Assembly (NCBI GenBank): GCA_018817425.1
Contig: JAHITX010000127.1
Coordinates: 1 to 64,000, forward strand
Length of the DNA stretch: 64,000 nucleotides
Direction of reading: 5' to 3'
Source: Pseudomonadota bacterium
GTDB taxonomy: Bacteria; Desulfobacterota; Desulfobacteria; Desulfobacterales; RPRI01
The position numbers and the translations under genes were made by a program. Under the pieces are notes generated by a model that made no database searches, had not been told where the DNA came from, and saw only the letters and a program-made list of their open reading frames with translations. Shown here in pieces: positions 1 through 64,000 of this stretch (position 1 is the stretch's first letter; each line of letters begins with the position of its first letter).

Positions 1-371
<371 letters not shown>

Positions 372-463
372 TAAAATAATTTTTATAATTAGAATAAATA
401 TTTGATCTTTTTTAGATAAAGTGCAGATAACCAAGTTGTAATATAATTTAATGATTTACAATT

Positions 464-581
<118 letters not shown>

Positions 582-591
582 ATTTATTTTT

Positions 592-631
592 AACCCGGAA
601 TCTTTTTAAAGATTCCGGGTTTTTTATTTTA
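592..631 (+). terminator. Rho-independent terminator of the rRNA operon
   Basis: A perfect 14-bp stem (592-605 with 608-621, AACCCGGAATCTTT and its complement) with a 2-base loop is followed by a T-rich run. It sits just after 5S rRNA and separates the rRNA operon from the histidine kinase gene. Confidence 0.93.
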
Positions 632-671
632 TTTTCTGGCTTCAAAACATGGATTGTGCTAAATTCAAGAT

Positions 672-1970
672 ATGGATAATATAATAGAAATATATAAAAG
701 TGATATATATCAAAGACTCAAATGGCTCATGTTATTTAGAGTCCTTTTTATTTCGCTTCTTCTTGGGTCAACTATAATTCTTCAGTTTAATTCGACACAT
801 TCCCTGCTTGATATGTCTCTTTTTGTGCTTTATGCCCTTATATCAGGAGTTTTGATACTTTCAATAATTTATAATGTTTTGCTTAATCGTGTGAAAAAAA
901 TTAAACGTTTTGCTTCAATACAGATAGCTATTGATACTTTCATTATAAGCTGCATAATCTTTGTTACAGGGGGTTTTTCAAGTATCTTTTCATTTTTATA
1001 TCTTTTGGTTATAATATACTCATCTATGCTTCTTTTTAAAAAAGGAAGTATGATTATTGCTGGGCTTTGCGCTATTCAGTATGGCATAATCGTTAATCTG
1101 GAATATTTAGCTATAATAAATCCGTTTCCATTTGAAGACAGTCTTGTAGCTGCAAATTATCCGTGGAGTCAGATACAATATAAGGTATTAATTATAACAA
1201 TAGCGTGTTTTGCCGTTGCTTTTTTGAGTAATTTTCTTGCGGAACAGGTAAGAAAAACTAAAAATGAATTAATCGCAATGAAAGAGCGTATCAAGCGTTT
1301 TGAAAAGATGGCCGCAATGGGAGAGATGGCTGCCAGAATGGCTCACGAGATAAAAAATCCAATTGCTTCAATATCCGGTTCTATTCAGCTTTTAAGAGAA
1401 GATATGTACGACAATCCGCAAAATGATAAGCTTATGCAGATAATACATAGGGAGGCAGATCGGTTGGGCTCCCTTGTTAATAATTATTTGTTGTTTGCAC
1501 GACCGCCTGCTGGAAAGATAGAAAAAATCGAATTGGGAAAAACCATAATAGAAACTATTGAGCTTTTTGAAAAAGATATTAAATGTTCAGGAAAAATTTT
1601 ATTGATAAAAGATATTGCACCAAATATCTGGGTAGAAATGTATCCTGTGCATATATATCAAATTCTATGGAATCTACTTTTGAATGCTTCTGAGGCTATT
1701 GAAAACACAGGTAATATTAAAGTGAAATTATATTCTTTAAAGAATAAATATGCGATAGCTGAAGTAGCTGATGATGGTTATGGTATACCGGGTGATAATA
1801 TCAAATCAATTTTTGACCCCTTTTTTACTACCAAACAAAAGGGTACAGGCCTTGGATTATCTATAGTTTACAACATCTTAAAACCTTATGACAGCTGGCT
1901 TGATGTTGAAAGTAAAGTTAATAAAGGATCCGTTTTTACATTCAAAATAAAGCAAATTGATCCACCCTAA
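672..1970 (+). CDS. membrane-bound sensor histidine kinase (orphan)
   Basis: This 432-residue protein has about six hydrophobic membrane segments in residues 15-190, a short coiled linker, and then a kinase core. The phospho-acceptor H-box is MAHEIKNPIAS with His225. The ATP-binding domain shows the N-box (NLLLNASEAIEN), the G1 box (DDGYGIP) and the G2 box (GTGLGLSIVYNIL). The domain arrangement resembles PilS/NtrB-type kinases. It should sense a membrane or periplasmic signal, autophosphorylate and pass phosphate to a response regulator. No regulator lies beside it: upstream is rRNA and downstream, after a 200-base AT-rich gap, is lysS. The signal and partner cannot be told from sequence. 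The start ATG has only a weak ribosome binding site. Confidence 0.88.
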   Translation: MDNIIEIYKSDIYQRLKWLMLFRVLFISLLLGSTIILQFNSTHSLLDMSLFVLYALISGVLILSIIYNVLLNRVKKIKRFASIQIAIDTFIISCIIFVTGGFSSIFSFLYLLVIIYSSMLLFKKGSMIIAGLCAIQYGIIVNLEYLAIINPFPFEDSLVAANYPWSQIQYKVLIITIACFAVAFLSNFLAEQVRKTKNELIAMKERIKRFEKMAAMGEMAARMAHEIKNPIASISGSIQLLREDMYDNPQNDKLMQIIHREADRLGSLVNNYLLFARPPAGKIEKIELGKTIIETIELFEKDIKCSGKILLIKDIAPNIWVEMYPVHIYQILWNLLLNASEAIENTGNIKVKLYSLKNKYAIAEVADDGYGIPGDNIKSIFDPFFTTKQKGTGLGLSIVYNILKPYDSWLDVESKVNKGSVFTFKIKQIDPP

Positions 1971-2173
1971 TTTGATAACTTAATCTTGACACTATTACTT
2001 AAATAGGTTACCAAATTTATTTCTAATAATTATTATCTTTGCCCCCGTTTGATAATAGAAAAGTATATTAATATCTTTAATGTTATAGTAGGCTTTCAAA
2101 GATTTAATAGTATATAATGAACCATTTATATTAAAGATTAGATCCCAAAATTATATAGAAAGTTAATTTAGCT

Positions 2174-3670
2174 ATGGATGTGGAAAAAACGAGTGAGTTG
2201 CTTGAGAGAAGAAGAAACAAATTATCTGAATTAAGAAGCAATAATATAAATCTTTTTCCAAATGATTATGTTGTTTTGCATTCTATCGAAGATATTAGAG
2301 ATGTAATAAGTGGTTTTGATGAATCAAAAAATGAAGATGAGGCTGTATTTTCAGTTGCCGGTCGTATTATGGCTATGAATAATTTCGGCAAATCTTCATT
2401 TATAAGATTTAAGGACAGAACAGGCCAATTCCAGGCATATATACGAAAAGATAAAATCGGGGATGATTCGTATCAACTTTTTAAACAGCTTGATATTGGT
2501 GATTTTGTAGGAATAAAAGGTTCAATATTTAAAACAAAAACAGGTGAATGGACTATAGTTGCTTTCGAATTGAGACTTGTATGTAAGGCTATTAGACCTC
2601 TTCCTGAAAAATTTCATGGGCTTAAAGATACTGAAAAGCGATATCGCCAACGATATCTTGACTTGATAATAAATCCTGATGCCAGGGATATATTTGTAAA
2701 ACGAAGCAGAGTAATCCAGGAAATACGAAATTTTTTTTTGGAAAGAGGTTATATTGAAGTAGAAACGCCGATGATGCAGCCTATCCCAGGTGGTGCTGAA
2801 GCGGCTCCCTTTAAAACGCACCATAATGCTCTTGGGATGGATCTGTTTTTACGAATAGCTCCGGAGTTATATTTAAAACGGTTAGTAGTGGGTGGATTTG
2901 AAAGAGTATTTGAAATTAACAGAAATTTCAGGAACGAGGGGGTATCAACCCAGCATAATCCGGAGTTTACCATGTTAGAGTTTTACGAAGCCTATGCTAC
3001 CTATCAGGATCTCATGAATCTGACCGAGAACTTGTTTTCCAGATTATCATTGGAAATAACCGGTTCAACATCAATTATTTATCAGGGAAATACTATTGAT
3101 TTTAGCGGGAAGTGGCGAAGAATAAGTCTTCTAAATGCATTGGACGAATTTGGTGGAGTAAGCCCATCTATAATTCAAGATAAAGAAAAACTCCTCGAAT
3201 TTGCACATTCTAGTGGTGTAAAGATTACAAAAACAGAACGGATAGGCAAAATAATAACAAAAATATTTGATGCGCTTGTACAACATAAGCTGATTCAGCC
3301 AACTTTTATAACCGAATATCCTGTTGAGGTTTCACCTCTATCCAGAAGGAGTGAAAAAGATCCGACGATGACAGACCGTTTTGAGCTTTTCATAGCAGGT
3401 AATGAAATAGCAAATGGTTTTTCGGAACTAAATGATCCTGAAGATCAACATAGCCGATTTATGCAGCAGATATCAAACAGGCAGGATGGCGATGACGAAG
3501 CACACCATATGGATGAAGATTATATAGAAGCATTAGAGTATGGAATGCCTCCTACTGCAGGTGAGGGTATTGGTATTGACAGGCTTACAATGCTCTTTAC
3601 TGATGCTGCTTCAATCAGGGAAGTAATCCTTTTTCCACATATGAAGCCTGCTGGGCAAAAGCCTAATTGA
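2174..3670 (+). CDS. lysS: lysyl-tRNA synthetase, class II
   Basis: This 498-residue class IIb aminoacyl-tRNA synthetase charges tRNA-Lys in the cytoplasm. An N-terminal OB-fold anticodon-binding domain (about residues 60-150) is followed by the catalytic core. Motif 2 (FRNEGVSTQHNPEFTMLE, near residue 252) and motif 3 (GIGIDRLTMLFT, near 465) are intact, and so is the lysine-site segment EIANGFSELNDPEDQ. The length is normal for bacterial LysS. It stands 126 bases upstream of lolC/E on the same strand; in several proteobacteria lysS precedes lol genes, so co-transcription is possible. The ribosome binding site is weak. Confidence 0.97.
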   Translation: MDVEKTSELLERRRNKLSELRSNNINLFPNDYVVLHSIEDIRDVISGFDESKNEDEAVFSVAGRIMAMNNFGKSSFIRFKDRTGQFQAYIRKDKIGDDSYQLFKQLDIGDFVGIKGSIFKTKTGEWTIVAFELRLVCKAIRPLPEKFHGLKDTEKRYRQRYLDLIINPDARDIFVKRSRVIQEIRNFFLERGYIEVETPMMQPIPGGAEAAPFKTHHNALGMDLFLRIAPELYLKRLVVGGFERVFEINRNFRNEGVSTQHNPEFTMLEFYEAYATYQDLMNLTENLFSRLSLEITGSTSIIYQGNTIDFSGKWRRISLLNALDEFGGVSPSIIQDKEKLLEFAHSSGVKITKTERIGKIITKIFDALVQHKLIQPTFITEYPVEVSPLSRRSEKDPTMTDRFELFIAGNEIANGFSELNDPEDQHSRFMQQISNRQDGDDEAHHMDEDYIEALEYGMPPTAGEGIGIDRLTMLFTDAASIREVILFPHMKPAGQKPN

Positions 3671-3795
3671 TGATATATCAAATATCTTATTTCCTTGTTA
3701 TTCAAATATGGCATTATTTTTAAAATTGAATTTTCCGTATAAAGATCTAATGTCTGTGTTAATTCCCAAGCATATAAAAGTAAAGAAGATATATT

Positions 3796-5031
3796 ATGTC
3801 TTTTGAATTATTTATTGGTGGGCGATATCTAAGAGCCAGACAAAAACAATCCTTCATATCACTTATAACCATTTTATCGATTGTAGGTGTTATGGTTGGA
3901 GTAATGGCTCTTATAGTTGTTATTGCTGTTATGGCAGGTTTTGAAACTGATCTTAAATCCCGCATACTTGGAGTTGAATCGCATGTTGTTGTAATGCGGC
4001 GCGGAGGAGAATTTTCCGATTATCCGGCAGTTCTTGAGCACATAAAAAAAATTAATGGTGTTAAAGCCGCAGCCCCTTTCATTTATACACAGGTTATGCT
4101 TAAATCTTCTTCAGGAGTTTCCGGCGCTGTTTTAAAAGGCGTTGATCCAAGTGCTGAGGGCCGGATAGTAAAAAACCTTGATACTCTTTTATTGCGAAAT
4201 GGCCTGCCGGATGATAAAAACAGCGGATATTTTAATGCTGCCCCCGGTATAATATTGGGAAAGGAACTTGCAAATAAGTTAAGAGTATTTAAAGGTGATA
4301 AACTATATCTTATATCTCCTGCAGGTATGATATCTCCTGTAGGATATTTGCCCACAATGAAACAATATGTAGTTAAGGGCATTTTTGAATCCGGGATACA
4401 TGATTATGACGGATCACTAGCATATATTAATATTAAAGATGCTCAAAAAATATTGAGGATGAACGATTCAATAACAGGTATTGAGTTGAATGTAACAGAT
4501 ATTTATGATGCCAGAAATATAGCTAAAAAAATTATCGATGAACTTGGATTTCCATACTGGGCAAGAGACTGGATGCAAATGAATAAAAATCTTTTTTCAG
4601 CTTTAAAGCTGGAAAAAGCAGTCATGTTTATTATTTTAATACTTATTGTTCTTGTTGCAGCACTGAATATAGCAAGTTCTCTTATTATGATGGTAATGGA
4701 GAAGACAAAAGATATTGCTATTCTTAAAGCTATGGGCGCAACTGATATGAGTATCAGAAAAATATTTGTTTTCAAAGGAATGTTAATAGGTATGGTCGGA
4801 ACCATCCTGGGTGTCTGTTCCGGTTATACTCTTTGTAAACTTTTGGAAAAATATAAGTTTATTGATCTGCCAGGGGATGTATATTACATAACTACTCTTC
4901 CTGTACGGCTTGTTGCTTCTGATATAATAACCATTGCAGCAGCAGCATTGGTTATCTGCTTTTTGGCAACCTTATATCCGGCCCACCAGGCATCCAAACT
5001 GAATCCTGTTGAGGCTATACGCCATGGATAA
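3796..5031 (+). CDS. lolC: lipoprotein-releasing ABC transporter permease (LolC/LolE family)
   Basis: This is a 411-residue FtsX/MacB-type permease. One N-terminal membrane helix (about 23-48) is followed by a large periplasmic domain (about 50-270) and three C-terminal helices (about 274-300, 323-345 and 371-395). This is the LolC/LolE layout, in which the complex pulls mature lipoproteins out of the inner membrane and hands them to LolA. The next gene, lolD, overlaps its end by 8 bases and encodes the ATPase. Only one permease gene is present, so a homodimeric LolC/E (LolF-like) complex is likely; LolC versus LolE cannot be assigned. Confidence 0.9.
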   Translation: MSFELFIGGRYLRARQKQSFISLITILSIVGVMVGVMALIVVIAVMAGFETDLKSRILGVESHVVVMRRGGEFSDYPAVLEHIKKINGVKAAAPFIYTQVMLKSSSGVSGAVLKGVDPSAEGRIVKNLDTLLLRNGLPDDKNSGYFNAAPGIILGKELANKLRVFKGDKLYLISPAGMISPVGYLPTMKQYVVKGIFESGIHDYDGSLAYINIKDAQKILRMNDSITGIELNVTDIYDARNIAKKIIDELGFPYWARDWMQMNKNLFSALKLEKAVMFIILILIVLVAALNIASSLIMMVMEKTKDIAILKAMGATDMSIRKIFVFKGMLIGMVGTILGVCSGYTLCKLLEKYKFIDLPGDVYYITTLPVRLVASDIITIAAAALVICFLATLYPAHQASKLNPVEAIRHG

Positions 5032-5749
5032 TACGCCGGATTACAACCAAATTATCTCTATTGAATCCCCTCAGATTTTTTTAAGAGTAAGGGGGCTTTC
5101 TAAAAATTTTAACAGCAGCGGTGTTCATCTTGAAATTTTAAAAGATGTCGATTTTGATTTGTGTAAAGGCGAGACTATGGCAATTGTTGGTGCATCAGGT
5201 ATTGGCAAGTCTACTCTATTGCATATACTAGGGACACTGGATTATCCTGATAGTGGTACCATCTCTTTTGTTGATGAAGATATTTTAAGTTGTGGTTCGG
5301 ATAGATTGGCAAAATTTCGAAACGAATCAATCGGGTTTGTATTTCAGTTTCACCATCTACTGCCAGAGTTTTCTGCTATAGAAAATACGATGATACCAGG
5401 TCTTATAAAAGGTGTAAGTAAAAAACAAGCAAGAGAAGCAGCGGAAGAAATTTTGATAAGAGTTGGGCTTAAAGATAGAATAAATGGCAAGGTCAGTGTA
5501 CTTTCCGGTGGAGAGCAGCAGCGGGTTGCTATAGCAAGGGCGCTTGTATTAAAACCACTTATTCTTCTTGCGGATGAACCTACAGGCAATCTTGATAAAA
5601 GAAACAGTGAGCAGGTTCATGAGTTGCTTATGGAACTTAACAAAGAGCTTGACATGTCAATGATAGTAGTGACGCATAACATGGAGTTAGCGTCATTTAT
5701 GGCTATGTGTGTTACAATAATTGATGGGCGTCTTGTAGAAGCGAGTTAA
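5024..5749 (+). CDS. lolD: lipoprotein-releasing ABC transporter ATP-binding protein LolD
   Basis: This ABC ATPase of about 241 residues has Walker [10 protein letters not shown] (residues 56-64), signature LSGGEQQR (from about 160), Walker [11 protein letters not shown] and the H-loop VVTHN. It powers the LolC/E permease encoded just upstream. An in-frame TTG at 5009 would give five extra residues. I chose ATG 5024 because GAGG at 5011-5014 gives correct spacing and the start then overlaps the lolC stop by only 8 bases, which fits translational coupling. Confidence 0.93.
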
Positions 5750-5758
5750 GGAAGTATA

Positions 5759-8401
5759 ATGAAAAAATATTTATGCCTGATTGCCGTTGCATTGTTGTTG
5801 GTGTTTCCGTTTAGAACTTACTCTTTTGAAACAGCGAATGTTTTGGTTTTGCCTTTTGAAGTAAATGCCAAGAATGAACTTTCATATCTGAAAACCCAAA
5901 TCCCTCAGATCATAAAGAACCATTTGAAAGAAGATGGTGCTGTTATTATAGAACCTGATCCTGATATAATCTTATCTATCACACAGCAAGCTGAAAACAC
6001 AGAACAAATAAGAACAATCGGTATTGATGCAGATGCTAAATATGTTGTTTGGGGAAGTATAACTTTAGTGGACCAGCATTTTGAAATTAATGCAAAAATG
6101 ATCGAATCTGTGAAAGATGAGCCCCTAAAGAGTTTTTTCTATGAGGGAGAGGGAATAGAAAATCTTTCCGGCAGCTTGAAAAATCTTTCACGCGATCTGG
6201 GGATGAAAATATTTAAACGTGAAAAAGTTGTAAAAATACTTGTGGAGGGTAATAGGCGAATTGAAGCTGATGCAATTAAAAGGATAATTAAAACAAAAGA
6301 AGGAGATATATATCATCCTCAGACCTTGTCTGAAGATTTAAAGACCGTATATGCTATGGGATATTTTGATGATGTGAGAATTGAAGATGAAGACGCACCC
6401 GAAGGTAAGTTGGTTAAACTGAAAGTTAAAGAAAAACCGACTTTAAAAACAATAATTTTTAAAGGCAATCAAACAATCCAAAACGACAAGATCAAGGAAA
6501 TTTTAGATATCAAGACCGGTTCGATTCTGAATTTTGTAGCGATTCAGAAAAATATCGAAAGAATTGAAAGTCTTTATAAAAGTAGAAATTATCACAATGT
6601 AAAAGTAGAATATAAGACTTATGATCATGATAATAACCAGGCTGACCTTGAGTTTATAATTTCGGAAGGATCAAAAGCATATATTAAAAATATCATATTG
6701 GAAGGCAATAAAGTATATTCGGACAAAGAGCTTAAAAAGCTTATGTCTTTATCAGAGAAAAACATGTTTTCATGGATCACTTCGGCAGGAGATCTAAACA
6801 GGGAAGATTTGATTCAGGATACAGTAAAGCTTTCAGCATTTTATCATAACAATGGTTTTGTTCAGGCCAAAATAGGGGAGCCTCAGGTAAATATTAAAGA
6901 ATCGGGAATTGATATTAAAATAAAAATCGATGAAGGTCCCCAGTTTAAAGTTGGAAAAATAAAAATTAAAGGTGACTTAATTTTACCTGAAGAAAAGCTT
7001 ATTGAAAATATAAAAATTAATAAGGAAAAATATTATAACAGACAGGTTTTGCAAAGTGATATCCTTGTTTTGACGGATTTGTATACAAATGAAGGTTATG
7101 CTTATGCGGAGGTTGTTCCTGATATAGATCCTGATAAAGACAAGCTACAGGTAAATATTAACTATATAATCAACAAAGGAAAGCAGATTTATTTTGAAGA
7201 GATTACAATAGAGGGAAATACAAAAACAAGGGATAAGGTTATAAGAAGAGAGTTGAAAGTATATGAACAGGAATTGTACAGCGGAGCCAAACTTAAAAAA
7301 AGCATGCGTAACCTGAAGCGGCTGGATTTCTTTAAAGACGTAAAAATAAATAACCTAAAAGGAAGCACGGATGATAAAATGCTGCTTAAGGTTGATGTTG
7401 AGGAAAAACCGACCGGGTCATTTACCTTCGGTGCAGGTTACGGCACTACGGAAAAAGTATTTTTTATGGGCTCCATTTCCCAGAAAAACCTGTTTGGGAA
7501 AGGTCAGGTGCTATCATTAAATGCACAGCTGGGAGCTGTTTCAACTAAATTCATCTTAAGTTTTACTGAGCCATGGTTATTTGATACACCTCTTTCAGCC
7601 GGCTTTAATTTATACGACTGGAATTATGGGTATGATACATATGATAAAAAAAGCAAGGGGGCAGGTATAACACTGGGGTATCCGGTTTACGAGTTTGCCA
7701 GAGTATATTTTTCATATGCATTTGATGAATCCAATATAACAAGCATTGATTATGATGCACCGGATGCTATTAAAGATATGGAAGGCAAAAATATTTCAAG
7801 CAGTGTGACAGCAGCTTTAAGGTATGATTCGCGTGATAAAGTTTTTAACCCCTCCGAGGGAGCGAACCATAGTGTTTCTATTCAATATGCAGGACTTGGC
7901 GGAGATATTGGATTTACTAAAATCAATCTTGAAACAGGCTGGTTTTATCCTTTGTTTAAAGGAACTGTAGGCTCGATACATGCAGCGACCGGATATGTAA
8001 CCCAAAATTCGAGCAAAAAATTACCTATATATGAGCGTTTCAATCTTGGCGGAATAAATTCACTGCGAGGATTCGAATGGGAAGATTTAAGTCCTAAAAG
8101 AATAAATTCGCAAGGTTATTTGACTGAAATTGGCGGCAATAAATTTGTTCAGTTTAACCTTGAATTTGTTTTTCCTCTTATCAAGGGTGCCGGTGTTATG
8201 GGTGTTTTATTTTTTGATGCCGGGGATGTGTATGACAATAGTGAAGACTATCTCGGCAGCTCAAGGGAAAGTGTCGGTGGCGGTATCAGGTGGTACTCAC
8301 CAATGGGGCCGATGCGTGTGGAATATGGCTATATTCTTGATCCGAAAAAAGATGCAGGTGAAGGTGGAAAGGTTGAATTTACGGTGGGTTCAGTATTTTA
8401 A
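5759..8401 (+). CDS. bamA: outer membrane protein assembly factor BamA, with extra N-terminal domain
   Basis: This 880-residue protein has a signal peptide (about 1-23) and an additional alpha/beta domain at about 25-150 that starts ANVLVLPFEV and looks like a TolB-N/FlgO-type domain. Next come about five POTRA repeats (about 155-550; each opens with a strand such as ILVEGNRRIE or IIFKGNQTIQ) and a C-terminal beta-barrel (about 555-880) with RFNLGGINSLRGFEW, the conserved lid-lock loop. The last residue is Phe, as in most outer membrane barrels. BamA inserts barrel proteins into the outer membrane. E. coli BamA is about 810 residues; the excess is the N-terminal domain. An AAGGAAG site precedes ATG 5759. 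The gene lies between lolD and ompH/skp. Confidence 0.95.
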   Translation: MKKYLCLIAVALLLVFPFRTYSFETANVLVLPFEVNAKNELSYLKTQIPQIIKNHLKEDGAVIIEPDPDIILSITQQAENTEQIRTIGIDADAKYVVWGSITLVDQHFEINAKMIESVKDEPLKSFFYEGEGIENLSGSLKNLSRDLGMKIFKREKVVKILVEGNRRIEADAIKRIIKTKEGDIYHPQTLSEDLKTVYAMGYFDDVRIEDEDAPEGKLVKLKVKEKPTLKTIIFKGNQTIQNDKIKEILDIKTGSILNFVAIQKNIERIESLYKSRNYHNVKVEYKTYDHDNNQADLEFIISEGSKAYIKNIILEGNKVYSDKELKKLMSLSEKNMFSWITSAGDLNREDLIQDTVKLSAFYHNNGFVQAKIGEPQVNIKESGIDIKIKIDEGPQFKVGKIKIKGDLILPEEKLIENIKINKEKYYNRQVLQSDILVLTDLYTNEGYAYAEVVPDIDPDKDKLQVNINYIINKGKQIYFEEITIEGNTKTRDKVIRRELKVYEQELYSGAKLKKSMRNLKRLDFFKDVKINNLKGSTDDKMLLKVDVEEKPTGSFTFGAGYGTTEKVFFMGSISQKNLFGKGQVLSLNAQLGAVSTKFILSFTEPWLFDTPLSAGFNLYDWNYGYDTYDKKSKGAGITLGYPVYEFARVYFSYAFDESNITSIDYDAPDAIKDMEGKNISSSVTAALRYDSRDKVFNPSEGANHSVSIQYAGLGGDIGFTKINLETGWFYPLFKGTVGSIHAATGYVTQNSSKKLPIYERFNLGGINSLRGFEWEDLSPKRINSQGYLTEIGGNKFVQFNLEFVFPLIKGAGVMGVLFFDAGDVYDNSEDYLGSSRESVGGGIRWYSPMGPMRVEYGYILDPKKDAGEGGKVEFTVGSVF

Positions 8402-8446
8402 CTGTATTTGTCAAAAGTAAATATTTATAATTTAATAGGGGGTATA

Positions 8447-8983
8447 ATGCGTTTATTTAACAAAACTGTTTTGGTGGGTGCAGCACTTTTTTTTATGCTC
8501 GGAATTTATGCCTATGCAGCAGATGCTGCTAAAATTGGAGTTGTAGATTTCAGGAAAATCCTTGAGGAATCAAATACAGGGATATCCGGCCGGGCGGAAA
8601 TTAAAAAACAGGGAGAAATGATGGAGGTAGACCTTAAAAAAAAAGGAGCTGAACTCGAAGAACTTAAAAAGCAGTATGAAAAAAATGCAATGGTTACAAA
8701 GAAAGACGTAACGGAAGAAAAGCAGCTTGAATTAAAAGCAAAATATGAAAAATTTATGATTCTCCAGAAACAATATAATGCTGATATTCAAAACTTACAA
8801 AAAAGTTTTTTTGTAAGTTTGAAAAATGAGGTTGATCTTGTTGTAGATGCAATATGCAAAAAAGAAAAATATCAAATTATTATTGAAAAAAATGCAGTAT
8901 TTTATTCGCCGCCGTCTATTGATATTACAGATAAAGTTATACAGCAATTAAACGCAAAATCGGCTTTACAACCAGGAAAATAA
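8447..8983 (+). CDS. skp: periplasmic chaperone, OmpH/Skp family
   Basis: This protein of about 178 residues begins with a signal peptide (ending near AYAADA) followed by the OmpH/Skp pattern: a strand KIGVVDFRKILEES, two long charged coiled-coil helices (about 55-130) and a final strand segment. Skp trimers hold unfolded outer membrane proteins in the periplasm and deliver them to BamA, which is encoded just upstream. An in-frame start at 8408 would put extra residues ahead of the signal peptide; ATG 8447, with AGGGGG at 8437-8442, is the better start. Confidence 0.9.
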   Translation: MRLFNKTVLVGAALFFMLGIYAYAADAAKIGVVDFRKILEESNTGISGRAEIKKQGEMMEVDLKKKGAELEELKKQYEKNAMVTKKDVTEEKQLELKAKYEKFMILQKQYNADIQNLQKSFFVSLKNEVDLVVDAICKKEKYQIIIEKNAVFYSPPSIDITDKVIQQLNAKSALQPGK

Positions 8984-9017
8984 TAAGAAAACCGGACATT
9001 CTGGTATAGAATATCTG

Positions 9018-9043
9018 TAGGGGCGTATAGCAATACGCCCCTA
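9018..9043. repeat. short intergenic hairpin repeat
   Basis: An 11-bp perfect inverted repeat (TAGGGGCGTAT / ATACGCCCCTA) with a 4-base loop lies in the gap between the skp-like gene and lpxD. It has no T-run and looks like a short palindromic repeat rather than a terminator. The G-rich arms resemble the hairpins at 31069-31128. Confidence 0.55.
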
Positions 9044-9089
9044 CTATTTACGCGTTAATCATGTATTTAGATTTTATATAAGGCTTGCC

Positions 9090-10124
9090 ATGATGAAAAT
9101 ATCACTTGCCGAACTTGCTGAAATGATTGAAGGTAAAGTTGTTGGTGACGCAAAGAAAATAATATATAAAGCGGCTCCTTTTGAAGATGCAAAAGAAAAT
9201 GATATAACTTTTGCAGGAGCTGCCAGGTTTTTAAATGTTATAAAGGAAAGTAGTGCCGGAGCAGTTATTGTACCGCATGGATATATAGAACCTTCGAAAA
9301 ACCTAATACAGGTTGCGCAGCCGCATATTGCATTTATAAAAGTATTAAATATATTTTACCCCCCTTCCATGCCGGAATATGGGATCAGTTCATCTGCCCA
9401 TGTTGGAGAAGGTTTTAAATGCGGCAATGATGTTTCAATAGCTCCGAATGCGGTGATTGGTAATAATGTGGTTTTAGGTGACCGGGTCTCAATTTATCCC
9501 TGTACTTATATTGGCGATGGTGTTGTTATCGGAGATGATGTTAAAATTTATTCCAATGTATCTGTTCTCGAACGGAATAAAATTGGAAACAGAGTAATAA
9601 TTCATGCAGGTTCTGTTATCGGAAGTGACGGATTTGGCTATTCCTCGGACGGCAAAATACATTATAAAATTCCTCATACGGGTATTGTGCAGATAGATGA
9701 TGATGTTGAGATTGGGGCAGGCAATACTATAGATCGAGCTACTTTTGGCAAAACATGGATATGCCGCGGGGTAAAAACGGATAATCTGGTCCATATTGCA
9801 CATAATGTTACAATTGGAGAAGATACTTTACTTATAGCTCAAGCAGTTATTGGCGGAAGTACATCAATAGGAAAGCATTCAATCATAGCCGGTCAGGCGG
9901 TGATTTCCGATCATCTGGTTATAGGGGATAATGTAACTGTTGCTCCTAAGTCCGGTGTTATTAAATCCGTTAAAAACGGAGAAATTGTGACGGGCGCGCC
10001 TGCAATGCCTCATAAATTATGGCGAAAAGTACAAACTGTTATTCCCAGACTTCCGGAGATGAGAAATAAGCTTATTGATATTGAAAAGCGATTGAATAAA
10101 ATAGAAAAAAAAGAAGATGAATAA
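9090..10124 (+). CDS. lpxD: UDP-3-O-acylglucosamine N-acyltransferase LpxD
   Basis: This 344-residue enzyme has an N-terminal uridine-binding domain (about 1-100) and a left-handed beta-helix built of hexapeptide repeats (about 105-310). It transfers a 3-hydroxyacyl chain from ACP to the 2-amino group of UDP-3-O-acyl-glucosamine, the third step of lipid A synthesis. The segment NLVHIAHNVTIG carries the catalytic His, corresponding to E. coli His239. Length and domain order match the family. Two ATGs are adjacent at the start; either would serve. It precedes fabZ and lpxA as in most Gram-negative genomes. Confidence 0.96.
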   Translation: MMKISLAELAEMIEGKVVGDAKKIIYKAAPFEDAKENDITFAGAARFLNVIKESSAGAVIVPHGYIEPSKNLIQVAQPHIAFIKVLNIFYPPSMPEYGISSSAHVGEGFKCGNDVSIAPNAVIGNNVVLGDRVSIYPCTYIGDGVVIGDDVKIYSNVSVLERNKIGNRVIIHAGSVIGSDGFGYSSDGKIHYKIPHTGIVQIDDDVEIGAGNTIDRATFGKTWICRGVKTDNLVHIAHNVTIGEDTLLIAQAVIGGSTSIGKHSIIAGQAVISDHLVIGDNVTVAPKSGVIKSVKNGEIVTGAPAMPHKLWRKVQTVIPRLPEMRNKLIDIEKRLNKIEKKEDE

Positions 10125-10164
10125 GTAAGCAGGAAATCAAGTGCTGTAAATTATGGAGAAGCAA

Positions 10165-10611
10165 ATGGAGAAAATTCTTGATGTGACGGAAATAATGAAA
10201 ATATTGCCTCACAGATACCCGTTTATTTTGATTGACAGAGTCGTTGAGCTTGTTGCCGGAGAGAAGATAGTTGCTTTGAAAAATGTTACGATTAATGAAC
10301 ATTTTTTCTCCGGGCATTTCCCGGGAATGCCCATTATGCCAGGAGTCCTTATAATAGAAGCAATGGCGCAAGCCGGTGGAGTTTTATTTGTTGCCTCTAA
10401 GCCCGAAAAAAAATATGGGGAGCCTATTTATTTTATGGGAATGGACAAAGTCAGATTCAGAAAACCGGTTGTTCCGGGTGATCAAATTATTTTTGATATA
10501 AAGATTTTAAATATGAGAACTAAAGTTGCAAAAATAGCCGGTGTAGCAAAAGTAGATGGTAAGTGTGTAGCTGAAGCCGAGTTGATGGCCGCTTTTGGAG
10601 GAAAAATATGA
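10165..10611 (+). CDS. fabZ: 3-hydroxyacyl-[acyl-carrier-protein] dehydratase FabZ
   Basis: This hot-dog-fold dehydratase of about 148 residues removes water from 3-hydroxyacyl-ACP in fatty acid elongation. The catalytic His is in PHRYPFILID and the catalytic Glu follows in GHFPGMPIMPGVLIIEAMAQ. Its position inside the lpx cluster lets it compete for the same 3-hydroxyacyl-ACP used by LpxA and LpxD. An upstream in-frame ATG at 10153 lacks a ribosome binding site, whereas GGAG at 10155-10158 serves ATG 10165. The stop overlaps the lpxA start by 4 bases. Confidence 0.95.
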   Translation: MEKILDVTEIMKILPHRYPFILIDRVVELVAGEKIVALKNVTINEHFFSGHFPGMPIMPGVLIIEAMAQAGGVLFVASKPEKKYGEPIYFMGMDKVRFRKPVVPGDQIIFDIKILNMRTKVAKIAGVAKVDGKCVAEAELMAAFGGKI

Positions 10612-11378
10612 TTCATGAAACTGCTATTGTCAATCCGGGCGCTGAAATAGATTCAAATGTTAATATAGGCCCGTATTCAATTATTGGAGATAATGTATTT
10701 ATAGGTTCCGGTACAGTGATAGGCCCACATGTTGTAATAGAGCCTTTTGTGGAGATTGGCCGTAACTGTCAAATATATCAGTATGCAGCAATTGGAGCTG
10801 TGCCGCAATCACTGAAATTTAAAGATGAAAAAACATATGTGAAAATAGGTCAGGGCTCGATAATCAGAGAGTTTGTTACAATTCATAGAGGGACCGAATT
10901 CGGTGGCGGCATTACGGAAGTAGGAGAAGAAAACTTTTTAATGGCTTACACCCATATAGCGCATGACTGTAAGACAGGACGCAGGGTTATAATGGCAAAT
11001 AACGCAACTCTTGCAGGGCATATAACCATTGGAGATAATGCTACAATTGGCGGTCTATCTGCGATACATCAATTTGTTAGAGTTGGAGAATACGCTTTTA
11101 TCAGCGGATTATCGGCAGTAGTGAAGGATGTACCTCCATATGTTATTGCCGCTGGTCAGAGAGTTGAATTACATGGTTTAAACACTGTTGGCTTAAAACG
11201 TCATGGGTTTTCACCCAAAACAATATCTTTGTTGAAAAAAACGTATAGAATAATTTTTCGAATCGGTCTTACGGTTAATCAGGCTGTTGAAAGAGTCAAA
11301 GCTGAAGTTGAGCAGGTCCCTGAGGTTGTTAATTTCATAAATTTTGTAATGGCTTCCCAGCGGGGAGTTTCAAGATAA
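10608..11378 (+). CDS. lpxA: UDP-N-acetylglucosamine acyltransferase LpxA
   Basis: This 256-residue hexapeptide-repeat trimeric acyltransferase starts lipid A synthesis by adding 3-hydroxyacyl from ACP to the 3-position of UDP-GlcNAc. The beta-helix spans about residues 1-185; the catalytic His lies in MAYTHIAHDCKTG. The C-terminal helical domain includes GLNTVGLKRHGFSPKTIS. It overlaps fabZ by 4 bases. A Gfo/Idh oxidoreductase downstream raises the question of whether the true substrate is UDP-GlcNAc or a 3-amino analogue; the sequence alone does not settle this. Confidence 0.96.
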   Translation: MIHETAIVNPGAEIDSNVNIGPYSIIGDNVFIGSGTVIGPHVVIEPFVEIGRNCQIYQYAAIGAVPQSLKFKDEKTYVKIGQGSIIREFVTIHRGTEFGGGITEVGEENFLMAYTHIAHDCKTGRRVIMANNATLAGHITIGDNATIGGLSAIHQFVRVGEYAFISGLSAVVKDVPPYVIAAGQRVELHGLNTVGLKRHGFSPKTISLLKKTYRIIFRIGLTVNQAVERVKAEVEQVPEVVNFINFVMASQRGVSR

Positions 11379-11389
11379 TATAATTATCA

Positions 11390-11531
11390 GAGCCACTTTC
11401 AAAACGTTTCAGTTTGGTCAAGCTCAAGGCGGGGGAAAATTTCAACCACAGGAATACATTTAGTATTTCGAGGATTGAAATTTGAGCCCAACGCAGAGAT
11501 CGGCCAAAATGGGACGTTTTGAAACTGGCTC
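11390..11531. mobile_element. 142-bp MITE-like inverted-repeat element, copy A
   Basis: The element begins GAGCCACTTTCAAAACGT and ends ACGTTTTGAAACTGGCTC, so its ends form imperfect terminal inverted repeats of about 30 bp. The reverse complement matches 56670-56811 over its whole length, and both copies are exactly 142 bp. A third, partial copy ends at 20023. There is no coding capacity. Here it fills the gap between lpxA and lpxI and creates a spurious in-frame extension upstream of lpxI. Confidence 0.82.
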
Positions 11532-11544
11532 ATCAGGATTGATC

Positions 11545-12366
11545 GTGGATAGATTGATTGAAAAAAAAATTGGACTTATTGCGGGGAGCGGCCAGTTTCC
11601 CATAATTTTTTCAAAAATAGCCAGGGCAAAAGGCTTTTTAGTATATGCAGCAGCTTTTATAAATGAGGCGGATGAAGTACTTAAAGAACATGTTGAAAAA
11701 ATCGAGTGGTTGCATCTTGGCCAGGTGAAGCGACTGATCAATTTCTTTAAAAAGAATGAAGTAAAAGAAGCAGTAATGCTTGGTGCAATAAAAAAAACAA
11801 GAATGTTTTCCGATGTAAGGCCGGATATTAAGGCTATAGCATTTATGGCCCGAATGAAAAGCACGCATGATGACGGGTTGTTAAGCGCTTTTGCCGGGAT
11901 GCTTGAAAAAGAAGGCATCATCATTAAATCGTCCACATTTTTACTTCCTGATCTTCTGGCGCAGGAAGGTTGTTGGACAAAGCGAAAGCCGACAAAAACC
12001 GAAAAAGCAGATATTGAAATAGGATTTCATATCGCAAAAGAAATAGGTCGTCTTGATATCGGCCAATGTGTTATTGTTTGCGGAGGGTCGGTTCTTGCTG
12101 TTGAGGCTATTGACGGCACGGATGCCACAATAAAAAGAGGCGGAAAACTTGGAAATGGTGATGCTGTTATTGTAAAAGTATGCAAACCGGGTCAAGATAC
12201 AAGATTTGATATGCCTGCTGTTGGTGTTCAGACTATAAAAACAATGCATGAATCAGGTGTTAAATCTCTTGCCATGGAAGCACAAAAAGCTGTTGTGTTT
12301 GATAGACAAGAAATGATCATGCTTGCCGACAAGTATGGGATAAGTATAGTAGCCGTTTTGGTATAA
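11545..12366 (+). CDS. lpxI: UDP-2,3-diacylglucosamine pyrophosphatase LpxI
   Basis: This protein of about 273 residues belongs to the LpxI (DUF1009) family, which replaces LpxH in many bacteria and hydrolyses UDP-2,3-diacylglucosamine to lipid X. The family N-terminus KIGLIAGSGQFPIIF is present, and later conserved segments include VMLGAIKKTRMF, KSTHDDGLL and GQCVIVCGGSVLAVEAIDGTD. An in-frame start at 11482 lies inside the inserted 142-bp repeat, so those residues are unlikely to be real. GTG 11545, with AGGA at 11535-11538, fits the family N-terminus best; a nearby TTG is also possible. Confidence 0.92.
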   Translation: MDRLIEKKIGLIAGSGQFPIIFSKIARAKGFLVYAAAFINEADEVLKEHVEKIEWLHLGQVKRLINFFKKNEVKEAVMLGAIKKTRMFSDVRPDIKAIAFMARMKSTHDDGLLSAFAGMLEKEGIIIKSSTFLLPDLLAQEGCWTKRKPTKTEKADIEIGFHIAKEIGRLDIGQCVIVCGGSVLAVEAIDGTDATIKRGGKLGNGDAVIVKVCKPGQDTRFDMPAVGVQTIKTMHESGVKSLAMEAQKAVVFDRQEMIMLADKYGISIVAVLV

Positions 12367-12400
12367 GAAATTATCCTTGATTTTGTGTATGGAAGGTTAA

Positions 12401-13360
12401 ATGAAAAAAGTGCGGGTAGGTGTTGTAGGCACCGGTTATCTTGGAAAATTTCATACGGAAAAATATTTTCAGATGAGCGATGTCGAGCTTGTGGGAGTAG
12501 TTGATATTGATGAACGGCAGGCCGAAAAAATTGCTAATGGCGTAAGTGCAAAAGCTTATAAAAATTATCGTGATCTAATCGGTAAAGTGGATGCTGTGAG
12601 TATTGTAGTTCCCACGCATGCGCATTTTTCAATAAGCAAAGATTTTTTGGAAAATGATGTTGATGTACTTATTGAAAAACCCATCACAACAACTATAAAA
12701 GAAGCAGATGAGCTGATAAGTATTTCTGAAAACAAAGGACTTATTATACAGGTTGGACATTTGGAGCGTTTTAATCCGGCCGTTCTTGCGCTCAAGGATA
12801 TAGTCAACAACCCCAGATTTATTGAATCACATCGTCTTAGTACTTTCAAGGGCCGTGGAACCGATGTAAGTGTTGTGCTTGATCTTATGATTCATGATAT
12901 AGATATTATAACAAGCCTTGTAAAATCGGAAATAAAAAATCTTCATGCCGCCGGAACACCCATTATAACAAATCAGGTTGACATTGCAAACACCAGGATA
13001 GAATTTGAAAACGGGTGTGTAGCAAATGTTACAGCAAGCAGAATTTCTGCCAAGGACGAACGGAAAACAAGATTATTTCAGCGTGATGCATATATATCGG
13101 TTGATTTTGCAAACCATGAAATAAATATCGTTCGTAAAAACAATGATGAAGTAAACAGCATTATTCCGGGAATGGAGATAAAAAATCTTTGTTTTACAAA
13201 AGGCGATGCATTAAAAGACGAGCTGGCAGCTTTTGTTAAGTCTGTGAGCAGTAGACAGGAGCCTGAGGTTACAGGACAGATCGGACGCAATGCCTTAAAG
13301 GTTGCGCTAAGTATAATGGAGCAAATCGATCATTTAAAAAATCAATTAATAGATCAATAA
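12401..13360 (+). CDS. Gfo/Idh/MocA family NAD(P)-dependent oxidoreductase in the lpx cluster
   Basis: This 319-residue protein has an N-terminal Rossmann fold (VGVVGTGYLGKFHTEKY, residues 5-21), the family signature IEKPITT (near residue 90) and a C-terminal alpha/beta substrate domain including GHLERFNPAV. It lies between lpxI and lpxB with close spacing. By known analogy, GnnA oxidises the 3-hydroxyl of UDP-GlcNAc before GnnB transaminates it to make amide-linked lipid A. No gnnB-like aminotransferase is in the window, so a GnnA role is only a suggestion. The order lpxI-oxidoreductase-lpxB is, to my knowledge, common in this group. Confidence 0.88.
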   Translation: MKKVRVGVVGTGYLGKFHTEKYFQMSDVELVGVVDIDERQAEKIANGVSAKAYKNYRDLIGKVDAVSIVVPTHAHFSISKDFLENDVDVLIEKPITTTIKEADELISISENKGLIIQVGHLERFNPAVLALKDIVNNPRFIESHRLSTFKGRGTDVSVVLDLMIHDIDIITSLVKSEIKNLHAAGTPIITNQVDIANTRIEFENGCVANVTASRISAKDERKTRLFQRDAYISVDFANHEINIVRKNNDEVNSIIPGMEIKNLCFTKGDALKDELAAFVKSVSSRQEPEVTGQIGRNALKVALSIMEQIDHLKNQLIDQ

Positions 13361-13364
13361 TTCT

Positions 13365-14516
13365 ATGAGTCAATCCTTTTACGAGAAAAGTGTTATGATA
13401 ATTGCAGGAGAAGCATCCGGTGATATTCACGGTTCCCGACTCGTAAAAGCAATGAAGGAAAACAATCCGGGGTTGTTTTTTTTTGGTATCGGAGGGAATT
13501 TACTAAAAGAAAATGGGGTGAAAATTATCAGGGATGCCTCAACCCTGTCTGTAGTTGGAATAACCGAAGTTATATCCAAGATATTTTCTCTTATTAAAGC
13601 CATAGCCGATGCCAAAAAAGCTCTTAAAGAATTAAAACCCGATCTTCTCATATTAATTGATTTCCCGGATTTTAATCTTAAAATTGCTGCTGCTGCGAAA
13701 AAACTTGGCATACCTGTTTTGTATTATATCAGCCCACAGGTTTGGGCATGGAGACAGGGCCGGGTGAAGAAATTGAAGAAGCTTGTAAATCATCTGGCTG
13801 TAATACTTCCTTTCGAGAAAGACTTTTTCAGAAAACACGCTATTCCGGTAACATATGTAGGCCACCCATTGCTAGATGGAGAAGTATTTACTTCTGAATA
13901 CAATGACAATACAGATATTAAATCAATAGGCCTTCTGCCAGGATCACGTGACAAGGAGATTGCAAAACACTTGCCAGTAATGCTTGAGGCTGCTTCATTG
14001 ATTAAGCAAAGAATGGAAAATATTGAAATAACCGTTTCTCTTGCTTCCACGGTTGAAAGGCAATATGTTGAAAAAATAATAAAGGAGCAAGGGTTTTTTG
14101 ACAAAAATATTATTGTACAAGGAACCGAAAAAATTTTTAAAAACTGCTCACTTATTATTGCAGCTTCCGGAACAGTCACACTTGAGGCAGCTCTTGCAGC
14201 TGTTCCCATGATAATAATTTACAAGGTTTCTCCTGTTAGCTATCTGTTTGGAAAAGCGCTTATTAAGGTTTCAAATATTTGTCTTGTTAATCTTATTGCA
14301 GAAAAAGAGCTGGTTCCTGAATTGATACAAAATGATGCAACTGCCGAAAACATTGCGAAAGAAGCATTAAACATGCTTAATAATCCTGATGAACTTAAAA
14401 AAATGAGAAACGAACTTATCGGCATCAGAGATATACTTGGAGGCGCCGGAGCTTCAGGGCGAGTGGCTGATATAGCTTTAGCAATGCTGCAATTATCAAA
14501 ACAAGGGTCAATATAA
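13365..14516 (+). CDS. lpxB: lipid-A-disaccharide synthase LpxB
   Basis: This 383-residue GT-B glycosyltransferase (family GT19) condenses lipid X with UDP-diacylglucosamine into the lipid A disaccharide at the inner membrane. Recognised segments are IAGEASGDIHGSRL near the N-terminus, YYISPQVWAWRQGRVKKL, VGHPLLD, LLPGSRDKEI and the C-terminal ASGTVTLEAAL. The length is typical. It follows the oxidoreductase by 4 bases and is followed immediately by msbA. Confidence 0.97.
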   Translation: MSQSFYEKSVMIIAGEASGDIHGSRLVKAMKENNPGLFFFGIGGNLLKENGVKIIRDASTLSVVGITEVISKIFSLIKAIADAKKALKELKPDLLILIDFPDFNLKIAAAAKKLGIPVLYYISPQVWAWRQGRVKKLKKLVNHLAVILPFEKDFFRKHAIPVTYVGHPLLDGEVFTSEYNDNTDIKSIGLLPGSRDKEIAKHLPVMLEAASLIKQRMENIEITVSLASTVERQYVEKIIKEQGFFDKNIIVQGTEKIFKNCSLIIAASGTVTLEAALAAVPMIIIYKVSPVSYLFGKALIKVSNICLVNLIAEKELVPELIQNDATAENIAKEALNMLNNPDELKKMRNELIGIRDILGGAGASGRVADIALAMLQLSKQGSI

Positions 14517-16280
14517 ATGAGCAATAAAAAAATATTTAAAATAAATATCAAATCAAGACATATTGAAATATTAAAACTTGTGAAAGAAAGCTGGTTTACG
14601 CTTTTACTGGCATCACTCTGTCTTTTAGTAGTGGCAGGCAGTACTGCAGCTTCGGCATATTTAATAAAGCCGGCATTGGATGATGTCTTTATCAATAAAG
14701 ATTTACGTATGCTTAAACTAATTCCTATTGCAGTTATTTTAGTATATTTTGCACGTGGTCTTGGTATGTACGGGCAGGAATATCTTATGAGCAGGGTAGG
14801 CAAGGGCATCATTATGCGTTTGCGTAACCGGTTGTATGATCATATACAGGATCTTTCTCTTGCTTTTTTCCATAAAGAAACAACCGGAACATTAATGTCC
14901 CGCGTTTTAAATGATGTGGCTACGATAAGATCTATGGTTTCTTCTCTTGTTACAACTTCGTTTAAGGATTGTTTTACAATTGCAGGTCTTGTTTTTGTAA
15001 TATTTTACCAGATCTGGGATCTTGCATTATTTGCTTTTATCATATTGCCGCTCGCATTTTATCCTGTCGTATATATAGGTAAAAAAGTCAGAAAGGTCAG
15101 CTCGAAACGCTATATATCAATAGCGGATATCAGCTCTTTCCTTCATGAAACATTTTCCGGAAATAAAATAGTAAAAGCATTCGGAATGGAAAATTATGAA
15201 AAAAAACGTTTCGCTGATAAAACGCTTAAACTGTTTAAACTGGAAATGAAAGAAACAAGAGCAGAAGCGCTTTCTTCTCCCATAATGGAGTTTCTTGGAG
15301 GAATGGGAATAGCTTTTGTTATATGGTATGGCGGATCAAGGGTTATTTCCGGAGTGTATACAACAGGTACTTTTGTTTCTTTTCTTGCAGCTGTTGTTAT
15401 GTTGTATGATCCGGTAAAAAAAATAAGCAAGCTTAACAATCAATTGCAACAGGGTTTGGCTGCTGCAGACAGAATATTTGATATCATTGAAATAGAAACT
15501 GAAATCAAAGAAATTGACAATCCGGTTAAACTGGAGCGTAAACCCCATAATGTAGTATTTGATAATGTATCTTTCAAATATGATGACCTGTTGGTATTAA
15601 AAAATATCAATCTGAATGTTAAGCCCGGAGAAATAATTGCGCTTGTAGGTATGAGCGGGGGGGGCAAAACCTCTCTGGTAAACCTTATCCCAAGATTTTA
15701 CGATGTTGCCGAAGGATCAATATCTATAAATGGTATTGATATCCGAAAAATTTCAATGCCATCTCTTCGTGACCAGATCGCGATAGTAACACAGGAGCCG
15801 ATACTTTTTAATGACACCGTTAGAAACAATATTGCCTATGGCAGCTGGGATGCATCCGATACGGAAATAGAATCGGCCTCTAAAGCCGCATATGCATATG
15901 ATTTTATCCAGGGTTTCCCCAAACAATTTGATACTTCGCTTGGTGAACTTGGTTCACGACTTTCAGGCGGCGAGAAACAGAGAATGTGCATAGCAAGGGC
16001 TTTAATAAAAGATGCGCCCATTTTAATTTTAGATGAAGCAACTTCTTCGCTTGATACAGAATCTGAAAGATTGGTTCAAAAAGCGCTTGAAAATCTGATG
16101 AAAGGCCGAACCACATTTATTATTGCGCACAGGTTGTCTACAATAGGATATGCAAACAGAATCGTTGTGATCATTGGCGGTCGTATTGTGGAGGAAGGCA
16201 AACACGAAGAACTCATGGCTAAAGAAGGTGAGTATTACAAACTATATCAGACGCAGTTCGGTGTCGGCGAAACAGCATGA
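14517..16280 (+). CDS. msbA: lipid A export ABC transporter, MsbA type
   Basis: This 587-residue fused permease-ATPase has six membrane helices (about 25-320). Its nucleotide-binding domain has Walker A GMSGGGKTS (from about 378), signature LSGGEKQR (from about 482), Walker B ILILDEATS and the H-loop IIAHRLST. It should flip lipid A-core across the inner membrane. Its position between lpxB and lptF supports MsbA over other ABC exporters of the same fold. The start follows the lpxB stop without a gap, with AAGG upstream, and the stop overlaps lptF by 4 bases. Confidence 0.94.
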   Translation: MSNKKIFKINIKSRHIEILKLVKESWFTLLLASLCLLVVAGSTAASAYLIKPALDDVFINKDLRMLKLIPIAVILVYFARGLGMYGQEYLMSRVGKGIIMRLRNRLYDHIQDLSLAFFHKETTGTLMSRVLNDVATIRSMVSSLVTTSFKDCFTIAGLVFVIFYQIWDLALFAFIILPLAFYPVVYIGKKVRKVSSKRYISIADISSFLHETFSGNKIVKAFGMENYEKKRFADKTLKLFKLEMKETRAEALSSPIMEFLGGMGIAFVIWYGGSRVISGVYTTGTFVSFLAAVVMLYDPVKKISKLNNQLQQGLAAADRIFDIIEIETEIKEIDNPVKLERKPHNVVFDNVSFKYDDLLVLKNINLNVKPGEIIALVGMSGGGKTSLVNLIPRFYDVAEGSISINGIDIRKISMPSLRDQIAIVTQEPILFNDTVRNNIAYGSWDASDTEIESASKAAYAYDFIQGFPKQFDTSLGELGSRLSGGEKQRMCIARALIKDAPILILDEATSSLDTESERLVQKALENLMKGRTTFIIAHRLSTIGYANRIVVIIGGRIVEEGKHEELMAKEGEYYKLYQTQFGVGETA

Positions 16281-17461
16281 AGATTAATTCTATTGTAAGC
16301 AGATATCTATTTAAAGAAATGGTATCGCCTTTTGCTATCAATACGTTATTTTTTACTTTCCTGTTTTTGATGGCAAAAATACTGTTCATAACCAATCTTG
16401 TTGTAAATTATAACATGAGTCTGCCTAAAATCGGGCTTATGCTTATTTATATTATCCCTAATTTTCTAATCTTTGTAATTCCGATGTCTGTTATGATGGC
16501 AGTTCTTCTGACTTTTTTACGGTTTTCAAGTGATAATGAAATAATTGCTTTAAAAACAGGTGGAATAAGTATTTACGGCTTGCTTCCCCCGGTGCTTACC
16601 TTTTGTCTTATTGGTTGTATATTAACTGCGTTGATTACTTTTTATGCAATGCCCTGGGGAAGATTATCAATCGAAAAACTTACAATGGAAATCGCACAGA
16701 CAAATTTTGAAATAGGACTTAAAGAGAGAACTTTTAACGATAATTTTAAAAATGTTATGCTTTATGTTAATAGAATTGATCTGAAAAATAATGAGCTGAT
16801 AGATATTTTTATAGAAGATGGCCGTTCTGAAGATATGGGAAGCACAATTATTGCTCCAAGAGGAGTTATGCTTTTTGAAAAAGAGACATTATCTTTCAGA
16901 ATAAGACTTTTCGATGGATTTATAAATCAGGTTGGTCCAAAAAATAAATCGGTCAATTCCATTGGTTTTAACACATATGATATTAATCTTGATCTAAAGA
17001 ACGCTTTTTCAGAAATAGAGAAAAAAGGTCAAAGAAAAGACGAAAAAAAGATGTATTTTAATGAACTATTAGATTACATTGATAATTTCAAAAATAAAAA
17101 CTCAAAAGATTATGATGCACTTTTTGAACTTCATAAGAAATTTTCTATCCCTTTTGCATGTTTTGTTTTGGGGATTCTTTCAGTAGCACTTGGCACTCAG
17201 TTAAAGTCGGCAACACGATCATTTGGCCTTGGGCTTGGCATTATTTTTTTCTTGCTTTATTATCTTATTCTTTCGCTTGGGTATGCATTAGGAGAAAGCA
17301 GATTCTATCCCCCCCTTATAGGGATGTGGGTTCCAAATATATTTATAGGCAGTATAGGCATATACCTTTTTATAAGAACAGCAAAAGAACGGCCTGTCAA
17401 TTTTTTTGCTGTTGTTGATTTATTAGAAAGAATAAAATTACACTTTATTAAAGAAAGATGA
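16277..17461 (+). CDS. lptF: LPS export ABC transporter permease LptF
   Basis: This 394-residue YjgP/YjgQ-family permease has three N-terminal membrane helices (about 12-125), a periplasmic beta-jellyroll (about 130-280) and three C-terminal helices. The first residues (ISRYLFKEMVSPF-like start) and the segment ALKTGGISIYGLLPPV, which couples to LptB, are characteristic. With LptG it forms the membrane part of the LPS extractor; the ATPase LptB is not in the window. It overlaps msbA by 4 bases. Confidence 0.9.
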   Translation: MKINSIVSRYLFKEMVSPFAINTLFFTFLFLMAKILFITNLVVNYNMSLPKIGLMLIYIIPNFLIFVIPMSVMMAVLLTFLRFSSDNEIIALKTGGISIYGLLPPVLTFCLIGCILTALITFYAMPWGRLSIEKLTMEIAQTNFEIGLKERTFNDNFKNVMLYVNRIDLKNNELIDIFIEDGRSEDMGSTIIAPRGVMLFEKETLSFRIRLFDGFINQVGPKNKSVNSIGFNTYDINLDLKNAFSEIEKKGQRKDEKKMYFNELLDYIDNFKNKNSKDYDALFELHKKFSIPFACFVLGILSVALGTQLKSATRSFGLGLGIIFFLLYYLILSLGYALGESRFYPPLIGMWVPNIFIGSIGIYLFIRTAKERPVNFFAVVDLLERIKLHFIKER

Positions 17462-17481
17462 GCTAAAGAGAAGATCAATTT

Positions 17482-18549
17482 ATGTCCATAATAGATAGAT
17501 ATTTAACAAAGGAGACTATTAAATACTTTTGTATCATTATAGCTGCAATTATAGGGATATATATTGTAGTGGATTTTTTTGATGAAACAGATATCTTTTT
17601 TGAATCCGGTCTTTCCCTTCCAAAGGCATTTTTTTGTTTTATTTCGAAAATGCCGGTTGCACAATTTATTCCTCTTAGTTTTTTACTGGCTATTCTTGTA
17701 ACATTTGGCCTGATGAGTAAAAATAACGAAGTCGTGGCACTAAAAAGTGGTGGAATCAGTATATATTATCTTTTAAGATCTATACTTTTATTAGGTGTGA
17801 TTTCCTTTTTTATTACTATTTTCCTGTCAGAGGTGGTTGTTCCCATAACGCAAAATAAGGTGGAAAAAATATGGGCTCAGGCAAACCGGAAAAAACACGC
17901 TGTGACCCTGAAAGAAAAAGACATATGGATAAAGGGGTATCACTTAATATCGCACATAGAATATTTTGATTCATCAACAAAGACTATCCATGGCATTACT
18001 CTCTATTTCTTTGATGATAATTTTAGGATGGTGAGAAGAATTGACTGTGAAAAGGGAGTTTTTTTATATAAAGGAAACTGGACATTATATGGTATTATTG
18101 AGCAGAAGCTTGATAAGAATAACAGCAAAATATCATTTCATAAACAACTTGTTGAACATCTCGATATTTCACCGGAAGACATAGGAATAGTAGCTGTTAA
18201 ATCAGAAGCCATGAGTGCTGCCGAGCTTTTTAAATATGTAAAAAAAATCGAGTCCGAAGGGTATGATGCAACAGGTTACCGGACAGATTTTTATGCAAAA
18301 CTTTCTTTTCCCTTTATTTGTATAATCATGTGTTTTGTGGGTACGGGAATAGCTTTCAGGCTACAGGTTAAAGAAAGCCTGCCTGTAAATATTGTATATG
18401 GAATATGCGCAGCTTTTGCTTATTGGGTTTTTTTTGGTTTCTGTATTTCACTTGGCGAGGGAGGCTTCCTTAATCCCTTGGTTGCCGCCCTGATTCCGAA
18501 TCTTGTATTTTTAGCGTTTGGTGTGTTTACGCTTCTTAATGCCGAGTAA
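17482..18549 (+). CDS. lptG: LPS export ABC transporter permease LptG
   Basis: This 355-residue partner of LptF has the same fold: IIDRYLTKETIKYF at the N-terminus, the LptB-coupling segment VVALKSGGISIYYLLRS, a periplasmic jellyroll (about 130-260) and three C-terminal helices. The two genes are 20 bases apart. Being second and slightly shorter fits LptG, but the F/G assignment rests on order and similarity only. Confidence 0.9.
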   Translation: MSIIDRYLTKETIKYFCIIIAAIIGIYIVVDFFDETDIFFESGLSLPKAFFCFISKMPVAQFIPLSFLLAILVTFGLMSKNNEVVALKSGGISIYYLLRSILLLGVISFFITIFLSEVVVPITQNKVEKIWAQANRKKHAVTLKEKDIWIKGYHLISHIEYFDSSTKTIHGITLYFFDDNFRMVRRIDCEKGVFLYKGNWTLYGIIEQKLDKNNSKISFHKQLVEHLDISPEDIGIVAVKSEAMSAAELFKYVKKIESEGYDATGYRTDFYAKLSFPFICIIMCFVGTGIAFRLQVKESLPVNIVYGICAAFAYWVFFGFCISLGEGGFLNPLVAALIPNLVFLAFGVFTLLNAE

Positions 18550-18575
18550 AATATTCGAATTCCAGAGTTTTTCCC

Positions 18576-19703
18576 ATGAATATGTTTAAAAAGAAAATTG
18601 AAGAAATTATGTATTCCGAAGGGAAACCCCGGTTTTTCTCCATAGAACCTTTGCTGTATATTTTCTCAGTTATATACGGTCTCCTGATCAAAGTAAGAAT
18701 TGCTTTATACAAAAAAAGTATATTTAAGCAAAAAAAACTTTCCTGCAAGATTATCTCTGTTGGCAATATAACAGTTGGCGGAACAGGAAAAACGCCTATG
18801 ACAATATATCTTGCCCAAATGCTGGCCGGTCTCGGATATAAAGTTGCAGTTGTTAGCAGAGGATACAGGGGGAAATATGAAAAAAAAGGGGGAATTGTAA
18901 GCAACGGTACAAAAGTGTTTATTGGGCCTGAACTATCCGGTGATGAACCTTTTATGATAGCAGCGAAACTGGAAAATATCCCTGTTTTAGTAGGCCAAAA
19001 CAGATATGAATCAGGTTTAATAGCCATAAAAGATTTTAATGTTGATATTATTTTATTAGATGACGGGTTTCAGCATATTAAACTTTTTCGTGATATTAAT
19101 ATTCTTCTTTTAGACCACAGGCGACCTTTCGGTAATTTTCATCTTGTTCCAAGAGGAATTTTGAGAGAACCGGTTAAATCAGTTAAAAGAGCCGATACAT
19201 TTATTCTTACAGGAGAATCTTCAGATAATACCAAAACATTAGATTTGCTTGAAAGTATTTCAAAAAGCTGTGTTGTTTTTGAAACATACAATTCTTCTTA
19301 TTATTTTAATGCAGGCAAAGAAAGTAAAGACGATTGTATAACTCTTTTTAGAAATAAAGTATCAAATGATTATTATTGGCTGGCTGGGAAAAAAGTTGTG
19401 GCTTTTTCCGGAATAGCTGGAAATGAGCGCTTTAAAAAAACTATTAAAGATTTTAAATGTGAAATTCTGGATTTCTTTGGATTTGAAGATCATTACTACT
19501 ATAGTGATTATGATATTAATAGAATTGCGCAATCGGCAAAATATCTAAGTGCAGAACTTGTTATGACAACTGAAAAAGATTTTGCCAGAATGGAAGGCAG
19601 GTTTAATTTTCCTGTTGATCTGATTGTTGTCGGAGTAGCAGTTAATTTTAAGGATGCCAATTCTTTTAAGTCGTTTATAATAAATAAGCTGGAAAAAACA
19701 TAA
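18576..19703 (+). CDS. lpxK: tetraacyldisaccharide 4'-kinase LpxK
   Basis: This 375-residue P-loop kinase phosphorylates the 4' position of the lipid A disaccharide at the membrane. The Walker A-type loop is SVGNITVGGTGKTP (about residues 63-76); VVSRGYRG, LLDDGFQH and RPFGNFHLVPRGILREP are family segments. A hydrophobic stretch at about 25-45 fits the membrane-associated N-terminus. It is the last gene of the envelope cluster. No waaA/kdtA gene follows within the window, and no terminator is obvious. Confidence 0.95.
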   Translation: MNMFKKKIEEIMYSEGKPRFFSIEPLLYIFSVIYGLLIKVRIALYKKSIFKQKKLSCKIISVGNITVGGTGKTPMTIYLAQMLAGLGYKVAVVSRGYRGKYEKKGGIVSNGTKVFIGPELSGDEPFMIAAKLENIPVLVGQNRYESGLIAIKDFNVDIILLDDGFQHIKLFRDINILLLDHRRPFGNFHLVPRGILREPVKSVKRADTFILTGESSDNTKTLDLLESISKSCVVFETYNSSYYFNAGKESKDDCITLFRNKVSNDYYWLAGKKVVAFSGIAGNERFKKTIKDFKCEILDFFGFEDHYYYSDYDINRIAQSAKYLSAELVMTTEKDFARMEGRFNFPVDLIVVGVAVNFKDANSFKSFIINKLEKT

Positions 19704-20271
19704 ACAAAACAAAAGCGCTGAACAACTCAACTCCGCTATAAACTGACGTGACTATAGATCTTCTATTGGCAAACACATATCGATTTACTTTAGATCTCCG
19801 GCGCCATTTCCCACCCATATGATTATGCAGTTTTTTGGATATGTAAGAGGTTCTTCCTTCAGCATTACGGAGCCGGGAATCATTTTAATCAATTCGGCCG
19901 ACTTGTAAGAATTAAACTCCTTATGTGTGATTTTGTTATAAGTTATATAACCTCTTTTTGCCCTTAGAATCACTTTGTTCAAGTAGATATCTTGACCAAA
20001 GTGAAACGTTTTGAAAGTGGCTCAGTAGTAAATTTAGTTATGAACTGCGGTGAAAGAATATAAGAAAAATCAGTCTCAATCTCATTTAATAACAATAAAT
20101 TTAAAATACTAAGTCAGTATTCACTATCCAGGATGTGACCCCTGTTTCCTGTCATAAAATAAAAACAATGAAACCCTGGAATCTTCTCGCTCGCTGATTT
20201 CAGTGCCAAGAGAAATAAACATTTTATAGAAACTTATCTTGAATTCTATCCGATATTGCGAAAGGCTGCCG
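19704..20271. other. intergenic region with partial repeat, no supported gene
   Basis: This gap separates the envelope cluster from the accessory island. The only clear content is a terminal fragment of the 142-bp repeat at about 19988-20023. A 65-codon minus-strand frame at 19785-19982 has no recognisable features. Confidence 0.5.
19988..20023. repeat. partial copy of the 142-bp MITE-like element
   Basis: About 36 bases (CTTGACCAAAGTGAAACG, then TTTTGAAAGTGGCTC) match the end of the reverse-complemented copy A and the end of copy B. The rest of the element is missing, so this is a solo end or deletion remnant. Confidence 0.7.
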
Positions 20272-20511
20272 TCATGTTTTTTCGTATGTTTTTATGAAAT
20301 CGTCTCGTGATAGGCTATCTTGTGTGCAGATTGTCCTTAAAGTAGAAGCCTTTATTTTAGTATGATTTGGCATAGTCAAAGGGGTTTTACTGCCGTCCGG
20401 ATTTTCTCGTACCATAGAAATATGTTCCCTTTCGCGAACTATACGAAAACCCAATATCTCCAAAGTTCTTACAACATTTCGTTTTGGTGCGTCTGTGGGA
20501 AATTTAGACAT
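20272..20511 (-). CDS. hicA: HicA-family mRNA interferase toxin
   Basis: This small protein of 79 residues has the HicA/YcfA double-stranded-RNA-binding-like pattern: ILGFRIVREREHISM with the conserved His, then MPNHTKIKASTLRTI, where family members usually have a conserved core ending in KGTLRSI. HicA cleaves mRNA and is neutralised by HicB. The adjacent upstream gene is HicB-like, 5 bases away, so the order here is antitoxin then toxin, the reverse of classical hicAB but known in the family. Confidence 0.75.
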   Translation of the reverse strand: MSKFPTDAPKRNVVRTLEILGFRIVREREHISMVRENPDGSKTPLTMPNHTKIKASTLRTICTQDSLSRDDFIKTYEKT

Positions 20512-20516
20512 TAACG

Positions 20517-20735
20517 TTAAATCCCGGCTTCGGCAACAAATGCCTCAAGAATAGGCGGCTCAATATCAAGGTCTTTGTCTCCAAAGGTTTCGATATGGAA
20601 ACGGATTGCAGACTTTACGTCTGACAAAGCTTCTTCATAGGTATCCCCTTGTCCAACTACAATCCCCTTGATTCCCAAGGGATAGGCAACATATCCATCA
20701 GAATGCTTTTCGACAACCACTTTATATTGTTTCAT
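20517..20735 (-). CDS. hicB: HicB-family antitoxin
   Basis: This 72-residue protein has the HicB N-terminal fold: YKVVVEKHSDGYVAYPLGIKG, then QGDTYEEALSDVKSAIRFH. No separate DNA-binding domain is present after it. A longer frame starts at 20837, but ATG 20735 has a strong AGGGGGT ribosome binding site just upstream and matches the family start. It should bind and block the neighbouring HicA-like toxin. Confidence 0.78.
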   Translation of the reverse strand: MKQYKVVVEKHSDGYVAYPLGIKGIVVGQGDTYEEALSDVKSAIRFHIETFGDKDLDIEPPILEAFVAEAGI

Positions 20736-20837
20736 TATTACCCCCTTTTCGACTTTTTGAAAAGCATACCATAAAATACCATTTAAGAAAAGCTGGCATT
20801 TAATTAAATGCCTTATATTCGCCTTCCTCTTCCCCAT

Positions 20838-21159
20838 CCACTCACAGGGCCATAAGGTACTCGACTCATAATTAATTATGTAATTCGATCTCTTTTTAAT
20901 GAACTCTTAGTAAGTTACAAAGGGATATCTGCTATTAGTTTACATGAAAAAAACTTTGGTATATAAAAATATCTCCAATTGAGAACAGAAAAGAAGCCAT
21001 TTTAATAAACTTTTTTCCCTTGAAAACAATAATTCACCTACCAAACAAATACTACCGGATTCTTTGAAAAATGTTTATTACGGATGGAAAGAGAGTAACG
21101 GTGAAACTGTGCCACCCGGCTTTTTGGGTCGGCACCAGTGACTGGATCTGCCGTCATTG
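20838..21159. other. intergenic region, nothing recognised
   Basis: This AT-rich gap lies between two toxin-antitoxin pairs. I see no convincing RNA gene, terminator or coding frame. A plus-strand frame starting at 21071 is the antisense shadow of the downstream antitoxin gene. Confidence 0.4.
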
Positions 21160-21504
21160 TCAATCTATTAATTGCTCGACACTAATTCCCATTGCTTCTG
21201 ATAGTTTTGACAATGTGGTTTTTCTTGGGCTGGCATTACCACTTTCTATCCTTGCTAAGGCTGATTGCTTCATTCCTGCTTTGGTGGCCAATTCTGCCTG
21301 GGTAAGTTTAAAATATTCCCGCCATGCCTTGATTAAACCTTCACCTCGAACATTGGCCTTTACAACCTCATTTGGAAACCAGACATCGGATTCATCAGGC
21401 TCGACCTGTTTATGAATTAGAGCCTGGTATTCACTCCAAGGAATAACTGCAAAAGCGGGTTTGCCGTTTTGTGAAATGATTTGAGGATCAGTACGTACGC
21501 TCAT
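21160..21504 (-). CDS. antitoxin with C-terminal Xre-type helix-turn-helix
   Basis: This is a 114-residue protein. The N-terminal part (PQIISQNGKPAFAVIPWSEY) resembles the Phd/YefM antitoxin fold. The C-terminal part (about 58-112; KLTQAELATKAGMKQSALAR, then a Ser/Pro turn) is a Cro/C1-type DNA-binding domain. It should bind the RelE-like toxin encoded just upstream and repress the operon. It overlaps the toxin gene by 17 bases. Confidence 0.82.
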   Translation of the reverse strand: MSVRTDPQIISQNGKPAFAVIPWSEYQALIHKQVEPDESDVWFPNEVVKANVRGEGLIKAWREYFKLTQAELATKAGMKQSALARIESGNASPRKTTLSKLSEAMGISVEQLID

Positions 21505-21709
21505 CTCGTTTTTTAACCTCTTGTATTTCTATAATTTTAACGATGTTGGCATAATTAAAGAGCACTCGATATCGGCCCACTCTCAGGCGATAATCATAAC
21601 GGTGATCCTTCAGTTCAGAAATATCAAGCTGTTTGCATTTTGGAAAATTCGCCAACTGATCCACGCTGTTATGGATTGCCTCCCGGTAATGAATGGGAAT
21701 CTTTTTCAT
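21488..21709 (-). CDS. RelE/ParE-family toxin
   Basis: This 73-residue protein has the compact RelE fold, with the basic segment ELKDHRYDYRLRVGRYRVLF and the C-terminal strand VKIIEIQEVKKRDE. Toxins of this type are usually ribosome-dependent mRNA nucleases. The gene precedes and overlaps its antitoxin, the higB-higA order. Confidence 0.82.
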   Translation of the reverse strand: MKKIPIHYREAIHNSVDQLANFPKCKQLDISELKDHRYDYRLRVGRYRVLFNYANIVKIIEIQEVKKRDERTY

Positions 21710-21834
21710 TTGTTTGCGCGCTTGGTTATGCTAAATGATCTCATTCATGAAAAATATATAACATATTATATCATAAAGTCAATGTATAAAATAACATATA
21801 ATAACAATAGCCGGGGCAAGTTTAGTACCCTTGT

Positions 21835-21930
21835 AGTAATGGGACGCTGTTAGTATTTAACTATAAATCAGAAAGTTAGAATGGCAATGAGAGCTATATG
21901 AACTTAAAAACGTAAAAGCGTCCCATTACT
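21835..21930. repeat. REP-like inverted repeat pair
   Basis: AGTAATGGGACGCT (21835-21848) and its exact complement AGCGTCCCATTACT (21917-21930) are separated by 68 bases. The core GGGACG...ATTACT is related to the repeats flanking the REP-associated transposase at 22995-24011. This may be a non-autonomous unit mobilised by that enzyme. The rest of the gap 21710-22150 shows nothing else clear. Confidence 0.55.
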
Positions 21931-22150
21931 TTCTCTCTATTATCAACAAAACTCAACAACCTAATGTCCCTATGTTCCTCTGTACTCAAAATTAATCCTC
22001 AGTCGATCTCCGTTAATATACTATTATAAATGAAACTTAATAATCTAATAACGTCCCTGTTTTCACGTCATTTAAAAAAGAGACCATCTTTTTTAATAGG
22101 GGTGTGTTTTTTCTCTTGACGAACCCTTTAATGGGTGACCCCTATCTTCC

Positions 22151-22447
22151 TTATTCCATAATTTCTTCTACTGGCAATATCTGCTTGCCATGTCTAATTG
22201 TGAGAATAGATATTTGGTTCTTTTCAATACGATAAATGATGCGGTAATTTCCGTAAATTAGCTCTCTGAATTGATCGTTTGAAATTTCAGGCACAATCCT
22301 ACCTAGCGCAGGGGAAGATTTTAGCTGCGCAACTTTTGAAAATATTGTATCAACCCATTTTTCTGCTGCTGAAGGCTTGTCCTGAGCGATGTATGCTGCG
22401 ATTTCAGTGACCCTATCTATAGCCAGCGGTGACCAGATTATCTTCAT
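22151..22447 (-). CDS. RelE/ParE-family toxin
   Basis: This 98-residue protein has the ParE/RelE plasmid-stabilisation pattern: WSPLAIDRVTEIAAYIAQDKP at the N-terminus, LKSSPALGRIVPE in the middle and FRELIYGNYRIIYRIEKNQI, then ILTIRHGKQ near the end. Whether the target is gyrase (ParE) or ribosome-bound mRNA (RelE) is uncertain. Its start overlaps the antitoxin stop by 4 bases. Confidence 0.87.
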   Translation of the reverse strand: MKIIWSPLAIDRVTEIAAYIAQDKPSAAEKWVDTIFSKVAQLKSSPALGRIVPEISNDQFRELIYGNYRIIYRIEKNQISILTIRHGKQILPVEEIME

Positions 22448-22725
22448 TTTTGGATTCGCCTCAAGACATTTTCTTTTGCATCATCATGATTTATTCCGTG
22501 TCCGGTCTCAATTTGGTTTAAGGCTATTTGAACATCTGTAAGAAGGTCAAGTCTCTCCTGTATTGCCTCATACTCTTGGGCATCTATAAGTACGGCAACA
22601 CCTTTTCCGTGTTGGGTGATGATCAATGGTCTTTTTGTGTCGTGGACTTGCTTGATGAAATTCGCAATACCTGTTCTTACCTCAGATAACGGTTTGATAT
22701 CCTGGTCAATTTTTAGTCGTTGCAT
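22444..22725 (-). CDS. Phd/YefM-family antitoxin
   Basis: This 93-residue protein has the Phd/YefM N-terminal DNA-binding and dimerisation fold (IKPLSEVRTGIANFIKQV, then PLIITQHGKGVAVLIDAQEY). The C-terminal tail should wrap the toxin encoded immediately downstream. The 4-base overlap suggests coupled translation and autoregulation. Confidence 0.87.
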   Translation of the reverse strand: MQRLKIDQDIKPLSEVRTGIANFIKQVHDTKRPLIITQHGKGVAVLIDAQEYEAIQERLDLLTDVQIALNQIETGHGINHDDAKENVLRRIQK

Positions 22726-22810
22726 ATTGCACCTCCATTATATTCAAGATTTAGTACAATATAGCGTACTTTATTTGTACTGGCAAGATTTTGTTGAGGG
22801 GGAATAAAAT

Positions 22811-22980
22811 CACCCGGAGCGTAGCAATTGGGTGCATTGCTTTTGTGTATGCCCGGCATGGGCGTTTCAGTGAGGAAAGGTCTGAAGGAAGCCGGATTGC
22901 AAAGCTATGAGCCGACGAACAGAAACAGCAAGGCCCAGTCTCCGGGTGAGTTAGCACAACATAACGAAGCCCATGGGTGA
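22811..22980 (+). ncRNA. group II intron-like RNA remnant
   Basis: The segment folds into nested helices: CACCCGGAG (22811-22819) pairs with CTCCGGGTG (22940-22948), and GCAAT...ATTGC (22824-22840) forms an inner hairpin. The stretch AGTGAGGAAAGGTCTGAAGG and the later GACGAACAGAAAC resemble domain I of bacterial group II introns. No reverse transcriptase follows; the sequence runs straight into the end of the transposase gene. I read it as a 5' remnant. The resemblance is from memory and needs a covariance search. Confidence 0.45.
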
Positions 22981-22982
22981 TA

Positions 22983-23000
22983 ACGTCTATGCTTTTATGC
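22983..23000. repeat. inverted repeat flanking the REP-associated transposase (left)
   Basis: ACGTCTATGCTTTTATGC at 22983-23000 is the exact reverse complement of 24047-24064. The pair brackets the transposase gene, as expected for REP sequences around a RAYT. Confidence 0.7.
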
Positions 23001-24011
23001 GTTCCCATTATTAGTTAGCTCAAATCGATTTTCTCTTGCGATTTTTTCACCCCTTCTCGAAGAACGACTAATCGCAGGCTGGCTCATGTTTAATATACCT
23101 GCAATTTCAACTGTGCTCATCCCAAGTTTTCGATGTGCCCAAAAGCACAGCAGGGACCTGGCTCGAACTGTTTGGGGGGATTTGTCGCATGCAGTGACCT
23201 CTTCAGGCTTTATCCCCAGAAGTTTAGCCACGCGCTCTTTTACAACATCAAAATCAATGCCCCTGGCTTTTAATTCATATTTCTGTTTAAAAGATTCTTC
23301 AGATGATTTGAGAACATTTTCAACAAAATCGCTATTGCCCAAAATACGCTCATCACCTTTAAGGCGAATTCCAGCTTTGCGAGATTCTTTGAGAGCGGTC
23401 CACCCGCCCGAACTCCTTAATAGTCCGCCTCCTGTCAAATCAGGGCGGTTCCCCAAAGAAATGCCCTTGCCAACAAAATCCCGGTACATCTTCCGGGCTT
23501 CTCTTTTTTTCTCAGAGAAAAAACCGTAAATATAATTGATATTCTGCCATGTTTCCTTCGGAGATCTCATTAATACATGATGACCGCACCATAGATATTT
23601 GTCCAGCTCACCAAGGCTTGAGACAAGTCCCGCCCTTAGAGGGTTCAAGTGAATATACCGCACCAGCTCTTTTAAATACACGTCTTCTTGACACAAGATA
23701 GATTTATAACGGTTTTGAAATAGCTGGCCATGCCGACGATACTTTTTATTAAACCAACCGGCATATCCGGTTAGCAATCGGCTCATGAATACTGAAATAG
23801 GAACCAACCCGGTTCTTAGTAACAGATGCACATGATTAGTCATTAAAGCCCATGCAAAACAATCCGTTCTTGTCTCAGGGATCAGCTCAGAAAGCCGGTT
23901 CAAAAAATTTGTCCGGTCAAAATCAGACCTGAAAATTTTTCGTCGTTCGATTCCCCGAATGATTACGTGATGCAATGCACCAGTACAGTCTATTCTTGCT
24001 TTCCTTGGCAT
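22995..24011 (-). CDS. REP-associated tyrosine transposase (Y1/HUH, RAYT-like) with C-terminal helix-turn-helix
   Basis: This 338-residue protein has an N-terminal Y1-transposase domain (about 1-200): RIDCTGALHHVIIRGIERR, the metal-binding HUH motif in MTNHVHLLL, and YIHLNPLRAGLV with downstream catalytic region. The C-terminal 130 residues contain a DnaA/Xre-like helix-turn-helix ending in MSTVEIAGILNMSQPAISR. RAYTs nick and move single-stranded REP palindromes. The 18-bp inverted repeats at 22983-23000 and 24047-24064 sit at the 3' end and just upstream of the gene. The gene seems intact. Confidence 0.88.
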   Translation of the reverse strand: MPRKARIDCTGALHHVIIRGIERRKIFRSDFDRTNFLNRLSELIPETRTDCFAWALMTNHVHLLLRTGLVPISVFMSRLLTGYAGWFNKKYRRHGQLFQNRYKSILCQEDVYLKELVRYIHLNPLRAGLVSSLGELDKYLWCGHHVLMRSPKETWQNINYIYGFFSEKKREARKMYRDFVGKGISLGNRPDLTGGGLLRSSGGWTALKESRKAGIRLKGDERILGNSDFVENVLKSSEESFKQKYELKARGIDFDVVKERVAKLLGIKPEEVTACDKSPQTVRARSLLCFWAHRKLGMSTVEIAGILNMSQPAISRSSRRGEKIARENRFELTNNGNA

Positions 24012-24046
24012 ACGGGGTAACTATCATAGGTTTTGCTATATGTAAA

Positions 24047-24064
24047 GCATAAAAGCATAGACGT
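24047..24064. repeat. inverted repeat flanking the REP-associated transposase (right)
   Basis: GCATAAAAGCATAGACGT is the exact reverse complement of the copy at 22983-23000 and lies just upstream of the transposase start. It continues into CCCCATTACT, which echoes the repeat arms near 21835 and 21917. Confidence 0.7.
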
Positions 24065-24524
24065 CCCCATTACTACCACCCGGGAACCCAAACCGGTAGT
24101 GTTCTATCCATGTTTTACTCAAACCGAGTCTATTTGAGAAAAAAGGCGCGGGTTCTCGATCGGGTGTGAAACGAAAGATTATAAGCAAATGATTTAGATC
24201 AAAGACTTCTATTTTCATATAAAAGTAAACGGTAAAGGTCAAATATAGACCTGACCCCTATTCTCAAATCATTTTATACAGTTATATCCAAATAGTGTGT
24301 GTCTGTAAAAATATCAGAGATTGTATGAAAAATTGCAGGAGACCTTGAAAAAAAGCAGTTTGATGGTGAAAAGTAATCCTGTTTTTATACTTCTTGACTA
24401 AAAGTTCTTGACTAAAAGCAAGTCCCTATTTATAACCAGCCAAAATTGTGCCTAATGAGCTGTTATTTTTACGAAGTGGACTTATTGGAAGTAAATGGAC
24501 TTAAATATAGAGGAGGTGGGGGCG

Positions 24525-25190
24525 ATGATTTCTAAAAGATTAGCTTTTGTTATTGTGTTTTTTACTTTGGTCTTCGTGTGTGCTGCATCCCAGGCGTTTT
24601 CGGCATCTTATTGGAGTTACGATGGTCAGGCGTATTCAAAGGTCATCTGGTCTGTTGATGGCACATCAACGCAAGATCAGCAATTCTACGGTCCATTGAC
24701 CGGCAGTGTAGATGCGGTAGTAAGCTTTGCTGACGGACATGCCCAGTCAGGCGATACTTCTGCTTCAGTGAACTCAATTGCAGTCGGTTTGATCGGATAT
24801 CACAGCACCATATCCAGCGGAACGGCCGCTGCCACAATCTATGGTCTTGCGGAAGGTGCGTACACGATCAGTTTCGACTATGTTACGACCCCAAACAAAG
24901 TAGAGGGGCTGCTGTTCAGCACAGCCTATGCCGGATATGAGATGTCAGGAAGTTCGAATGAACTGTCGGGCTCCGATCATTTTTCAACGATAGTCAATCC
25001 CGATGAGTGGGTATCATTTTTTACCCGCTGTCAGACCAACGCCCTGGATGGTTCGATCACTGCAAGCGCAAGCATATTCAATATCACAGTGGAGCCTTAT
25101 TCAGCTATCCCTACCCCCATTCCTGGCGCTGCCTGGCTTCTGGGGTCTGGTCTTATAGGACTGGCAGGTTTTAGCAGAAGAAAAAAATAG
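24525..25190 (+). CDS. secreted PEP-CTERM sorting-domain protein
   Basis: This protein of about 221 residues starts with a signal peptide (RLAFVIVFFTLVFVCAASQA). It has a central Ser/Gly/Thr-rich beta-type region with no recognised enzyme motif. It ends in a PEP-CTERM-type tripartite signal: a Pro-rich motif (IPTPIPGAAW), a hydrophobic helix (LLGSGLIGLAGF) and a basic tail (SRRKK). Exosortase systems remove such tails and anchor or release the protein in the envelope matrix; no exosortase is in this window. ATG 24525 follows AGGAGGTGG, so the longer frame from 24495 is not preferred. Confidence 0.88.
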   Translation: MISKRLAFVIVFFTLVFVCAASQAFSASYWSYDGQAYSKVIWSVDGTSTQDQQFYGPLTGSVDAVVSFADGHAQSGDTSASVNSIAVGLIGYHSTISSGTAAATIYGLAEGAYTISFDYVTTPNKVEGLLFSTAYAGYEMSGSSNELSGSDHFSTIVNPDEWVSFFTRCQTNALDGSITASASIFNITVEPYSAIPTPIPGAAWLLGSGLIGLAGFSRRKK

Positions 25191-25212
25191 TATGAAAATA
25201 TGAACAGGCATT

Positions 25213-25252
25213 AAAGGCAGGACTATTGACTTAGTTCCTGCCTTTTTATTTA
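25213..25252 (+). terminator. Rho-independent terminator after the PEP-CTERM gene
   Basis: AAAGGCAGGA (25213-25222) pairs with TCCTGCCTTT (25236-25245) and is followed by TTATTTATTT. It lies 22 bases after the stop codon. Confidence 0.88.
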
Positions 25253-25261
25253 TTTGCTTCC

Positions 25262-25438
25262 TTTACGCTGTCCAGTAATGGCTATGTTCAGTTCGGAATC
25301 ATGGATACCGTTTTCCAAGATAATTCCGGCAGTCTGAAACTCACCGTAACTGGATCGTCAGTACCTCTCCCGTCAGCTTTCTGGCTCTTAGGTTCAGGCC
25401 TTCTGGGCATAATAAGGCTGAAACGCAAAATTTCATAA
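25262..25438 (+). pseudogene. C-terminal remnant of a second PEP-CTERM protein
   Basis: Reading the frame that ends with TAA at 25436-25438 gives a tail with the typical pre-sorting sequence FQDNSGSLKLTVTGS, then VPLPSAFWLLGSGLLG and a basic end (RLKRK). This is an unmistakable PEP-CTERM signal, but no signal peptide or ribosome binding site precedes it and the previous gene's terminator lies right upstream. It looks like the 3' end of a deleted paralogue. Confidence 0.7.
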
Positions 25439-25479
25439 AAATAGTCTTGATAGACATTTAAAAGAGGAAAAATATAAAA

Positions 25480-25575
25480 ATGAAAAGACAAATTTCAACA
25501 GGGATTGCATTGTTGTTTTTATTATTCGGAATGGCTGGCGTATCTCAGGCAGACTTAGTAAAAATTGGTCAGTAA
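25480..25575 (+). pseudogene. truncated secreted-protein gene (signal peptide only)
   Basis: ATG 25480 follows a good ribosome binding site (AAGAGG) and encodes a 31-residue peptide: MKRQISTGIALLFLLFGMAG, a Sec signal peptide, then VSQADLVKIGQ and a stop. The mature start resembles the N-terminus of secreted formylglycine-generating-enzyme-like proteins that often carry PEP-CTERM tails. The body of the gene is missing, consistent with a deletion between this point and the recombinase element. Confidence 0.55.
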
Positions 25576-25862
25576 AAAATATGGGGGTCCGCTTTTGGCC
25601 CTTATTTACCATATCAATATCAATAAGTTCATCTTTACATTTTTGAAATTTATGGACTGGCGTCATTCAAAATGGAACTGAATTTATTATCAAACCCTTT
25701 GAATTTCGAAATTCAATATCATGATTTGCGTTAGAAATCTACTAGTTCCATGAAAATGTTAGATCTATTTCTTACAGGAAGCTATACGTACTAAAATCTG
25801 ATTTTCTTATTGAAGTTAATGGGTTAGATGTTGTTTAACAATCTCATGGTTTTATGTTTTAG

Positions 25863-26750
25863 TCAAGGATTATTTTGGGTGCCAACCGTTTGTTGCATGA
25901 TCACCTCCATAGCTTTGAAGTAGTCTCTCTGCACTTTCATGTTTGAGATCCAGCAGTACCGCTGAGTGGTTTTCACATGGCTATGCCCCAAGAGATCCTG
26001 AATGGTGCAGAGATCGGCATCGGCATTGAGCAGTTGGGTGGCCATAGTGTGCCGGAGATGGTGACAGGACACCTTGAGTTTTGCTTGGCGAGCATACAAT
26101 TCCATGCGCCGCTGTATGCCGCGGATGGAGATAGGCTGTCCCTGGCAGGGTTTCTTTTCCGATAGAAAGATCTTCCCGGTCCTGGAGGGAGGCCGTACCC
26201 TCAGATAGGCCGCCAGGGCCTGAAGGACATCATGGCTCATATAGACAACCCGATCTTTTCCACCCTTGCCATCCTCGACCAGTATGGTCTTGCGTTTGAC
26301 ATCTATGACGCCTATGGTTAGATTGGCTACCTCTTCCACTCGTAACCCGCATCGGAGCATAAGCATGAACATGGCCCGGTCACGTGCACCTTTTATGACC
26401 TTGAAGAGGCTGACCACCTGTTCGTCTCTCAGATATCGAGGTAGAGGTCTGGACATCTTCTGGAAGTGATTCTTCCTGATGGGGTTGGCAATGGTTACCC
26501 CTTCATCTTCCCGCAGGTAATGGTAGAACTGACGGATAGCATTCAAGTGGCAGTTTACCGTCTTTGGCACCAGCCTCTTCCTCATCATATGCTCAATGTA
26601 GCGTGATACTGTGGCGGATGTCACCTCCTCCACCGGCACATCCAGCCAGATGATAAAGTGTTTAATGAGATTCAGATAGTTCTTCACGGCATGGGGTGAA
26701 AAGTTCCTGCGCTTCATAAATCGCCGCCAATTCAGGATCACATCGATCAT
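25863..26750 (-). CDS. tyrosine recombinase, second gene of the pair
   Basis: This 295-residue XerC/D-like phage integrase-family recombinase has an N-terminal SAM-like core-binding domain (about 1-90) and a catalytic domain. Visible active-site residues are Arg in RCGLRVEEVANL, the HxxR box in HHLRHTMATQLL and the nucleophilic Tyr in GHSHVKTTQRY. ATG 26750 has a strong AAGGAGG site, so the gene truly overlaps the upstream recombinase by 89 bases in another frame. It is intact. Overlap and shared orientation imply that both proteins act together. Confidence 0.9.
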   Translation of the reverse strand: MIDVILNWRRFMKRRNFSPHAVKNYLNLIKHFIIWLDVPVEEVTSATVSRYIEHMMRKRLVPKTVNCHLNAIRQFYHYLREDEGVTIANPIRKNHFQKMSRPLPRYLRDEQVVSLFKVIKGARDRAMFMLMLRCGLRVEEVANLTIGVIDVKRKTILVEDGKGGKDRVVYMSHDVLQALAAYLRVRPPSRTGKIFLSEKKPCQGQPISIRGIQRRMELYARQAKLKVSCHHLRHTMATQLLNADADLCTIQDLLGHSHVKTTQRYCWISNMKVQRDYFKAMEVIMQQTVGTQNNP

Positions 26751-27795
26751 GACTATCCCTCCTTTCGATCTTCGACATGGCTCTAAAATATTCTTCCTCC
26801 CGGGTCTTATCGGTCAGTCGGGCATAACGCCTCGTCTGCTCAATGCTCCGGTGACCCAGCAAAACCTGGAGACACTCCAGACGCATGCCGGCGTTAAGAA
26901 ACTCCGTGGCAAAAGTGTGCCGAAGCGCATGCAGGGAATATCCTTTGTCTGCTAATCCCGCCTTGACCAGATAGCGCTGAAAGATCATCCGAGCGGTGCT
27001 GTAAGACATAGTGCCGGTCCGAGTGTAGATCAGGTACTCCTCGCCAGGATACCTTTGCTTTAACCATTTCCGCAGAGCCCTGACCGCATCATCACTGAGA
27101 TAGACCACCCTGCCCAACCGATTCTTCTCTCCTTCGTAAACCTCTATTTTCCGCTCCTTGAGATAGACGTCGGCCATCTTGGTATTGAGTAGTTCACCGA
27201 TCCGCATACCTGTTCTCAACAAGACCAGGATCATGGCTCGGTTACGGACATTTTGAATAACCAAAAGCAGCTGCCGCAGATCATCCGGGTCCATCGCCCG
27301 TGGCAGCCGCTCCGGTAACTGCAACCGTATCCTCCGGCCAAATATTTCTGCAGAGACTATTCCTTCCTCCAGCAAATAGCGGAGGAAGGCTTGCACATTT
27401 ACCAGCTTTGTCCTGATTGTCGTAATCATATTCCCCCGGTCCTGCTCGTGCTCGATAAACGCCTCCACATCCCTTCGGGTAATGGCTTCCAGAGATGTCA
27501 GGCCGCTATCCCTTAAGAGGGTAAGAAAAAGAACAATAGTTCCAAAGCGACTATACAGGGTCCTCGGTCTGCGGTTGCCAAGTGTCAGGTAACGAAGATA
27601 GGCTTCCACCTGATCCTTCCCCGGCAGGTCCATCCGGCCCAGCCGCTTCAAAATCTTGCCCAGCACTTCTAAACAGCCTTCAGGATGTTTGTTAAATCGT
27701 AATCGCATTTGATAATAACGGTGAGCCATAATGGCGGGAGTCTTAAAATCAGAAAATATTTCCGTCTGCTGAAGATCACTATATCCAATCGTCAT
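26662..27795 (-). CDS. tyrosine recombinase, first gene of the pair
   Basis: This 377-residue integrase-family recombinase has an N-terminal extension, a core-binding domain (about 65-165) and a catalytic domain with RTGMRIGEL, HALRHTFATEFL and the Tyr in GHRSIEQTRRYARL. Its start has AAGGAGG upstream. It is the promoter-proximal gene of the two-recombinase element and is longer than XerC/D (about 300), a feature shared with RitA-type recombinases. Confidence 0.9.
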   Translation of the reverse strand: MTIGYSDLQQTEIFSDFKTPAIMAHRYYQMRLRFNKHPEGCLEVLGKILKRLGRMDLPGKDQVEAYLRYLTLGNRRPRTLYSRFGTIVLFLTLLRDSGLTSLEAITRRDVEAFIEHEQDRGNMITTIRTKLVNVQAFLRYLLEEGIVSAEIFGRRIRLQLPERLPRAMDPDDLRQLLLVIQNVRNRAMILVLLRTGMRIGELLNTKMADVYLKERKIEVYEGEKNRLGRVVYLSDDAVRALRKWLKQRYPGEEYLIYTRTGTMSYSTARMIFQRYLVKAGLADKGYSLHALRHTFATEFLNAGMRLECLQVLLGHRSIEQTRRYARLTDKTREEEYFRAMSKIERRDSHDRCDPELAAIYEAQELFTPCREELSESH

Positions 27796-27891
27796 CTCTG
27801 CCTCCTTTTCTTATATCAAGAAAAAAATCAGATAGATGATGACTTATAATCCCTTATCTGTCAAACATCAGGTTGGTACGTATAGCAGGAA

Positions 27892-28310
27892 GCAAAAGTT
27901 TACAGCAGAAAGTGGATATATATCAAAAAAGACTGTTTACTCATTTATCTCCCGCAATATTTTATTCCAAGATGCTATCAAACATAAAATAATGTTGTTT
28001 CGAGGCAATAGCCGAGAAATTTTTAGACTCTGAAAGAAATAAAAATAAAAGATTTCTCGCTTCGCTTTGAAATGACACAAAAATGAATTGCTGCACAGTT
28101 TCTCGCTCGAAATGATAAAAGAGTCGATATTTCTATTATGACACAGTCTCTGTAGCAAGAAACCTTATATAGTAAGGGTTCAGAATCCTCATAAAGAAAA
28201 CTCATAAAGAAAACAGTTGATTAATTCCATAAAATCATGAGAAAATCCAGTTAATTTTATAAATCCGTTCAAATAATTTATGTATACTTAAAAACTTAAA
28301 GGATACCGCC
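27892..28310. other. intergenic region right of the recombinase element
   Basis: No gene is supported. Between about 28045 and 28125 the phrase TTTCTCGCTtcgcTTTGAAATGACA is followed by the degenerate repeat TTTCTCGCTCGAAATGATA, a pattern of dispersed intergenic repeats in related genomes (from memory). The promoter of the downstream acyl-CoA synthetase gene should lie in the AT-rich last 100 bases. Confidence 0.4.
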
Positions 28311-30470
28311 ATGGATAACTTCGAAGCAATTTTTTCGCCAAAATCCGTAGCCGTAATTGGAGCTTCGACCACGCCGGGAAAAGTCGGGCATGATATTTTT
28401 GCCAATATTTTAAAAGGCGGTTTCAAGGGCGTTCTTTATCCGGTTAATCCGGGCGCCAAATCCGTTTTGTGTGTGAGGGCTTATCCCACCTTAACAGACA
28501 TACCCGATGAGGTTGATCTTGCTATGATTATCCTGCCTCCTGCTGCAGCCTTAAAAGCCGCCCATGAAGCAATAGAAAAAAATGTAAAGGGGCTTGTGAT
28601 AGTGTCAGCAGGCTTTCGGGAGGTCGGAGGCAAAGGGCTTGAAATAGAAAATGAAATAGTATCTGTCTGTAGAAAGGCAAATGTCAGGGTGGTAGGTCCC
28701 AATTGCCTTGGTGTAATAAACCCCAATCCTTTGGTAAAACTTAATGCAAGTTTTTCAACCCGCATGCCTAAATTCGGAAATGTATCCTTTATTTCACAAA
28801 GTGGTGCTCTTTGTACGGCCGTACTTGATTTTGCCGCAGATATGGATTTTGGTTTTTCAAAATTTATTTCTATAGGAAACAAGGCCGATGTGGATGAGCT
28901 TGATCTTCTCAAATATCTTCATAAGGATTTAGATACGGAAGTAATAATGATCTATCTTGAAGAATTGCGGCGCGGACCGGAATTTGTTGAAGCAGTAAAA
29001 AAAATCACATTGGGCGATATGAGACCGACACCGATTATAGCCATAAAGTCAGGGCGCACAGGAGCCGGGGCTTTGGCGGCAGCATCTCATACCGGGGCTT
29101 TGGCGGGAACAGAAGCTGTTTATGATGCAATCTTTGAGCAATCCGGTATTATCCGGGTTGATTCAATTCATGAGCTTTTTGATTATTCAAGTGCATTCGC
29201 GTCTAAAAATGAAAATGAGCAGGGAAAGCTTAGAGGAAAAGTTCCGGCCGGTAACAGAGTTGCTATTGTAACAAATGCCGGCGGGCCCGGAATTGTCGCT
29301 ACCGATATGACGGTTTCTTCCGGCTTAAGACTTGCAAAATTTTCCGAAGAAACGATTGAAGCACTTGCAAGTCATCTTCCTACAACTGCCAATATCCATA
29401 ACCCGGTTGATGTAATAGGTGATGCAGCACAAGACAGATATGAAAATGCGCTTTCTGCTGTGACAAGAGACGAGGGTGTTGACGGAGCACTTGTAATTTT
29501 AACTCCACAGTCAATGACTAACGCCCTTGGTACTGCGGAAGCAATAGCAAAAATCGCCAGGCGATCAGACAAACCTATACTTTGCTGTTTCATGGGTATT
29601 TTTGATGTTTCCGCAGGTGTTAAATATTTGCAGGAGCATGGTATTCCTGTTTTTAAATTTCCAGAAAACGCCGCTAAAGCGCTTGGGGCGCTTTATAAAT
29701 ATTCCACTTTGATAAACCGGCAGGAATTAGCGCCATATAGTTTGAAACATGATAAAAAACGTGCAGAAGAAATCATTGCCCTCTGCATAGAAGAAGGAAA
29801 GTATAAATTAGGTGAACTTGAAAGCAGTGAATTGCTGGAATGCTATGGTTTTAAAACTCTGATTTCCAAACTTGCCACGACAAAAGATGAGGCAGCACAA
29901 ATTGCAGACAATATCACTTTTCCTGTGGCTATGAAAATTGTTTCACCGGATATTTTGCATAAAACGGATGCAGGTGGTGTGGTACTTGGAATTAATAATA
30001 GAAATGAAGTATTGGAAACATTTGATGATATAATTAAAAAAGCTTTGGAATTTGACAGCAAGGCAAAGATCACAGGCATACTGATTCAGCAGATGGCAAA
30101 AAAAGGTGCAGAGGTGATTCTTGGCATGAACCGTTATCCTGTTTTTGGACCATTAATGATGGTAGGGCTTGGAGGAATCTTTGTTGAGCTTTTCCAGGAT
30201 GTTGTGTTCAGGCTTGCTCCGGTGGAAAGAAACGAAGCAAAAAGGGCGATTCGCCAGATAAAAGGATTCAAATTGTTTAAAGGTTTCAGGGGAAGACCCA
30301 TTTGCGATCTTGAATCACTCAACAAGGCATTCGTCAGTCTGTCTGAAATGGCGATTAACCATGAAGAAATTATGGAAATGGATATAAATCCAATTCTTGT
30401 CCATGAAGAAGGCTTTGGCGCAACAGTAGCTGATTGCCGCATAATTCTAAGAAAAGAAGATGCCAAATAA
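28311..30470 (+). CDS. ADP-forming acyl-CoA synthetase (fused alpha-beta type)
   Basis: This 719-residue protein has a CoA-binding Rossmann domain (SVAVIGASTTPGKVGHDIF, residues 12-30), a succinyl-CoA-ligase-like domain with the likely phospho-His in ASHTGALAG (His260), and a C-terminal ATP-grasp domain (about 490-719; FPVAMKIVSPDILHKTDAGG, GMNRYPVFGPLMMVGLGG). Such enzymes convert acyl-CoA, ADP and phosphate to acid, CoA and ATP, or the reverse. There is no GNAT domain, which argues against a Pat-type protein acetyltransferase. Acetate is a likely substrate but not proven; aryl- or branched acyl groups are possible. The next gene overlaps by 11 bases. Confidence 0.9.
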   Translation: MDNFEAIFSPKSVAVIGASTTPGKVGHDIFANILKGGFKGVLYPVNPGAKSVLCVRAYPTLTDIPDEVDLAMIILPPAAALKAAHEAIEKNVKGLVIVSAGFREVGGKGLEIENEIVSVCRKANVRVVGPNCLGVINPNPLVKLNASFSTRMPKFGNVSFISQSGALCTAVLDFAADMDFGFSKFISIGNKADVDELDLLKYLHKDLDTEVIMIYLEELRRGPEFVEAVKKITLGDMRPTPIIAIKSGRTGAGALAAASHTGALAGTEAVYDAIFEQSGIIRVDSIHELFDYSSAFASKNENEQGKLRGKVPAGNRVAIVTNAGGPGIVATDMTVSSGLRLAKFSEETIEALASHLPTTANIHNPVDVIGDAAQDRYENALSAVTRDEGVDGALVILTPQSMTNALGTAEAIAKIARRSDKPILCCFMGIFDVSAGVKYLQEHGIPVFKFPENAAKALGALYKYSTLINRQELAPYSLKHDKKRAEEIIALCIEEGKYKLGELESSELLECYGFKTLISKLATTKDEAAQIADNITFPVAMKIVSPDILHKTDAGGVVLGINNRNEVLETFDDIIKKALEFDSKAKITGILIQQMAKKGAEVILGMNRYPVFGPLMMVGLGGIFVELFQDVVFRLAPVERNEAKRAIRQIKGFKLFKGFRGRPICDLESLNKAFVSLSEMAINHEEIMEMDINPILVHEEGFGATVADCRIILRKEDAK

Positions 30471-31035
30471 TAAGCCGATATATCCTGTTATTTTAGCTGT
30501 TCCGGAACAAGAAAAAAATCTTAAAGGAAGAAATAAGGTTAAAGCATTAAGTACCCTTGCAAGATTAGCGCTTAAACTTTCATGCGAAAAAAGCGGAATA
30601 ATTCCCGGAGTTCTTATTAAAGATCAAAATGATGCTCCTGTTCCTTTTGATGGGAATTTCTGGTCTATTACTCATAAAAGCGAATATGTGGGGGGCGTTG
30701 TTTCTAAAAAAGCGACAGGATTGGATATCGAGAAAATCAAGCCTGTTTCAAAAGCTCTTATGGATAAAGTTGCCGGCCCTAAGGAATGGGGGCTTTCGGA
30801 TTTTGATAAAGAAATCTTGTTTTTCCGTTTCTGGACATCCAAGGAAGCTGTATTGAAAGCATCGGGCAAAGGGATAGTCGCTCTTTCGGATTGCCGCATT
30901 GAAAAGATATTAAATGACAAATCTATTATTGTGAGTTACAAAAACAAAGCATTAAATGTTGTGCATTATTATTTTGACGGGCATATCGCATCTGTTGTCG
31001 ATAACGGTTTTGATGTGGAATGGACTCTTGTATAG
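30460..31035 (+). CDS. 4'-phosphopantetheinyl transferase, Sfp type
   Basis: This 191-residue protein has the PPTase motifs WSITHKSEYVGGVV, GLDIEKIKP and FWTSKEAVLKASGKG (FWTSKE at 124-129). It moves phosphopantetheine from CoA to a carrier-protein serine. The acpP gene lies 7.4 kb downstream, so it may serve fatty acid ACP if no acpS exists, or another carrier. It overlaps the acyl-CoA synthetase gene by 11 bases, implying co-expression. Confidence 0.88.
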   Translation: MPNNKPIYPVILAVPEQEKNLKGRNKVKALSTLARLALKLSCEKSGIIPGVLIKDQNDAPVPFDGNFWSITHKSEYVGGVVSKKATGLDIEKIKPVSKALMDKVAGPKEWGLSDFDKEILFFRFWTSKEAVLKASGKGIVALSDCRIEKILNDKSIIVSYKNKALNVVHYYFDGHIASVVDNGFDVEWTLV

Positions 31036-31068
31036 AAGTTGGCACCATGGTATCGGGGGATGAGCGGT

Positions 31069-31128
31069 GGCGGCATATAAAATGCCGCCCTACGGAAAAT
31101 AATGTAGGGCGGGGTTTTATACCCCGCC
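31069..31128. repeat. tandem pair of G+C-rich hairpins
   Basis: Two perfect hairpins follow each other: GGCGGCAT/ATGCCGCC (31069-31076 with 31082-31089) and GGCGGGGT/ACCCCGCC (31108-31115 with 31121-31128). A degenerate third arm (GGGTTTTAATACCCC) follows at about 31138-31152. They fill the gap between the PPTase gene and the nuclease gene. The second may act as a terminator, but no T-run follows; dispersed palindromic repeats are more likely. Confidence 0.6.
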
Positions 31129-31211
31129 AAGATAATAGGGTTTTAATACCCCGCTGCTTTGGTTGGCAATACCGGGAATCAAAAAAAATATATAATGGAA
31201 AGGAATAAAAT

Positions 31212-32780
31212 ATGGAAGTCACATTTTACGGAGCAGTTAGAGAAGTTACCGGTTCAATGCATGTTATAACAGCTAATTCCGATAAGATCATGCTTGATTG
31301 TGGAATGTTTCAGGGCCGCAGAAAGGACACTGTACAAAAAAATAAGGAATTCTCTTTTGACCCAAAATCTATAGTCAATCTTGTTCTTTCTCATGCTCAT
31401 GTTGATCATTGCGGCAGAATACCGCTTTTGGTTAAAAACGGTTTTACCGGCCGAATCCTTTGTACAAGGCCAACTGCCGATGTCTGTGCCTTTCTTTTAG
31501 CCGATTCAGCCCACATCCAGGAATCTGATGCTAACTACTTAAACTATAAAACTCTTAGAAATACTTTACTGTCAAAAAATAATGGAAAAAATAAAAATCA
31601 CAGAAAGTCCGAAATTGCTTCAATGCTTAAAACTGAAGGGCACAAGCTTAATGTCGAAAAGATACATGATCTTATAAAAGAACATGATCTTGAATATATT
31701 TCTCCTCTTTATACCATTGAAGATGCGCAAAATTCACTGGAGCACTTTGATAGTTATCCTTACCGTACTGCATTTGAGATCGGACGGGGAATAACAGGTG
31801 TATTGTATGAAGCCGGTCACATTCTGGGCTCAGCTATTCCTTTAATCAAGATAAATGAAAACGGGCGAATATTCAGGATTTGTTATACCGGTGATATTGG
31901 AAGATATGACAAGCCGATAATAAGAAACCCATGTGCCGCTTTTCCTGATGAAGATAAAGATATCGATCTTCTTATTATGGAAAGTACTTATGGTGACAGA
32001 GAACATGAGGATATGGAGGATGTAAGACCTCAACTGAAAAAAATAATAAATGATACGGTAGAGCGAGGCGGATCAATAGTTATCCCTGCTTTTGCGTTCG
32101 GAAGAACACAGGAGCTTCTTTATATAATTCATGAACTCTATCATGGTGGGGAAGTCCCCAGGATTCCGGTATATGTGGACAGCCCTCTTGCTACAAATAT
32201 AACCAGGGTTTTCGGTGAACATCCTGAGGTTTACAACCAGGAGACAGTTGATACATTTCTTTCAAATGGTGATAATCCGTTTTCATTTAAAGAGTTAAAA
32301 TTTGTATCTTCGGTTGATGAATCAATGGTTCTTATGAAAGATGAAACACCTCATATAGTACTTTCTGCTTCAGGCATGTGTGAAGCTGGAAGAGTGCTTC
32401 ATCATCTCCGTTACAAAATTCATAACCCGAAAAACACAATTCTTTTAGTGGGCTTTATGGCCCAAAATACACTTGGGCGCCGAATCCATGATCAGGGGCT
32501 TGAATACGAAAAATCAGGAAGAAAAGGCGATCCCCCTATACTTAAATTCTTAAACAAAGAGTATCCTTTAAAAGCGCATGTTGTAAAATTAGGCGCATTC
32601 AGTGCTCATGGGGATAAAAATGAAATGCTGCGGTTCCTGGAAGATTCGAAACTTAAAATTAAAAACATTGCTGTTGTTCATGGTGAAGAAGATCAATCCA
32701 TAGCTTTTGCCGATTTTTTAAAAGATAACGGATATTCCGCTTTTGTTCCCGAGAAAGATTATACACTGAAATTGACTTAG
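31212..32780 (+). CDS. metallo-beta-lactamase/beta-CASP nuclease (CPSF-like)
   Basis: This 522-residue protein has the metallo-beta-lactamase core: MLDCGMFQG, then SHAHVDHCGRIP with the zinc motif HxHxDH at residues 61-66, YEAGHILGSA and ESTYGDREHE. The inserted beta-CASP domain follows (SIVIPAFAFGRTQELLYII, ASGMCEAGRVLHH) and the last conserved His region is GAFSAHGD. Such proteins are RNA exo/endonucleases related to CPSF-73 and bacterial YsgH-like enzymes. It has no KH domain. The RNA substrate is unknown. GGAAAGGAA precedes the start. Confidence 0.88.
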   Translation: MEVTFYGAVREVTGSMHVITANSDKIMLDCGMFQGRRKDTVQKNKEFSFDPKSIVNLVLSHAHVDHCGRIPLLVKNGFTGRILCTRPTADVCAFLLADSAHIQESDANYLNYKTLRNTLLSKNNGKNKNHRKSEIASMLKTEGHKLNVEKIHDLIKEHDLEYISPLYTIEDAQNSLEHFDSYPYRTAFEIGRGITGVLYEAGHILGSAIPLIKINENGRIFRICYTGDIGRYDKPIIRNPCAAFPDEDKDIDLLIMESTYGDREHEDMEDVRPQLKKIINDTVERGGSIVIPAFAFGRTQELLYIIHELYHGGEVPRIPVYVDSPLATNITRVFGEHPEVYNQETVDTFLSNGDNPFSFKELKFVSSVDESMVLMKDETPHIVLSASGMCEAGRVLHHLRYKIHNPKNTILLVGFMAQNTLGRRIHDQGLEYEKSGRKGDPPILKFLNKEYPLKAHVVKLGAFSAHGDKNEMLRFLEDSKLKIKNIAVVHGEEDQSIAFADFLKDNGYSAFVPEKDYTLKLT

Positions 32781-32781
32781 T

Positions 32782-33702
32782 ATGAAACCTAACTGTAGCG
32801 AATTAACATTTTCAGCTGCAATGTTTGCAGTTCTTCTTTGTATTATTTTTGGCGGAAATTTTGTTGCGATAAAAGTCGGCCTTACAGGAATAGGGACCTT
32901 TACTTTAGCTGCATTGCGCTTTACTATTGCATCGATTTGTATAGCATTGTGGGCTAAAATAACAGGGCAATCGTTTTCATTAAAAAAAGGCCAGCTCCTT
33001 TATATAGTTATTTTAACAGCTACTTTTTTCGTGCAGCTTTCACTTTTTTATATCGGAATGAGCAAAACAAATGCGACCCACGCAACGCTTGTATCAAACT
33101 TTGTACCGTTTTTCATACTGATTCTTTCACATTTTTTTATTCCGGATGACAAAATAACAATAAAGAAATTTCTTGGGATACTGCTTGGGTTTCTGGCTAT
33201 TGTTTTGCTTTTTTTTGAGAAGGAGACAGGAGCATCCAGCCTTAAAGCAGGCGATCTTATTATTCTTACGGTAACTTTTATATGGGCTTGTAACACAGTT
33301 TTTATTAAAAGAATCATAAACGACTTTAATCCGTTTCAGCTTGTTTTATATCCGATGCTTTTTTCTCTGCCTTTATTTTTTACCGAAGCATTTTTGTTGG
33401 ATGAAAGGATGCTTTTTGATTTAAATCCAAAGGTGATTGGGGCCTTATTGTATCAGGCTATTATGACCGCCTCATTTGGATTTGTTGCATGGAATTATCT
33501 TCTTAAAAATCATGGAGCATCTTCTTTGCATTCATTTATATTTATAGTTCCGATTGCCGGAGTTGTTTTTGGCGGATTTCTGCTTTATGAACCAATTACA
33601 TACCATATAATATTTGCTCTTGTCCTGATTGCTTCGGGAATTCTGGCGGTGAACTATAAATCTGTTAAAATACCGGTATTTCCATTTAACAAGAGCATGT
33701 AA
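32782..33702 (+). CDS. EamA/DMT-family transporter
   Basis: This 306-residue protein has about ten hydrophobic helices and two EamA repeats (about 12-140 and 155-290). Typical segments are GGNFVAIKVGLTGIGTFTLAALRF and, in the second repeat, FGFVAWNYLLKNHGASSLHS. It should be an inner-membrane metabolite exporter of the drug/metabolite transporter superfamily; the substrate is not predictable. It starts one base after the nuclease stop codon. Confidence 0.87.
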   Translation: MKPNCSELTFSAAMFAVLLCIIFGGNFVAIKVGLTGIGTFTLAALRFTIASICIALWAKITGQSFSLKKGQLLYIVILTATFFVQLSLFYIGMSKTNATHATLVSNFVPFFILILSHFFIPDDKITIKKFLGILLGFLAIVLLFFEKETGASSLKAGDLIILTVTFIWACNTVFIKRIINDFNPFQLVLYPMLFSLPLFFTEAFLLDERMLFDLNPKVIGALLYQAIMTASFGFVAWNYLLKNHGASSLHSFIFIVPIAGVVFGGFLLYEPITYHIIFALVLIASGILAVNYKSVKIPVFPFNKSM

Positions 33703-33756
33703 ATTGTTACATAAACAAAGGCAAAACAGAATTTTTTTTACTTCACATCATAAAGA

Positions 33757-34236
33757 CTAATCAGCTGAGCCAGTTTCATCGGGTTGCCCGGCATCGGGAA
33801 CTTGGGCATCTGTTGCCCCGGAGTCAGCAGTGGTAGTAAACTGGACCGTCCTTGCCACATTACCCGCAGAATCCAGCACATCCACATGCCAGGACCCAAT
33901 TTCTTGTGGTTGAATGATTTTTGAACTATAAGTTCGCCATTCTGTTGACTTTACGGTTAAATCTACCCTGGCCCGCTCTGTTTCTCCGTAGTACCAAACA
34001 TGGGTTATAGTGGTGGGCACCTGGTTACCTACTATCCGGGTAAAACAAAACAGCTTGCCCACGGAAGCCGGAAAACTTTCATCGAAGCCTACTGGCTCCA
34101 AGGCAGAAACGCTCGTGCAGATAGCGGCAACATCCACACTTAGTTCAACGGCCTCCTGTGCAAGCGATGCAGCGGGAACAGAAAGAAAAACAATAGCCAA
34201 GCAAAGAACAATCATACGTGAAAATAAATGTACCAT
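33757..34236 (-). CDS. secreted DUF2914-domain protein
   Basis: This 159-residue protein has a signal peptide (about 1-26, ending ASLAQ). The mature body matches the DUF2914 pattern FCFTRIVGNQVPTTITHVWY, then YGETERARVDLTVKSTEWRT and GSWHVDVLDSAG. The C-terminal 20 residues are acidic and low complexity. The function of the domain is not established; it is usually found in exported proteins. A strong AAGGAGG site precedes the start. It is the last gene of a three-gene minus-strand group. Confidence 0.8.
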   Translation of the reverse strand: MVHLFSRMIVLCLAIVFLSVPAASLAQEAVELSVDVAAICTSVSALEPVGFDESFPASVGKLFCFTRIVGNQVPTTITHVWYYGETERARVDLTVKSTEWRTYSSKIIQPQEIGSWHVDVLDSAGNVARTVQFTTTADSGATDAQVPDAGQPDETGSAD

Positions 34237-34293
34237 AACAATATCCTCCTTTTTTGATTTGTGTTGGAAAAGGTTGAAGAAGCGATTTTCTTC

Positions 34294-36468
34294 TTATACG
34301 CGTTGGGACCAGACTTTTGTTTGTGCAAAAGTTAAAGTTTTTTCTTTAACTTTCAATTCTTCCATTTTTGCGTAAGGCTCCCAATCCTTTTTGCACATCA
34401 TTTCATACAAATGAGAAAACATGACATATAGCAATTCATGCGCCGAAATATTGGGTTTTATATCCAGCAACTTCTTTTGGATATTTTTATTTCTTGATTT
34501 GGCAGCTGCATTTTTAAACATTTGTTCTGCGTTAGTGCAAATTTCCAAGTTAACTGATTTTAACAGCTTTTGCTTAGACTGCATTTTTAAAACAAACTCA
34601 TTGGAAGCATCTTTCCAGAACCTTGCGCTTGCACTCATTGAAAATTCAACCAATTTGGGAATGTCGCCAAAATAACAGGGCATTTCTTTTGTAATTGCGC
34701 CAATGGTTCCGGCTGCCCGGTAAAACAGGTGTTCGCCAGTAACAGATTTGTAAATCATCCCCACAATAGCCTGCCAGTCCTGCAATTGCAGAATATGAAT
34801 TGGATCCGCATATAAAACCCCTAAAATTTCATTAATCAGCATATGGGAGGGTGTAGCATAGATGGGTGTCAGGCCTAATTTGGGCTGTTCTATTTGCCCC
34901 TCTTTGGGGTTGATAGAAGCTGCTGTTTCAACATCTATAAGTCCAATGTGGAATTCGTCTGATGATTTCAAAAACTGGGGATATTTTGAGGGGTCGCCTA
35001 CAACAATCAGGTTATCCGGTTTAAGGTCGCGCATGGCTACTTTTTTAATGTGTAACCAGGACAACAATTCAATAAGATTCGTACATATACATTGTATCTG
35101 AGTTCTATTATGCTGGAATGATTTTTCCTGTACATAATTTTTAATAACCGTTTCATATTCGGCAAACGTGTCTTTATGTTCTTTTTTTACCTGCTTCAGA
35201 ATTTCTGCTGCTTCGTTGGGAATATTCTTTTGTTTGGAATCGGTTTCCCCTATGCAAAGACAACCTGAAAACCAATCTTTCTTTTGATAGGATTGGATAT
35301 CGGTATTTATAAATATATTTTCAAACCGTTGAAAGGCGTGTTGAAGATTGATGCAGAGGTTTGAGGCTTTTTTACCATACCTTTCTTCAAATAAGTCGGA
35401 ATCCCAAATAATGCCCTGATGTTCTTTTATCTCTTTGGAGGTTTTATTATACACATCATGTAATTCATCTAAAACAAGCCCCAGAAAATAATACTTTGAA
35501 AGATCCATAAAAAAGGCAAAATTTTCACCAATTTTGAGAAATTGTTGAAAATTGGGAAACTTGTTGAGCCCGTCAATACATACTTGTTCGTTTTCTTTAG
35601 CATATCTTCCAATGGAATCTGCAAATGAAGGAATTCTTTTAAGAACAGTAGACACCTTTGGAATCAGGCACTCACGCGGGGCGAGCAGGTCGGCGATTCG
35701 CTTATCTGCTTTAATGCAGTTAATGTATTGATCAAAATCATTTATCGGCTCCGGTGGAATTTTTATCACAATATGGTCATCATAAATAACATAGAAACAT
35801 TTGCTCCTGGCGCCGCTATCTTCTCCAATGCGCCCTAATGACATTCGTCTGAATATCCACTTGTCATCATGAAATATTCTAAGATCATACACTACTGTTT
35901 TCCCATGCCCTGTGATATTTAAACGCTTATATTGGAATCTATCATCTTTATTCGCTCCAAGATGCAACATGTAAAGATTTAGAAAATAAAGAATGATCTT
36001 TCTCATATCAGTATCATGTAGCCCAGGGGTAATTATAATCAGCTCGTCTTCATCCTTTGTTTTAACTTTTTTTCTTTTCCTAATTCGAGTTATGAGTTTA
36101 TCGACAAAGACACCCGCACAATAGAAACAAAAAGCCAGCAAGCACCCAATCCATAAATTCTTGTCCAATAGTATTTCAAAAATTCCCCTTTTTAATTCTA
36201 TCTCACGGGTAAGAACTATTTTCCAGCCTTTGAGACTGTTTAAAGAAGTACTTACGATTTTGTCAACCTCGCCCTCTTTTAATGTACCGAGCGTTCCGTT
36301 TTCCTGCTCATAGTAGATGTCACCCAAGCCTTCCCAGGTTTTGGTAACCTCTATTATTTCACCATTAGATAAATACAGGATATGTTTGTTCCGGTTGGTT
36401 ATAATAATGACTGAAAGTATCACAATGGAAAAGATAACGATTGCGGTTGCAATAATTTTAATTTTCAT
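34294..36468 (-). CDS. membrane-anchored protein-kinase-like protein, function unknown
   Basis: This 724-residue protein has two membrane helices (about 4-25 and 97-120) with a short extracytoplasmic loop between, then a large cytoplasmic region. MRDLKPDNLIVVGD (RDLKPDN at 480-486) is a Ser/Thr-kinase catalytic loop with the catalytic Asp and metal-binding Asn. The following IGLIDVETAAS has DVE in place of DFG, still providing a metal-ligand Asp. DWQAIVGMIYKSVTGEHLF resembles the kinase helix-F region. N-terminal lobe elements are less clear. It could phosphorylate a protein or small molecule; the target is unknown. It sits between SHOCT and DUF2914 genes, all minus strand. Confidence 0.7.
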   Translation of the reverse strand: MKIKIIATAIVIFSIVILSVIIITNRNKHILYLSNGEIIEVTKTWEGLGDIYYEQENGTLGTLKEGEVDKIVSTSLNSLKGWKIVLTREIELKRGIFEILLDKNLWIGCLLAFCFYCAGVFVDKLITRIRKRKKVKTKDEDELIIITPGLHDTDMRKIILYFLNLYMLHLGANKDDRFQYKRLNITGHGKTVVYDLRIFHDDKWIFRRMSLGRIGEDSGARSKCFYVIYDDHIVIKIPPEPINDFDQYINCIKADKRIADLLAPRECLIPKVSTVLKRIPSFADSIGRYAKENEQVCIDGLNKFPNFQQFLKIGENFAFFMDLSKYYFLGLVLDELHDVYNKTSKEIKEHQGIIWDSDLFEERYGKKASNLCINLQHAFQRFENIFINTDIQSYQKKDWFSGCLCIGETDSKQKNIPNEAAEILKQVKKEHKDTFAEYETVIKNYVQEKSFQHNRTQIQCICTNLIELLSWLHIKKVAMRDLKPDNLIVVGDPSKYPQFLKSSDEFHIGLIDVETAASINPKEGQIEQPKLGLTPIYATPSHMLINEILGVLYADPIHILQLQDWQAIVGMIYKSVTGEHLFYRAAGTIGAITKEMPCYFGDIPKLVEFSMSASARFWKDASNEFVLKMQSKQKLLKSVNLEICTNAEQMFKNAAAKSRNKNIQKKLLDIKPNISAHELLYVMFSHLYEMMCKKDWEPYAKMEELKVKEKTLTFAQTKVWSQRV

Positions 36469-36742
36469 GTGCCCTCAATATGTGCGTAACTGCTGTCAGT
36501 CTTTTAAATCATCAAAAATCCCAATAAGCCAACAGCCGAAAAGAAGTAAAGCAAAATATAGACTGCACAGCACAGCACAAAAAGAGCATAGTTTGTTTGT
36601 TACTTCTTCTATTGGGGATAACCCACCAACTGAGCGAGGGTATTTCTTTGATCCGGTCTTAGCTTCATTACTTATGCAAGGTTTTGCTTATCAATTGAAC
36701 CCAATCTCATACATATATAAGGGTTGGCACCAATTACTTATC

Positions 36743-37396
36743 TTATTTGCCAAGCATACTGTCGAGAAGTTCTTTTTGTTTGGATTCATAAACGGCATCG
36801 GTTATGAGACCTTTATTATAAAGGGAGTTAAGTTTTATTAGGCTTTCTTCAAGATCAGGAACTGCTTTTGTATCTGCAGCATTTTGAATTACTCCCGTCC
36901 CCTCTTCGGATGGCCCCGTTTTCCCAGCGGAGGCAACTTCCCGGCTTAAAGGCAGTCCTGTGAGGGTTGTTGCGGCCAGGGCCAGATCTGCCAGGGTATA
37001 TGTATTTGGGCCAAACTCCAAAGATCGTTCAGATTTACGTCCAAAAAATGAGCTCTCATAAGTAAGTTTGATGGAGTCTTTCAGAAGTTGAATGTATTTT
37101 ACATCTGCCCATTTGAACTTTGTGGTCGTTCTGATTCCTGAAGGATGGGCATAAGTTTGTTTAGGCACACTCATGAAAAATTTATCTTCTTCTACAATGG
37201 ATTGGGCCTTATAGGTTTCGCCGGCACATTTTTCGATTATTTCAGCAGCCTGGGCCTTAGTCATTTGTCCATAATATTTACTGCCGGAGACGATTTCCAT
37301 AGGATCTGGCAATACGGTATCTCCATATGCAAAAGTCCCTATAAAAGATATGAGAATAAACACGGTTAAGCATTTGATAGAATGTAACTGTTTCAT
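36743..37396 (-). CDS. exported protein with C-terminal SHOCT domain
   Basis: This 217-residue protein has a signal peptide (about 1-25), a middle domain of unknown function (FKWADVKYIQLLKDSIKLTY) and a C-terminal SHOCT motif (about 180-217; LIKLNSLYNKGLITDAVYES, then KQKEL). SHOCT is a short oligomerisation motif. It is the first gene of the minus-strand group and has AAGGAG upstream at slightly long spacing. The function is unknown. Confidence 0.75.
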   Translation of the reverse strand: MKQLHSIKCLTVFILISFIGTFAYGDTVLPDPMEIVSGSKYYGQMTKAQAAEIIEKCAGETYKAQSIVEEDKFFMSVPKQTYAHPSGIRTTTKFKWADVKYIQLLKDSIKLTYESSFFGRKSERSLEFGPNTYTLADLALAATTLTGLPLSREVASAGKTGPSEEGTGVIQNAADTKAVPDLEESLIKLNSLYNKGLITDAVYESKQKELLDSMLGK

Positions 37397-37442
37397 AAAT
37401 TGGTTTTCTCCTTCATAGATTTAAAATCGTTTATCTCCGTTT

Positions 37443-37467
37443 TATAGCGTTTGTCAAAATATTCCGA
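37443..37467. repeat. solo arm of the TATAGCG inverted-repeat family
   Basis: TATAGCGTTTGTCAAAAT continuing to ATTCCG matches the left arm of the inverted-repeat element at 50494-50596. The opposite arm is not found nearby, so this is a half copy. Confidence 0.5.
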
Positions 37468-37728
37468 TTCAATTTATAATTGTTTGGTAATGGCTTGGAG
37501 TGACATGTTTTTTACTTATTACTATCTTGAATAAAAGTCAAGAGCCAAGAACGGGCGTAAACATTTATTTACTTTTAAATCAAAATCTTGCATTCAAGAA
37601 AGACGAGAAGCAAGTAAAAGATAATTCTTAAATTAACAAGCACGAGTCAGCTATTGAAATGATGTGTTTTTCGACAGCTTATAATCCTTGAAAAATTGCC
37701 ATATGATCTCATTTCCATTCCATTCTGA

Positions 37729-37854
37729 TTAGGTTCCGACACCCAAGATTTTTGCATTTTTGGGTAAATTAAAATATAGAATTACCTCGTTTGCATCTTT
37801 GGCTATAAAGCCAAATTGTTTTCCTATAACTTCTTTTGCTTGATTAACATCCAT
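37729..37854 (-). pseudogene. truncated N-terminus of a SAM-dependent methyltransferase-like gene
   Basis: A 41-residue frame with a good AGGGAG ribosome binding site encodes MDVNQAKEVIGKQFGFIAKD and ends LPKNAKILGVGT, then TAA. The ending matches the start of SAM-binding motif I (usually LDVGTG) of class I methyltransferases, so the gene stops exactly inside its cofactor site. Similarity does not continue beyond the stop. I read it as a broken gene start in the 1-kb AT-rich gap 37397-38442, which otherwise shows no genes. Confidence 0.45.
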
Positions 37855-38191
37855 TTTATTCTCCCTAAAATATTTATATAATTATGATATATTGGCATGT
37901 TATAATTATATCATAAGGTTTTTTTATATTCTTAATTCAATGACATTGATTAGCAATTAGTAAATCACTTTCATCCAAATAGAATGGCGCAATATCCTAT
38001 GGTTTCAAACAAAAACTCCCGCTATATTTATTTTTTATAAGAAGCGCCTATAGTATTGCATATTTTCTATATCGTGATAATATATTAATATATTTAAAAT
38101 AAATTTGATCAATATATTAATAAAATCTAAATAATATCATAATTATTATTAACAAATTTAATTTGGGGCCCGATATTTATGAAATAAATTC

Positions 38192-38220
38192 TTGACAATT
38201 CTTGTTATTTCAATTACTAA
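38192..38220 (+). promoter_or_regulatory. possible sigma-70 promoter for acpP
   Basis: A perfect -35 hexamer TTGACA (38192-38197) is followed after 17 bases by the weak -10 candidate TACTAA. It lies in the very AT-rich region 220 bases upstream of acpP. In such AT-rich DNA chance matches are common. Confidence 0.3.
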
Positions 38221-38442
38221 ATAACATAAAGTCAAATAAGCATATTATATAATATAAAATCTTTATTAATTAGGATGTTATGTATATAGTTTATTTGATT
38301 TGCAATGGAAATATTAAGATATTGCATAGAGATAAGAAACGGTTTCATCTTATGCTTTGTTCTTATTAAAATTTATTTAATTGAATTTAAGAATTTATTA
38401 TCTTCTAACCTTTAATCCTTAAAATATAAGGAGAATCATTTA

Positions 38443-38670
38443 ATGTCAGTTGAAGACAAAGTAAAAAAAATTATTGCAGAAAAATTGGGTGTTGAAATTG
38501 AAAAAGTTGTCCCTGAAGCTTCATTTGTTGATGATCTTGGTGCCGATTCGCTTGACCTGGTTGAATTAATTATGTCTATGGAAGAAGAGTTTGAAACGGA
38601 TATCTCAGATGAAGTCGCTGAAAAGCTTGTAAGAGTTAAAGATGTAATCGACTATATAAATTCACATTAA
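38443..38670 (+). CDS. acpP: acyl carrier protein
   Basis: This 75-residue acidic protein has the phosphopantetheine attachment motif [12 protein letters not shown] (Ser near position 37) and the AcpP helices ([27 protein letters not shown]). It carries acyl chains for fatty acid and lipid A synthesis. AAGGAGAA precedes ATG 38443. fabF follows 123 bases downstream, the common acpP-fabF pairing. Confidence 0.96.
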
Positions 38671-38793
38671 TAAAAATAGTATCTTGTTTTCAAATAAATA
38701 TTAATACAATAGTTTATAACCATCTTAAAATACTTGGATTATATTTTGTGACCGTATATTCTAATTGTTTTATTAGGTTTTAGGGAGGTTTTT

Positions 38794-40035
38794 TTGAGCA
38801 GGCGTGTTGTTATAACAGGAATTGGATTGGTTACACCTCTTGGGATCGGAGTTAACGAAACATGGTCCGCGTTGTGTGCCGGGAAGTCGGGAATCTCTGA
38901 GATAACAAGGTTCGATACAACGGGATTTAACACAAAAATAGCAGCAGAAGTCAAAGGGTTTGCAGCAGAAGATTTCATGTCAAAAAAGGACGCCCAGCGT
39001 TCCGAACCTTTTATCGCCTATGCCGTAGCAGCATCACGTATGGCTATTGAAGATTCCGGCCTTGTAATAAATGACTCTAATTCAGGCAGGGTTGGTACCA
39101 TAACAGGGTGCGGGCTCGGAGGACTCGGCATAATGGAAAAGACGATCCTCGATTTGAATAAAAAAGGCCCGGGGCGTGTTAGTCCGTTTTTTATTCCTCT
39201 TATGATAGGTAATATGGCTCCTGGAATGATTTCGATTATATTCGGTGTAAAAGGCCCAAACGCATCTATTGCAACTGCTTGTGCTGCGGGAACGCATGCA
39301 GTGGGAGAATCATTCAGACTTATCCAAAACGGACATGCAGATGCTATGATAACCGGTGGAGTTGAATCAGTAATTACAATGACCTGTGTAGCCGGTTTCG
39401 GTGCAATGAAAGCTCTTTCAACCCGAAATAATGAGCCTCAGCTTGCCTCTCGTCCATTTGACCGGGATCGTGATGGTTTTGTTGTCGGAGAAGGAAGCGG
39501 AATCGTTGTTCTTGAGTCTCTTTCGAGTGCTCTTGAAAGAGGAGCACATATATATGCCGAAATATCCGGATTTGGAATGACCGGAGACGGATATCACATG
39601 ACATCACCGCCTCCGGATGGAGAAGGCGCAGTAAGATGCATGAAAGCAGCTATAAGCGATGCGGGAATTACACCGGATAAAGTTGATTATATAAACGCAC
39701 ATGGCACATCAACTCAGCTAAACGATGTATATGAAACAAGAGCGATAAAAACCGTTTTTGGAGATCATGCCTATAAAATACCGGTAAGTTCAACAAAGTC
39801 GATGACCGGTCATCTTCTGGGAGCTGCAGGAGGTATAGAAACTGTTTTTTCGGCGCTCACAATAAAAAACAGTATAATACCACCTACTATAAATCTCGAT
39901 AATCCGGACGAAGAATGCGATCTTGATTATGTCCCCAATGTTGCGCGTAAGGCAAATATAGATGTTGTAATGACAAATTCTTTCGGCTTCGGAGGCACTA
40001 ATGCTGTCCTTGTTCTGAAAAAATACCATTCCTGA
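38794..40035 (+). CDS. fabF: beta-ketoacyl-ACP synthase II FabF
   Basis: This 413-residue condensing enzyme elongates acyl-ACP with malonyl-ACP. The nucleophile Cys is in ATACAAGTHAVGE; the two catalytic His are in NAHGTSTQLND and KSMTGHLLGAAGG. GFGGTNAVLVL closes the fold. TTG 38794 is the start: AGGGAGG (38782-38788) is correctly placed and the product begins SRRVVITGIGLVTPLG like other FabF proteins. It follows acpP on the same strand. Confidence 0.95.
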   Translation: MSRRVVITGIGLVTPLGIGVNETWSALCAGKSGISEITRFDTTGFNTKIAAEVKGFAAEDFMSKKDAQRSEPFIAYAVAASRMAIEDSGLVINDSNSGRVGTITGCGLGGLGIMEKTILDLNKKGPGRVSPFFIPLMIGNMAPGMISIIFGVKGPNASIATACAAGTHAVGESFRLIQNGHADAMITGGVESVITMTCVAGFGAMKALSTRNNEPQLASRPFDRDRDGFVVGEGSGIVVLESLSSALERGAHIYAEISGFGMTGDGYHMTSPPPDGEGAVRCMKAAISDAGITPDKVDYINAHGTSTQLNDVYETRAIKTVFGDHAYKIPVSSTKSMTGHLLGAAGGIETVFSALTIKNSIIPPTINLDNPDEECDLDYVPNVARKANIDVVMTNSFGFGGTNAVLVLKKYHS

Positions 40036-40069
40036 TTCCATAAATTCTTATCGCCAGTTAATCAATTAC

Positions 40070-40092
40070 GATGGACTCATAAAGAGTCCATC
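40070..40092. terminator. stem-loop after fabF
   Basis: GATGGACTC (40070-40078) pairs perfectly with GAGTCCATC (40084-40092) around a 5-base loop, 35 bases after the fabF stop. There is no T-run, so intrinsic termination is uncertain. Confidence 0.35.
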
Positions 40093-40189
40093 ATTAAGTC
40101 GAGCGTAAAGATCTCCTTTCCGGAATATAGAATAAAATAGGGAATGTATTTTTGAAGACCTCTTAATTGTATGTCAGGCTATTTTTGGG

Positions 40190-41029
40190 ATGAATATTAT
40201 AAATTTCACACAAATCCTTAAATCGGAAAGTCGCTATCTCAGTGCAGATAAACATCTTTTGCCGATAAAAAATATCCCAGGCTTGCCTTCATTTATCTAT
40301 TATTCACTGCTTCTATCTGTTATTATTAGAGATAGCTTTATAGCCCGAATCGGAAAATATAACACAAAAAGATGGGCACAATCTTCTTATCAGACAATTA
40401 AAATAATCGAAGCTGCCGGAGGGAAGTTGGATATATCCGGCCTCAACTATATATATGAACATAACGAGCCTGTTGTGTTTGTGTCAAACCACATGAGTAT
40501 GATAGACACTTTGATTATGCCCACTATTATACTGGCATTTAAACAGGTTGCCTTTGTGATAAAAGAAGAACTGATTAAATATCCGTTTTGGGGCCATATA
40601 ATGAAGGCAGTAAATTCGATAGCAGTATCAAGACAAAATCCAAAGGAAGACCTATATAAAGTATTTTCGGAAGGAGAAGCATGCTTAAAAAGCGGAAAAT
40701 CCGTATTTATATTTCCTCAGGCAACAAGAAACACAGTTTTCGATCCAGGCTCTTTTAATTCACTTGGAGTAAAACTTGCTAAAAGAGCGGGCGTACATGT
40801 AATTCCTGTTGCCCTTAAGACTGATTTTCAGGTAAACGGCAGGCTGCTCAAAGACATGGGAGCGGTTGATCCGCATAAAACAATTTATGTAAAGTTCGGG
40901 AAACCCCTCAATGTGGAAGGTAATGGCAGTAAAACTCACAAAATAGTAGTAGATTTTATTTCAACTAATCTCAAAGAATGGGGCGGTACGGTAAAAGAAG
41001 CACATACATCAGATTCCGGCAAATTCTAA
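40190..41029 (+). CDS. 1-acyl-sn-glycerol-3-phosphate acyltransferase-like protein (PlsC family)
   Basis: This 279-residue protein has the PlsC acyltransferase motifs: NHMSMIDT (the HX4D catalytic pair), the FPQATR block (usually FPEGTR; Glu-Gly is replaced by Gln-Ala) and VIPVALKTD. The N-terminal region contains a hydrophobic segment (FIYYSLLLSVIIRDSF) for membrane attachment. It is likely to acylate lysophosphatidate or a related acceptor. The altered FPxxTR block may change acceptor choice. It converges on the minus-strand methyltransferase gene and overlaps it by 4 bases. Confidence 0.78.
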   Translation: MNIINFTQILKSESRYLSADKHLLPIKNIPGLPSFIYYSLLLSVIIRDSFIARIGKYNTKRWAQSSYQTIKIIEAAGGKLDISGLNYIYEHNEPVVFVSNHMSMIDTLIMPTIILAFKQVAFVIKEELIKYPFWGHIMKAVNSIAVSRQNPKEDLYKVFSEGEACLKSGKSVFIFPQATRNTVFDPGSFNSLGVKLAKRAGVHVIPVALKTDFQVNGRLLKDMGAVDPHKTIYVKFGKPLNVEGNGSKTHKIVVDFISTNLKEWGGTVKEAHTSDSGKF

Positions 41030-41817
41030 TCCATTTCTTCCCATGCAAAAATCTTCTCATCAATTAGCAAATTACAAGCTCTTACGGTCTTTATGCTATC
41101 ATTATGGAATACATTCATCATAATCATTGAAAGACCTGCAGATGCAAGCATTGAGATGTAAACTTTCTCCATGATAAGTTTTCGGGCTTTATGCCCTCTT
41201 CCTGTTGTAAGATTTGATAGTCCTGCAATTGTTCTTACAGGAAAACCGAATATATCAGGCAGATGCTTTATTACATATAGAATTTCTTTGGCCTGAAATT
41301 TGCCGCTTTGCCAGGACAGAGGAGCAATTATAGGATCTATAATCAGCCGCTTTTCGTCAATGCCGTGTTTTTTGAATTGCTCAAAAAGCTCAATAGCTAT
41401 TTCCAGACGTTTATCCCCATCCGGCGGTACATGGCCGTTTGGATATAAAAGATAACCTATGATATCTGTCTGGTATTTTTTGGCAAGAGGAAGTATTTTA
41501 TCAAGCTTTGCCGGTTCTAAGGAAAAACCGTTTACTATCGCTTTGTTTTTGCATGCGCGAATACCGGTTTCCATAGCTTTTGGGTTTGCAGTATCTACAA
41601 TCAAAGGGAGTTTGGAAACTTCCTGGATGGCATCAATCAGAAAAACCATATGTTTTTCAGGCGCTCGTGACAATGGACCTGAATTTACATCTATAACCTG
41701 TGCACCTGCTTTCTCGCATTCCATAACAATCTTTTGTATAGGAACCGGATTCATTTGAGAAATTGCATCTGCAATTATTTGATCTGTAATCCTGATATTG
41801 TCTGCAACAATAATCAT
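41026..41817 (-). CDS. methyltetrahydrofolate:corrinoid methyltransferase-like (AcsE/MtrH pterin-binding family)
   Basis: This 263-residue TIM-barrel pterin-binding protein shows AGAQVIDVNSGPLS, LPLIVDTANPKAM, KAIVNGFSLE and LIIDPIIAPLSWQSGKF, then GFPVRTIAGLSNLTTGR. This matches the domain of AcsE, which moves the methyl of methyl-H4folate to the corrinoid iron-sulfur protein in the Wood-Ljungdahl pathway, used in reverse for acetyl-CoA oxidation by many sulfate reducers. The rest of that pathway is not in the window, so another methyl transfer is possible. It follows the PurF-like gene by 24 bases. Confidence 0.85.
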   Translation of the reverse strand: MIIVADNIRITDQIIADAISQMNPVPIQKIVMECEKAGAQVIDVNSGPLSRAPEKHMVFLIDAIQEVSKLPLIVDTANPKAMETGIRACKNKAIVNGFSLEPAKLDKILPLAKKYQTDIIGYLLYPNGHVPPDGDKRLEIAIELFEQFKKHGIDEKRLIIDPIIAPLSWQSGKFQAKEILYVIKHLPDIFGFPVRTIAGLSNLTTGRGHKARKLIMEKVYISMLASAGLSMIMMNVFHNDSIKTVRACNLLIDEKIFAWEEMD

Positions 41818-41841
41818 TTAACACAACTTTCAATGCAAACC

Positions 41842-43245
41842 TTAGAAATAGCTTTTTCCATCCCAGCAGTGTGTACACAGTTTTTCTTTAGGAAGACCTA
41901 TAGCATCAACAAGATCATCAAGTTTTTGATAACGCAATGTAGTTAATTTCAAATGCTGCCGGATTCTGTCAATCATCATAAGGTTTTTATCAGAACCTGA
42001 AAGAGCATATTCCTCAAGATTAACATCTTCACGTCCTTCTAATTCCCGGATTACTTTTCTTCCGGCAAGATCAAGAGTTGATCTTGAAGCCGAAAAATTT
42101 AAAAAATCGCAAGGATAAATCAGTGTGGGACAAGCCGGCCGCATGTGCGCTTCAAGGGCACCATAATCGAATAAAACTTGTATATTCTCTTTAAGTTGGG
42201 TACCTCTTACTATTGAATCTTCACAAAAAAGGATTTTCTTTCCTTCAATAAGTTTTTTTACAGGAATAAGTTTCATTCTTGCAACAAGGTCTCTTGTTTT
42301 CTGGTTCTGAGGCATAAAACTTCTAGGCCATGTTGGAGTGTATTTTACAAATGGACGGACATAAGGAACTTTCTTTTCATTTGCATAGCCAACGGCGTGC
42401 CCTATTCCCGAATCGGGTATGCCGGCAACACAGTCTATTGCAACATTATCGTTTTTTGCAAGAGCGCTACCACACCTGTTTCTAACGTATTCTACATTGA
42501 TTCCTTCATATTCTGATGCAGGATAGCCATAATATACCCAAAGAAACGAACATACCTGCAACTTATCTCCCGGAGGTTTTTTTTCAATATATCCTTCTGC
42601 ATCTATAAATACTATTTCGCCAGGGCCAATAAAAGCCTCGGTTGTATACCCAAGATTCGGAAATGAACAATTTTCGGAAGCAACTGCAAAAGCGCCGTCC
42701 TTTTTCCCAATAACAAGTGGAGTTCTGCCCAGCCTGTCTCTTGCAGCAAATATGCCTTTGTTTGTCAGCACAAGAATTGAACATGAGCCTTTGATTAATT
42801 CCTGGGCCCTTTCTATTCCATCTTCAAAGGTATTTTCAGAACAAACAAGCATCGCCACAAGCTCTGTAGGATTGGTTTTGCCACCGGCGGTTTCGGAAAA
42901 ATGCATTTTTTTCTTAAATGCATTTTTTGACAGCTCATCTATATTATTAATTTTCCCAACTGTCGCTACGGCAAAGGTGCCCAAGTGCGATCCTATTATA
43001 AGCGGCTGTGAATCATTATCACTGATAACTCCTATTCCAAGTTTTCCTTTAAACTTTGGAAGATCCGGTTCAAATTTTGACCTGAAATAATTATTTTCTA
43101 TGCTGTGGATAGATCTTTCAAAACCTTTACGATTATAAACAGCCATGCCACCACGTTTTGTGCCAAGATGCGAATGATAATCCGTACCATAGTAAAGATC
43201 GTTTACACAGTCATGTTTTGATACTACCCCGAAGAATCCGCCCAT
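41842..43245 (-). CDS. amidophosphoribosyltransferase-like protein lacking the N-terminal catalytic cysteine
   Basis: This protein of about 467 residues has the PurF layout: an N-terminal class II glutaminase-like domain (about 1-220) and a C-terminal phosphoribosyltransferase domain with KILFCEDSIVRGTQLKEN (PRPP loop) and HMRPACPTLIYPCDF. True PurF exposes Cys1 after Met removal; here the start is MGGFFGVVSKHDCVNDLYYG, with Gly in place of Cys. ATG 43245 has a strong AAGGA site, so the start is not in doubt. Similar MGGFFG-type paralogues occur in Bacteroidetes. It may use ammonia or have another role. It shares an operon with the methyltransferase. Confidence 0.82.
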   Translation of the reverse strand: MGGFFGVVSKHDCVNDLYYGTDYHSHLGTKRGGMAVYNRKGFERSIHSIENNYFRSKFEPDLPKFKGKLGIGVISDNDSQPLIIGSHLGTFAVATVGKINNIDELSKNAFKKKMHFSETAGGKTNPTELVAMLVCSENTFEDGIERAQELIKGSCSILVLTNKGIFAARDRLGRTPLVIGKKDGAFAVASENCSFPNLGYTTEAFIGPGEIVFIDAEGYIEKKPPGDKLQVCSFLWVYYGYPASEYEGINVEYVRNRCGSALAKNDNVAIDCVAGIPDSGIGHAVGYANEKKVPYVRPFVKYTPTWPRSFMPQNQKTRDLVARMKLIPVKKLIEGKKILFCEDSIVRGTQLKENIQVLFDYGALEAHMRPACPTLIYPCDFLNFSASRSTLDLAGRKVIRELEGREDVNLEEYALSGSDKNLMMIDRIRQHLKLTTLRYQKLDDLVDAIGLPKEKLCTHCWDGKSYF

Positions 43246-43497
43246 ATTAATTTCCTTGGTTACTTTAAAAATTATAGTTATAGAACTATTTGACTCTATT
43301 TGTTTTTTTATATTACCTCTAAAAAACATGGAATTTTTTTTATAACACGCAATTTAAATTAAACAAGTATAAAAATTGTTATTATTTGATCTTGATTTTA
43401 AGTTAAGCTCAAACTAACATGCATTTTCCAGTATTGCTAATATTTCAAGAGGCTCGGAATTGATAAAATTGACTTATATATTTTCTAAGGAGTAACC

Positions 43498-46400
43498 ATG
43501 CCAAGACGTAACGATATTAATAAAGTTCTTATAATAGGCTCAGGCCCGATTATCATCGGCCAGGCGTGCGAATTTGACTATTCAGGCACTCAGGCTTGCA
43601 AAGCACTGCGTTCAATGGGGTATAAAGTAGTTCTTGTAAATTCAAACCCTGCTACTATCATGACAGATCCGGGAACGGCGGATATTACATATATAGAACC
43701 ACTTAATCTTAAAACACTCACAGAAATTATTGCCAAAGAAAGGCCTGATGCCCTTTTGCCTAATTTAGGCGGACAAACCGGATTAAATCTATCTTCAGAG
43801 CTTTACAGTGCAGGCGTTTTAGAAAAATATTCTGTAAAAATTATTGGTGTAAATGTTGATGCAATAGAACGCGGTGAAGATCGCCAGGCTTTCAAGGATA
43901 CTATGAATCGTCTGGGAATCGATATGCCGAAAAGCAAGATCGTAAACAATGTTGAAGACGCAGAACAAATTGCAAATGAACTTGGCTATCCGGTTGTTAT
44001 ACGTCCGGCCTATACTATGGGCGGAACGGGTGGCGGACTTGTATATAATATTGAAGAACTAAGAACCGTTGCCAGTCGTGGACTGTCGGCAAGCCGTGTA
44101 CGTCAGATTCTTGTGGAAGAATCCGTTCTCGGCTGGGAAGAACTTGAACTTGAGGTAGTGCGCGATTCTAAAAACCAGATGATCACAGTCTGTTTTATTG
44201 AAAATATTGATGCCATGGGTATTCATACCGGCGACAGTTTTTGCTCGGCTCCAATGCTTACAATTGACCCAAAACTTCAAAAGCGCTTACAAGATTATTC
44301 TTATGCAATAGTGAAAGCCATAGAAGTCATAGGAGGCACAAACATTCAGTTTGCCCATGACCCAGAAACCGGAAGGGTTGTAGTAATTGAAATTAATCCC
44401 CGCACTTCCCGTTCATCAGCTCTGGCGTCAAAAGCAACCGGATTTCCTATCGCAAGAGTATCAACGCTTCTTGCAGGTGGTATGACCTTAGATGAAATTC
44501 CTTACTGGCGGGATGGAACTCTTGAAAAGTACACCCCTTCTGGTGATTATGTCGTTATAAAGTTTGCCAGGTGGGCATTCGAAAAATTTGAAGGAGTAGA
44601 AGACAAGTTAGGCACTCAGATGAAGGCTGTCGGCGAAGTCATGAGTATAGGCAAAAACTATAAGGAAGCATTTCAAAAAGCAATAAGAAGCCTTGAGATA
44701 AACCGCTATGGGTTAGGTTTTGCCAAAGATTTTAATGAACAGCCTTTAGAGAATCTGATTAATATGCTTAGGATTCCAACCAGTGAGCGTCATTTTATCT
44801 TGTATGAAGCTTTACGCAAAGGTGCAGATATTGAAGAGTTATATGAAATTACCCATATCAAACCTTGGTTTATTCAACAGATGAAAGAACTGGTTGATAT
44901 AGAAGAAAGCCTGTTGGAATGCAAGGGCAAACAACTTCCTGACAAGCTTCTTGTACAGGCAAAAAAAGACGGCTTTTCCGACCGTTATATTGCGGGATTG
45001 CTTGATGTTTCCGAAAAAAAGATCAGGGAACTAAGAATAAAACTTGGAGTTATCGAAGCATGGGAACCTGTGCCTGTGAGCGGAGTTGAAAATTCGGCTT
45101 ATTATTATTCTACTTACAATGCTTCTGATAAAGTAGCTGTGAGCGATAGAAAAAAGATAATGGTGCTTGGCGGAGGCCCTAACCGGATAGGCCAGGGTAT
45201 AGAATTTGATTATTGTTGTGTTCATGCAGCGTTTGCTATCAGAGATGCCGGATTCGAATCCATAATGATAAACTGTAACCCTGAAACAGTATCAACCGAC
45301 TATGATACTTCCGATAAATTGTATTTCGAACCACTTACCGTAGAAGATGTTTTGAGCATATATGAGAAGGAAAAGCCTGAAGGGGTGATTGTTCAATTTG
45401 GTGGCCAGACACCACTTAATATTGCAAAAGAGCTTGAAGATGCCGGAGTCAAAATACTTGGTACTTCTCCTGAAACTATTGATTTTGCAGAAGACCGCGA
45501 CCAGTTTAGAAGAGTTATGCGAGAGCTTGGCATACCACAGCCGGAATCCGGTATGGCTATCAACATGGAAGAAGCAAAAGAAATAGCAGACAAAATCGGA
45601 TATCCTCTTATGGTTCGTCCTTCATATGTTTTAGGCGGACGCGGAATGGAAATTATCCGCAACGAAGATATGTTAAAACATTATCTTAAAGCCGCAGTAA
45701 ATGTTTCTACTGAACGGCCTGTTTTAATAGATAAATTTCTTGATAATGCCATAGAAGCTGAAGCCGATGCAATTGCAGACGGGATAAATGCTTTTGTTCC
45801 TGCCGTAATGGAGCATATTGAACTTGCCGGCATTCATTCCGGAGATTCGGCATGTGTAATTCCTCCAGTAAGCATCCCGCCAAAGCATATAGAAACGATA
45901 AATGAATATACAAAAAAAATTGCGACGGCCCTTCATGTTGTTGGCCTGATGAATATACAATATGCAATTCATGACAATACGGTTTATGTTCTTGAGGCCA
46001 ATCCCAGAGGCTCACGCACAGTTCCTATTGTATCAAAGGTTTGCAATATTTCAATGGCACGACTTGCAACACAGATTGTTTTAGGAAAAACTCTTTCAGA
46101 ACTTAATCTTACACACCACATAATTCCTTACTATGGCATAAAGGAATCGGTATTTCCTTTCAACATGTTTCCTGAAGTCGATCCTGTATTGGGACCGGAA
46201 ATGCGCTCAACAGGAGAAGTACTCGGCCTTTCAACATCATACGGAAGGGCTTTTTATAAAGCACAAGAAGCTGCTCAACTTACACTCCCTCTTGAAGGAT
46301 GCGTTTTATTTACAATTGCAGACAGGGATAAGACCGCTGCTCTTGAACCGATCAGATTGTTCAGGGATCTCGGGTTTACAATTATGGCGACAAAAGGTAC

Positions 46401-46710
46401 CTGCGAATTTTTGAAAGAAAAAGGAATAGAAGCCACACCTGTATCAAAGCTTGGTTTAGGAAGACCCGATTTAATGGATGCTATCAAGATAGGCAAAATA
46501 AATCTTTTAATTAATACTCCCAGTGGCAGAAAAAGTGCACAAGACAGTTCCGATATCAGAAAAACAGCAATAAAATACAAAGTGCCTTATATATCAACAA
46601 CTGCAGCTGCAATCGCAGCAGCCAAAGGAATCGCTGCCCGCCGCGAAGAAGAACCCAAAGTGTGCCCTTTACAGGAATATCACAGTAGAATAAAACAGCT
46701 CAAAGAATAA
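43498..46710 (+). CDS. carB: carbamoyl-phosphate synthase large subunit
   Basis: This 1070-residue protein is made of two homologous ATP-grasp halves (about 1-400 and 550-935) and a C-terminal MGS-like allosteric domain (about 940-1070). Each half starts with a nucleotide-fold segment (KVLIIGSGPIIIGQACEFDY and KIMVLGGGPNRIGQGIEFDY). FPIARVSTLLAGGMTLDEIP and NPRGSRTVPIVSKV are further family segments. It makes carbamoyl phosphate for pyrimidines and arginine with CarA, which is not in the window. AAGGAG precedes ATG 43498. Confidence 0.97.
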   Translation: MPRRNDINKVLIIGSGPIIIGQACEFDYSGTQACKALRSMGYKVVLVNSNPATIMTDPGTADITYIEPLNLKTLTEIIAKERPDALLPNLGGQTGLNLSSELYSAGVLEKYSVKIIGVNVDAIERGEDRQAFKDTMNRLGIDMPKSKIVNNVEDAEQIANELGYPVVIRPAYTMGGTGGGLVYNIEELRTVASRGLSASRVRQILVEESVLGWEELELEVVRDSKNQMITVCFIENIDAMGIHTGDSFCSAPMLTIDPKLQKRLQDYSYAIVKAIEVIGGTNIQFAHDPETGRVVVIEINPRTSRSSALASKATGFPIARVSTLLAGGMTLDEIPYWRDGTLEKYTPSGDYVVIKFARWAFEKFEGVEDKLGTQMKAVGEVMSIGKNYKEAFQKAIRSLEINRYGLGFAKDFNEQPLENLINMLRIPTSERHFILYEALRKGADIEELYEITHIKPWFIQQMKELVDIEESLLECKGKQLPDKLLVQAKKDGFSDRYIAGLLDVSEKKIRELRIKLGVIEAWEPVPVSGVENSAYYYSTYNASDKVAVSDRKKIMVLGGGPNRIGQGIEFDYCCVHAAFAIRDAGFESIMINCNPETVSTDYDTSDKLYFEPLTVEDVLSIYEKEKPEGVIVQFGGQTPLNIAKELEDAGVKILGTSPETIDFAEDRDQFRRVMRELGIPQPESGMAINMEEAKEIADKIGYPLMVRPSYVLGGRGMEIIRNEDMLKHYLKAAVNVSTERPVLIDKFLDNAIEAEADAIADGINAFVPAVMEHIELAGIHSGDSACVIPPVSIPPKHIETINEYTKKIATALHVVGLMNIQYAIHDNTVYVLEANPRGSRTVPIVSKVCNISMARLATQIVLGKTLSELNLTHHIIPYYGIKESVFPFNMFPEVDPVLGPEMRSTGEVLGLSTSYGRAFYKAQEAAQLTLPLEGCVLFTIADRDKTAALEPIRLFRDLGFTIMATKGTCEFLKEKGIEATPVSKLGLGRPDLMDAIKIGKINLLINTPSGRKSAQDSSDIRKTAIKYKVPYISTTAAAIAAAKGIAARREEEPKVCPLQEYHSRIKQLKE

Positions 46711-46766
46711 GCATCAATTCCCGGTGAATGTAATTTTAGGTCATCAGATTTAGGGGAATATAAAGA

Positions 46767-46812
46767 AAACCTCCTATCCGTGAACTGCTCATAGTTTACG
46801 GATAGGAGGTTT
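46767..46812. terminator. bidirectional terminator between convergent carB and flavin reductase-rubredoxin genes
   Basis: AAACCTCCTATCCGT (46767-46781) pairs perfectly over 15 bp with 46798-46812 around a 16-base loop. On the minus strand the stem is followed by TTTTCTTTATA, a good T-run, so it mainly ends the minus-strand gene; the plus side lacks a clean T-run. Confidence 0.82.
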
Positions 46813-46840
46813 CAATAATATCCTATGCCCGGATTAAAGA

Positions 46841-47533
46841 TTATTCAGGTGAAAAACTGCTTTTATCCGCTCCGCATACAGGACATACCCAATCATCGGG
46901 CAAATCTTCGAATGTTGTTCCCGGCTTTACACCATTATCCGGATCTCCGGTTTCAGGATCATAAATATATCCGCAAACCGAACAGGTATATTTTTTTTGC
47001 CCGGTATCCTGTTTTTTTGTTTTCGGCTCTTCAGCCTGATATGTAGGTGCGGTTTTCGGTGCCTTGCCTCTTTTGACAGTATGATAATAGGCATATGTCA
47101 TAGGCTCTTCATCGCTTAGGATGTCACAGTTTTTAATTTCAGCCAGAAAAATCCGGTGGGTACCGCAATCCAGCTCTCCAACAACTTCAGCCTCAATAAA
47201 AGCCACACTGTGATCAGTTACAACAGGGACTCCGGTTTCTCCCATACGGTAATTTATGTTTTCAAATTTATCTATATCACGTCCGCATTTAAAACCGAAA
47301 CATCCAATAAATTCCATAGGTGCTGATATTGATAATATGGATACGGAAAACTTACGGCTTTCTTTGATAAAATCATGTGTCAGATTTTGTTTGTTGATAC
47401 TGACAGCAATTGTAGCAGGTTCCGATGTGATCTGAAAAACCGTGTTTGCTATCTGGCCGTTTAGTTTGCCGTTACGTTCAGAACTGATCACATATAATCC
47501 ATAACTTAGCTTGTGAAGAGCCGAATTATTCAT
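46841..47533 (-). CDS. flavin reductase domain fused to C-terminal rubredoxin (high-molecular-weight rubredoxin type)
   Basis: This 230-residue protein has an FMN-binding split-barrel flavin reductase domain (about 1-155; [20 protein letters not shown], then VSIN) joined by a Lys/Thr-rich linker to a rubredoxin (about 178-230). The rubredoxin has [15 protein letters not shown] and [13 protein letters not shown], the four Fe-binding cysteines. In anaerobes such proteins pass electrons from NAD(P)H to flavodiiron proteins for oxygen or NO defence. It is transcribed away from the AOR cluster. AAGGAG precedes the start. Confidence 0.9.
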
Positions 47534-47836
47534 TGCTTATATCTCCTTATTATTAATTTAAGTATGCTGGTACTACTACAGATTTGATGATAAATTTTTA
47601 TTGGCCAAAAAGCATTAACGCTTGAACCACCTATGACATTAATGTCATAATACATTGAAATTTCTACTAATTATCTATTTATTTCCTTGACAAGTATATC
47701 TGTTTTCAGTTTATATCTCACATAAATATTCAGCAATCTTTTTTTCAATGATTTTAAAAAAATGGAAGCATTTTAAGTTCAAAACCAATAACATATTGAA
47801 TACTTAGTCAATGCTAAGCAAAGGAGGCAGATCGAT
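47534..47836. promoter_or_regulatory. divergent control region with perfect palindrome and promoter of the AOR-Hdr cluster
   Basis: This 303-base gap lies between divergent genes. It holds a perfect 18-bp palindrome TATGACATTAATGTCATA (47632-47649), a typical operator for a dimeric regulator. Downstream is a sigma-70-like promoter: TTGACA (47697-47702), 18 bases, then TTATAT (47721-47726), pointing into the AOR gene. The regulator gene is not recognisable in the window. Confidence 0.55.
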
Positions 47837-49648
47837 ATGGAAGGTTACATAGGTAAAATCTTAAGAGTTAATTTAACGGAAGGTGAGTGCGAGGTTGAGG
47901 ATATAGATCCTGATTTGATGAGGAAGTATATAGGTGGAAGGGGCTTGGGAACAAAAATATTATATGATGAAATAGATCCGGCAATTGATCCATTAGACCC
48001 GGAAAATAAGTTAATATTTTTAAATGGCCCTTTAACCGGAACAGGCGCTCCTACCGCTTCCAGGTATATGGTGATAACCAAAGCACCTTTAACCAATACC
48101 ATAGCATGCAGTAATTGCGGTGGCTTTTTTGGCCCTGAGCTGAAACAAGCCGGGTATGACGGAATAATTTTTGAGGGTTGTTCTGAAGAACCTGTTTATT
48201 TATGGATAGACAATGATAATGTTGAGCTCCGGTCGGCCATCGATCTTTGGGGCAAGACAACGCACGAGACAGATGATCTTATAAAAGCCGAAATCGAAGA
48301 TAAATTTGTTGCCAGGGAAACCCAGATAGCCTGCATAGGACCTGCAGGGGAAAATATGTCAAAGCTCGCATGTATTATCAGCAACAGAAACAGAGCGGCA
48401 GGACGAACAGGCGTTGGGGCTGTTATGGGTTCAAAAAAGTTGAAAGCTATAGCCGTAAGAGGCACAAAGGGTATCAAAATAGCTGACAGGGAAGCTTTCA
48501 ATACAGCAATTAAATCTGCTATGGGCAAATTAAATGCAGGCCCCGTCACTTCTGAGGCCTTACCTGCATTAGGTACCCCTGTCTTAGTAAATATTGTTAA
48601 TGAATGCAAAATATTACCCACATACAACTGGCAGGTTTCTCATTACGAAAACGCTGGTAAAATCAGCGGTGAAACTATGGCTGAAACCATAGTAACAAAA
48701 CACAAAGGATGCTTTGCCTGTTCTATAGCCTGTGCAAAATGCACTAAGATTGAAGATCCTGATTTCGAAGGTGAGGGTGAAGGGCCTGAGTTTGAGAATG
48801 TAATATTGATGGGCTCCAGCTGTGGAATCGACGATCTTGCTCCTATAGCCAAGGCAAGTTATTTGTGCGGCGAGCTGGGAATGGATACTATTTCGGTTGG
48901 CGGTACAATAGCCACCGCAATGGAACTTTTTGAAAAGGGTTATCTTACCGAAGAAGATGCTGGTATGAAGCTGAATTTTGGTAATAAGGAAGCCCTGGTA
49001 GCTATGACGGAAAAGATGGGTAGAGGAGAAGGCTTCGGCGCTGTTATGGCGGATGGCGGCGCCCGGTTAGCTGAAAAATTCGGTCATCCGGAACTCTTCA
49101 TGGGCGTTAAGAAACTGGAAGCACCTGCTTATGATCCGCGAGGTGTTCAGGGCATGGGTCTTCAATATGCTACTTCCAACCGTGGGGCTTGTCATGTCAG
49201 AGGTTATACAATGGCAAACGAGATTCTTGGGGTGCATGGTACAGTAGATCCTCTGATAACCGAGGGGAAAGCCGAATTAGTTATAACTTTTCAAAACCTG
49301 ACTTCTATTATTGATTCCGTAGGCTTATGTCTGTTTGTAGCATTGTCGCCCGGCTTTTTGTATGAGGAGGTTCAAGGTCTGTTAAACGGTGCAACAGGTT
49401 TTAACTATACAGTAGAGGAGTTGGTGCAAGCCGGAGAAAGAATTTGGAATCTGGAGCGTCAGTTCAATCAGAAAGCAGGTTTTACAAAAGAGGATGATAC
49501 ACTTCCTAAAAGACTGCTGGAAGAGCCCGCAGGACCCAATAATGATGTATGCAGGCTGGATGAGATGTTGCCGGAGTATTATAAGTTGAGAGGATGGGAT
49601 GATGGTTTTCCTACTCAGGAGAAATTGTCGGAACTTGGACTTGAATAA
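47837..49648 (+). CDS. aor: aldehyde:ferredoxin oxidoreductase family tungsten enzyme
   Basis: This 603-residue protein starts with the AOR N-terminal domain (GYIGKILRVNLTEGE; YIGGRGLGTKILYDEI). The iron-sulfur ligands are Cys292, Cys295 and Cys299 in CFACSIAC, plus Cys498 in DSVGLCLF, as in the Pyrococcus enzyme. It should bind a tungsten bis-pyranopterin and one [4Fe-4S] cluster and oxidise aldehydes to acids, or reduce acids or activated acyls. BamB of class II benzoyl-CoA reductase is in the same family and has similar Hdr/Mvh neighbours, so an aromatic ring reductase is a less likely alternative. AAGGAGG precedes the start. A MoaD-like gene and polyferredoxin follow. Confidence 0.88.
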   Translation: MEGYIGKILRVNLTEGECEVEDIDPDLMRKYIGGRGLGTKILYDEIDPAIDPLDPENKLIFLNGPLTGTGAPTASRYMVITKAPLTNTIACSNCGGFFGPELKQAGYDGIIFEGCSEEPVYLWIDNDNVELRSAIDLWGKTTHETDDLIKAEIEDKFVARETQIACIGPAGENMSKLACIISNRNRAAGRTGVGAVMGSKKLKAIAVRGTKGIKIADREAFNTAIKSAMGKLNAGPVTSEALPALGTPVLVNIVNECKILPTYNWQVSHYENAGKISGETMAETIVTKHKGCFACSIACAKCTKIEDPDFEGEGEGPEFENVILMGSSCGIDDLAPIAKASYLCGELGMDTISVGGTIATAMELFEKGYLTEEDAGMKLNFGNKEALVAMTEKMGRGEGFGAVMADGGARLAEKFGHPELFMGVKKLEAPAYDPRGVQGMGLQYATSNRGACHVRGYTMANEILGVHGTVDPLITEGKAELVITFQNLTSIIDSVGLCLFVALSPGFLYEEVQGLLNGATGFNYTVEELVQAGERIWNLERQFNQKAGFTKEDDTLPKRLLEEPAGPNNDVCRLDEMLPEYYKLRGWDDGFPTQEKLSELGLE

Positions 49649-49679
49649 GCTGTTGCATATCTAAAAGTATATAATATAA

Positions 49680-49943
49680 ATGAATAATATTAACATTGAA
49701 CTTAGAATGTTCATGACTTTCAAGCAATATCTGCCGGAAGGATCATCTGAAGGCAAGGCAAAGATATCTTTGGGTCAAGGTGCAACAATTGGAGATATTT
49801 CAAAAATTTTGAATATTCCTGCAAATTTGCCTAAGCTTGTGATACTCAACGGAGTATCACAAGGCATTTCCGATGAGAATGAAGCCCTTGCTTTAAAAGA
49901 AGGTGATATAGTCAGTATATTTCCTCCAGCTGGCGGAGGGTGA
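49680..49943 (+). CDS. MoaD/ThiS-family sulfur carrier protein
   Basis: This 87-residue beta-grasp protein ends in FPPAGGG, the Gly-Gly tail that is activated as thiocarboxylate. The middle segment KLVILNGVSQGI, then ALKEGDIVSIF, is typical of MoaD-type proteins. Beside an AOR it is probably a dedicated MoaD for assembling the pyranopterin dithiolene of tungsten cofactor. It lies 31 bases after the AOR gene. Confidence 0.87.
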   Translation: MNNINIELRMFMTFKQYLPEGSSEGKAKISLGQGATIGDISKILNIPANLPKLVILNGVSQGISDENEALALKEGDIVSIFPPAGGG

Positions 49944-50097
49944 TTTATTTATGCTTGCTTGATTTAACGGCAACTGGTTTCCAGCTTAATTGCTGTAAAA
50001 TTTAGTTAATAAGGATAGAAAAGAGTTTTTTGCTTAAATCCGCGATAAGTCCGATTTTATAAGGATTTTGCAATTCAACTGAATAAAGGAGAACCAA

Positions 50098-50484
50098 ATG
50101 GACAAGATCAGGATAAAAATTGATCATAGCAAATGTACAGGATGTCGGCACTGTGAGACGGCATGTTCTTCCAATCACTATGAAAACTTGGTTAACCCTG
50201 CATTATCAAGAATAAGGGTGTATATAGATGAAGCGGCCAACCAATTCTTCCCTGTAATAGCCGGGCCTTTTACAGAGGCGGAATGCACCTGCAAGTATGA
50301 CGTAATTATTGACGGAAAAGAATTTGATGAATGTGCAGTCTGCAGAGCTTCTTGTCCCCGAAGGACATGGTTCAGAGAACCTGATACGGGTGTGGCTTTA
50401 AAATGCGACCTGTGCGGAGAGCCCGCAGATCCTCATTGTGTTCAAATATGCAATCATGGCGCTTTATCTATAGTAGAGGCTTGA
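50098..50484 (+). CDS. 4Fe-4S polyferredoxin, AOR electron-transfer subunit
   Basis: This 128-residue protein has several iron-sulfur motifs: CTGCRHCETAC near residue 13, ECTCKY, CAVCRASCPRR, and CDLCGEPADPHCVQICNHGAL at the end. The spacing fits three to four [4Fe-4S] clusters in a DMSO-reductase B-subunit-like fold. It probably takes electrons from the tungsten enzyme encoded two genes upstream and passes them to the HdrA-type proteins, as BamC and AOR small subunits do. AGGAGAA precedes ATG 50098. Confidence 0.87.
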   Translation: MDKIRIKIDHSKCTGCRHCETACSSNHYENLVNPALSRIRVYIDEAANQFFPVIAGPFTEAECTCKYDVIIDGKEFDECAVCRASCPRRTWFREPDTGVALKCDLCGEPADPHCVQICNHGALSIVEA

Positions 50485-50493
50485 TTTTGTTAA

Positions 50494-50596
50494 TATAGCG
50501 TTTGTCATAAATTTGTTCCGTTTGATACTTCATTATTTATTCAGGGCAAGCTTGTTTAGTTGCTGCAAGCGGAACTTTGTTTTGACAAGCGCTATA
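50494..50596. repeat. inverted-repeat element with TATAGCG ends
   Basis: The left arm (50494-50523, starting TATAGCGTTTGTCA) and the right arm (50567-50596, ending TGACAAGCGCTATA) match as inverted repeats at about 23 of 30 positions. They enclose 43 bases. A related single arm lies at 37443-37467. This may be a small MITE in the gap before the HdrA-GltD gene; the right arm also contains a TTGACA -35-like sequence. Confidence 0.6.
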
Positions 50597-50740
50597 AATT
50601 TATATTAATCTTACACCTTTTCTCGTGTGTTGGTGTTGTAGCTTGGAAGATGATAGGCAGAGAGTTTAATTAGTATATGGCAAAGCTTGCCGATCAAGTG
50701 CTTATTTTATATACTCCCCTGCCCAACTGGAAAATCTGAT

Positions 50741-53700
50741 ATGGATAATGTTGAATTGAAAGAAGAGAATCACAAAGTAGGATCGGTTCTGGTTGTTGGA
50801 GGCGGAGTGGGCGGCATTCAGGCTTCCCTTGATCTGGCGGAATCAGGTTATTTTGTCTATCTGGCGGAAGAGACTCCCGCAATCGGGGGAGTAATGGCGC
50901 GATTGGATAAAACTTTTCCAACCAATGATTGCTCCATGTGCATTCTCTCCCCTAAGTTGGTTGAAAGTGGCAGACACCTAAATATCGACATATTAACCTG
51001 TTCGGAAATTCAAAGTGTAGAGGGTGATCCTGGAAATTTTAAGGTAAAAATCAAAAGGCGCCCTGTATTTATTGATCCTGACAAATGTACTGGCTGCGGA
51101 GAGTGTGCGCAAGTATGTCCTGTATCAGTTCCCAGTGAGTTTGATGAAGGTATGGTGTCAAGAAAGGCTGTCAGCAGACCTTATCCCCAGGCTGTTCCGA
51201 ATGTTTTCACAATTGAAAAAATTGCTAAGGCGCCCTGTAGAGACGCATGCCCGGCCGGAATTAATGTTCAGGGATATGTTGCTTTACTCTCCCAGGGAAA
51301 ATACAAAGAAGCACTTGATCTGATCAAAGAAAATCTGCCCCTTCCCGGAGTAATAGGAAGAATATGTCCTCATCCCTGTGAATCGGCCTGCAAAAGAGGA
51401 ATGATAGATGAACCTGTTGCAATATGCAATTTAAAGAGGTTTCTTGCCGATAAACTTGGCGAAGACATAGATATCCCTGTTGTTTCTGAAAAAAAAGAAG
51501 AAAAAGTGGCAATTATAGGATCAGGGCCTTCCGGCCTGACCTGTGCATACTTTCTTGCTCTAAAAGGTTATCAGGTTACAATTTTTGAAGCGCTGCCCGT
51601 AGCCGGCGGAATGCTAAGAGTTGGTATTCCTGATTATCGTCTGCCTCCTGATGTCCTTGAAAAAGAGATAAAATATATAGAAAAGATGGGTGTTGAAATA
51701 AAAACAAATTCACCCATTGGCAAGGATCATTCCATCAGCGGGCTTTTGGAAAAAGGATATAAGGCAGTATTTATTGCAACCGGTTGTCATAAAAATGTTT
51801 CACTGGGAATTGCCGGAGAAGATTGTGAAGGTGTAATTTCCGGAGTAGACTTTTTAAGAAACGTCAACCTGAAAAATAAAGTTGATACAGGCAAAAGGGT
51901 AGCAGTTATCGGAGGAGGCGATGTTGCAATTGATGCTGCGCGCTCGGCCATAAGAATAGGTGCAACAGAAGTATCTATAATATATCGTCGTTCCAGAAAA
52001 GAAATGCCCGCAAATCCTGAAGAAATCAAAAGTGCCATTTCGGAAGGAATCAATATTCAGTTCCTTACAGCACCTCTTGAAATACTTTCCGATAATAACA
52101 GGGCAACAACCCTTCGTTGCCAGAAAATGAAATTGGGCAGTCCGGATGCCAGCGGCAGAAGACGGCCTGTGATAATTGAAGGCTCTGAATTTGACATCGA
52201 CATCGATATGGTTATTCCGGCTATAGGCCAGGCTTCCGACCTTTCGATGATAGAAGAAAATAGTGGAGTACAAATATCCGGGAAAAAGGTTGCTGCTGAT
52301 CCTGTAACGCTTGCCACCGATATGGATGGGGTTTTTGCAGGTGGTGATTGTGTGAGCGGACCCTGGATAGCTATTGAAGCTGTAGCTGCGGGCAAGAAAG
52401 CAGCCGTGTCAATTGACAGATATTTGCAAAAAGAAGATATGAAAACGGGCAGGGAAAAACAAATAAGCAAAGTCCAGGCCGAAGACAGTCCGCTTATGCC
52501 TAAACCCAAAGCTCCCCGCCAGACTATGGCCGCACTTCCATTAGAAAACAGGAAAGATGGTTTTAAGGAAGTAGAACTTGGATATGTTGAAGAAGAGGCA
52601 TTAAATGAAGCAAACCGCTGCTTAAACTGCGGAATATGCTCTGAGTGCATGCAATGTGTTGCCGCCTGTAAAGCTGAAGCGGTAAATCACCAGATGACTG
52701 AAGAGATAATTGAAATAAATGTGGGTTCTATCATTTTAAGCCCCGGTTTTGATTGTTTTGATCCGTCTGCCGATAAGCTTGCCCAATTTGGCGGGTATAC
52801 AAGTTTAATCTCTCAATATGGATACGGCAAATATCCCAATGTTGTTACAAGTATTGAATTTGAAAGAATTTTATCGGCTTCGGGACCCTATAAGGGGCAT
52901 CTGTCAAGACCGTCTGACTTGAAAACACCTCATAAAATTGCGTGGATTCAATGTGTAGGCTCCAGAGATGTGACATGCAACAGCGGTTATTGCTCATCCG
53001 TCTGCTGTATGTATGCCATTAAAGAGGCTGTTATTGCTAAAGAGCACAGCCCTGAGCCTCTTGACATAAGCATCATGTATATGGACATGAGAAGTTATGG
53101 CAAGGGCTTTGACAAATACTATGAACGGGCCAAAAATGAACATGGTATCAATTTTATAAAATCAAAGGTCTATGGCATACAGGAGATAGGAGATACAGAA
53201 AATCTTGAGCTCAGGTATGTAACAGAAGAAGGTGATCTTAAATTTGAAGAATTTGATATGATAGTTCTTTCTGTTGGAATGAAACCAAAACCTGCTGTAA
53301 TTGAAATGTCAAAAAGACTGGGTATAGATCTGGATCACTATGACTTCTGCAAAACAGATAATTTTACGCCGGTAAACACCTCAAAGCCCGGAATATATGT
53401 TTGCGGTGCATTTGAAGGCCCTAAAGATATTCCGGAAACAGTTATGCAGGCAAGCGGCGCTGCCGCTGCATCAGCAGCTTTTCTTTCCGAATCCCGCGGA
53501 GAACTCGTCAAAACAAAGGAATTTCCTCCTGAAATTAACATAACCGGCGAACCTCCCAGGATTGGCGTTTTTGTCTGCCATTGTGGCATAAATATTGGCG
53601 GCGTGGTTGATGTCCCTGGTGTTAAGGAATATGCGAGATCATTACCTAATGTAATTTATGTGGATGAGAACCTTTATACCTGTTCGCAAGATACCCAGGA

Positions 53701-55231
53701 ACTTATAAAGGAAAAGATACAAGAGCACAGCCTTAACCGGATAATAGTTGCATCATGTACTCCAAGAACACATGAACCGCTTTTCCAGGAGACTTTACAG
53801 GAGCAGGGCTTAAATAAATACCTCTTTGAAATGGCCAATATACGTGACCAATGCAGCTGGGTCCATCAGCAACACCCGGAAGAAGCAACTAATAAGGCTA
53901 AAGATCTGGTCAGAATGGCTGTAGCCAAGGTAAGAGGCCTTGAACCGCTGAAGATGATTTCTCTTGAGACCGTTCCGACCGCGCTTGTTGTCGGTGGTGG
54001 AATTGCCGGAATGGTAAGCGCTCTTAATCTTGCAGAACAGGGATTTAGCGTCAGTCTGATTGAAAAGGGTATGAAACTTGGCGGTATGGCAAAAAAGATT
54101 CATTATACACTTGAAGGTGGCGATGTTCAGGCCTACCTGAATGAATTGATAGAAAAGGTTAACAATCATCCTCTGCTTAATGTTTATACCAAGGCTTCGA
54201 TCTCGGAAAGCTCAGGATATATTGGAAACTTTGTTACAAAAATCCAGGTGGGGCCAAAAAAGGAAATTACGGAAATCAAGCATGGAGCTGTAATTATAGC
54301 CACTGGGGCAGAGGAGTATAAAAGCAAAGAATATTTTTATAAGAAAAACAGCCGCGTTCTTTCTTTACTGGATCTGGAATCCGAGATTGTAAAACGCTCT
54401 AAAAAAATTAAAGAATGCAAGAATCTGGTTATAATCCAGTGCGTGGGATCAAGAGATGAAGAAAGGCCTTATTGCAGCCGGGTATGTTGCTCCGAATCAA
54501 TTAAAAACGCAATTTTATTGAAAGATATGAATCCGGAAGCAAATATTTATATTCTTTATCGGGATATCAGAACCTATGGATTAAAGGAAGATTATTATCG
54601 CGAAGCAAGAGAAAAAGGCATAATATTCATACATTATGAACCAGATGCCAAACCGGAAGTTGTACCATATAAAGAAAGCGGTAAAGAAGGGCTGAGAGTT
54701 TCGATAAAAGATCCACTTTTGGGAGAACAAGTAGTAATTGATGCCGACCTTCTTGCGCTTGCTATTGCAACTACTCCACCTTCAACAAATAAAGAGCTTT
54801 CGCAGTTTTTCAAAGTGCCTTTAAATGAAGACAAGTTCTTCCTTGAAGCACATATGAAACTCAGGCCGGTTGAATTTGCCACTGATGGCGTTTTTATGTG
54901 CGGTCTTGCTCACAATCCGAAGCTGATAGAAGAAAGCATTGCTCAGGCCCAGGCAGCCGCTTCACGTGCAGGTATGGTGCTATCCAGAAAAATAGTACAA
55001 CTTCCGGGCGTTATTTCTTTTGTTAATAAAAATAAATGTATCGGTTGCGGAGAATGTACAAGTGTCTGTCCTTTCGGAGCTGTTGCTCTTGATGAAGCGC
55101 AGCATGTGGCGGTAGTTAATGATGCTTTATGCAAAGGATGCGGCATATGCTCGGCTTCCTGTAAATCCGGGGCAATAAACCTATACGGATTTAGCAACTC
55201 GCAAGTAGTAAGTATGATTGATTCTTTATAA
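50741..55231 (+). CDS. HdrA-like flavoprotein with inserted GltD-type NAD(P)H oxidoreductase module
   Basis: This protein has about 1496 residues. An HdrA N-terminal segment (VLVVGGGVGGIQASLDLAE; DCSMCILSPKLVES, Cys67) and [4Fe-4S] motif CTGCGECAQVCP (near 115) lead into an inserted GltD-like module (about 160-600; CRDACPAG, ICPHPCESACKRG, VAIIGSGPSGLTCAY, VAVIGGGDVAIDAARS). Then HdrA resumes at RCLNCGICSECMQCVAAC (near 624). A second FAD domain (ALVVGGGIAGMVSALNLAE, near 1080) and two C-terminal clusters (CIGCGECTSVCPF, CKGCGICSASC) follow. Such proteins can bifurcate electrons between NAD(P)H, ferredoxin and another acceptor. ATG 50741 is preferred to an upstream TTG at 50687. The downstream HdrA lacks the insert. 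Confidence 0.87.
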   Translation: MDNVELKEENHKVGSVLVVGGGVGGIQASLDLAESGYFVYLAEETPAIGGVMARLDKTFPTNDCSMCILSPKLVESGRHLNIDILTCSEIQSVEGDPGNFKVKIKRRPVFIDPDKCTGCGECAQVCPVSVPSEFDEGMVSRKAVSRPYPQAVPNVFTIEKIAKAPCRDACPAGINVQGYVALLSQGKYKEALDLIKENLPLPGVIGRICPHPCESACKRGMIDEPVAICNLKRFLADKLGEDIDIPVVSEKKEEKVAIIGSGPSGLTCAYFLALKGYQVTIFEALPVAGGMLRVGIPDYRLPPDVLEKEIKYIEKMGVEIKTNSPIGKDHSISGLLEKGYKAVFIATGCHKNVSLGIAGEDCEGVISGVDFLRNVNLKNKVDTGKRVAVIGGGDVAIDAARSAIRIGATEVSIIYRRSRKEMPANPEEIKSAISEGINIQFLTAPLEILSDNNRATTLRCQKMKLGSPDASGRRRPVIIEGSEFDIDIDMVIPAIGQASDLSMIEENSGVQISGKKVAADPVTLATDMDGVFAGGDCVSGPWIAIEAVAAGKKAAVSIDRYLQKEDMKTGREKQISKVQAEDSPLMPKPKAPRQTMAALPLENRKDGFKEVELGYVEEEALNEANRCLNCGICSECMQCVAACKAEAVNHQMTEEIIEINVGSIILSPGFDCFDPSADKLAQFGGYTSLISQYGYGKYPNVVTSIEFERILSASGPYKGHLSRPSDLKTPHKIAWIQCVGSRDVTCNSGYCSSVCCMYAIKEAVIAKEHSPEPLDISIMYMDMRSYGKGFDKYYERAKNEHGINFIKSKVYGIQEIGDTENLELRYVTEEGDLKFEEFDMIVLSVGMKPKPAVIEMSKRLGIDLDHYDFCKTDNFTPVNTSKPGIYVCGAFEGPKDIPETVMQASGAAAASAAFLSESRGELVKTKEFPPEINITGEPPRIGVFVCHCGINIGGVVDVPGVKEYARSLPNVIYVDENLYTCSQDTQELIKEKIQEHSLNRIIVASCTPRTHEPLFQETLQEQGLNKYLFEMANIRDQCSWVHQQHPEEATNKAKDLVRMAVAKVRGLEPLKMISLETVPTALVVGGGIAGMVSALNLAEQGFSVSLIEKGMKLGGMAKKIHYTLEGGDVQAYLNELIEKVNNHPLLNVYTKASISESSGYIGNFVTKIQVGPKKEITEIKHGAVIIATGAEEYKSKEYFYKKNSRVLSLLDLESEIVKRSKKIKECKNLVIIQCVGSRDEERPYCSRVCCSESIKNAILLKDMNPEANIYILYRDIRTYGLKEDYYREAREKGIIFIHYEPDAKPEVVPYKESGKEGLRVSIKDPLLGEQVVIDADLLALAIATTPPSTNKELSQFFKVPLNEDKFFLEAHMKLRPVEFATDGVFMCGLAHNPKLIEESIAQAQAAASRAGMVLSRKIVQLPGVISFVNKNKCIGCGECTSVCPFGAVALDEAQHVAVVNDALCKGCGICSASCKSGAINLYGFSNSQVVSMIDSL

Positions 55232-55240
55232 GGAGAAAAG

Positions 55241-55687
55241 ATGGAAGAAGTAAAAGAATCATCTGAATCAAGCTGGGAACCAAAAATAATAACATTTCTT
55301 TGCAACTGGTGCAGTTATGCCGGTGCAGATCTTGCCGGCGTTAGCCGTATTCAATACCCTGCTAACACTCGTACAATCCGGGTTCCCTGTTCAGGCAGAG
55401 TCAATATTCTTTATATATTAAGGGCATTGCAACATGGGGTTGACGGAGTTTTAGTTTCGGGCTGTCATCCCGGAGATTGTCATTATCTCAGCGGCAATTT
55501 TTCAGCCCGGAGGAAGTTTGCGGTTTTAAGCAGACTTCTCGAATATGCAGGGATTGAAAAAGGAAGAGTGCAATTCTCATGGGTTTCGGCAGCCGAAGCA
55601 GGCCGGTTTGCAGAAGTTATTACCGAGGTAACTGAAGATGTAAAGAAACTGGGTCCGGCAAAACGCCTGGTTAAAAACTTAGGTTAA
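55241..55687 (+). CDS. MvhD-like [2Fe-2S] electron transfer protein (Cys form)
   Basis: This 148-residue protein matches the methyl-viologen-reducing hydrogenase delta subunit: FLCNWCSYAGADLAGVSRIQY, then PCSGRVN and SGCHPGDCHYLSGN. MvhD carries a [2Fe-2S] cluster and docks on HdrA to feed electrons. It follows the HdrA-GltD gene by 9 bases with AAGGAG upstream. The Cys in GCHPGDCHY aligns with a selenocysteine codon in the paralogue at 60437-61201. Confidence 0.9.
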   Translation: MEEVKESSESSWEPKIITFLCNWCSYAGADLAGVSRIQYPANTRTIRVPCSGRVNILYILRALQHGVDGVLVSGCHPGDCHYLSGNFSARRKFAVLSRLLEYAGIEKGRVQFSWVSAAEAGRFAEVITEVTEDVKKLGPAKRLVKNLG

Positions 55688-55716
55688 ACATAGTAGTTAA
55701 GAATCGGATTGAATAG

Positions 55717-56670
55717 ATGGAACAACTATTAAAAGAGATAAAAGAAGCTGTTCGAAAGTTATTTGAGGAAGAAAAAGTTGACCTTGTAATAGGGTATGAA
55801 AAAGGAACTCTTCCTCTAAGGTCAACACCCTGTTTTGTGAAAAACGCCGAAGATGCTGAAAAACTAATCTGGAACAGCTGTTGTGAAAATAACCTTGCTA
55901 CATATATTCCCGGCATGAAGGGAAAGATCGGAATTATTGCAAAAGGATGTGACAGTCGTTCTCTGGTCGGACATATCAAGGAAAACCAAATTGAGCGGGA
56001 AAACCTGATAATAATCGGCGTTCCCTGCCATGGAATGCTGGATCGAAAATCAGTGGACAACGTAATTGCCGGACGAGAAATCACAGCTATTGAAGAAAAA
56101 CCGGATGAGATCATTTTCAAAGGCGATAATTTCGAGGAAACAGTAGCAAAGAAAGAACTTTTACCTGATAACTGTATTACCTGTTCCCACAGAAATCCGG
56201 TTTTATATGACGTTTTGATCGGAGAAGCTGTTGAAGAAAATAAAGATTCGGATGAATTTAAAAAAATAAGAGAATATGAAGCAGAGACATCTGATGAAAG
56301 ATGGGACTATTTTTCCAAACAGATAGGCAAATGTATCAGGTGTTATGCCTGTCGTAATGCCTGTCCGCTTTGTTACTGTAAGGAATGCTGTGTAGACAGT
56401 TCACAACCTCAATGGTTCGGAAAATCCGTAGCTCTTTCTGATGCTCAGATTTTTCATATTATGCGGGCATTTCATGTAGCCGGCCGCTGTGTTGACTGCG
56501 GGGCATGTGTGCGGGCCTGCCCTATGGAAGTTGACTTGAGGTTTCTCAACAAAAAAGTTGAAAAGGATGTAAGAGAACTGTTTGACTTTGAGGCAGGTAT
56601 TAATCTCGATGAACCTCCGCCGCTTTCAGTTTTCAGGCCTGATGATACTGATGATTTTATTAAACAATAG
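55717..56670 (+). CDS. FrhB/FdhB-like iron-sulfur protein
   Basis: This 317-residue protein has an N-terminal region related to the coenzyme F420 hydrogenase beta family (LRSTPCFVKNAEDAEKLIWN, KGCDSRSLVGHI, VPCHGMLD). Two [4Fe-4S] motifs follow in its last third (CIRCYACRNACPLCYCKECC and CVDCGACVRACPMEVD). It may carry a flavin and link NAD(P)H or F420-like chemistry to the HdrA complex; the exact partner is unknown. Its stop codon is the first base triplet at the edge of the 142-bp repeat copy B. Confidence 0.8.
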   Translation: MEQLLKEIKEAVRKLFEEEKVDLVIGYEKGTLPLRSTPCFVKNAEDAEKLIWNSCCENNLATYIPGMKGKIGIIAKGCDSRSLVGHIKENQIERENLIIIGVPCHGMLDRKSVDNVIAGREITAIEEKPDEIIFKGDNFEETVAKKELLPDNCITCSHRNPVLYDVLIGEAVEENKDSDEFKKIREYEAETSDERWDYFSKQIGKCIRCYACRNACPLCYCKECCVDSSQPQWFGKSVALSDAQIFHIMRAFHVAGRCVDCGACVRACPMEVDLRFLNKKVEKDVRELFDFEAGINLDEPPPLSVFRPDDTDDFIKQ

Positions 56671-56811
56671 AGCCAATTATAAAACGTCCCAGTGTGGCCG
56701 ATCTTTGTGTTGGGCTCAAATTTTAATCCTCGAAATACCCTATGTATTCCTGTGGTTAAGGTTTTCGCCTGCCTTAAGCTTGACCAAATTAAAACGTTTT
56801 GAGACTGGCTC
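56670..56811. mobile_element. 142-bp MITE-like inverted-repeat element, copy B
   Basis: This is the same element as 11390-11531 in reverse orientation, 142 bp, with matching ends GAGCCA and TGGCTC. It starts on the last base of the FrhB-like gene's stop codon and separates the first Hdr set from the second. An insertion there would disturb read-through transcription only if it carried a terminator; none is evident. Confidence 0.82.
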
Positions 56812-56893
56812 AATAAATATGTAAAACGGGCAAGTTTTTAAATTGGCCCGCTTAAGAGAATTACCTGATCAATATTAAGAAAGGGGTAGATAA

Positions 56894-57364
56894 GTGGAAG
56901 CAATAGAGCTCAATAAACTTGACTCTCAGTTTAAGTTTGACGTAGCGGCCCATCCGGGTGGCAGCGGACTCACAGCATGTTTTGCCTGTGGAGCCTGCAC
57001 CGGAGGCTGTCCGGTATCTGAGGTTGATCCGGCGTATGATCCCCGAAAGATCATTCGCATGGTGCTTCTGGGAATGAAGGAAAAAGTACTTTCCTCTGAT
57101 CTTATATGGCTTTGCGCCATGTGTTATAACTGTTCTTTTCATTGCCCCCAGAACGTACAGTTTGTTAAAGTTATGGGGGTTTTAAGGGAAATGGCGGCAC
57201 AAGAAGGATATGTCAAACCTTCTTTTTTAAATAATATGGATGAGATTGACAGGTTTTCTCAGGATCTTCGACATCAGCTGGTTATCTCTATTGTTAAAAG
57301 AAAATCAGAAGACTTTACTATTGATCCAAAAGAGTTAGTAAAACAGATTTCCGATAAATTTTAA
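56894..57364 (+). CDS. HdrC-like heterodisulfide reductase subunit
   Basis: This 156-residue protein has two HdrC-type [4Fe-4S] motifs: CFACGACTGGCPVSEVDP (about residue 29) and LCAMCYNCSFHCPQNVQF (about 74). In HdrABC, HdrC relays electrons from HdrA to HdrB. No HdrB with CCG domains is seen in this window, so the terminal acceptor is unclear. GTG 56894 follows AGGGG at good spacing. It sits 7 bases before the selenocysteine HdrA gene. Confidence 0.88.
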   Translation: MEAIELNKLDSQFKFDVAAHPGGSGLTACFACGACTGGCPVSEVDPAYDPRKIIRMVLLGMKEKVLSSDLIWLCAMCYNCSFHCPQNVQFVKVMGVLREMAAQEGYVKPSFLNNMDEIDRFSQDLRHQLVISIVKRKSEDFTIDPKELVKQISDKF

Positions 57365-57376
57365 GGAAAAATGATT

Positions 57377-60300
57377 ATGAGTTCGAATATTGAAAAGATC
57401 GGCGCTGTAATGGTAGTGGGCGGAGGAATTACCGGTATCCAGGCTTCTCTTGATCTTGCTGAACAGGGCTATATGGTTTATTTGATTGAAAACAGCCCGG
57501 CCATCGGTGGAGCTATGGCTCAGCTTGACAAAACCTTTCCTACCCTTGACTGTGCTATGTGAATTTTATCTCCCAAACTCGTGGAGTCTGGAAGATATAG
57601 CAACATCAAGATTATAGCAAATGCCAAAGTTGAAGCTTTAACAGGACAGGCTGGAAATTTTAATGTAACCGTTCTTAAAAGACCGCGATATATAGATGAA
57701 GATTTATGTACTGCCTGCGGTACATGTGTGAGCTATTGTCCGGTAGAGATGCCTGATTCATATAATGAAAATCTGGTTAATAACAAATGCCTTTATATTC
57801 CTTATCCGCAGGCGGTTCCGGCTTCATATGTGATAGATCCCAAATATTGCCTTTTTCAAACAAAAAACGAATGCCGCCAGTGCGAGCAGGCCTGCAAGGA
57901 TCTTAAGGCGATAAAGCTTAACCAGCAGGAAGAACATATTGATATACAGGTAGGTTCAATTATTCTTGCCATTGGGTTTGATGAATTTGATGCAAGAAGA
58001 AAAAAAGCCTATGGCTATGGTGAATATCCTAATGTAGTTACAAGCATAGAACTTGAAAGAATGCTTTCCGCATCCGGGCCTTTTCTTGGTAAAATCACGC
58101 GCCTGTCTGACAGAAAGCATCCGAAAAAAATTGCTTTCCTGCAGTGTGTCGGAAGCCGGGATGTTGAAACAAACTCCTATTGTTCTTCCGTTTGTTGTAC
58201 CTATGCCGTTAAAGAAGCAATGGTTGCCAAAGAACATGATCCGGATGTTGATATCACCATATTTTATATGGATATAAGAACCCAGGGTAAAGGCTTTGAA
58301 AGTTTCTATGAAAGAGCAAAAACCAAATTTGGCATTAAATTTGTAAGAAGCCGTCTGGCCTCAATGGAAAGAATACATGAGTCTGAAAACCTCTTGTTTA
58401 AGTTTGTTACAGAAGACGGTAAACATCATACAGAAGAATTTGATATGGCTGTTTTATCTGTTGGGCTTGAGCCTTCAAGAACAGCAAAAGAATTAGCTGA
58501 TACATTAGGCGTTAAGCTTAATAAAGAAGGTTTCTGTCAAACCAATGAGTTTTCTCCCATAAGCACCAACCGGGAAGGGATCTTTGTTGCCGGCGCCTTT
58601 CAGTCACCCAAGGATATCCCGGAAAGCGTTATCCAGGCGAGCGGATCGGTTGCATTGGCATCCGGGCTTTTATCGGAAGTCCGGGGCACGCTGGTTGAGG
58701 AAAAAGAATGTGTTGCCGAAACTGATTTAACCGGAGAAGACCCGCGCATAGGGGTTTTTGTCTGCCACTGCGGAGTTAATATTGCAGGGGTTGCCGATGT
58801 AAAAAAAATAAGGGAATATGTAGAGACTTTGCCCGATGTAGTATATGCCGAGCAATCCATGTATGCCTGTTCCAAGGACAACCAGGATAAAATAAAACAA
58901 ATAATAAAAGAACATAATCTAAACCGGGTGGTAGTGGCAGCCTGCACTCCACGTACTCATGAGCCTCTTTTCCAGGAGACCATAAGAGAGGCCGGATTGA
59001 ACCGCTGTCTTTTTGAAATGGCCAATATCCGTGACCATTGTTCCTGGGTACATGCCAATGAACCCCGGTTGGCAACTGAAAAAGCCATTGATTTGTTAAG
59101 GATGGGAGTAGCTAAAGCAAGGCTGTTATCTCCTTTAAAAGAAGAGTCTGTTCCTGTAACACCAAAGGCTCTGGTAATCGGAGGAGGATTGTCCGGAATG
59201 ACGGCGGCACTTTCTATAGCCGATCAGGGATTGGATTGCGTATTGCTGGAAAAAAACAAATCGCTTGGCGGCAATCTGCAAGGAATTTTCTATACTTTAA
59301 GTGATAATGACCCACAGAAACTGTTAAGAGATACCATTGAAAAAGTTACAAACCATTTAAAGATAAAAGTTTTTACTGAAACGGATATAAAGGAAGTAAC
59401 AGGCTATATCGGCAATTTTTTAACCAGGTTTTCTGCCGGGGAAAAGGAACAAACAATTTCTCACGGTGTAATTATTGTGGCTACCGGGGCTTATGAATAT
59501 GAGCCGAAGGAATATCTATACGGAGACAACGAAAGTGTAATCACACAGCACAGCCTGGAAGAAAAACTGGCCTCAAGAAATTTCAGTTCTGATGAACTTA
59601 AAGATGTTGTAATGATTCAATGCGTTGGTTCAAGAACAAAAGAAAGACCTTATTGCAGTAAAATATGTTGCAGTCAGGCTATAAAAAATGCCCTGAAAAT
59701 TAAGTCGATAAAACCTAATTCCAATGTTTATATTCTTTATAAAGATATTCGGGCATATGGTTTCCGCGAAGAGTATTACAGAAAGGCCAGAAACGAAGGT
59801 ATAATTTTTATCAGATATGATGACGACAATCTGCCGGTTGTAAAAGAAGAAAACGGCGAGTTAAGAGTTGAGGTTTTTGATCCTATATTAGGAGAAAATA
59901 TCTTAATCTCTCCTTCCCTCCTGGCTTTGAGTGCGGGAGTGGTTCCGGGAGACAATGAAAGTATTTCGAAATTACTAAAAGTTCCTTTAAATGTCGAAGG
60001 TTTTTTCCTGGAAGCCCATGTAAAGCTTCGTCCGGTTGATTTTCCGACCGATGGAATTTTTGTAGCAGGCCTTGCTCACTCTCCCAAGCCTATAGACGAG
60101 ACTATTGCTCAGGCTCAGGCAGCGGCAGCCCGTGCGGCAATCCCGTTAACCAGGGGCTATGTAATGGTTGAGCCTGTTGTAAGTATTGTTGATTCCCAAA
60201 AATGCTTTGGCTGCGGAATATGTGAATATTTATGTCCATATGGTTCGATCAAGGTGACATCTGTTGAAGGTGAAGATAAGGCTCAAAGTATTTCAGCATC

Positions 60301-60424
60301 CTGTAAGGGTTGTGGTATTTGTGCTTCCAAGTGTCCCAGGCAGGCAATCACTATGGGAAGGTTTACAAATGAACAGATCATCGCTCAGATTGATGCGTTT
60401 TCTTTAGCAACGAGTGATGTGTAG
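57377..60424 (+). CDS. HdrA-like flavoprotein with predicted selenocysteine (UGA 57560-57562)
   Basis: The reading frame is continuous except for one TGA at 57560-57562, giving about 1015 residues. The UGA falls in DCAM-U-ILSPKLVESGR; the paralogue at 50741 has DCSMCILSPKLVESGR, so UGA aligns with Cys and is read as Sec62. The frame continues with full homology. A hairpin just downstream could be the SECIS. Domains: N-terminal HdrA segment, CTACGTCVSYCP, the CVGSRDVE region, a second FAD domain (ALVIGGGLSGMTAALSIAD) and two C-terminal clusters (CFGCGICEYLCPY, CKGCGICASKCPR). It lacks the GltD insert. ATG 57377 is favoured over 57371 by the AAGGA spacing. Confidence 0.9.
57560..57597 (+). promoter_or_regulatory. 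in-frame Sec UGA codon with candidate SECIS hairpin in hdrA
   Basis: After UGA (57560-57562) the mRNA can fold as TATCTCC (57567-57573) with GG-A-AGATA (57590-57597, one bulged A). An inner hairpin ACTC-GTG-GAGT spans 57577-57587. The apical GU fits bacterial SECIS elements, which sit directly downstream of UGA. Confidence 0.6.
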
Positions 60425-60436
60425 AGAGGTTTATAT

Positions 60437-61201
60437 ATGAGTTTTGAACCGAAGATTCTCGGTATTTTATGTAACTGGTGTGCTTATGCCGGAGGTGATC
60501 TGGCAGGAGTTTCCCGAATTCAATATCCTCCCAATATGAAAGTGGTCAGGGTTATGTGCACCGGAAGAGTAGACCCGGAATTTATTATTGAGGGCTTTCT
60601 TGTCGGTTGTGACGGTATCTGGGTCGGCGGCTGACATATCGGAGAATGCCATTACCAGTCTGGTAATGAAGAAGCAATCAATATGGTGGATGTAGCAAAA
60701 AGTATTATAAGCCATATTGGAATAAACCCGAAAAGGCTTTTGCTGGATTGGGTTTCAGCTGCAGAGGGCCCACGTTTTGCTCAACTGGTAACCGATTTTA
60801 CCAATCAATTAAGAGAACTGGGGCCTTTAGACGAAGATGCGAAAAACAATAATGGAAATTTGTCGCTTAAACTTAAAGCCGCTAAAAATGCAGTTAGCAA
60901 TGAGAAGTTAAGATGGGTTGCAGCCAAACAAACCGAATTCAGAAAAGATGGAAACAAATATGGCGAAGTATTTACCGATCAGGAAATCAAAAGGATGGTA
61001 GATGGTGTCGTTATTGAGGAAATTGATCTTTGCCAGATTTTATTGCTTTTAGAGCAGGAAAATTTATCTGTTAAAGAAATTTCTCAACGACTTGGGATAT
61101 CTTCTCCTAAGATAATGGAACAGATGCTTGGTTTAAGAAGAAAAGAGATTATTAAAATCGCTGAAATAAGGGGCAGGTCTCCCCTTTATGCGCTACAATA
61201 A
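60437..61201 (+). CDS. MvhD-like electron transfer protein with predicted selenocysteine (UGA 60632-60634)
   Basis: This protein has about 254 residues, with one in-frame TGA at 60632-60634 read as Sec66. The context is VGG-U-HIGECHYQSGN; the Cys paralogue reads VSGCHPGDCHYLSGN, so Sec replaces Cys at the cluster-binding position. The N-terminus FEPKILGILCNWCAYAGGDL, then AGVSRIQY, is typical MvhD. A C-terminal extension (about 150-254) absent from the first copy contains a winged-helix-like region (LSVKEISQRLGISSPKIMEQ). It follows the Sec-HdrA gene by 12 bases. Sec-containing HdrA and MvhD are known in methanogens and Deltaproteobacteria. Confidence 0.9.
60632..60668 (+). promoter_or_regulatory. 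in-frame Sec UGA codon with SECIS hairpin in mvhD
   Basis: After UGA (60632-60634) comes a perfect 8-bp hairpin: CATTACCA (60650-60657), loop GTC, TGGTAATG (60661-60668), beginning 15 bases after the codon. Distance, stem length and the GU in the loop fit the bacterial SECIS. Confidence 0.75.
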
Positions 61202-61229
61202 GCATGAAACTTAAAAAGGAAGTAAAGTA

Positions 61230-62891
61230 GTGGAAGGGAAAAAGGTACTCGTTATTGGAAGCAGTCTATCCGGTATTCAGTCCGCTCTTGATATGGCTGA
61301 AGAAGGTAAACTTGTCTATCTTGTTGAAAGTGCACCGGGATTAAGCGGAGAAAAATTATTCCCGGTTGATTATTCTAAACATAAAACTCCTTTTGTCTCT
61401 TCCAAATGGGAGGAAGCAAAAAAACATCCGAATATCCATATTATATCCAATGGAGTTATAGAAGATGCCCGGAAAGAAAATGGAAGTTTTAAGATAAAAA
61501 TTAAAAAGACGGCTTTGCGGGTATTGGAAGACAAGTGTAATGACTGCAAGGAATGCATAAAAGTTTGTCCGGTTAACTTACGTGATGATTATTCCAACGG
61601 GCTTGGCTTAAGAACAGCTGTCGATTATTTTAATCTGGAAACAAAATCTTACGGTATTATAAAAGAAAGGCCCATATGTGAGGAAACCTGCCCGGTTCAT
61701 TTAGATGTTCGGGGTTATGTGGGTTTGATAGCAGATGGCAAGTATAAGGAAGCATTAAATCTAATACGCGAAAAGCTGCCGTTTCCGGCTACGATAGGAA
61801 GGATATGTCCCCATCCCTGTGAAGAAAAATGCAACCGCGCAAAAAAAGATGCCCCTCTTTGCATTCGGGATCTGAAGCGATTTGTAGCCGACGCTGAAAT
61901 TGAAGCCGGTTATGATGAAATCATAAAAAAAGCTAAATCCAATGGTAAAAAAGTAGCCATAATCGGTGCCGGACCGGCTGGACTTGCCTGTGCTCATGAT
62001 CTTGCGGTATTGGGTTATGGGGCCGTGATATTCGAGGAACTTCCGGTTGCCGGTGGAATGCTCGCAGTAGGCATTCCAAAATACCGCTTGCCCAGAAATC
62101 TTTTGAACAAAGAGATAGATATTGTTACAAAACTTGGAGCCCAAATAAAGACCGGTATCCGCATAGGAAAGGACATGTCGGTTGATGACCTTTTTAATCA
62201 GGGTTTTGAAGCTGTTTTTATTGCAGTTGGAGCACATAAGGGCCAGAATTTAAGAATTGACGGGGAAGATACAACAGGTGTTGTTTCCGGTGTCAAATAT
62301 CTTCGCGACCTTAATCTTGGAAAAGAAGTGCAGTTAGGTAAAAAAGTCGCAGTTATCGGCGGCGGAAATGTGGCTATGGATTCAGCCCGATCTTCTCTTC
62401 GTTTTGGAGCAAAGGAAGTATCAATCCTTTATAGAAGATCAAGAGAAGAGATGCCGGCAAGTGGTGAAGAGATTGATGCTGCCTTAGCCGAAGGCATTAA
62501 ATTTGAATATCTGGTTGCACCTCAACAAGTACTTGTAGATAATGGGAAGGTTGCCGGCTTAAAATGCATTCGCATGCAACTGGGAGAACCTGATGCATCG
62601 GGAAGAAGAAGACCCGTAACCATAGAAGGATCAGAATTTGATATTGAGCTTGATATGATAATACCTGCTATAGGACAAAAATCCGACCTTTCGTTTCTGC
62701 CTGAAAATGACGCCGTGGAAACGACTAAATGGGGAACCATTGTTGCCGATTCCCGACAGTGTTGCACCAACAGGCAGGGAATTTTTGCCGGTGGTGATTG
62801 TGTTACCGGACCAAATATTGCAATTGAAGCGGTTGCAGCAGGGAAAAAAGCAGCTTTATCTATAGACGAATATCTGAGACGAATATCTTAA
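61230..62891 (+). CDS. GltD-like NAD(P)H oxidoreductase with degenerate HdrA N-terminus
   Basis: This 553-residue protein starts (GTG 61230) with an HdrA-type Rossmann segment (VLVIGSSLSGIQSALDMAE), but the Cys/Sec motif DCxMC/U-ILSPKLVES is lost: this region reads DYSKHKTPFVSSKWEE. A [4Fe-4S] motif (CNDCKECIKVCPVN) and a full GltD-like module follow (CEETCPVHL, ICPHPCEEKCNRA, VAIIGAGPAGLACAHDLA, VAVIGGGNVAMDSARSS, AIGQKSDL). It corresponds to the first 40 percent of the HdrA-GltD protein at 50741, as a separate gene. It could pass electrons between NAD(P)H and iron-sulfur partners; glutamate synthase function is unlikely, as no gltB is present. Confidence 0.86.
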   Translation: MEGKKVLVIGSSLSGIQSALDMAEEGKLVYLVESAPGLSGEKLFPVDYSKHKTPFVSSKWEEAKKHPNIHIISNGVIEDARKENGSFKIKIKKTALRVLEDKCNDCKECIKVCPVNLRDDYSNGLGLRTAVDYFNLETKSYGIIKERPICEETCPVHLDVRGYVGLIADGKYKEALNLIREKLPFPATIGRICPHPCEEKCNRAKKDAPLCIRDLKRFVADAEIEAGYDEIIKKAKSNGKKVAIIGAGPAGLACAHDLAVLGYGAVIFEELPVAGGMLAVGIPKYRLPRNLLNKEIDIVTKLGAQIKTGIRIGKDMSVDDLFNQGFEAVFIAVGAHKGQNLRIDGEDTTGVVSGVKYLRDLNLGKEVQLGKKVAVIGGGNVAMDSARSSLRFGAKEVSILYRRSREEMPASGEEIDAALAEGIKFEYLVAPQQVLVDNGKVAGLKCIRMQLGEPDASGRRRPVTIEGSEFDIELDMIIPAIGQKSDLSFLPENDAVETTKWGTIVADSRQCCTNRQGIFAGGDCVTGPNIAIEAVAAGKKAALSIDEYLRRIS

Positions 62892-62908
62892 AGGAAAATA
62901 GCAATACC

Positions 62909-63769
62909 ATGGGAGAAATACAGCAAAGATATATAATAGACTTTAATGACACTCATTGTAAAAGGCAGCATATGCCTGAACTGGAAGTCAAAGATCGTAT
63001 AAGCAACTTTGAAGAAGTTGAGTTGGGCTTTAGTATCGAAAAAGCAAAAGAAGAAGCAAAAAGGTGTCTTAGCTGTCGCAGGTGCTTAGGATGCGGACTT
63101 TGCCTGGCGGTATGCCAACCCAAAGCGATAGTTTTTGAACAGGAAGATGACTTTGTTGAATTATCGATAGATGAGATCATTATCGCACCCGAAATGGTAA
63201 GTTCTACTCCAATGGTAAATGAATATATTAATATTATAAATGCTTTTCAATTTGAAAGCATGCTCTCATTAAATGGTCCTACAGGTGGAGTAGTTATGCG
63301 CCCATTTGATGGAGAGATTCCACAAAAAATCGCCTTTATCATAAATGGTAAAAGTGAAGGCGAAAATAATTATCTTGCTTCCTATGCCGTTTGCGAGGCT
63401 GTATTAGCTCTTCAAAAGGTGGAGGATTTGGCTGTATCCATCTTTGTTTCGGATAAGGAAAAAGTTATCAAGGCTCATGAAAATGAAATAACAGGTGGTA
63501 TTACTATTGTGGAGGGCGAGATAAAAGAACTAAAGGAAAATGAAGAAACAAATAATCTTTTAGTTACATTTAATGAAAACGACCAAACAAAAGAAGAAGA
63601 ATTTGATATGATAGTAAGAGTGCAATTACCGAAAAGTTCTTCTTATCTTAAAGATTTGAGTATGAAACTGGGCTTGAATATAAACGATAAAATACTTTTG
63701 GATACACCAAGCCCTTCCCTGACCGATACCTCCGTTCCGGACATCTTTTATACAGGTCTTGTGTTATAA
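62909..63769 (+). CDS. HdrA-middle-region-like iron-sulfur protein, C-terminally short
   Basis: This 286-residue protein begins where the upstream gene's homology to HdrA-GltD ends: CLSCRRCLGCGLCLAVCQP aligns with CLNCGICSECMQCVAAC of the long protein. AFQFESMLSLNGPTGG recalls the EFERILSASGPYKG region of HdrA. The rest is divergent, and the conserved CVGSRD iron-sulfur segment and second FAD domain are absent. It ends with a normal TAA. Together with 61230-62891 it looks like a third HdrA-GltD copy split in two and shortened. Its function is uncertain. Confidence 0.7.
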   Translation: MGEIQQRYIIDFNDTHCKRQHMPELEVKDRISNFEEVELGFSIEKAKEEAKRCLSCRRCLGCGLCLAVCQPKAIVFEQEDDFVELSIDEIIIAPEMVSSTPMVNEYINIINAFQFESMLSLNGPTGGVVMRPFDGEIPQKIAFIINGKSEGENNYLASYAVCEAVLALQKVEDLAVSIFVSDKEKVIKAHENEITGGITIVEGEIKELKENEETNNLLVTFNENDQTKEEEFDMIVRVQLPKSSSYLKDLSMKLGLNINDKILLDTPSPSLTDTSVPDIFYTGLVL

Positions 63770-63780
63770 ATAATAATGGT

Positions 63781-63920
63781 AAGGGTTCAAAGGGCCAAGG
63801 ATTCCAGGATTCAAGTGAAAGGCCCGGAGACAACCCTATCAGCTATGTTTATTTGACGCAAGACAACAGCAAAAACAACCACTTGAATCCTTGAACCCTC
63901 GAATCCTGGGCCCCTTTTTC
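63781..63920. repeat. large imperfect inverted repeat of GGATTC/GGGTTC motifs
   Basis: The left arm (63781-63817) and right arm (63880-63920) form an imperfect long stem. AGGATTCAAGTG (63806-63817) pairs exactly with 63880-63891, and AAGGGCC pairs with GGCCCCTT. Several GGATTC/GGGTTC units repeat inside each arm. It lies between the third Hdr copy and the next gene and resembles dispersed repeats, not a simple terminator. Confidence 0.6.
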
Positions 63921-63977
63921 CCAAATCATTGGGATAAGATCCAAATCGTTAAACCCAATAATGATGGGAGTTATATT

Positions 63978-64000
63978 ATGGACAAGATATTAAGAATCAA
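63978..64000 (+). CDS. start of a further gene, possibly a second AOR-family enzyme (partial)
   Basis: ATG 63978 with GGGAG upstream opens a frame MDKILRI that runs off the window. AOR-family proteins commonly begin with a KILRVNLTE-type strand, as the gene at 47837 does, so a second AOR is plausible. Seven residues cannot prove it. Confidence 0.4.

Follow-up and report, generated by a model that had tools for sequence, protein, structure and literature searches.

The window (the 64,000-nucleotide stretch of contig JAHITX010000127.1 that was analyzed) carries at positions 25782-27885 an element of 2104 bp, with boundaries set by comparison with relatives. Between its inverted ends lie only two genes, both for tyrosine recombinases (A and B; Table 1), and no other open reading frame of at least 80 amino acids. 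An earlier, sequence-only reading of this DNA had proposed two overlapping tyrosine recombinases with all visible catalytic residues kept, an overlap of 89 bases and an internal ribosome-binding site, and these claims hold: both reading frames are present with a Phage_integrase domain in each, they overlap by 89 bp, the six XerD-type positions are intact in A and B, and AAAGGAGGG can be read inside gene A, approximately 6 nt before the ATG of gene B.

Table 1. Features of the element and its flanks (positions in the window).
Feature	Positions	Strand	Remarks
Dispersed intergenic repeat, target side, outside the element	25587-25781	+	Ends in CAGGAAG; further copies in the same genome
Flanking 7-bp direct repeat CAGGAAG (spacer), B side	25775-25781		Same 7-mer at the opposite end
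Terminal inverted repeat CTATACGTAC, B end	25782-25791	+	CTATACGTAAC-type ends in relatives
Inner repeat TCTGATTTTCTTATTGA, B end	25797-25813	+	15 bp from the element tip
Gene B, tyrosine recombinase, 295 aa	25863-26750	-	Phage_integrase (PF00589); catalytic RKHRHY intact
Gene A, tyrosine recombinase, 377 aa	26662-27795	-	PF00589; catalytic RKHRHY intact
Ribosome-binding site AAAGGAGGG of gene B, inside gene A	26757-26765	-	Read from the sequence
Inner repeat TCTGATTTTTTTCTTGA, A end	27816-27832	-	53 bp inward of the tip, immediately after the -10 box; may serve as operator
Promoter TTGACA-17-CATCAT of the A-B operon	27836-27864	-	Directly inside the A end
Terminal inverted repeat, A end (GTACGTATAG on the + strand)	27876-27885	-	
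Flanking 7-bp direct repeat CAGGAAG, A side	27886-27892		

By their fold and catalytic residues (R-K-H-R-H/W-Y), A and B are members of the tyrosine recombinase superfamily. The Pfam matches to PF00589 have E-values of 7e-38 and 3e-34 for the two recombinases, and an N-terminal SAM-like domain is present in both besides the Phage_integrase domain. The catalytic residues (R198, K224, H289, R292, H315, and Y324 in A; R137, K162, H230, R233, H256, and Y265 in B) are invariant in 42 A proteins and retained in at least 35 of 37 B proteins. Both proteins resemble XerC/XerD/XerA, with scores far under the curated cut-offs (198 and 138 bits vs. an XerC cut-off of 335). The predicted structure of A matches XerA/XerD, with the Tn1549 integrase also among the matches; its N-terminal 36 residues are modeled with low confidence and without secondary structure.

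The terminal inverted repeats are present where the sequence-only reading had placed them, and the distance of 2,106 bp that it gave between the ends is here corrected to 2104 bp. The AGGAA copies that it reported outside each end likewise exist, as the middle of a true direct repeat of 7 bp, CAGGAAG. Because the outermost G/C is assigned to this target repeat, the terminal repeat in the window comes to 10 bp and each boundary shifts by one base. A lone 10-bp inverted repeat would be weak evidence for an element; the architecture recurs in 17 other elements.

Protein A was used to scan bacterial genome contigs, which gave 38 loci, and a search of related genomes added more. The A-B pair was found in approximately 40 further loci, mostly in MAGs labeled Desulfobacterota or Deltaproteobacteria, as well as in Nitrospirota; the relatives in sediment bacteria number in the dozens. 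Two genes are standard: in every locus with a readable second gene, it is B, which comes after A in unchanged order and with overlapping frames. The A and B trees are broadly congruent (judged by eye). A relative is present in 11 of the 395 sampled genomes of the phylum, at one to three diverged copies per genome, with flanks that are unrelated between loci; a near-identical second copy was not found within any genome. Nine congeners contain no intact copy, one of them (G008) carrying A-like fragments, and no allelic empty site was found in them; the DNA upstream of the neighboring gene differs, and the flanks are non-syntenic. No close relatives were found in viral contigs, and none on plasmids, where the best identity is 32-34%. 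On Rhodobacterales plasmids (L138 3453-5552 and L139 3453-5547), an Xer-like recombinase approximately 32-33% identical to B lies directly upstream of an IS91-family transposase.

Most of these loci carry the core CTATACGTAAC on the upstream side of A and, on the downstream side of B, its reverse complement. When end pairs were scored over 11 core and 7 flanking positions (maximum 18), 18 independent elements reached at least 17, compared with a maximum of 15 in the shuffled control; all 18 have a terminal repeat matching at no fewer than 10 of 11 positions and a flanking 7-mer matching at no fewer than 6 of 7. This search for other copies with the same ends had been proposed with the sequence-only reading; among the relatives, neither copies of the pair with different boundaries nor an absence of the inverted repeats was found. 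The relatives span 2034-2424 bp, and none contains cargo. The same ends thus recur at many unrelated sites with short direct repeats specific to each locus, as expected of a transposable element.

The interior of the ends is also conserved. The A end is ordered as core, TTGAC -35 box, 17 bp, CATTAT-type -10 box, inner repeat, ribosome-binding site, and ATG; TTGA(C) lies 19-21 bp from the tip in most relatives, and the inner repeat (TCTGnTTTTTCTATTGA) lies at approximately 53 bp, a position that is kept or nearly so in most A ends. At the B end, the inner repeat lies at position 15 in 25 of 26 cases and at 14 in the remaining one.

The flanking 7-mers vary between loci, with a few recurring in either orientation (CTTCCTG, CACCTAC, and CTTGCCA). 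They are identical on the two sides in 17 of the 20 elements for which both ends and flanks are readable; in L025 the mismatch is a single base, and in L048 and L061 it is larger, so spacer identity is not universal. On the A tree the 7-mers cluster modestly (11 changes vs. a shuffled mean of 14.4, with 5 of 500 shuffles as low), a degree of clustering compatible with an inherited spacer and with free target choice alike. Beyond the 7-mers, the outer flanks match the terminal core at 206 positions (shuffled flanks: mean 166.5, sd 10.6, maximum 199 in 2000 shuffles); this likeness, weak per base, is as would be expected for a target whose degenerate half-sites flank a 7-bp spacer.

A pattern search of the 395 genomes of the phylum recovered a single exact joined site, GTTACGTATAG-GTAAATA-CTATACGTAAC, in the genome G273 (L254 5309-5337). 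It has the A-end leader on one side and the B end with 35 B codons on the other, such that truncated element sequence is present on both sides. This junction is probably a fossil, now degraded, of the joint expected of a circle or a head-to-tail tandem. As a sequence trace, it documents joining of the ends across one 7-bp spacer, in a manner compatible with circle and tandem alike.

The B side of the window copy adjoins the CAGGAAG edge of an intergenic repeat of approximately 195 bp, of which the same genome contains three more near-full-length copies (G000:C40:82151-82342, C111:34601-34788, and C93:14385-14574) and approximately ten partial ones; several of all these copies lack the element. 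Apart from the near-full-length copies, a core of approximately 70 bp (TATCATGATTTGCGTTAGAAATCTAC...CAGGAAG) stands alone in approximately ten places. Targeting of dispersed repeats was examined in two hosts, the second being that of L046, which sits in a different dispersed repeat that has 14 bases (CTTCCTGTAAGAAA) in common with the flank in the window and for which an unoccupied copy was found. Lone B-side ends follow a CAGGAAG-type site at three other places in the genome of the window and at one in G098, the location being another copy of the target repeat or a similar site; one has a mismatch and one a shortened spacer. We interpret these ends as probable remnants of earlier insertions. 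They were also considered as non-autonomous or cargo-bearing elements, which was rejected because no partner end lies within 16-20 kb. A longer element that includes the left repeat was likewise rejected, given that the repeat occurs without the element and the element without the repeat, and an integron attC reading of the adjacent repeat was dropped because the boxes are not conserved between copies (by eye).

We conclude that the locus probably contains a compact, cargo-free tyrosine-recombinase transposon with two recombinases, an 11-7-11 circle junction, and weakly matching target sites. The anatomy, the fixed ends with their flanking 7-mers, the co-conserved catalytic pair, the joined ends, and the recurrence at unrelated sites all point to this reading. 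The self-contained transposon proposed by the sequence-only reading likewise gains strong support from relatives with the same ends, 7-bp repeats that vary by locus, the patchy distribution, and the joined-end junction. The element is mobile-looking, and we infer its movement from comparison of sequences. We further infer a circle intermediate, spacer matching, joint action of the two recombinases, and self-repression. A and B would be expressed from one operon of overlapping genes and would act jointly on a core site in which a 7-bp spacer separates two 11-bp half-sites; the element ends would be joined into GTTACGTATAG-N7-CTATACGTAAC, the circle junction. This junction would then recombine with chromosomal sites that have degenerate half-sites around a matching 7-mer, and integration would leave one 7-mer on each side of the element, with insertion at least sometimes beside dispersed intergenic repeats. 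With the promoter located just inside the A end and the inner repeat coming after the -10 box, a recombinase that binds this repeat may repress its own operon. A more far-reaching proposal, which we offer as somewhat doubtful, is that these elements constitute a family of their own among minimal tyrosine-recombinase insertion sequences: two sister recombinases would cooperate on near-identical half-sites, the target would be matched through the 7-bp spacer, the edges of dispersed intergenic repeats would be used, and the inner repeat would serve as both accessory binding site and operator.

The best surviving alternative, although an unlikely one, is a copy-out element similar to Tn554 or to the strand-biased circularizing elements (SE); such an element would circularize one strand, retain the donor copy, and take the spacer along to the new site. 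Tn554-type elements and SE have two catalytic tyrosine recombinases and imperfect inverted ends around a short spacer, and for SE the circular joint has been shown (PMC10214605); the element shares the paired recombinases, inverted ends and short spacer. The differing 7-mers at L025, L048, and L061 would fit a carried-over spacer. Against this, a footprint carried along would in many cases not match the target, and the predominance of identical 7-mers (17 of 20) is a mild argument. Furthermore, Tn554 and SE encode an additional small protein (TnpC or Srap, and in SE also Tfp) and one unusually large recombinase, and they have a 6-bp footprint and cargo genes, in contrast to the 7-mer and absence of cargo here. 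No accessory small protein of the TnpC/Srap/GinD type is present in the element, and the spans of 2.03-2.42 kb among relatives leave scant room for one.

Far less probable, and already largely refuted, is a RIT element (recombinase in trio) that has degenerated through loss of the third gene. RIT elements are likewise operons of overlapping tyrosine recombinases between inverted ends, with no required cargo and with insertions in chromosomes or plasmids (PMC3414803; PMC10214605), and the sequence-only reading had suggested a RIT relative. This suggestion survives as a functional analogy only. RIT elements have three adjacent overlapping genes, ritA-ritB-ritC, over approximately 3.4 kb rather than two over approximately 2.1 kb, whereas the two-gene form is universal among relatives with a readable second gene, and every relative for which both ends can be read has only two recombinases between them. 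A quick tree, whose long deep branches are uncertain, gives A and B one clade each with 100% support, apart from RitA, RitB, and RitC of pHG1, E. coli XerC/XerD, and IS91-associated recombinases. Profile comparison similarly places A and B closest to each other (1e-53, vs. 2e-14 for A-RitA and 1e-9 for B-RitB, the Rit sides being single sequences). The RIT terminal repeat is approximately 34-35 bp (35 bp as recovered from pHG1, GGCACTATATGCCCTTCCTGACTATATCGGGTAAT), about three times longer than and unrelated in sequence to the 10-11-bp core here, which is accompanied by a separate inner repeat, and no common 7-bp flanking repeat was seen in the RIT material examined. We therefore claim no membership in RIT; by analogy, the mode of action may be similar, to RIT as to Tn554-type elements. 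The pHG1 RIT copy (L135 31900-36000) adjoins a palindrome (CCTATATCGTTCACGATATAGG) just outside its terminal repeat, perhaps a hairpin target.

A non-mobile, chromosomal Xer/dif-like housekeeping or phase-switch system is scarcely credible: A and B are Xer-like and the joined ends resemble a dif site, but the scores fall under the Xer equivalog cut-offs, the chromosomal position is not conserved in the genus (sister species compared), and the distribution is patchy, with unrelated flanks, few and diverged copies, and solo ends elsewhere. XerC/XerD-dif shares with the element a pair of related recombinases of the Xer type and the 11-spacer-11 layout of the site; dif, with its 6-bp spacer, has a fixed place on the chromosome, whereas here the two ends of a mobile element each hold part of the site.

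Other systems are similar in part. Tn916 and Tn1549 have core half-sites around a short variable spacer that flank the element, with coupling sequences of the 6-bp class; they use a single integrase with an arm-binding domain together with Xis and conjugation genes, unlike the two recombinases here. GInt islands (ginABCD) have tandem tyrosine recombinases, direct flanking repeats, and a circular form (PMC5385486); the first two features are shared, but GInt has three recombinase-like proteins in addition to GinD, variable cargo, and a fixed chromosomal site. BIM is also a two-gene module, with one tyrosine recombinase rather than two and a conserved second protein of unknown function (PMC3414803).

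The element belongs to the broader, already known class of tyrosine-recombinase transposons. A search of open-access literature yielded no account of a comparable element with two recombinases and no name for it, and it provisionally appears to be an undescribed compact type of recombinase-driven insertion sequence. The tyrosine-recombinase transposons compared all have conjugation genes, accessory proteins, or three proteins of the recombinase type. With two genes in 2.1 kb and well-defined ends, the present element makes a minimal system that is easy to reconstitute. It could be used to test how two sister recombinases share the work on almost identical half-sites, and whether the identity of a short spacer governs landing sites. 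The ends also permit automatic annotation of genes that are otherwise filed as generic integrases.

Several other features lie close to the element in the window. An IS200-like Y1 transposase with a weak DnaA_C-like C-terminal match is encoded at 22995-24011 (-); transposases of this type are linked to REP-like repeats, and this one could be related to the nearby dispersed repeats. A ParE toxin and Phd/YefM antitoxin pair is encoded at 22151-22725 (-). Beside the element, a protein with a PEP-CTERM-like tail (PIPGAAWLLGSGLIGLAGFSRRKK) is encoded at 24495-25190 (+), followed at approximately 25300-25440 by a fragment with a second, similar tail.
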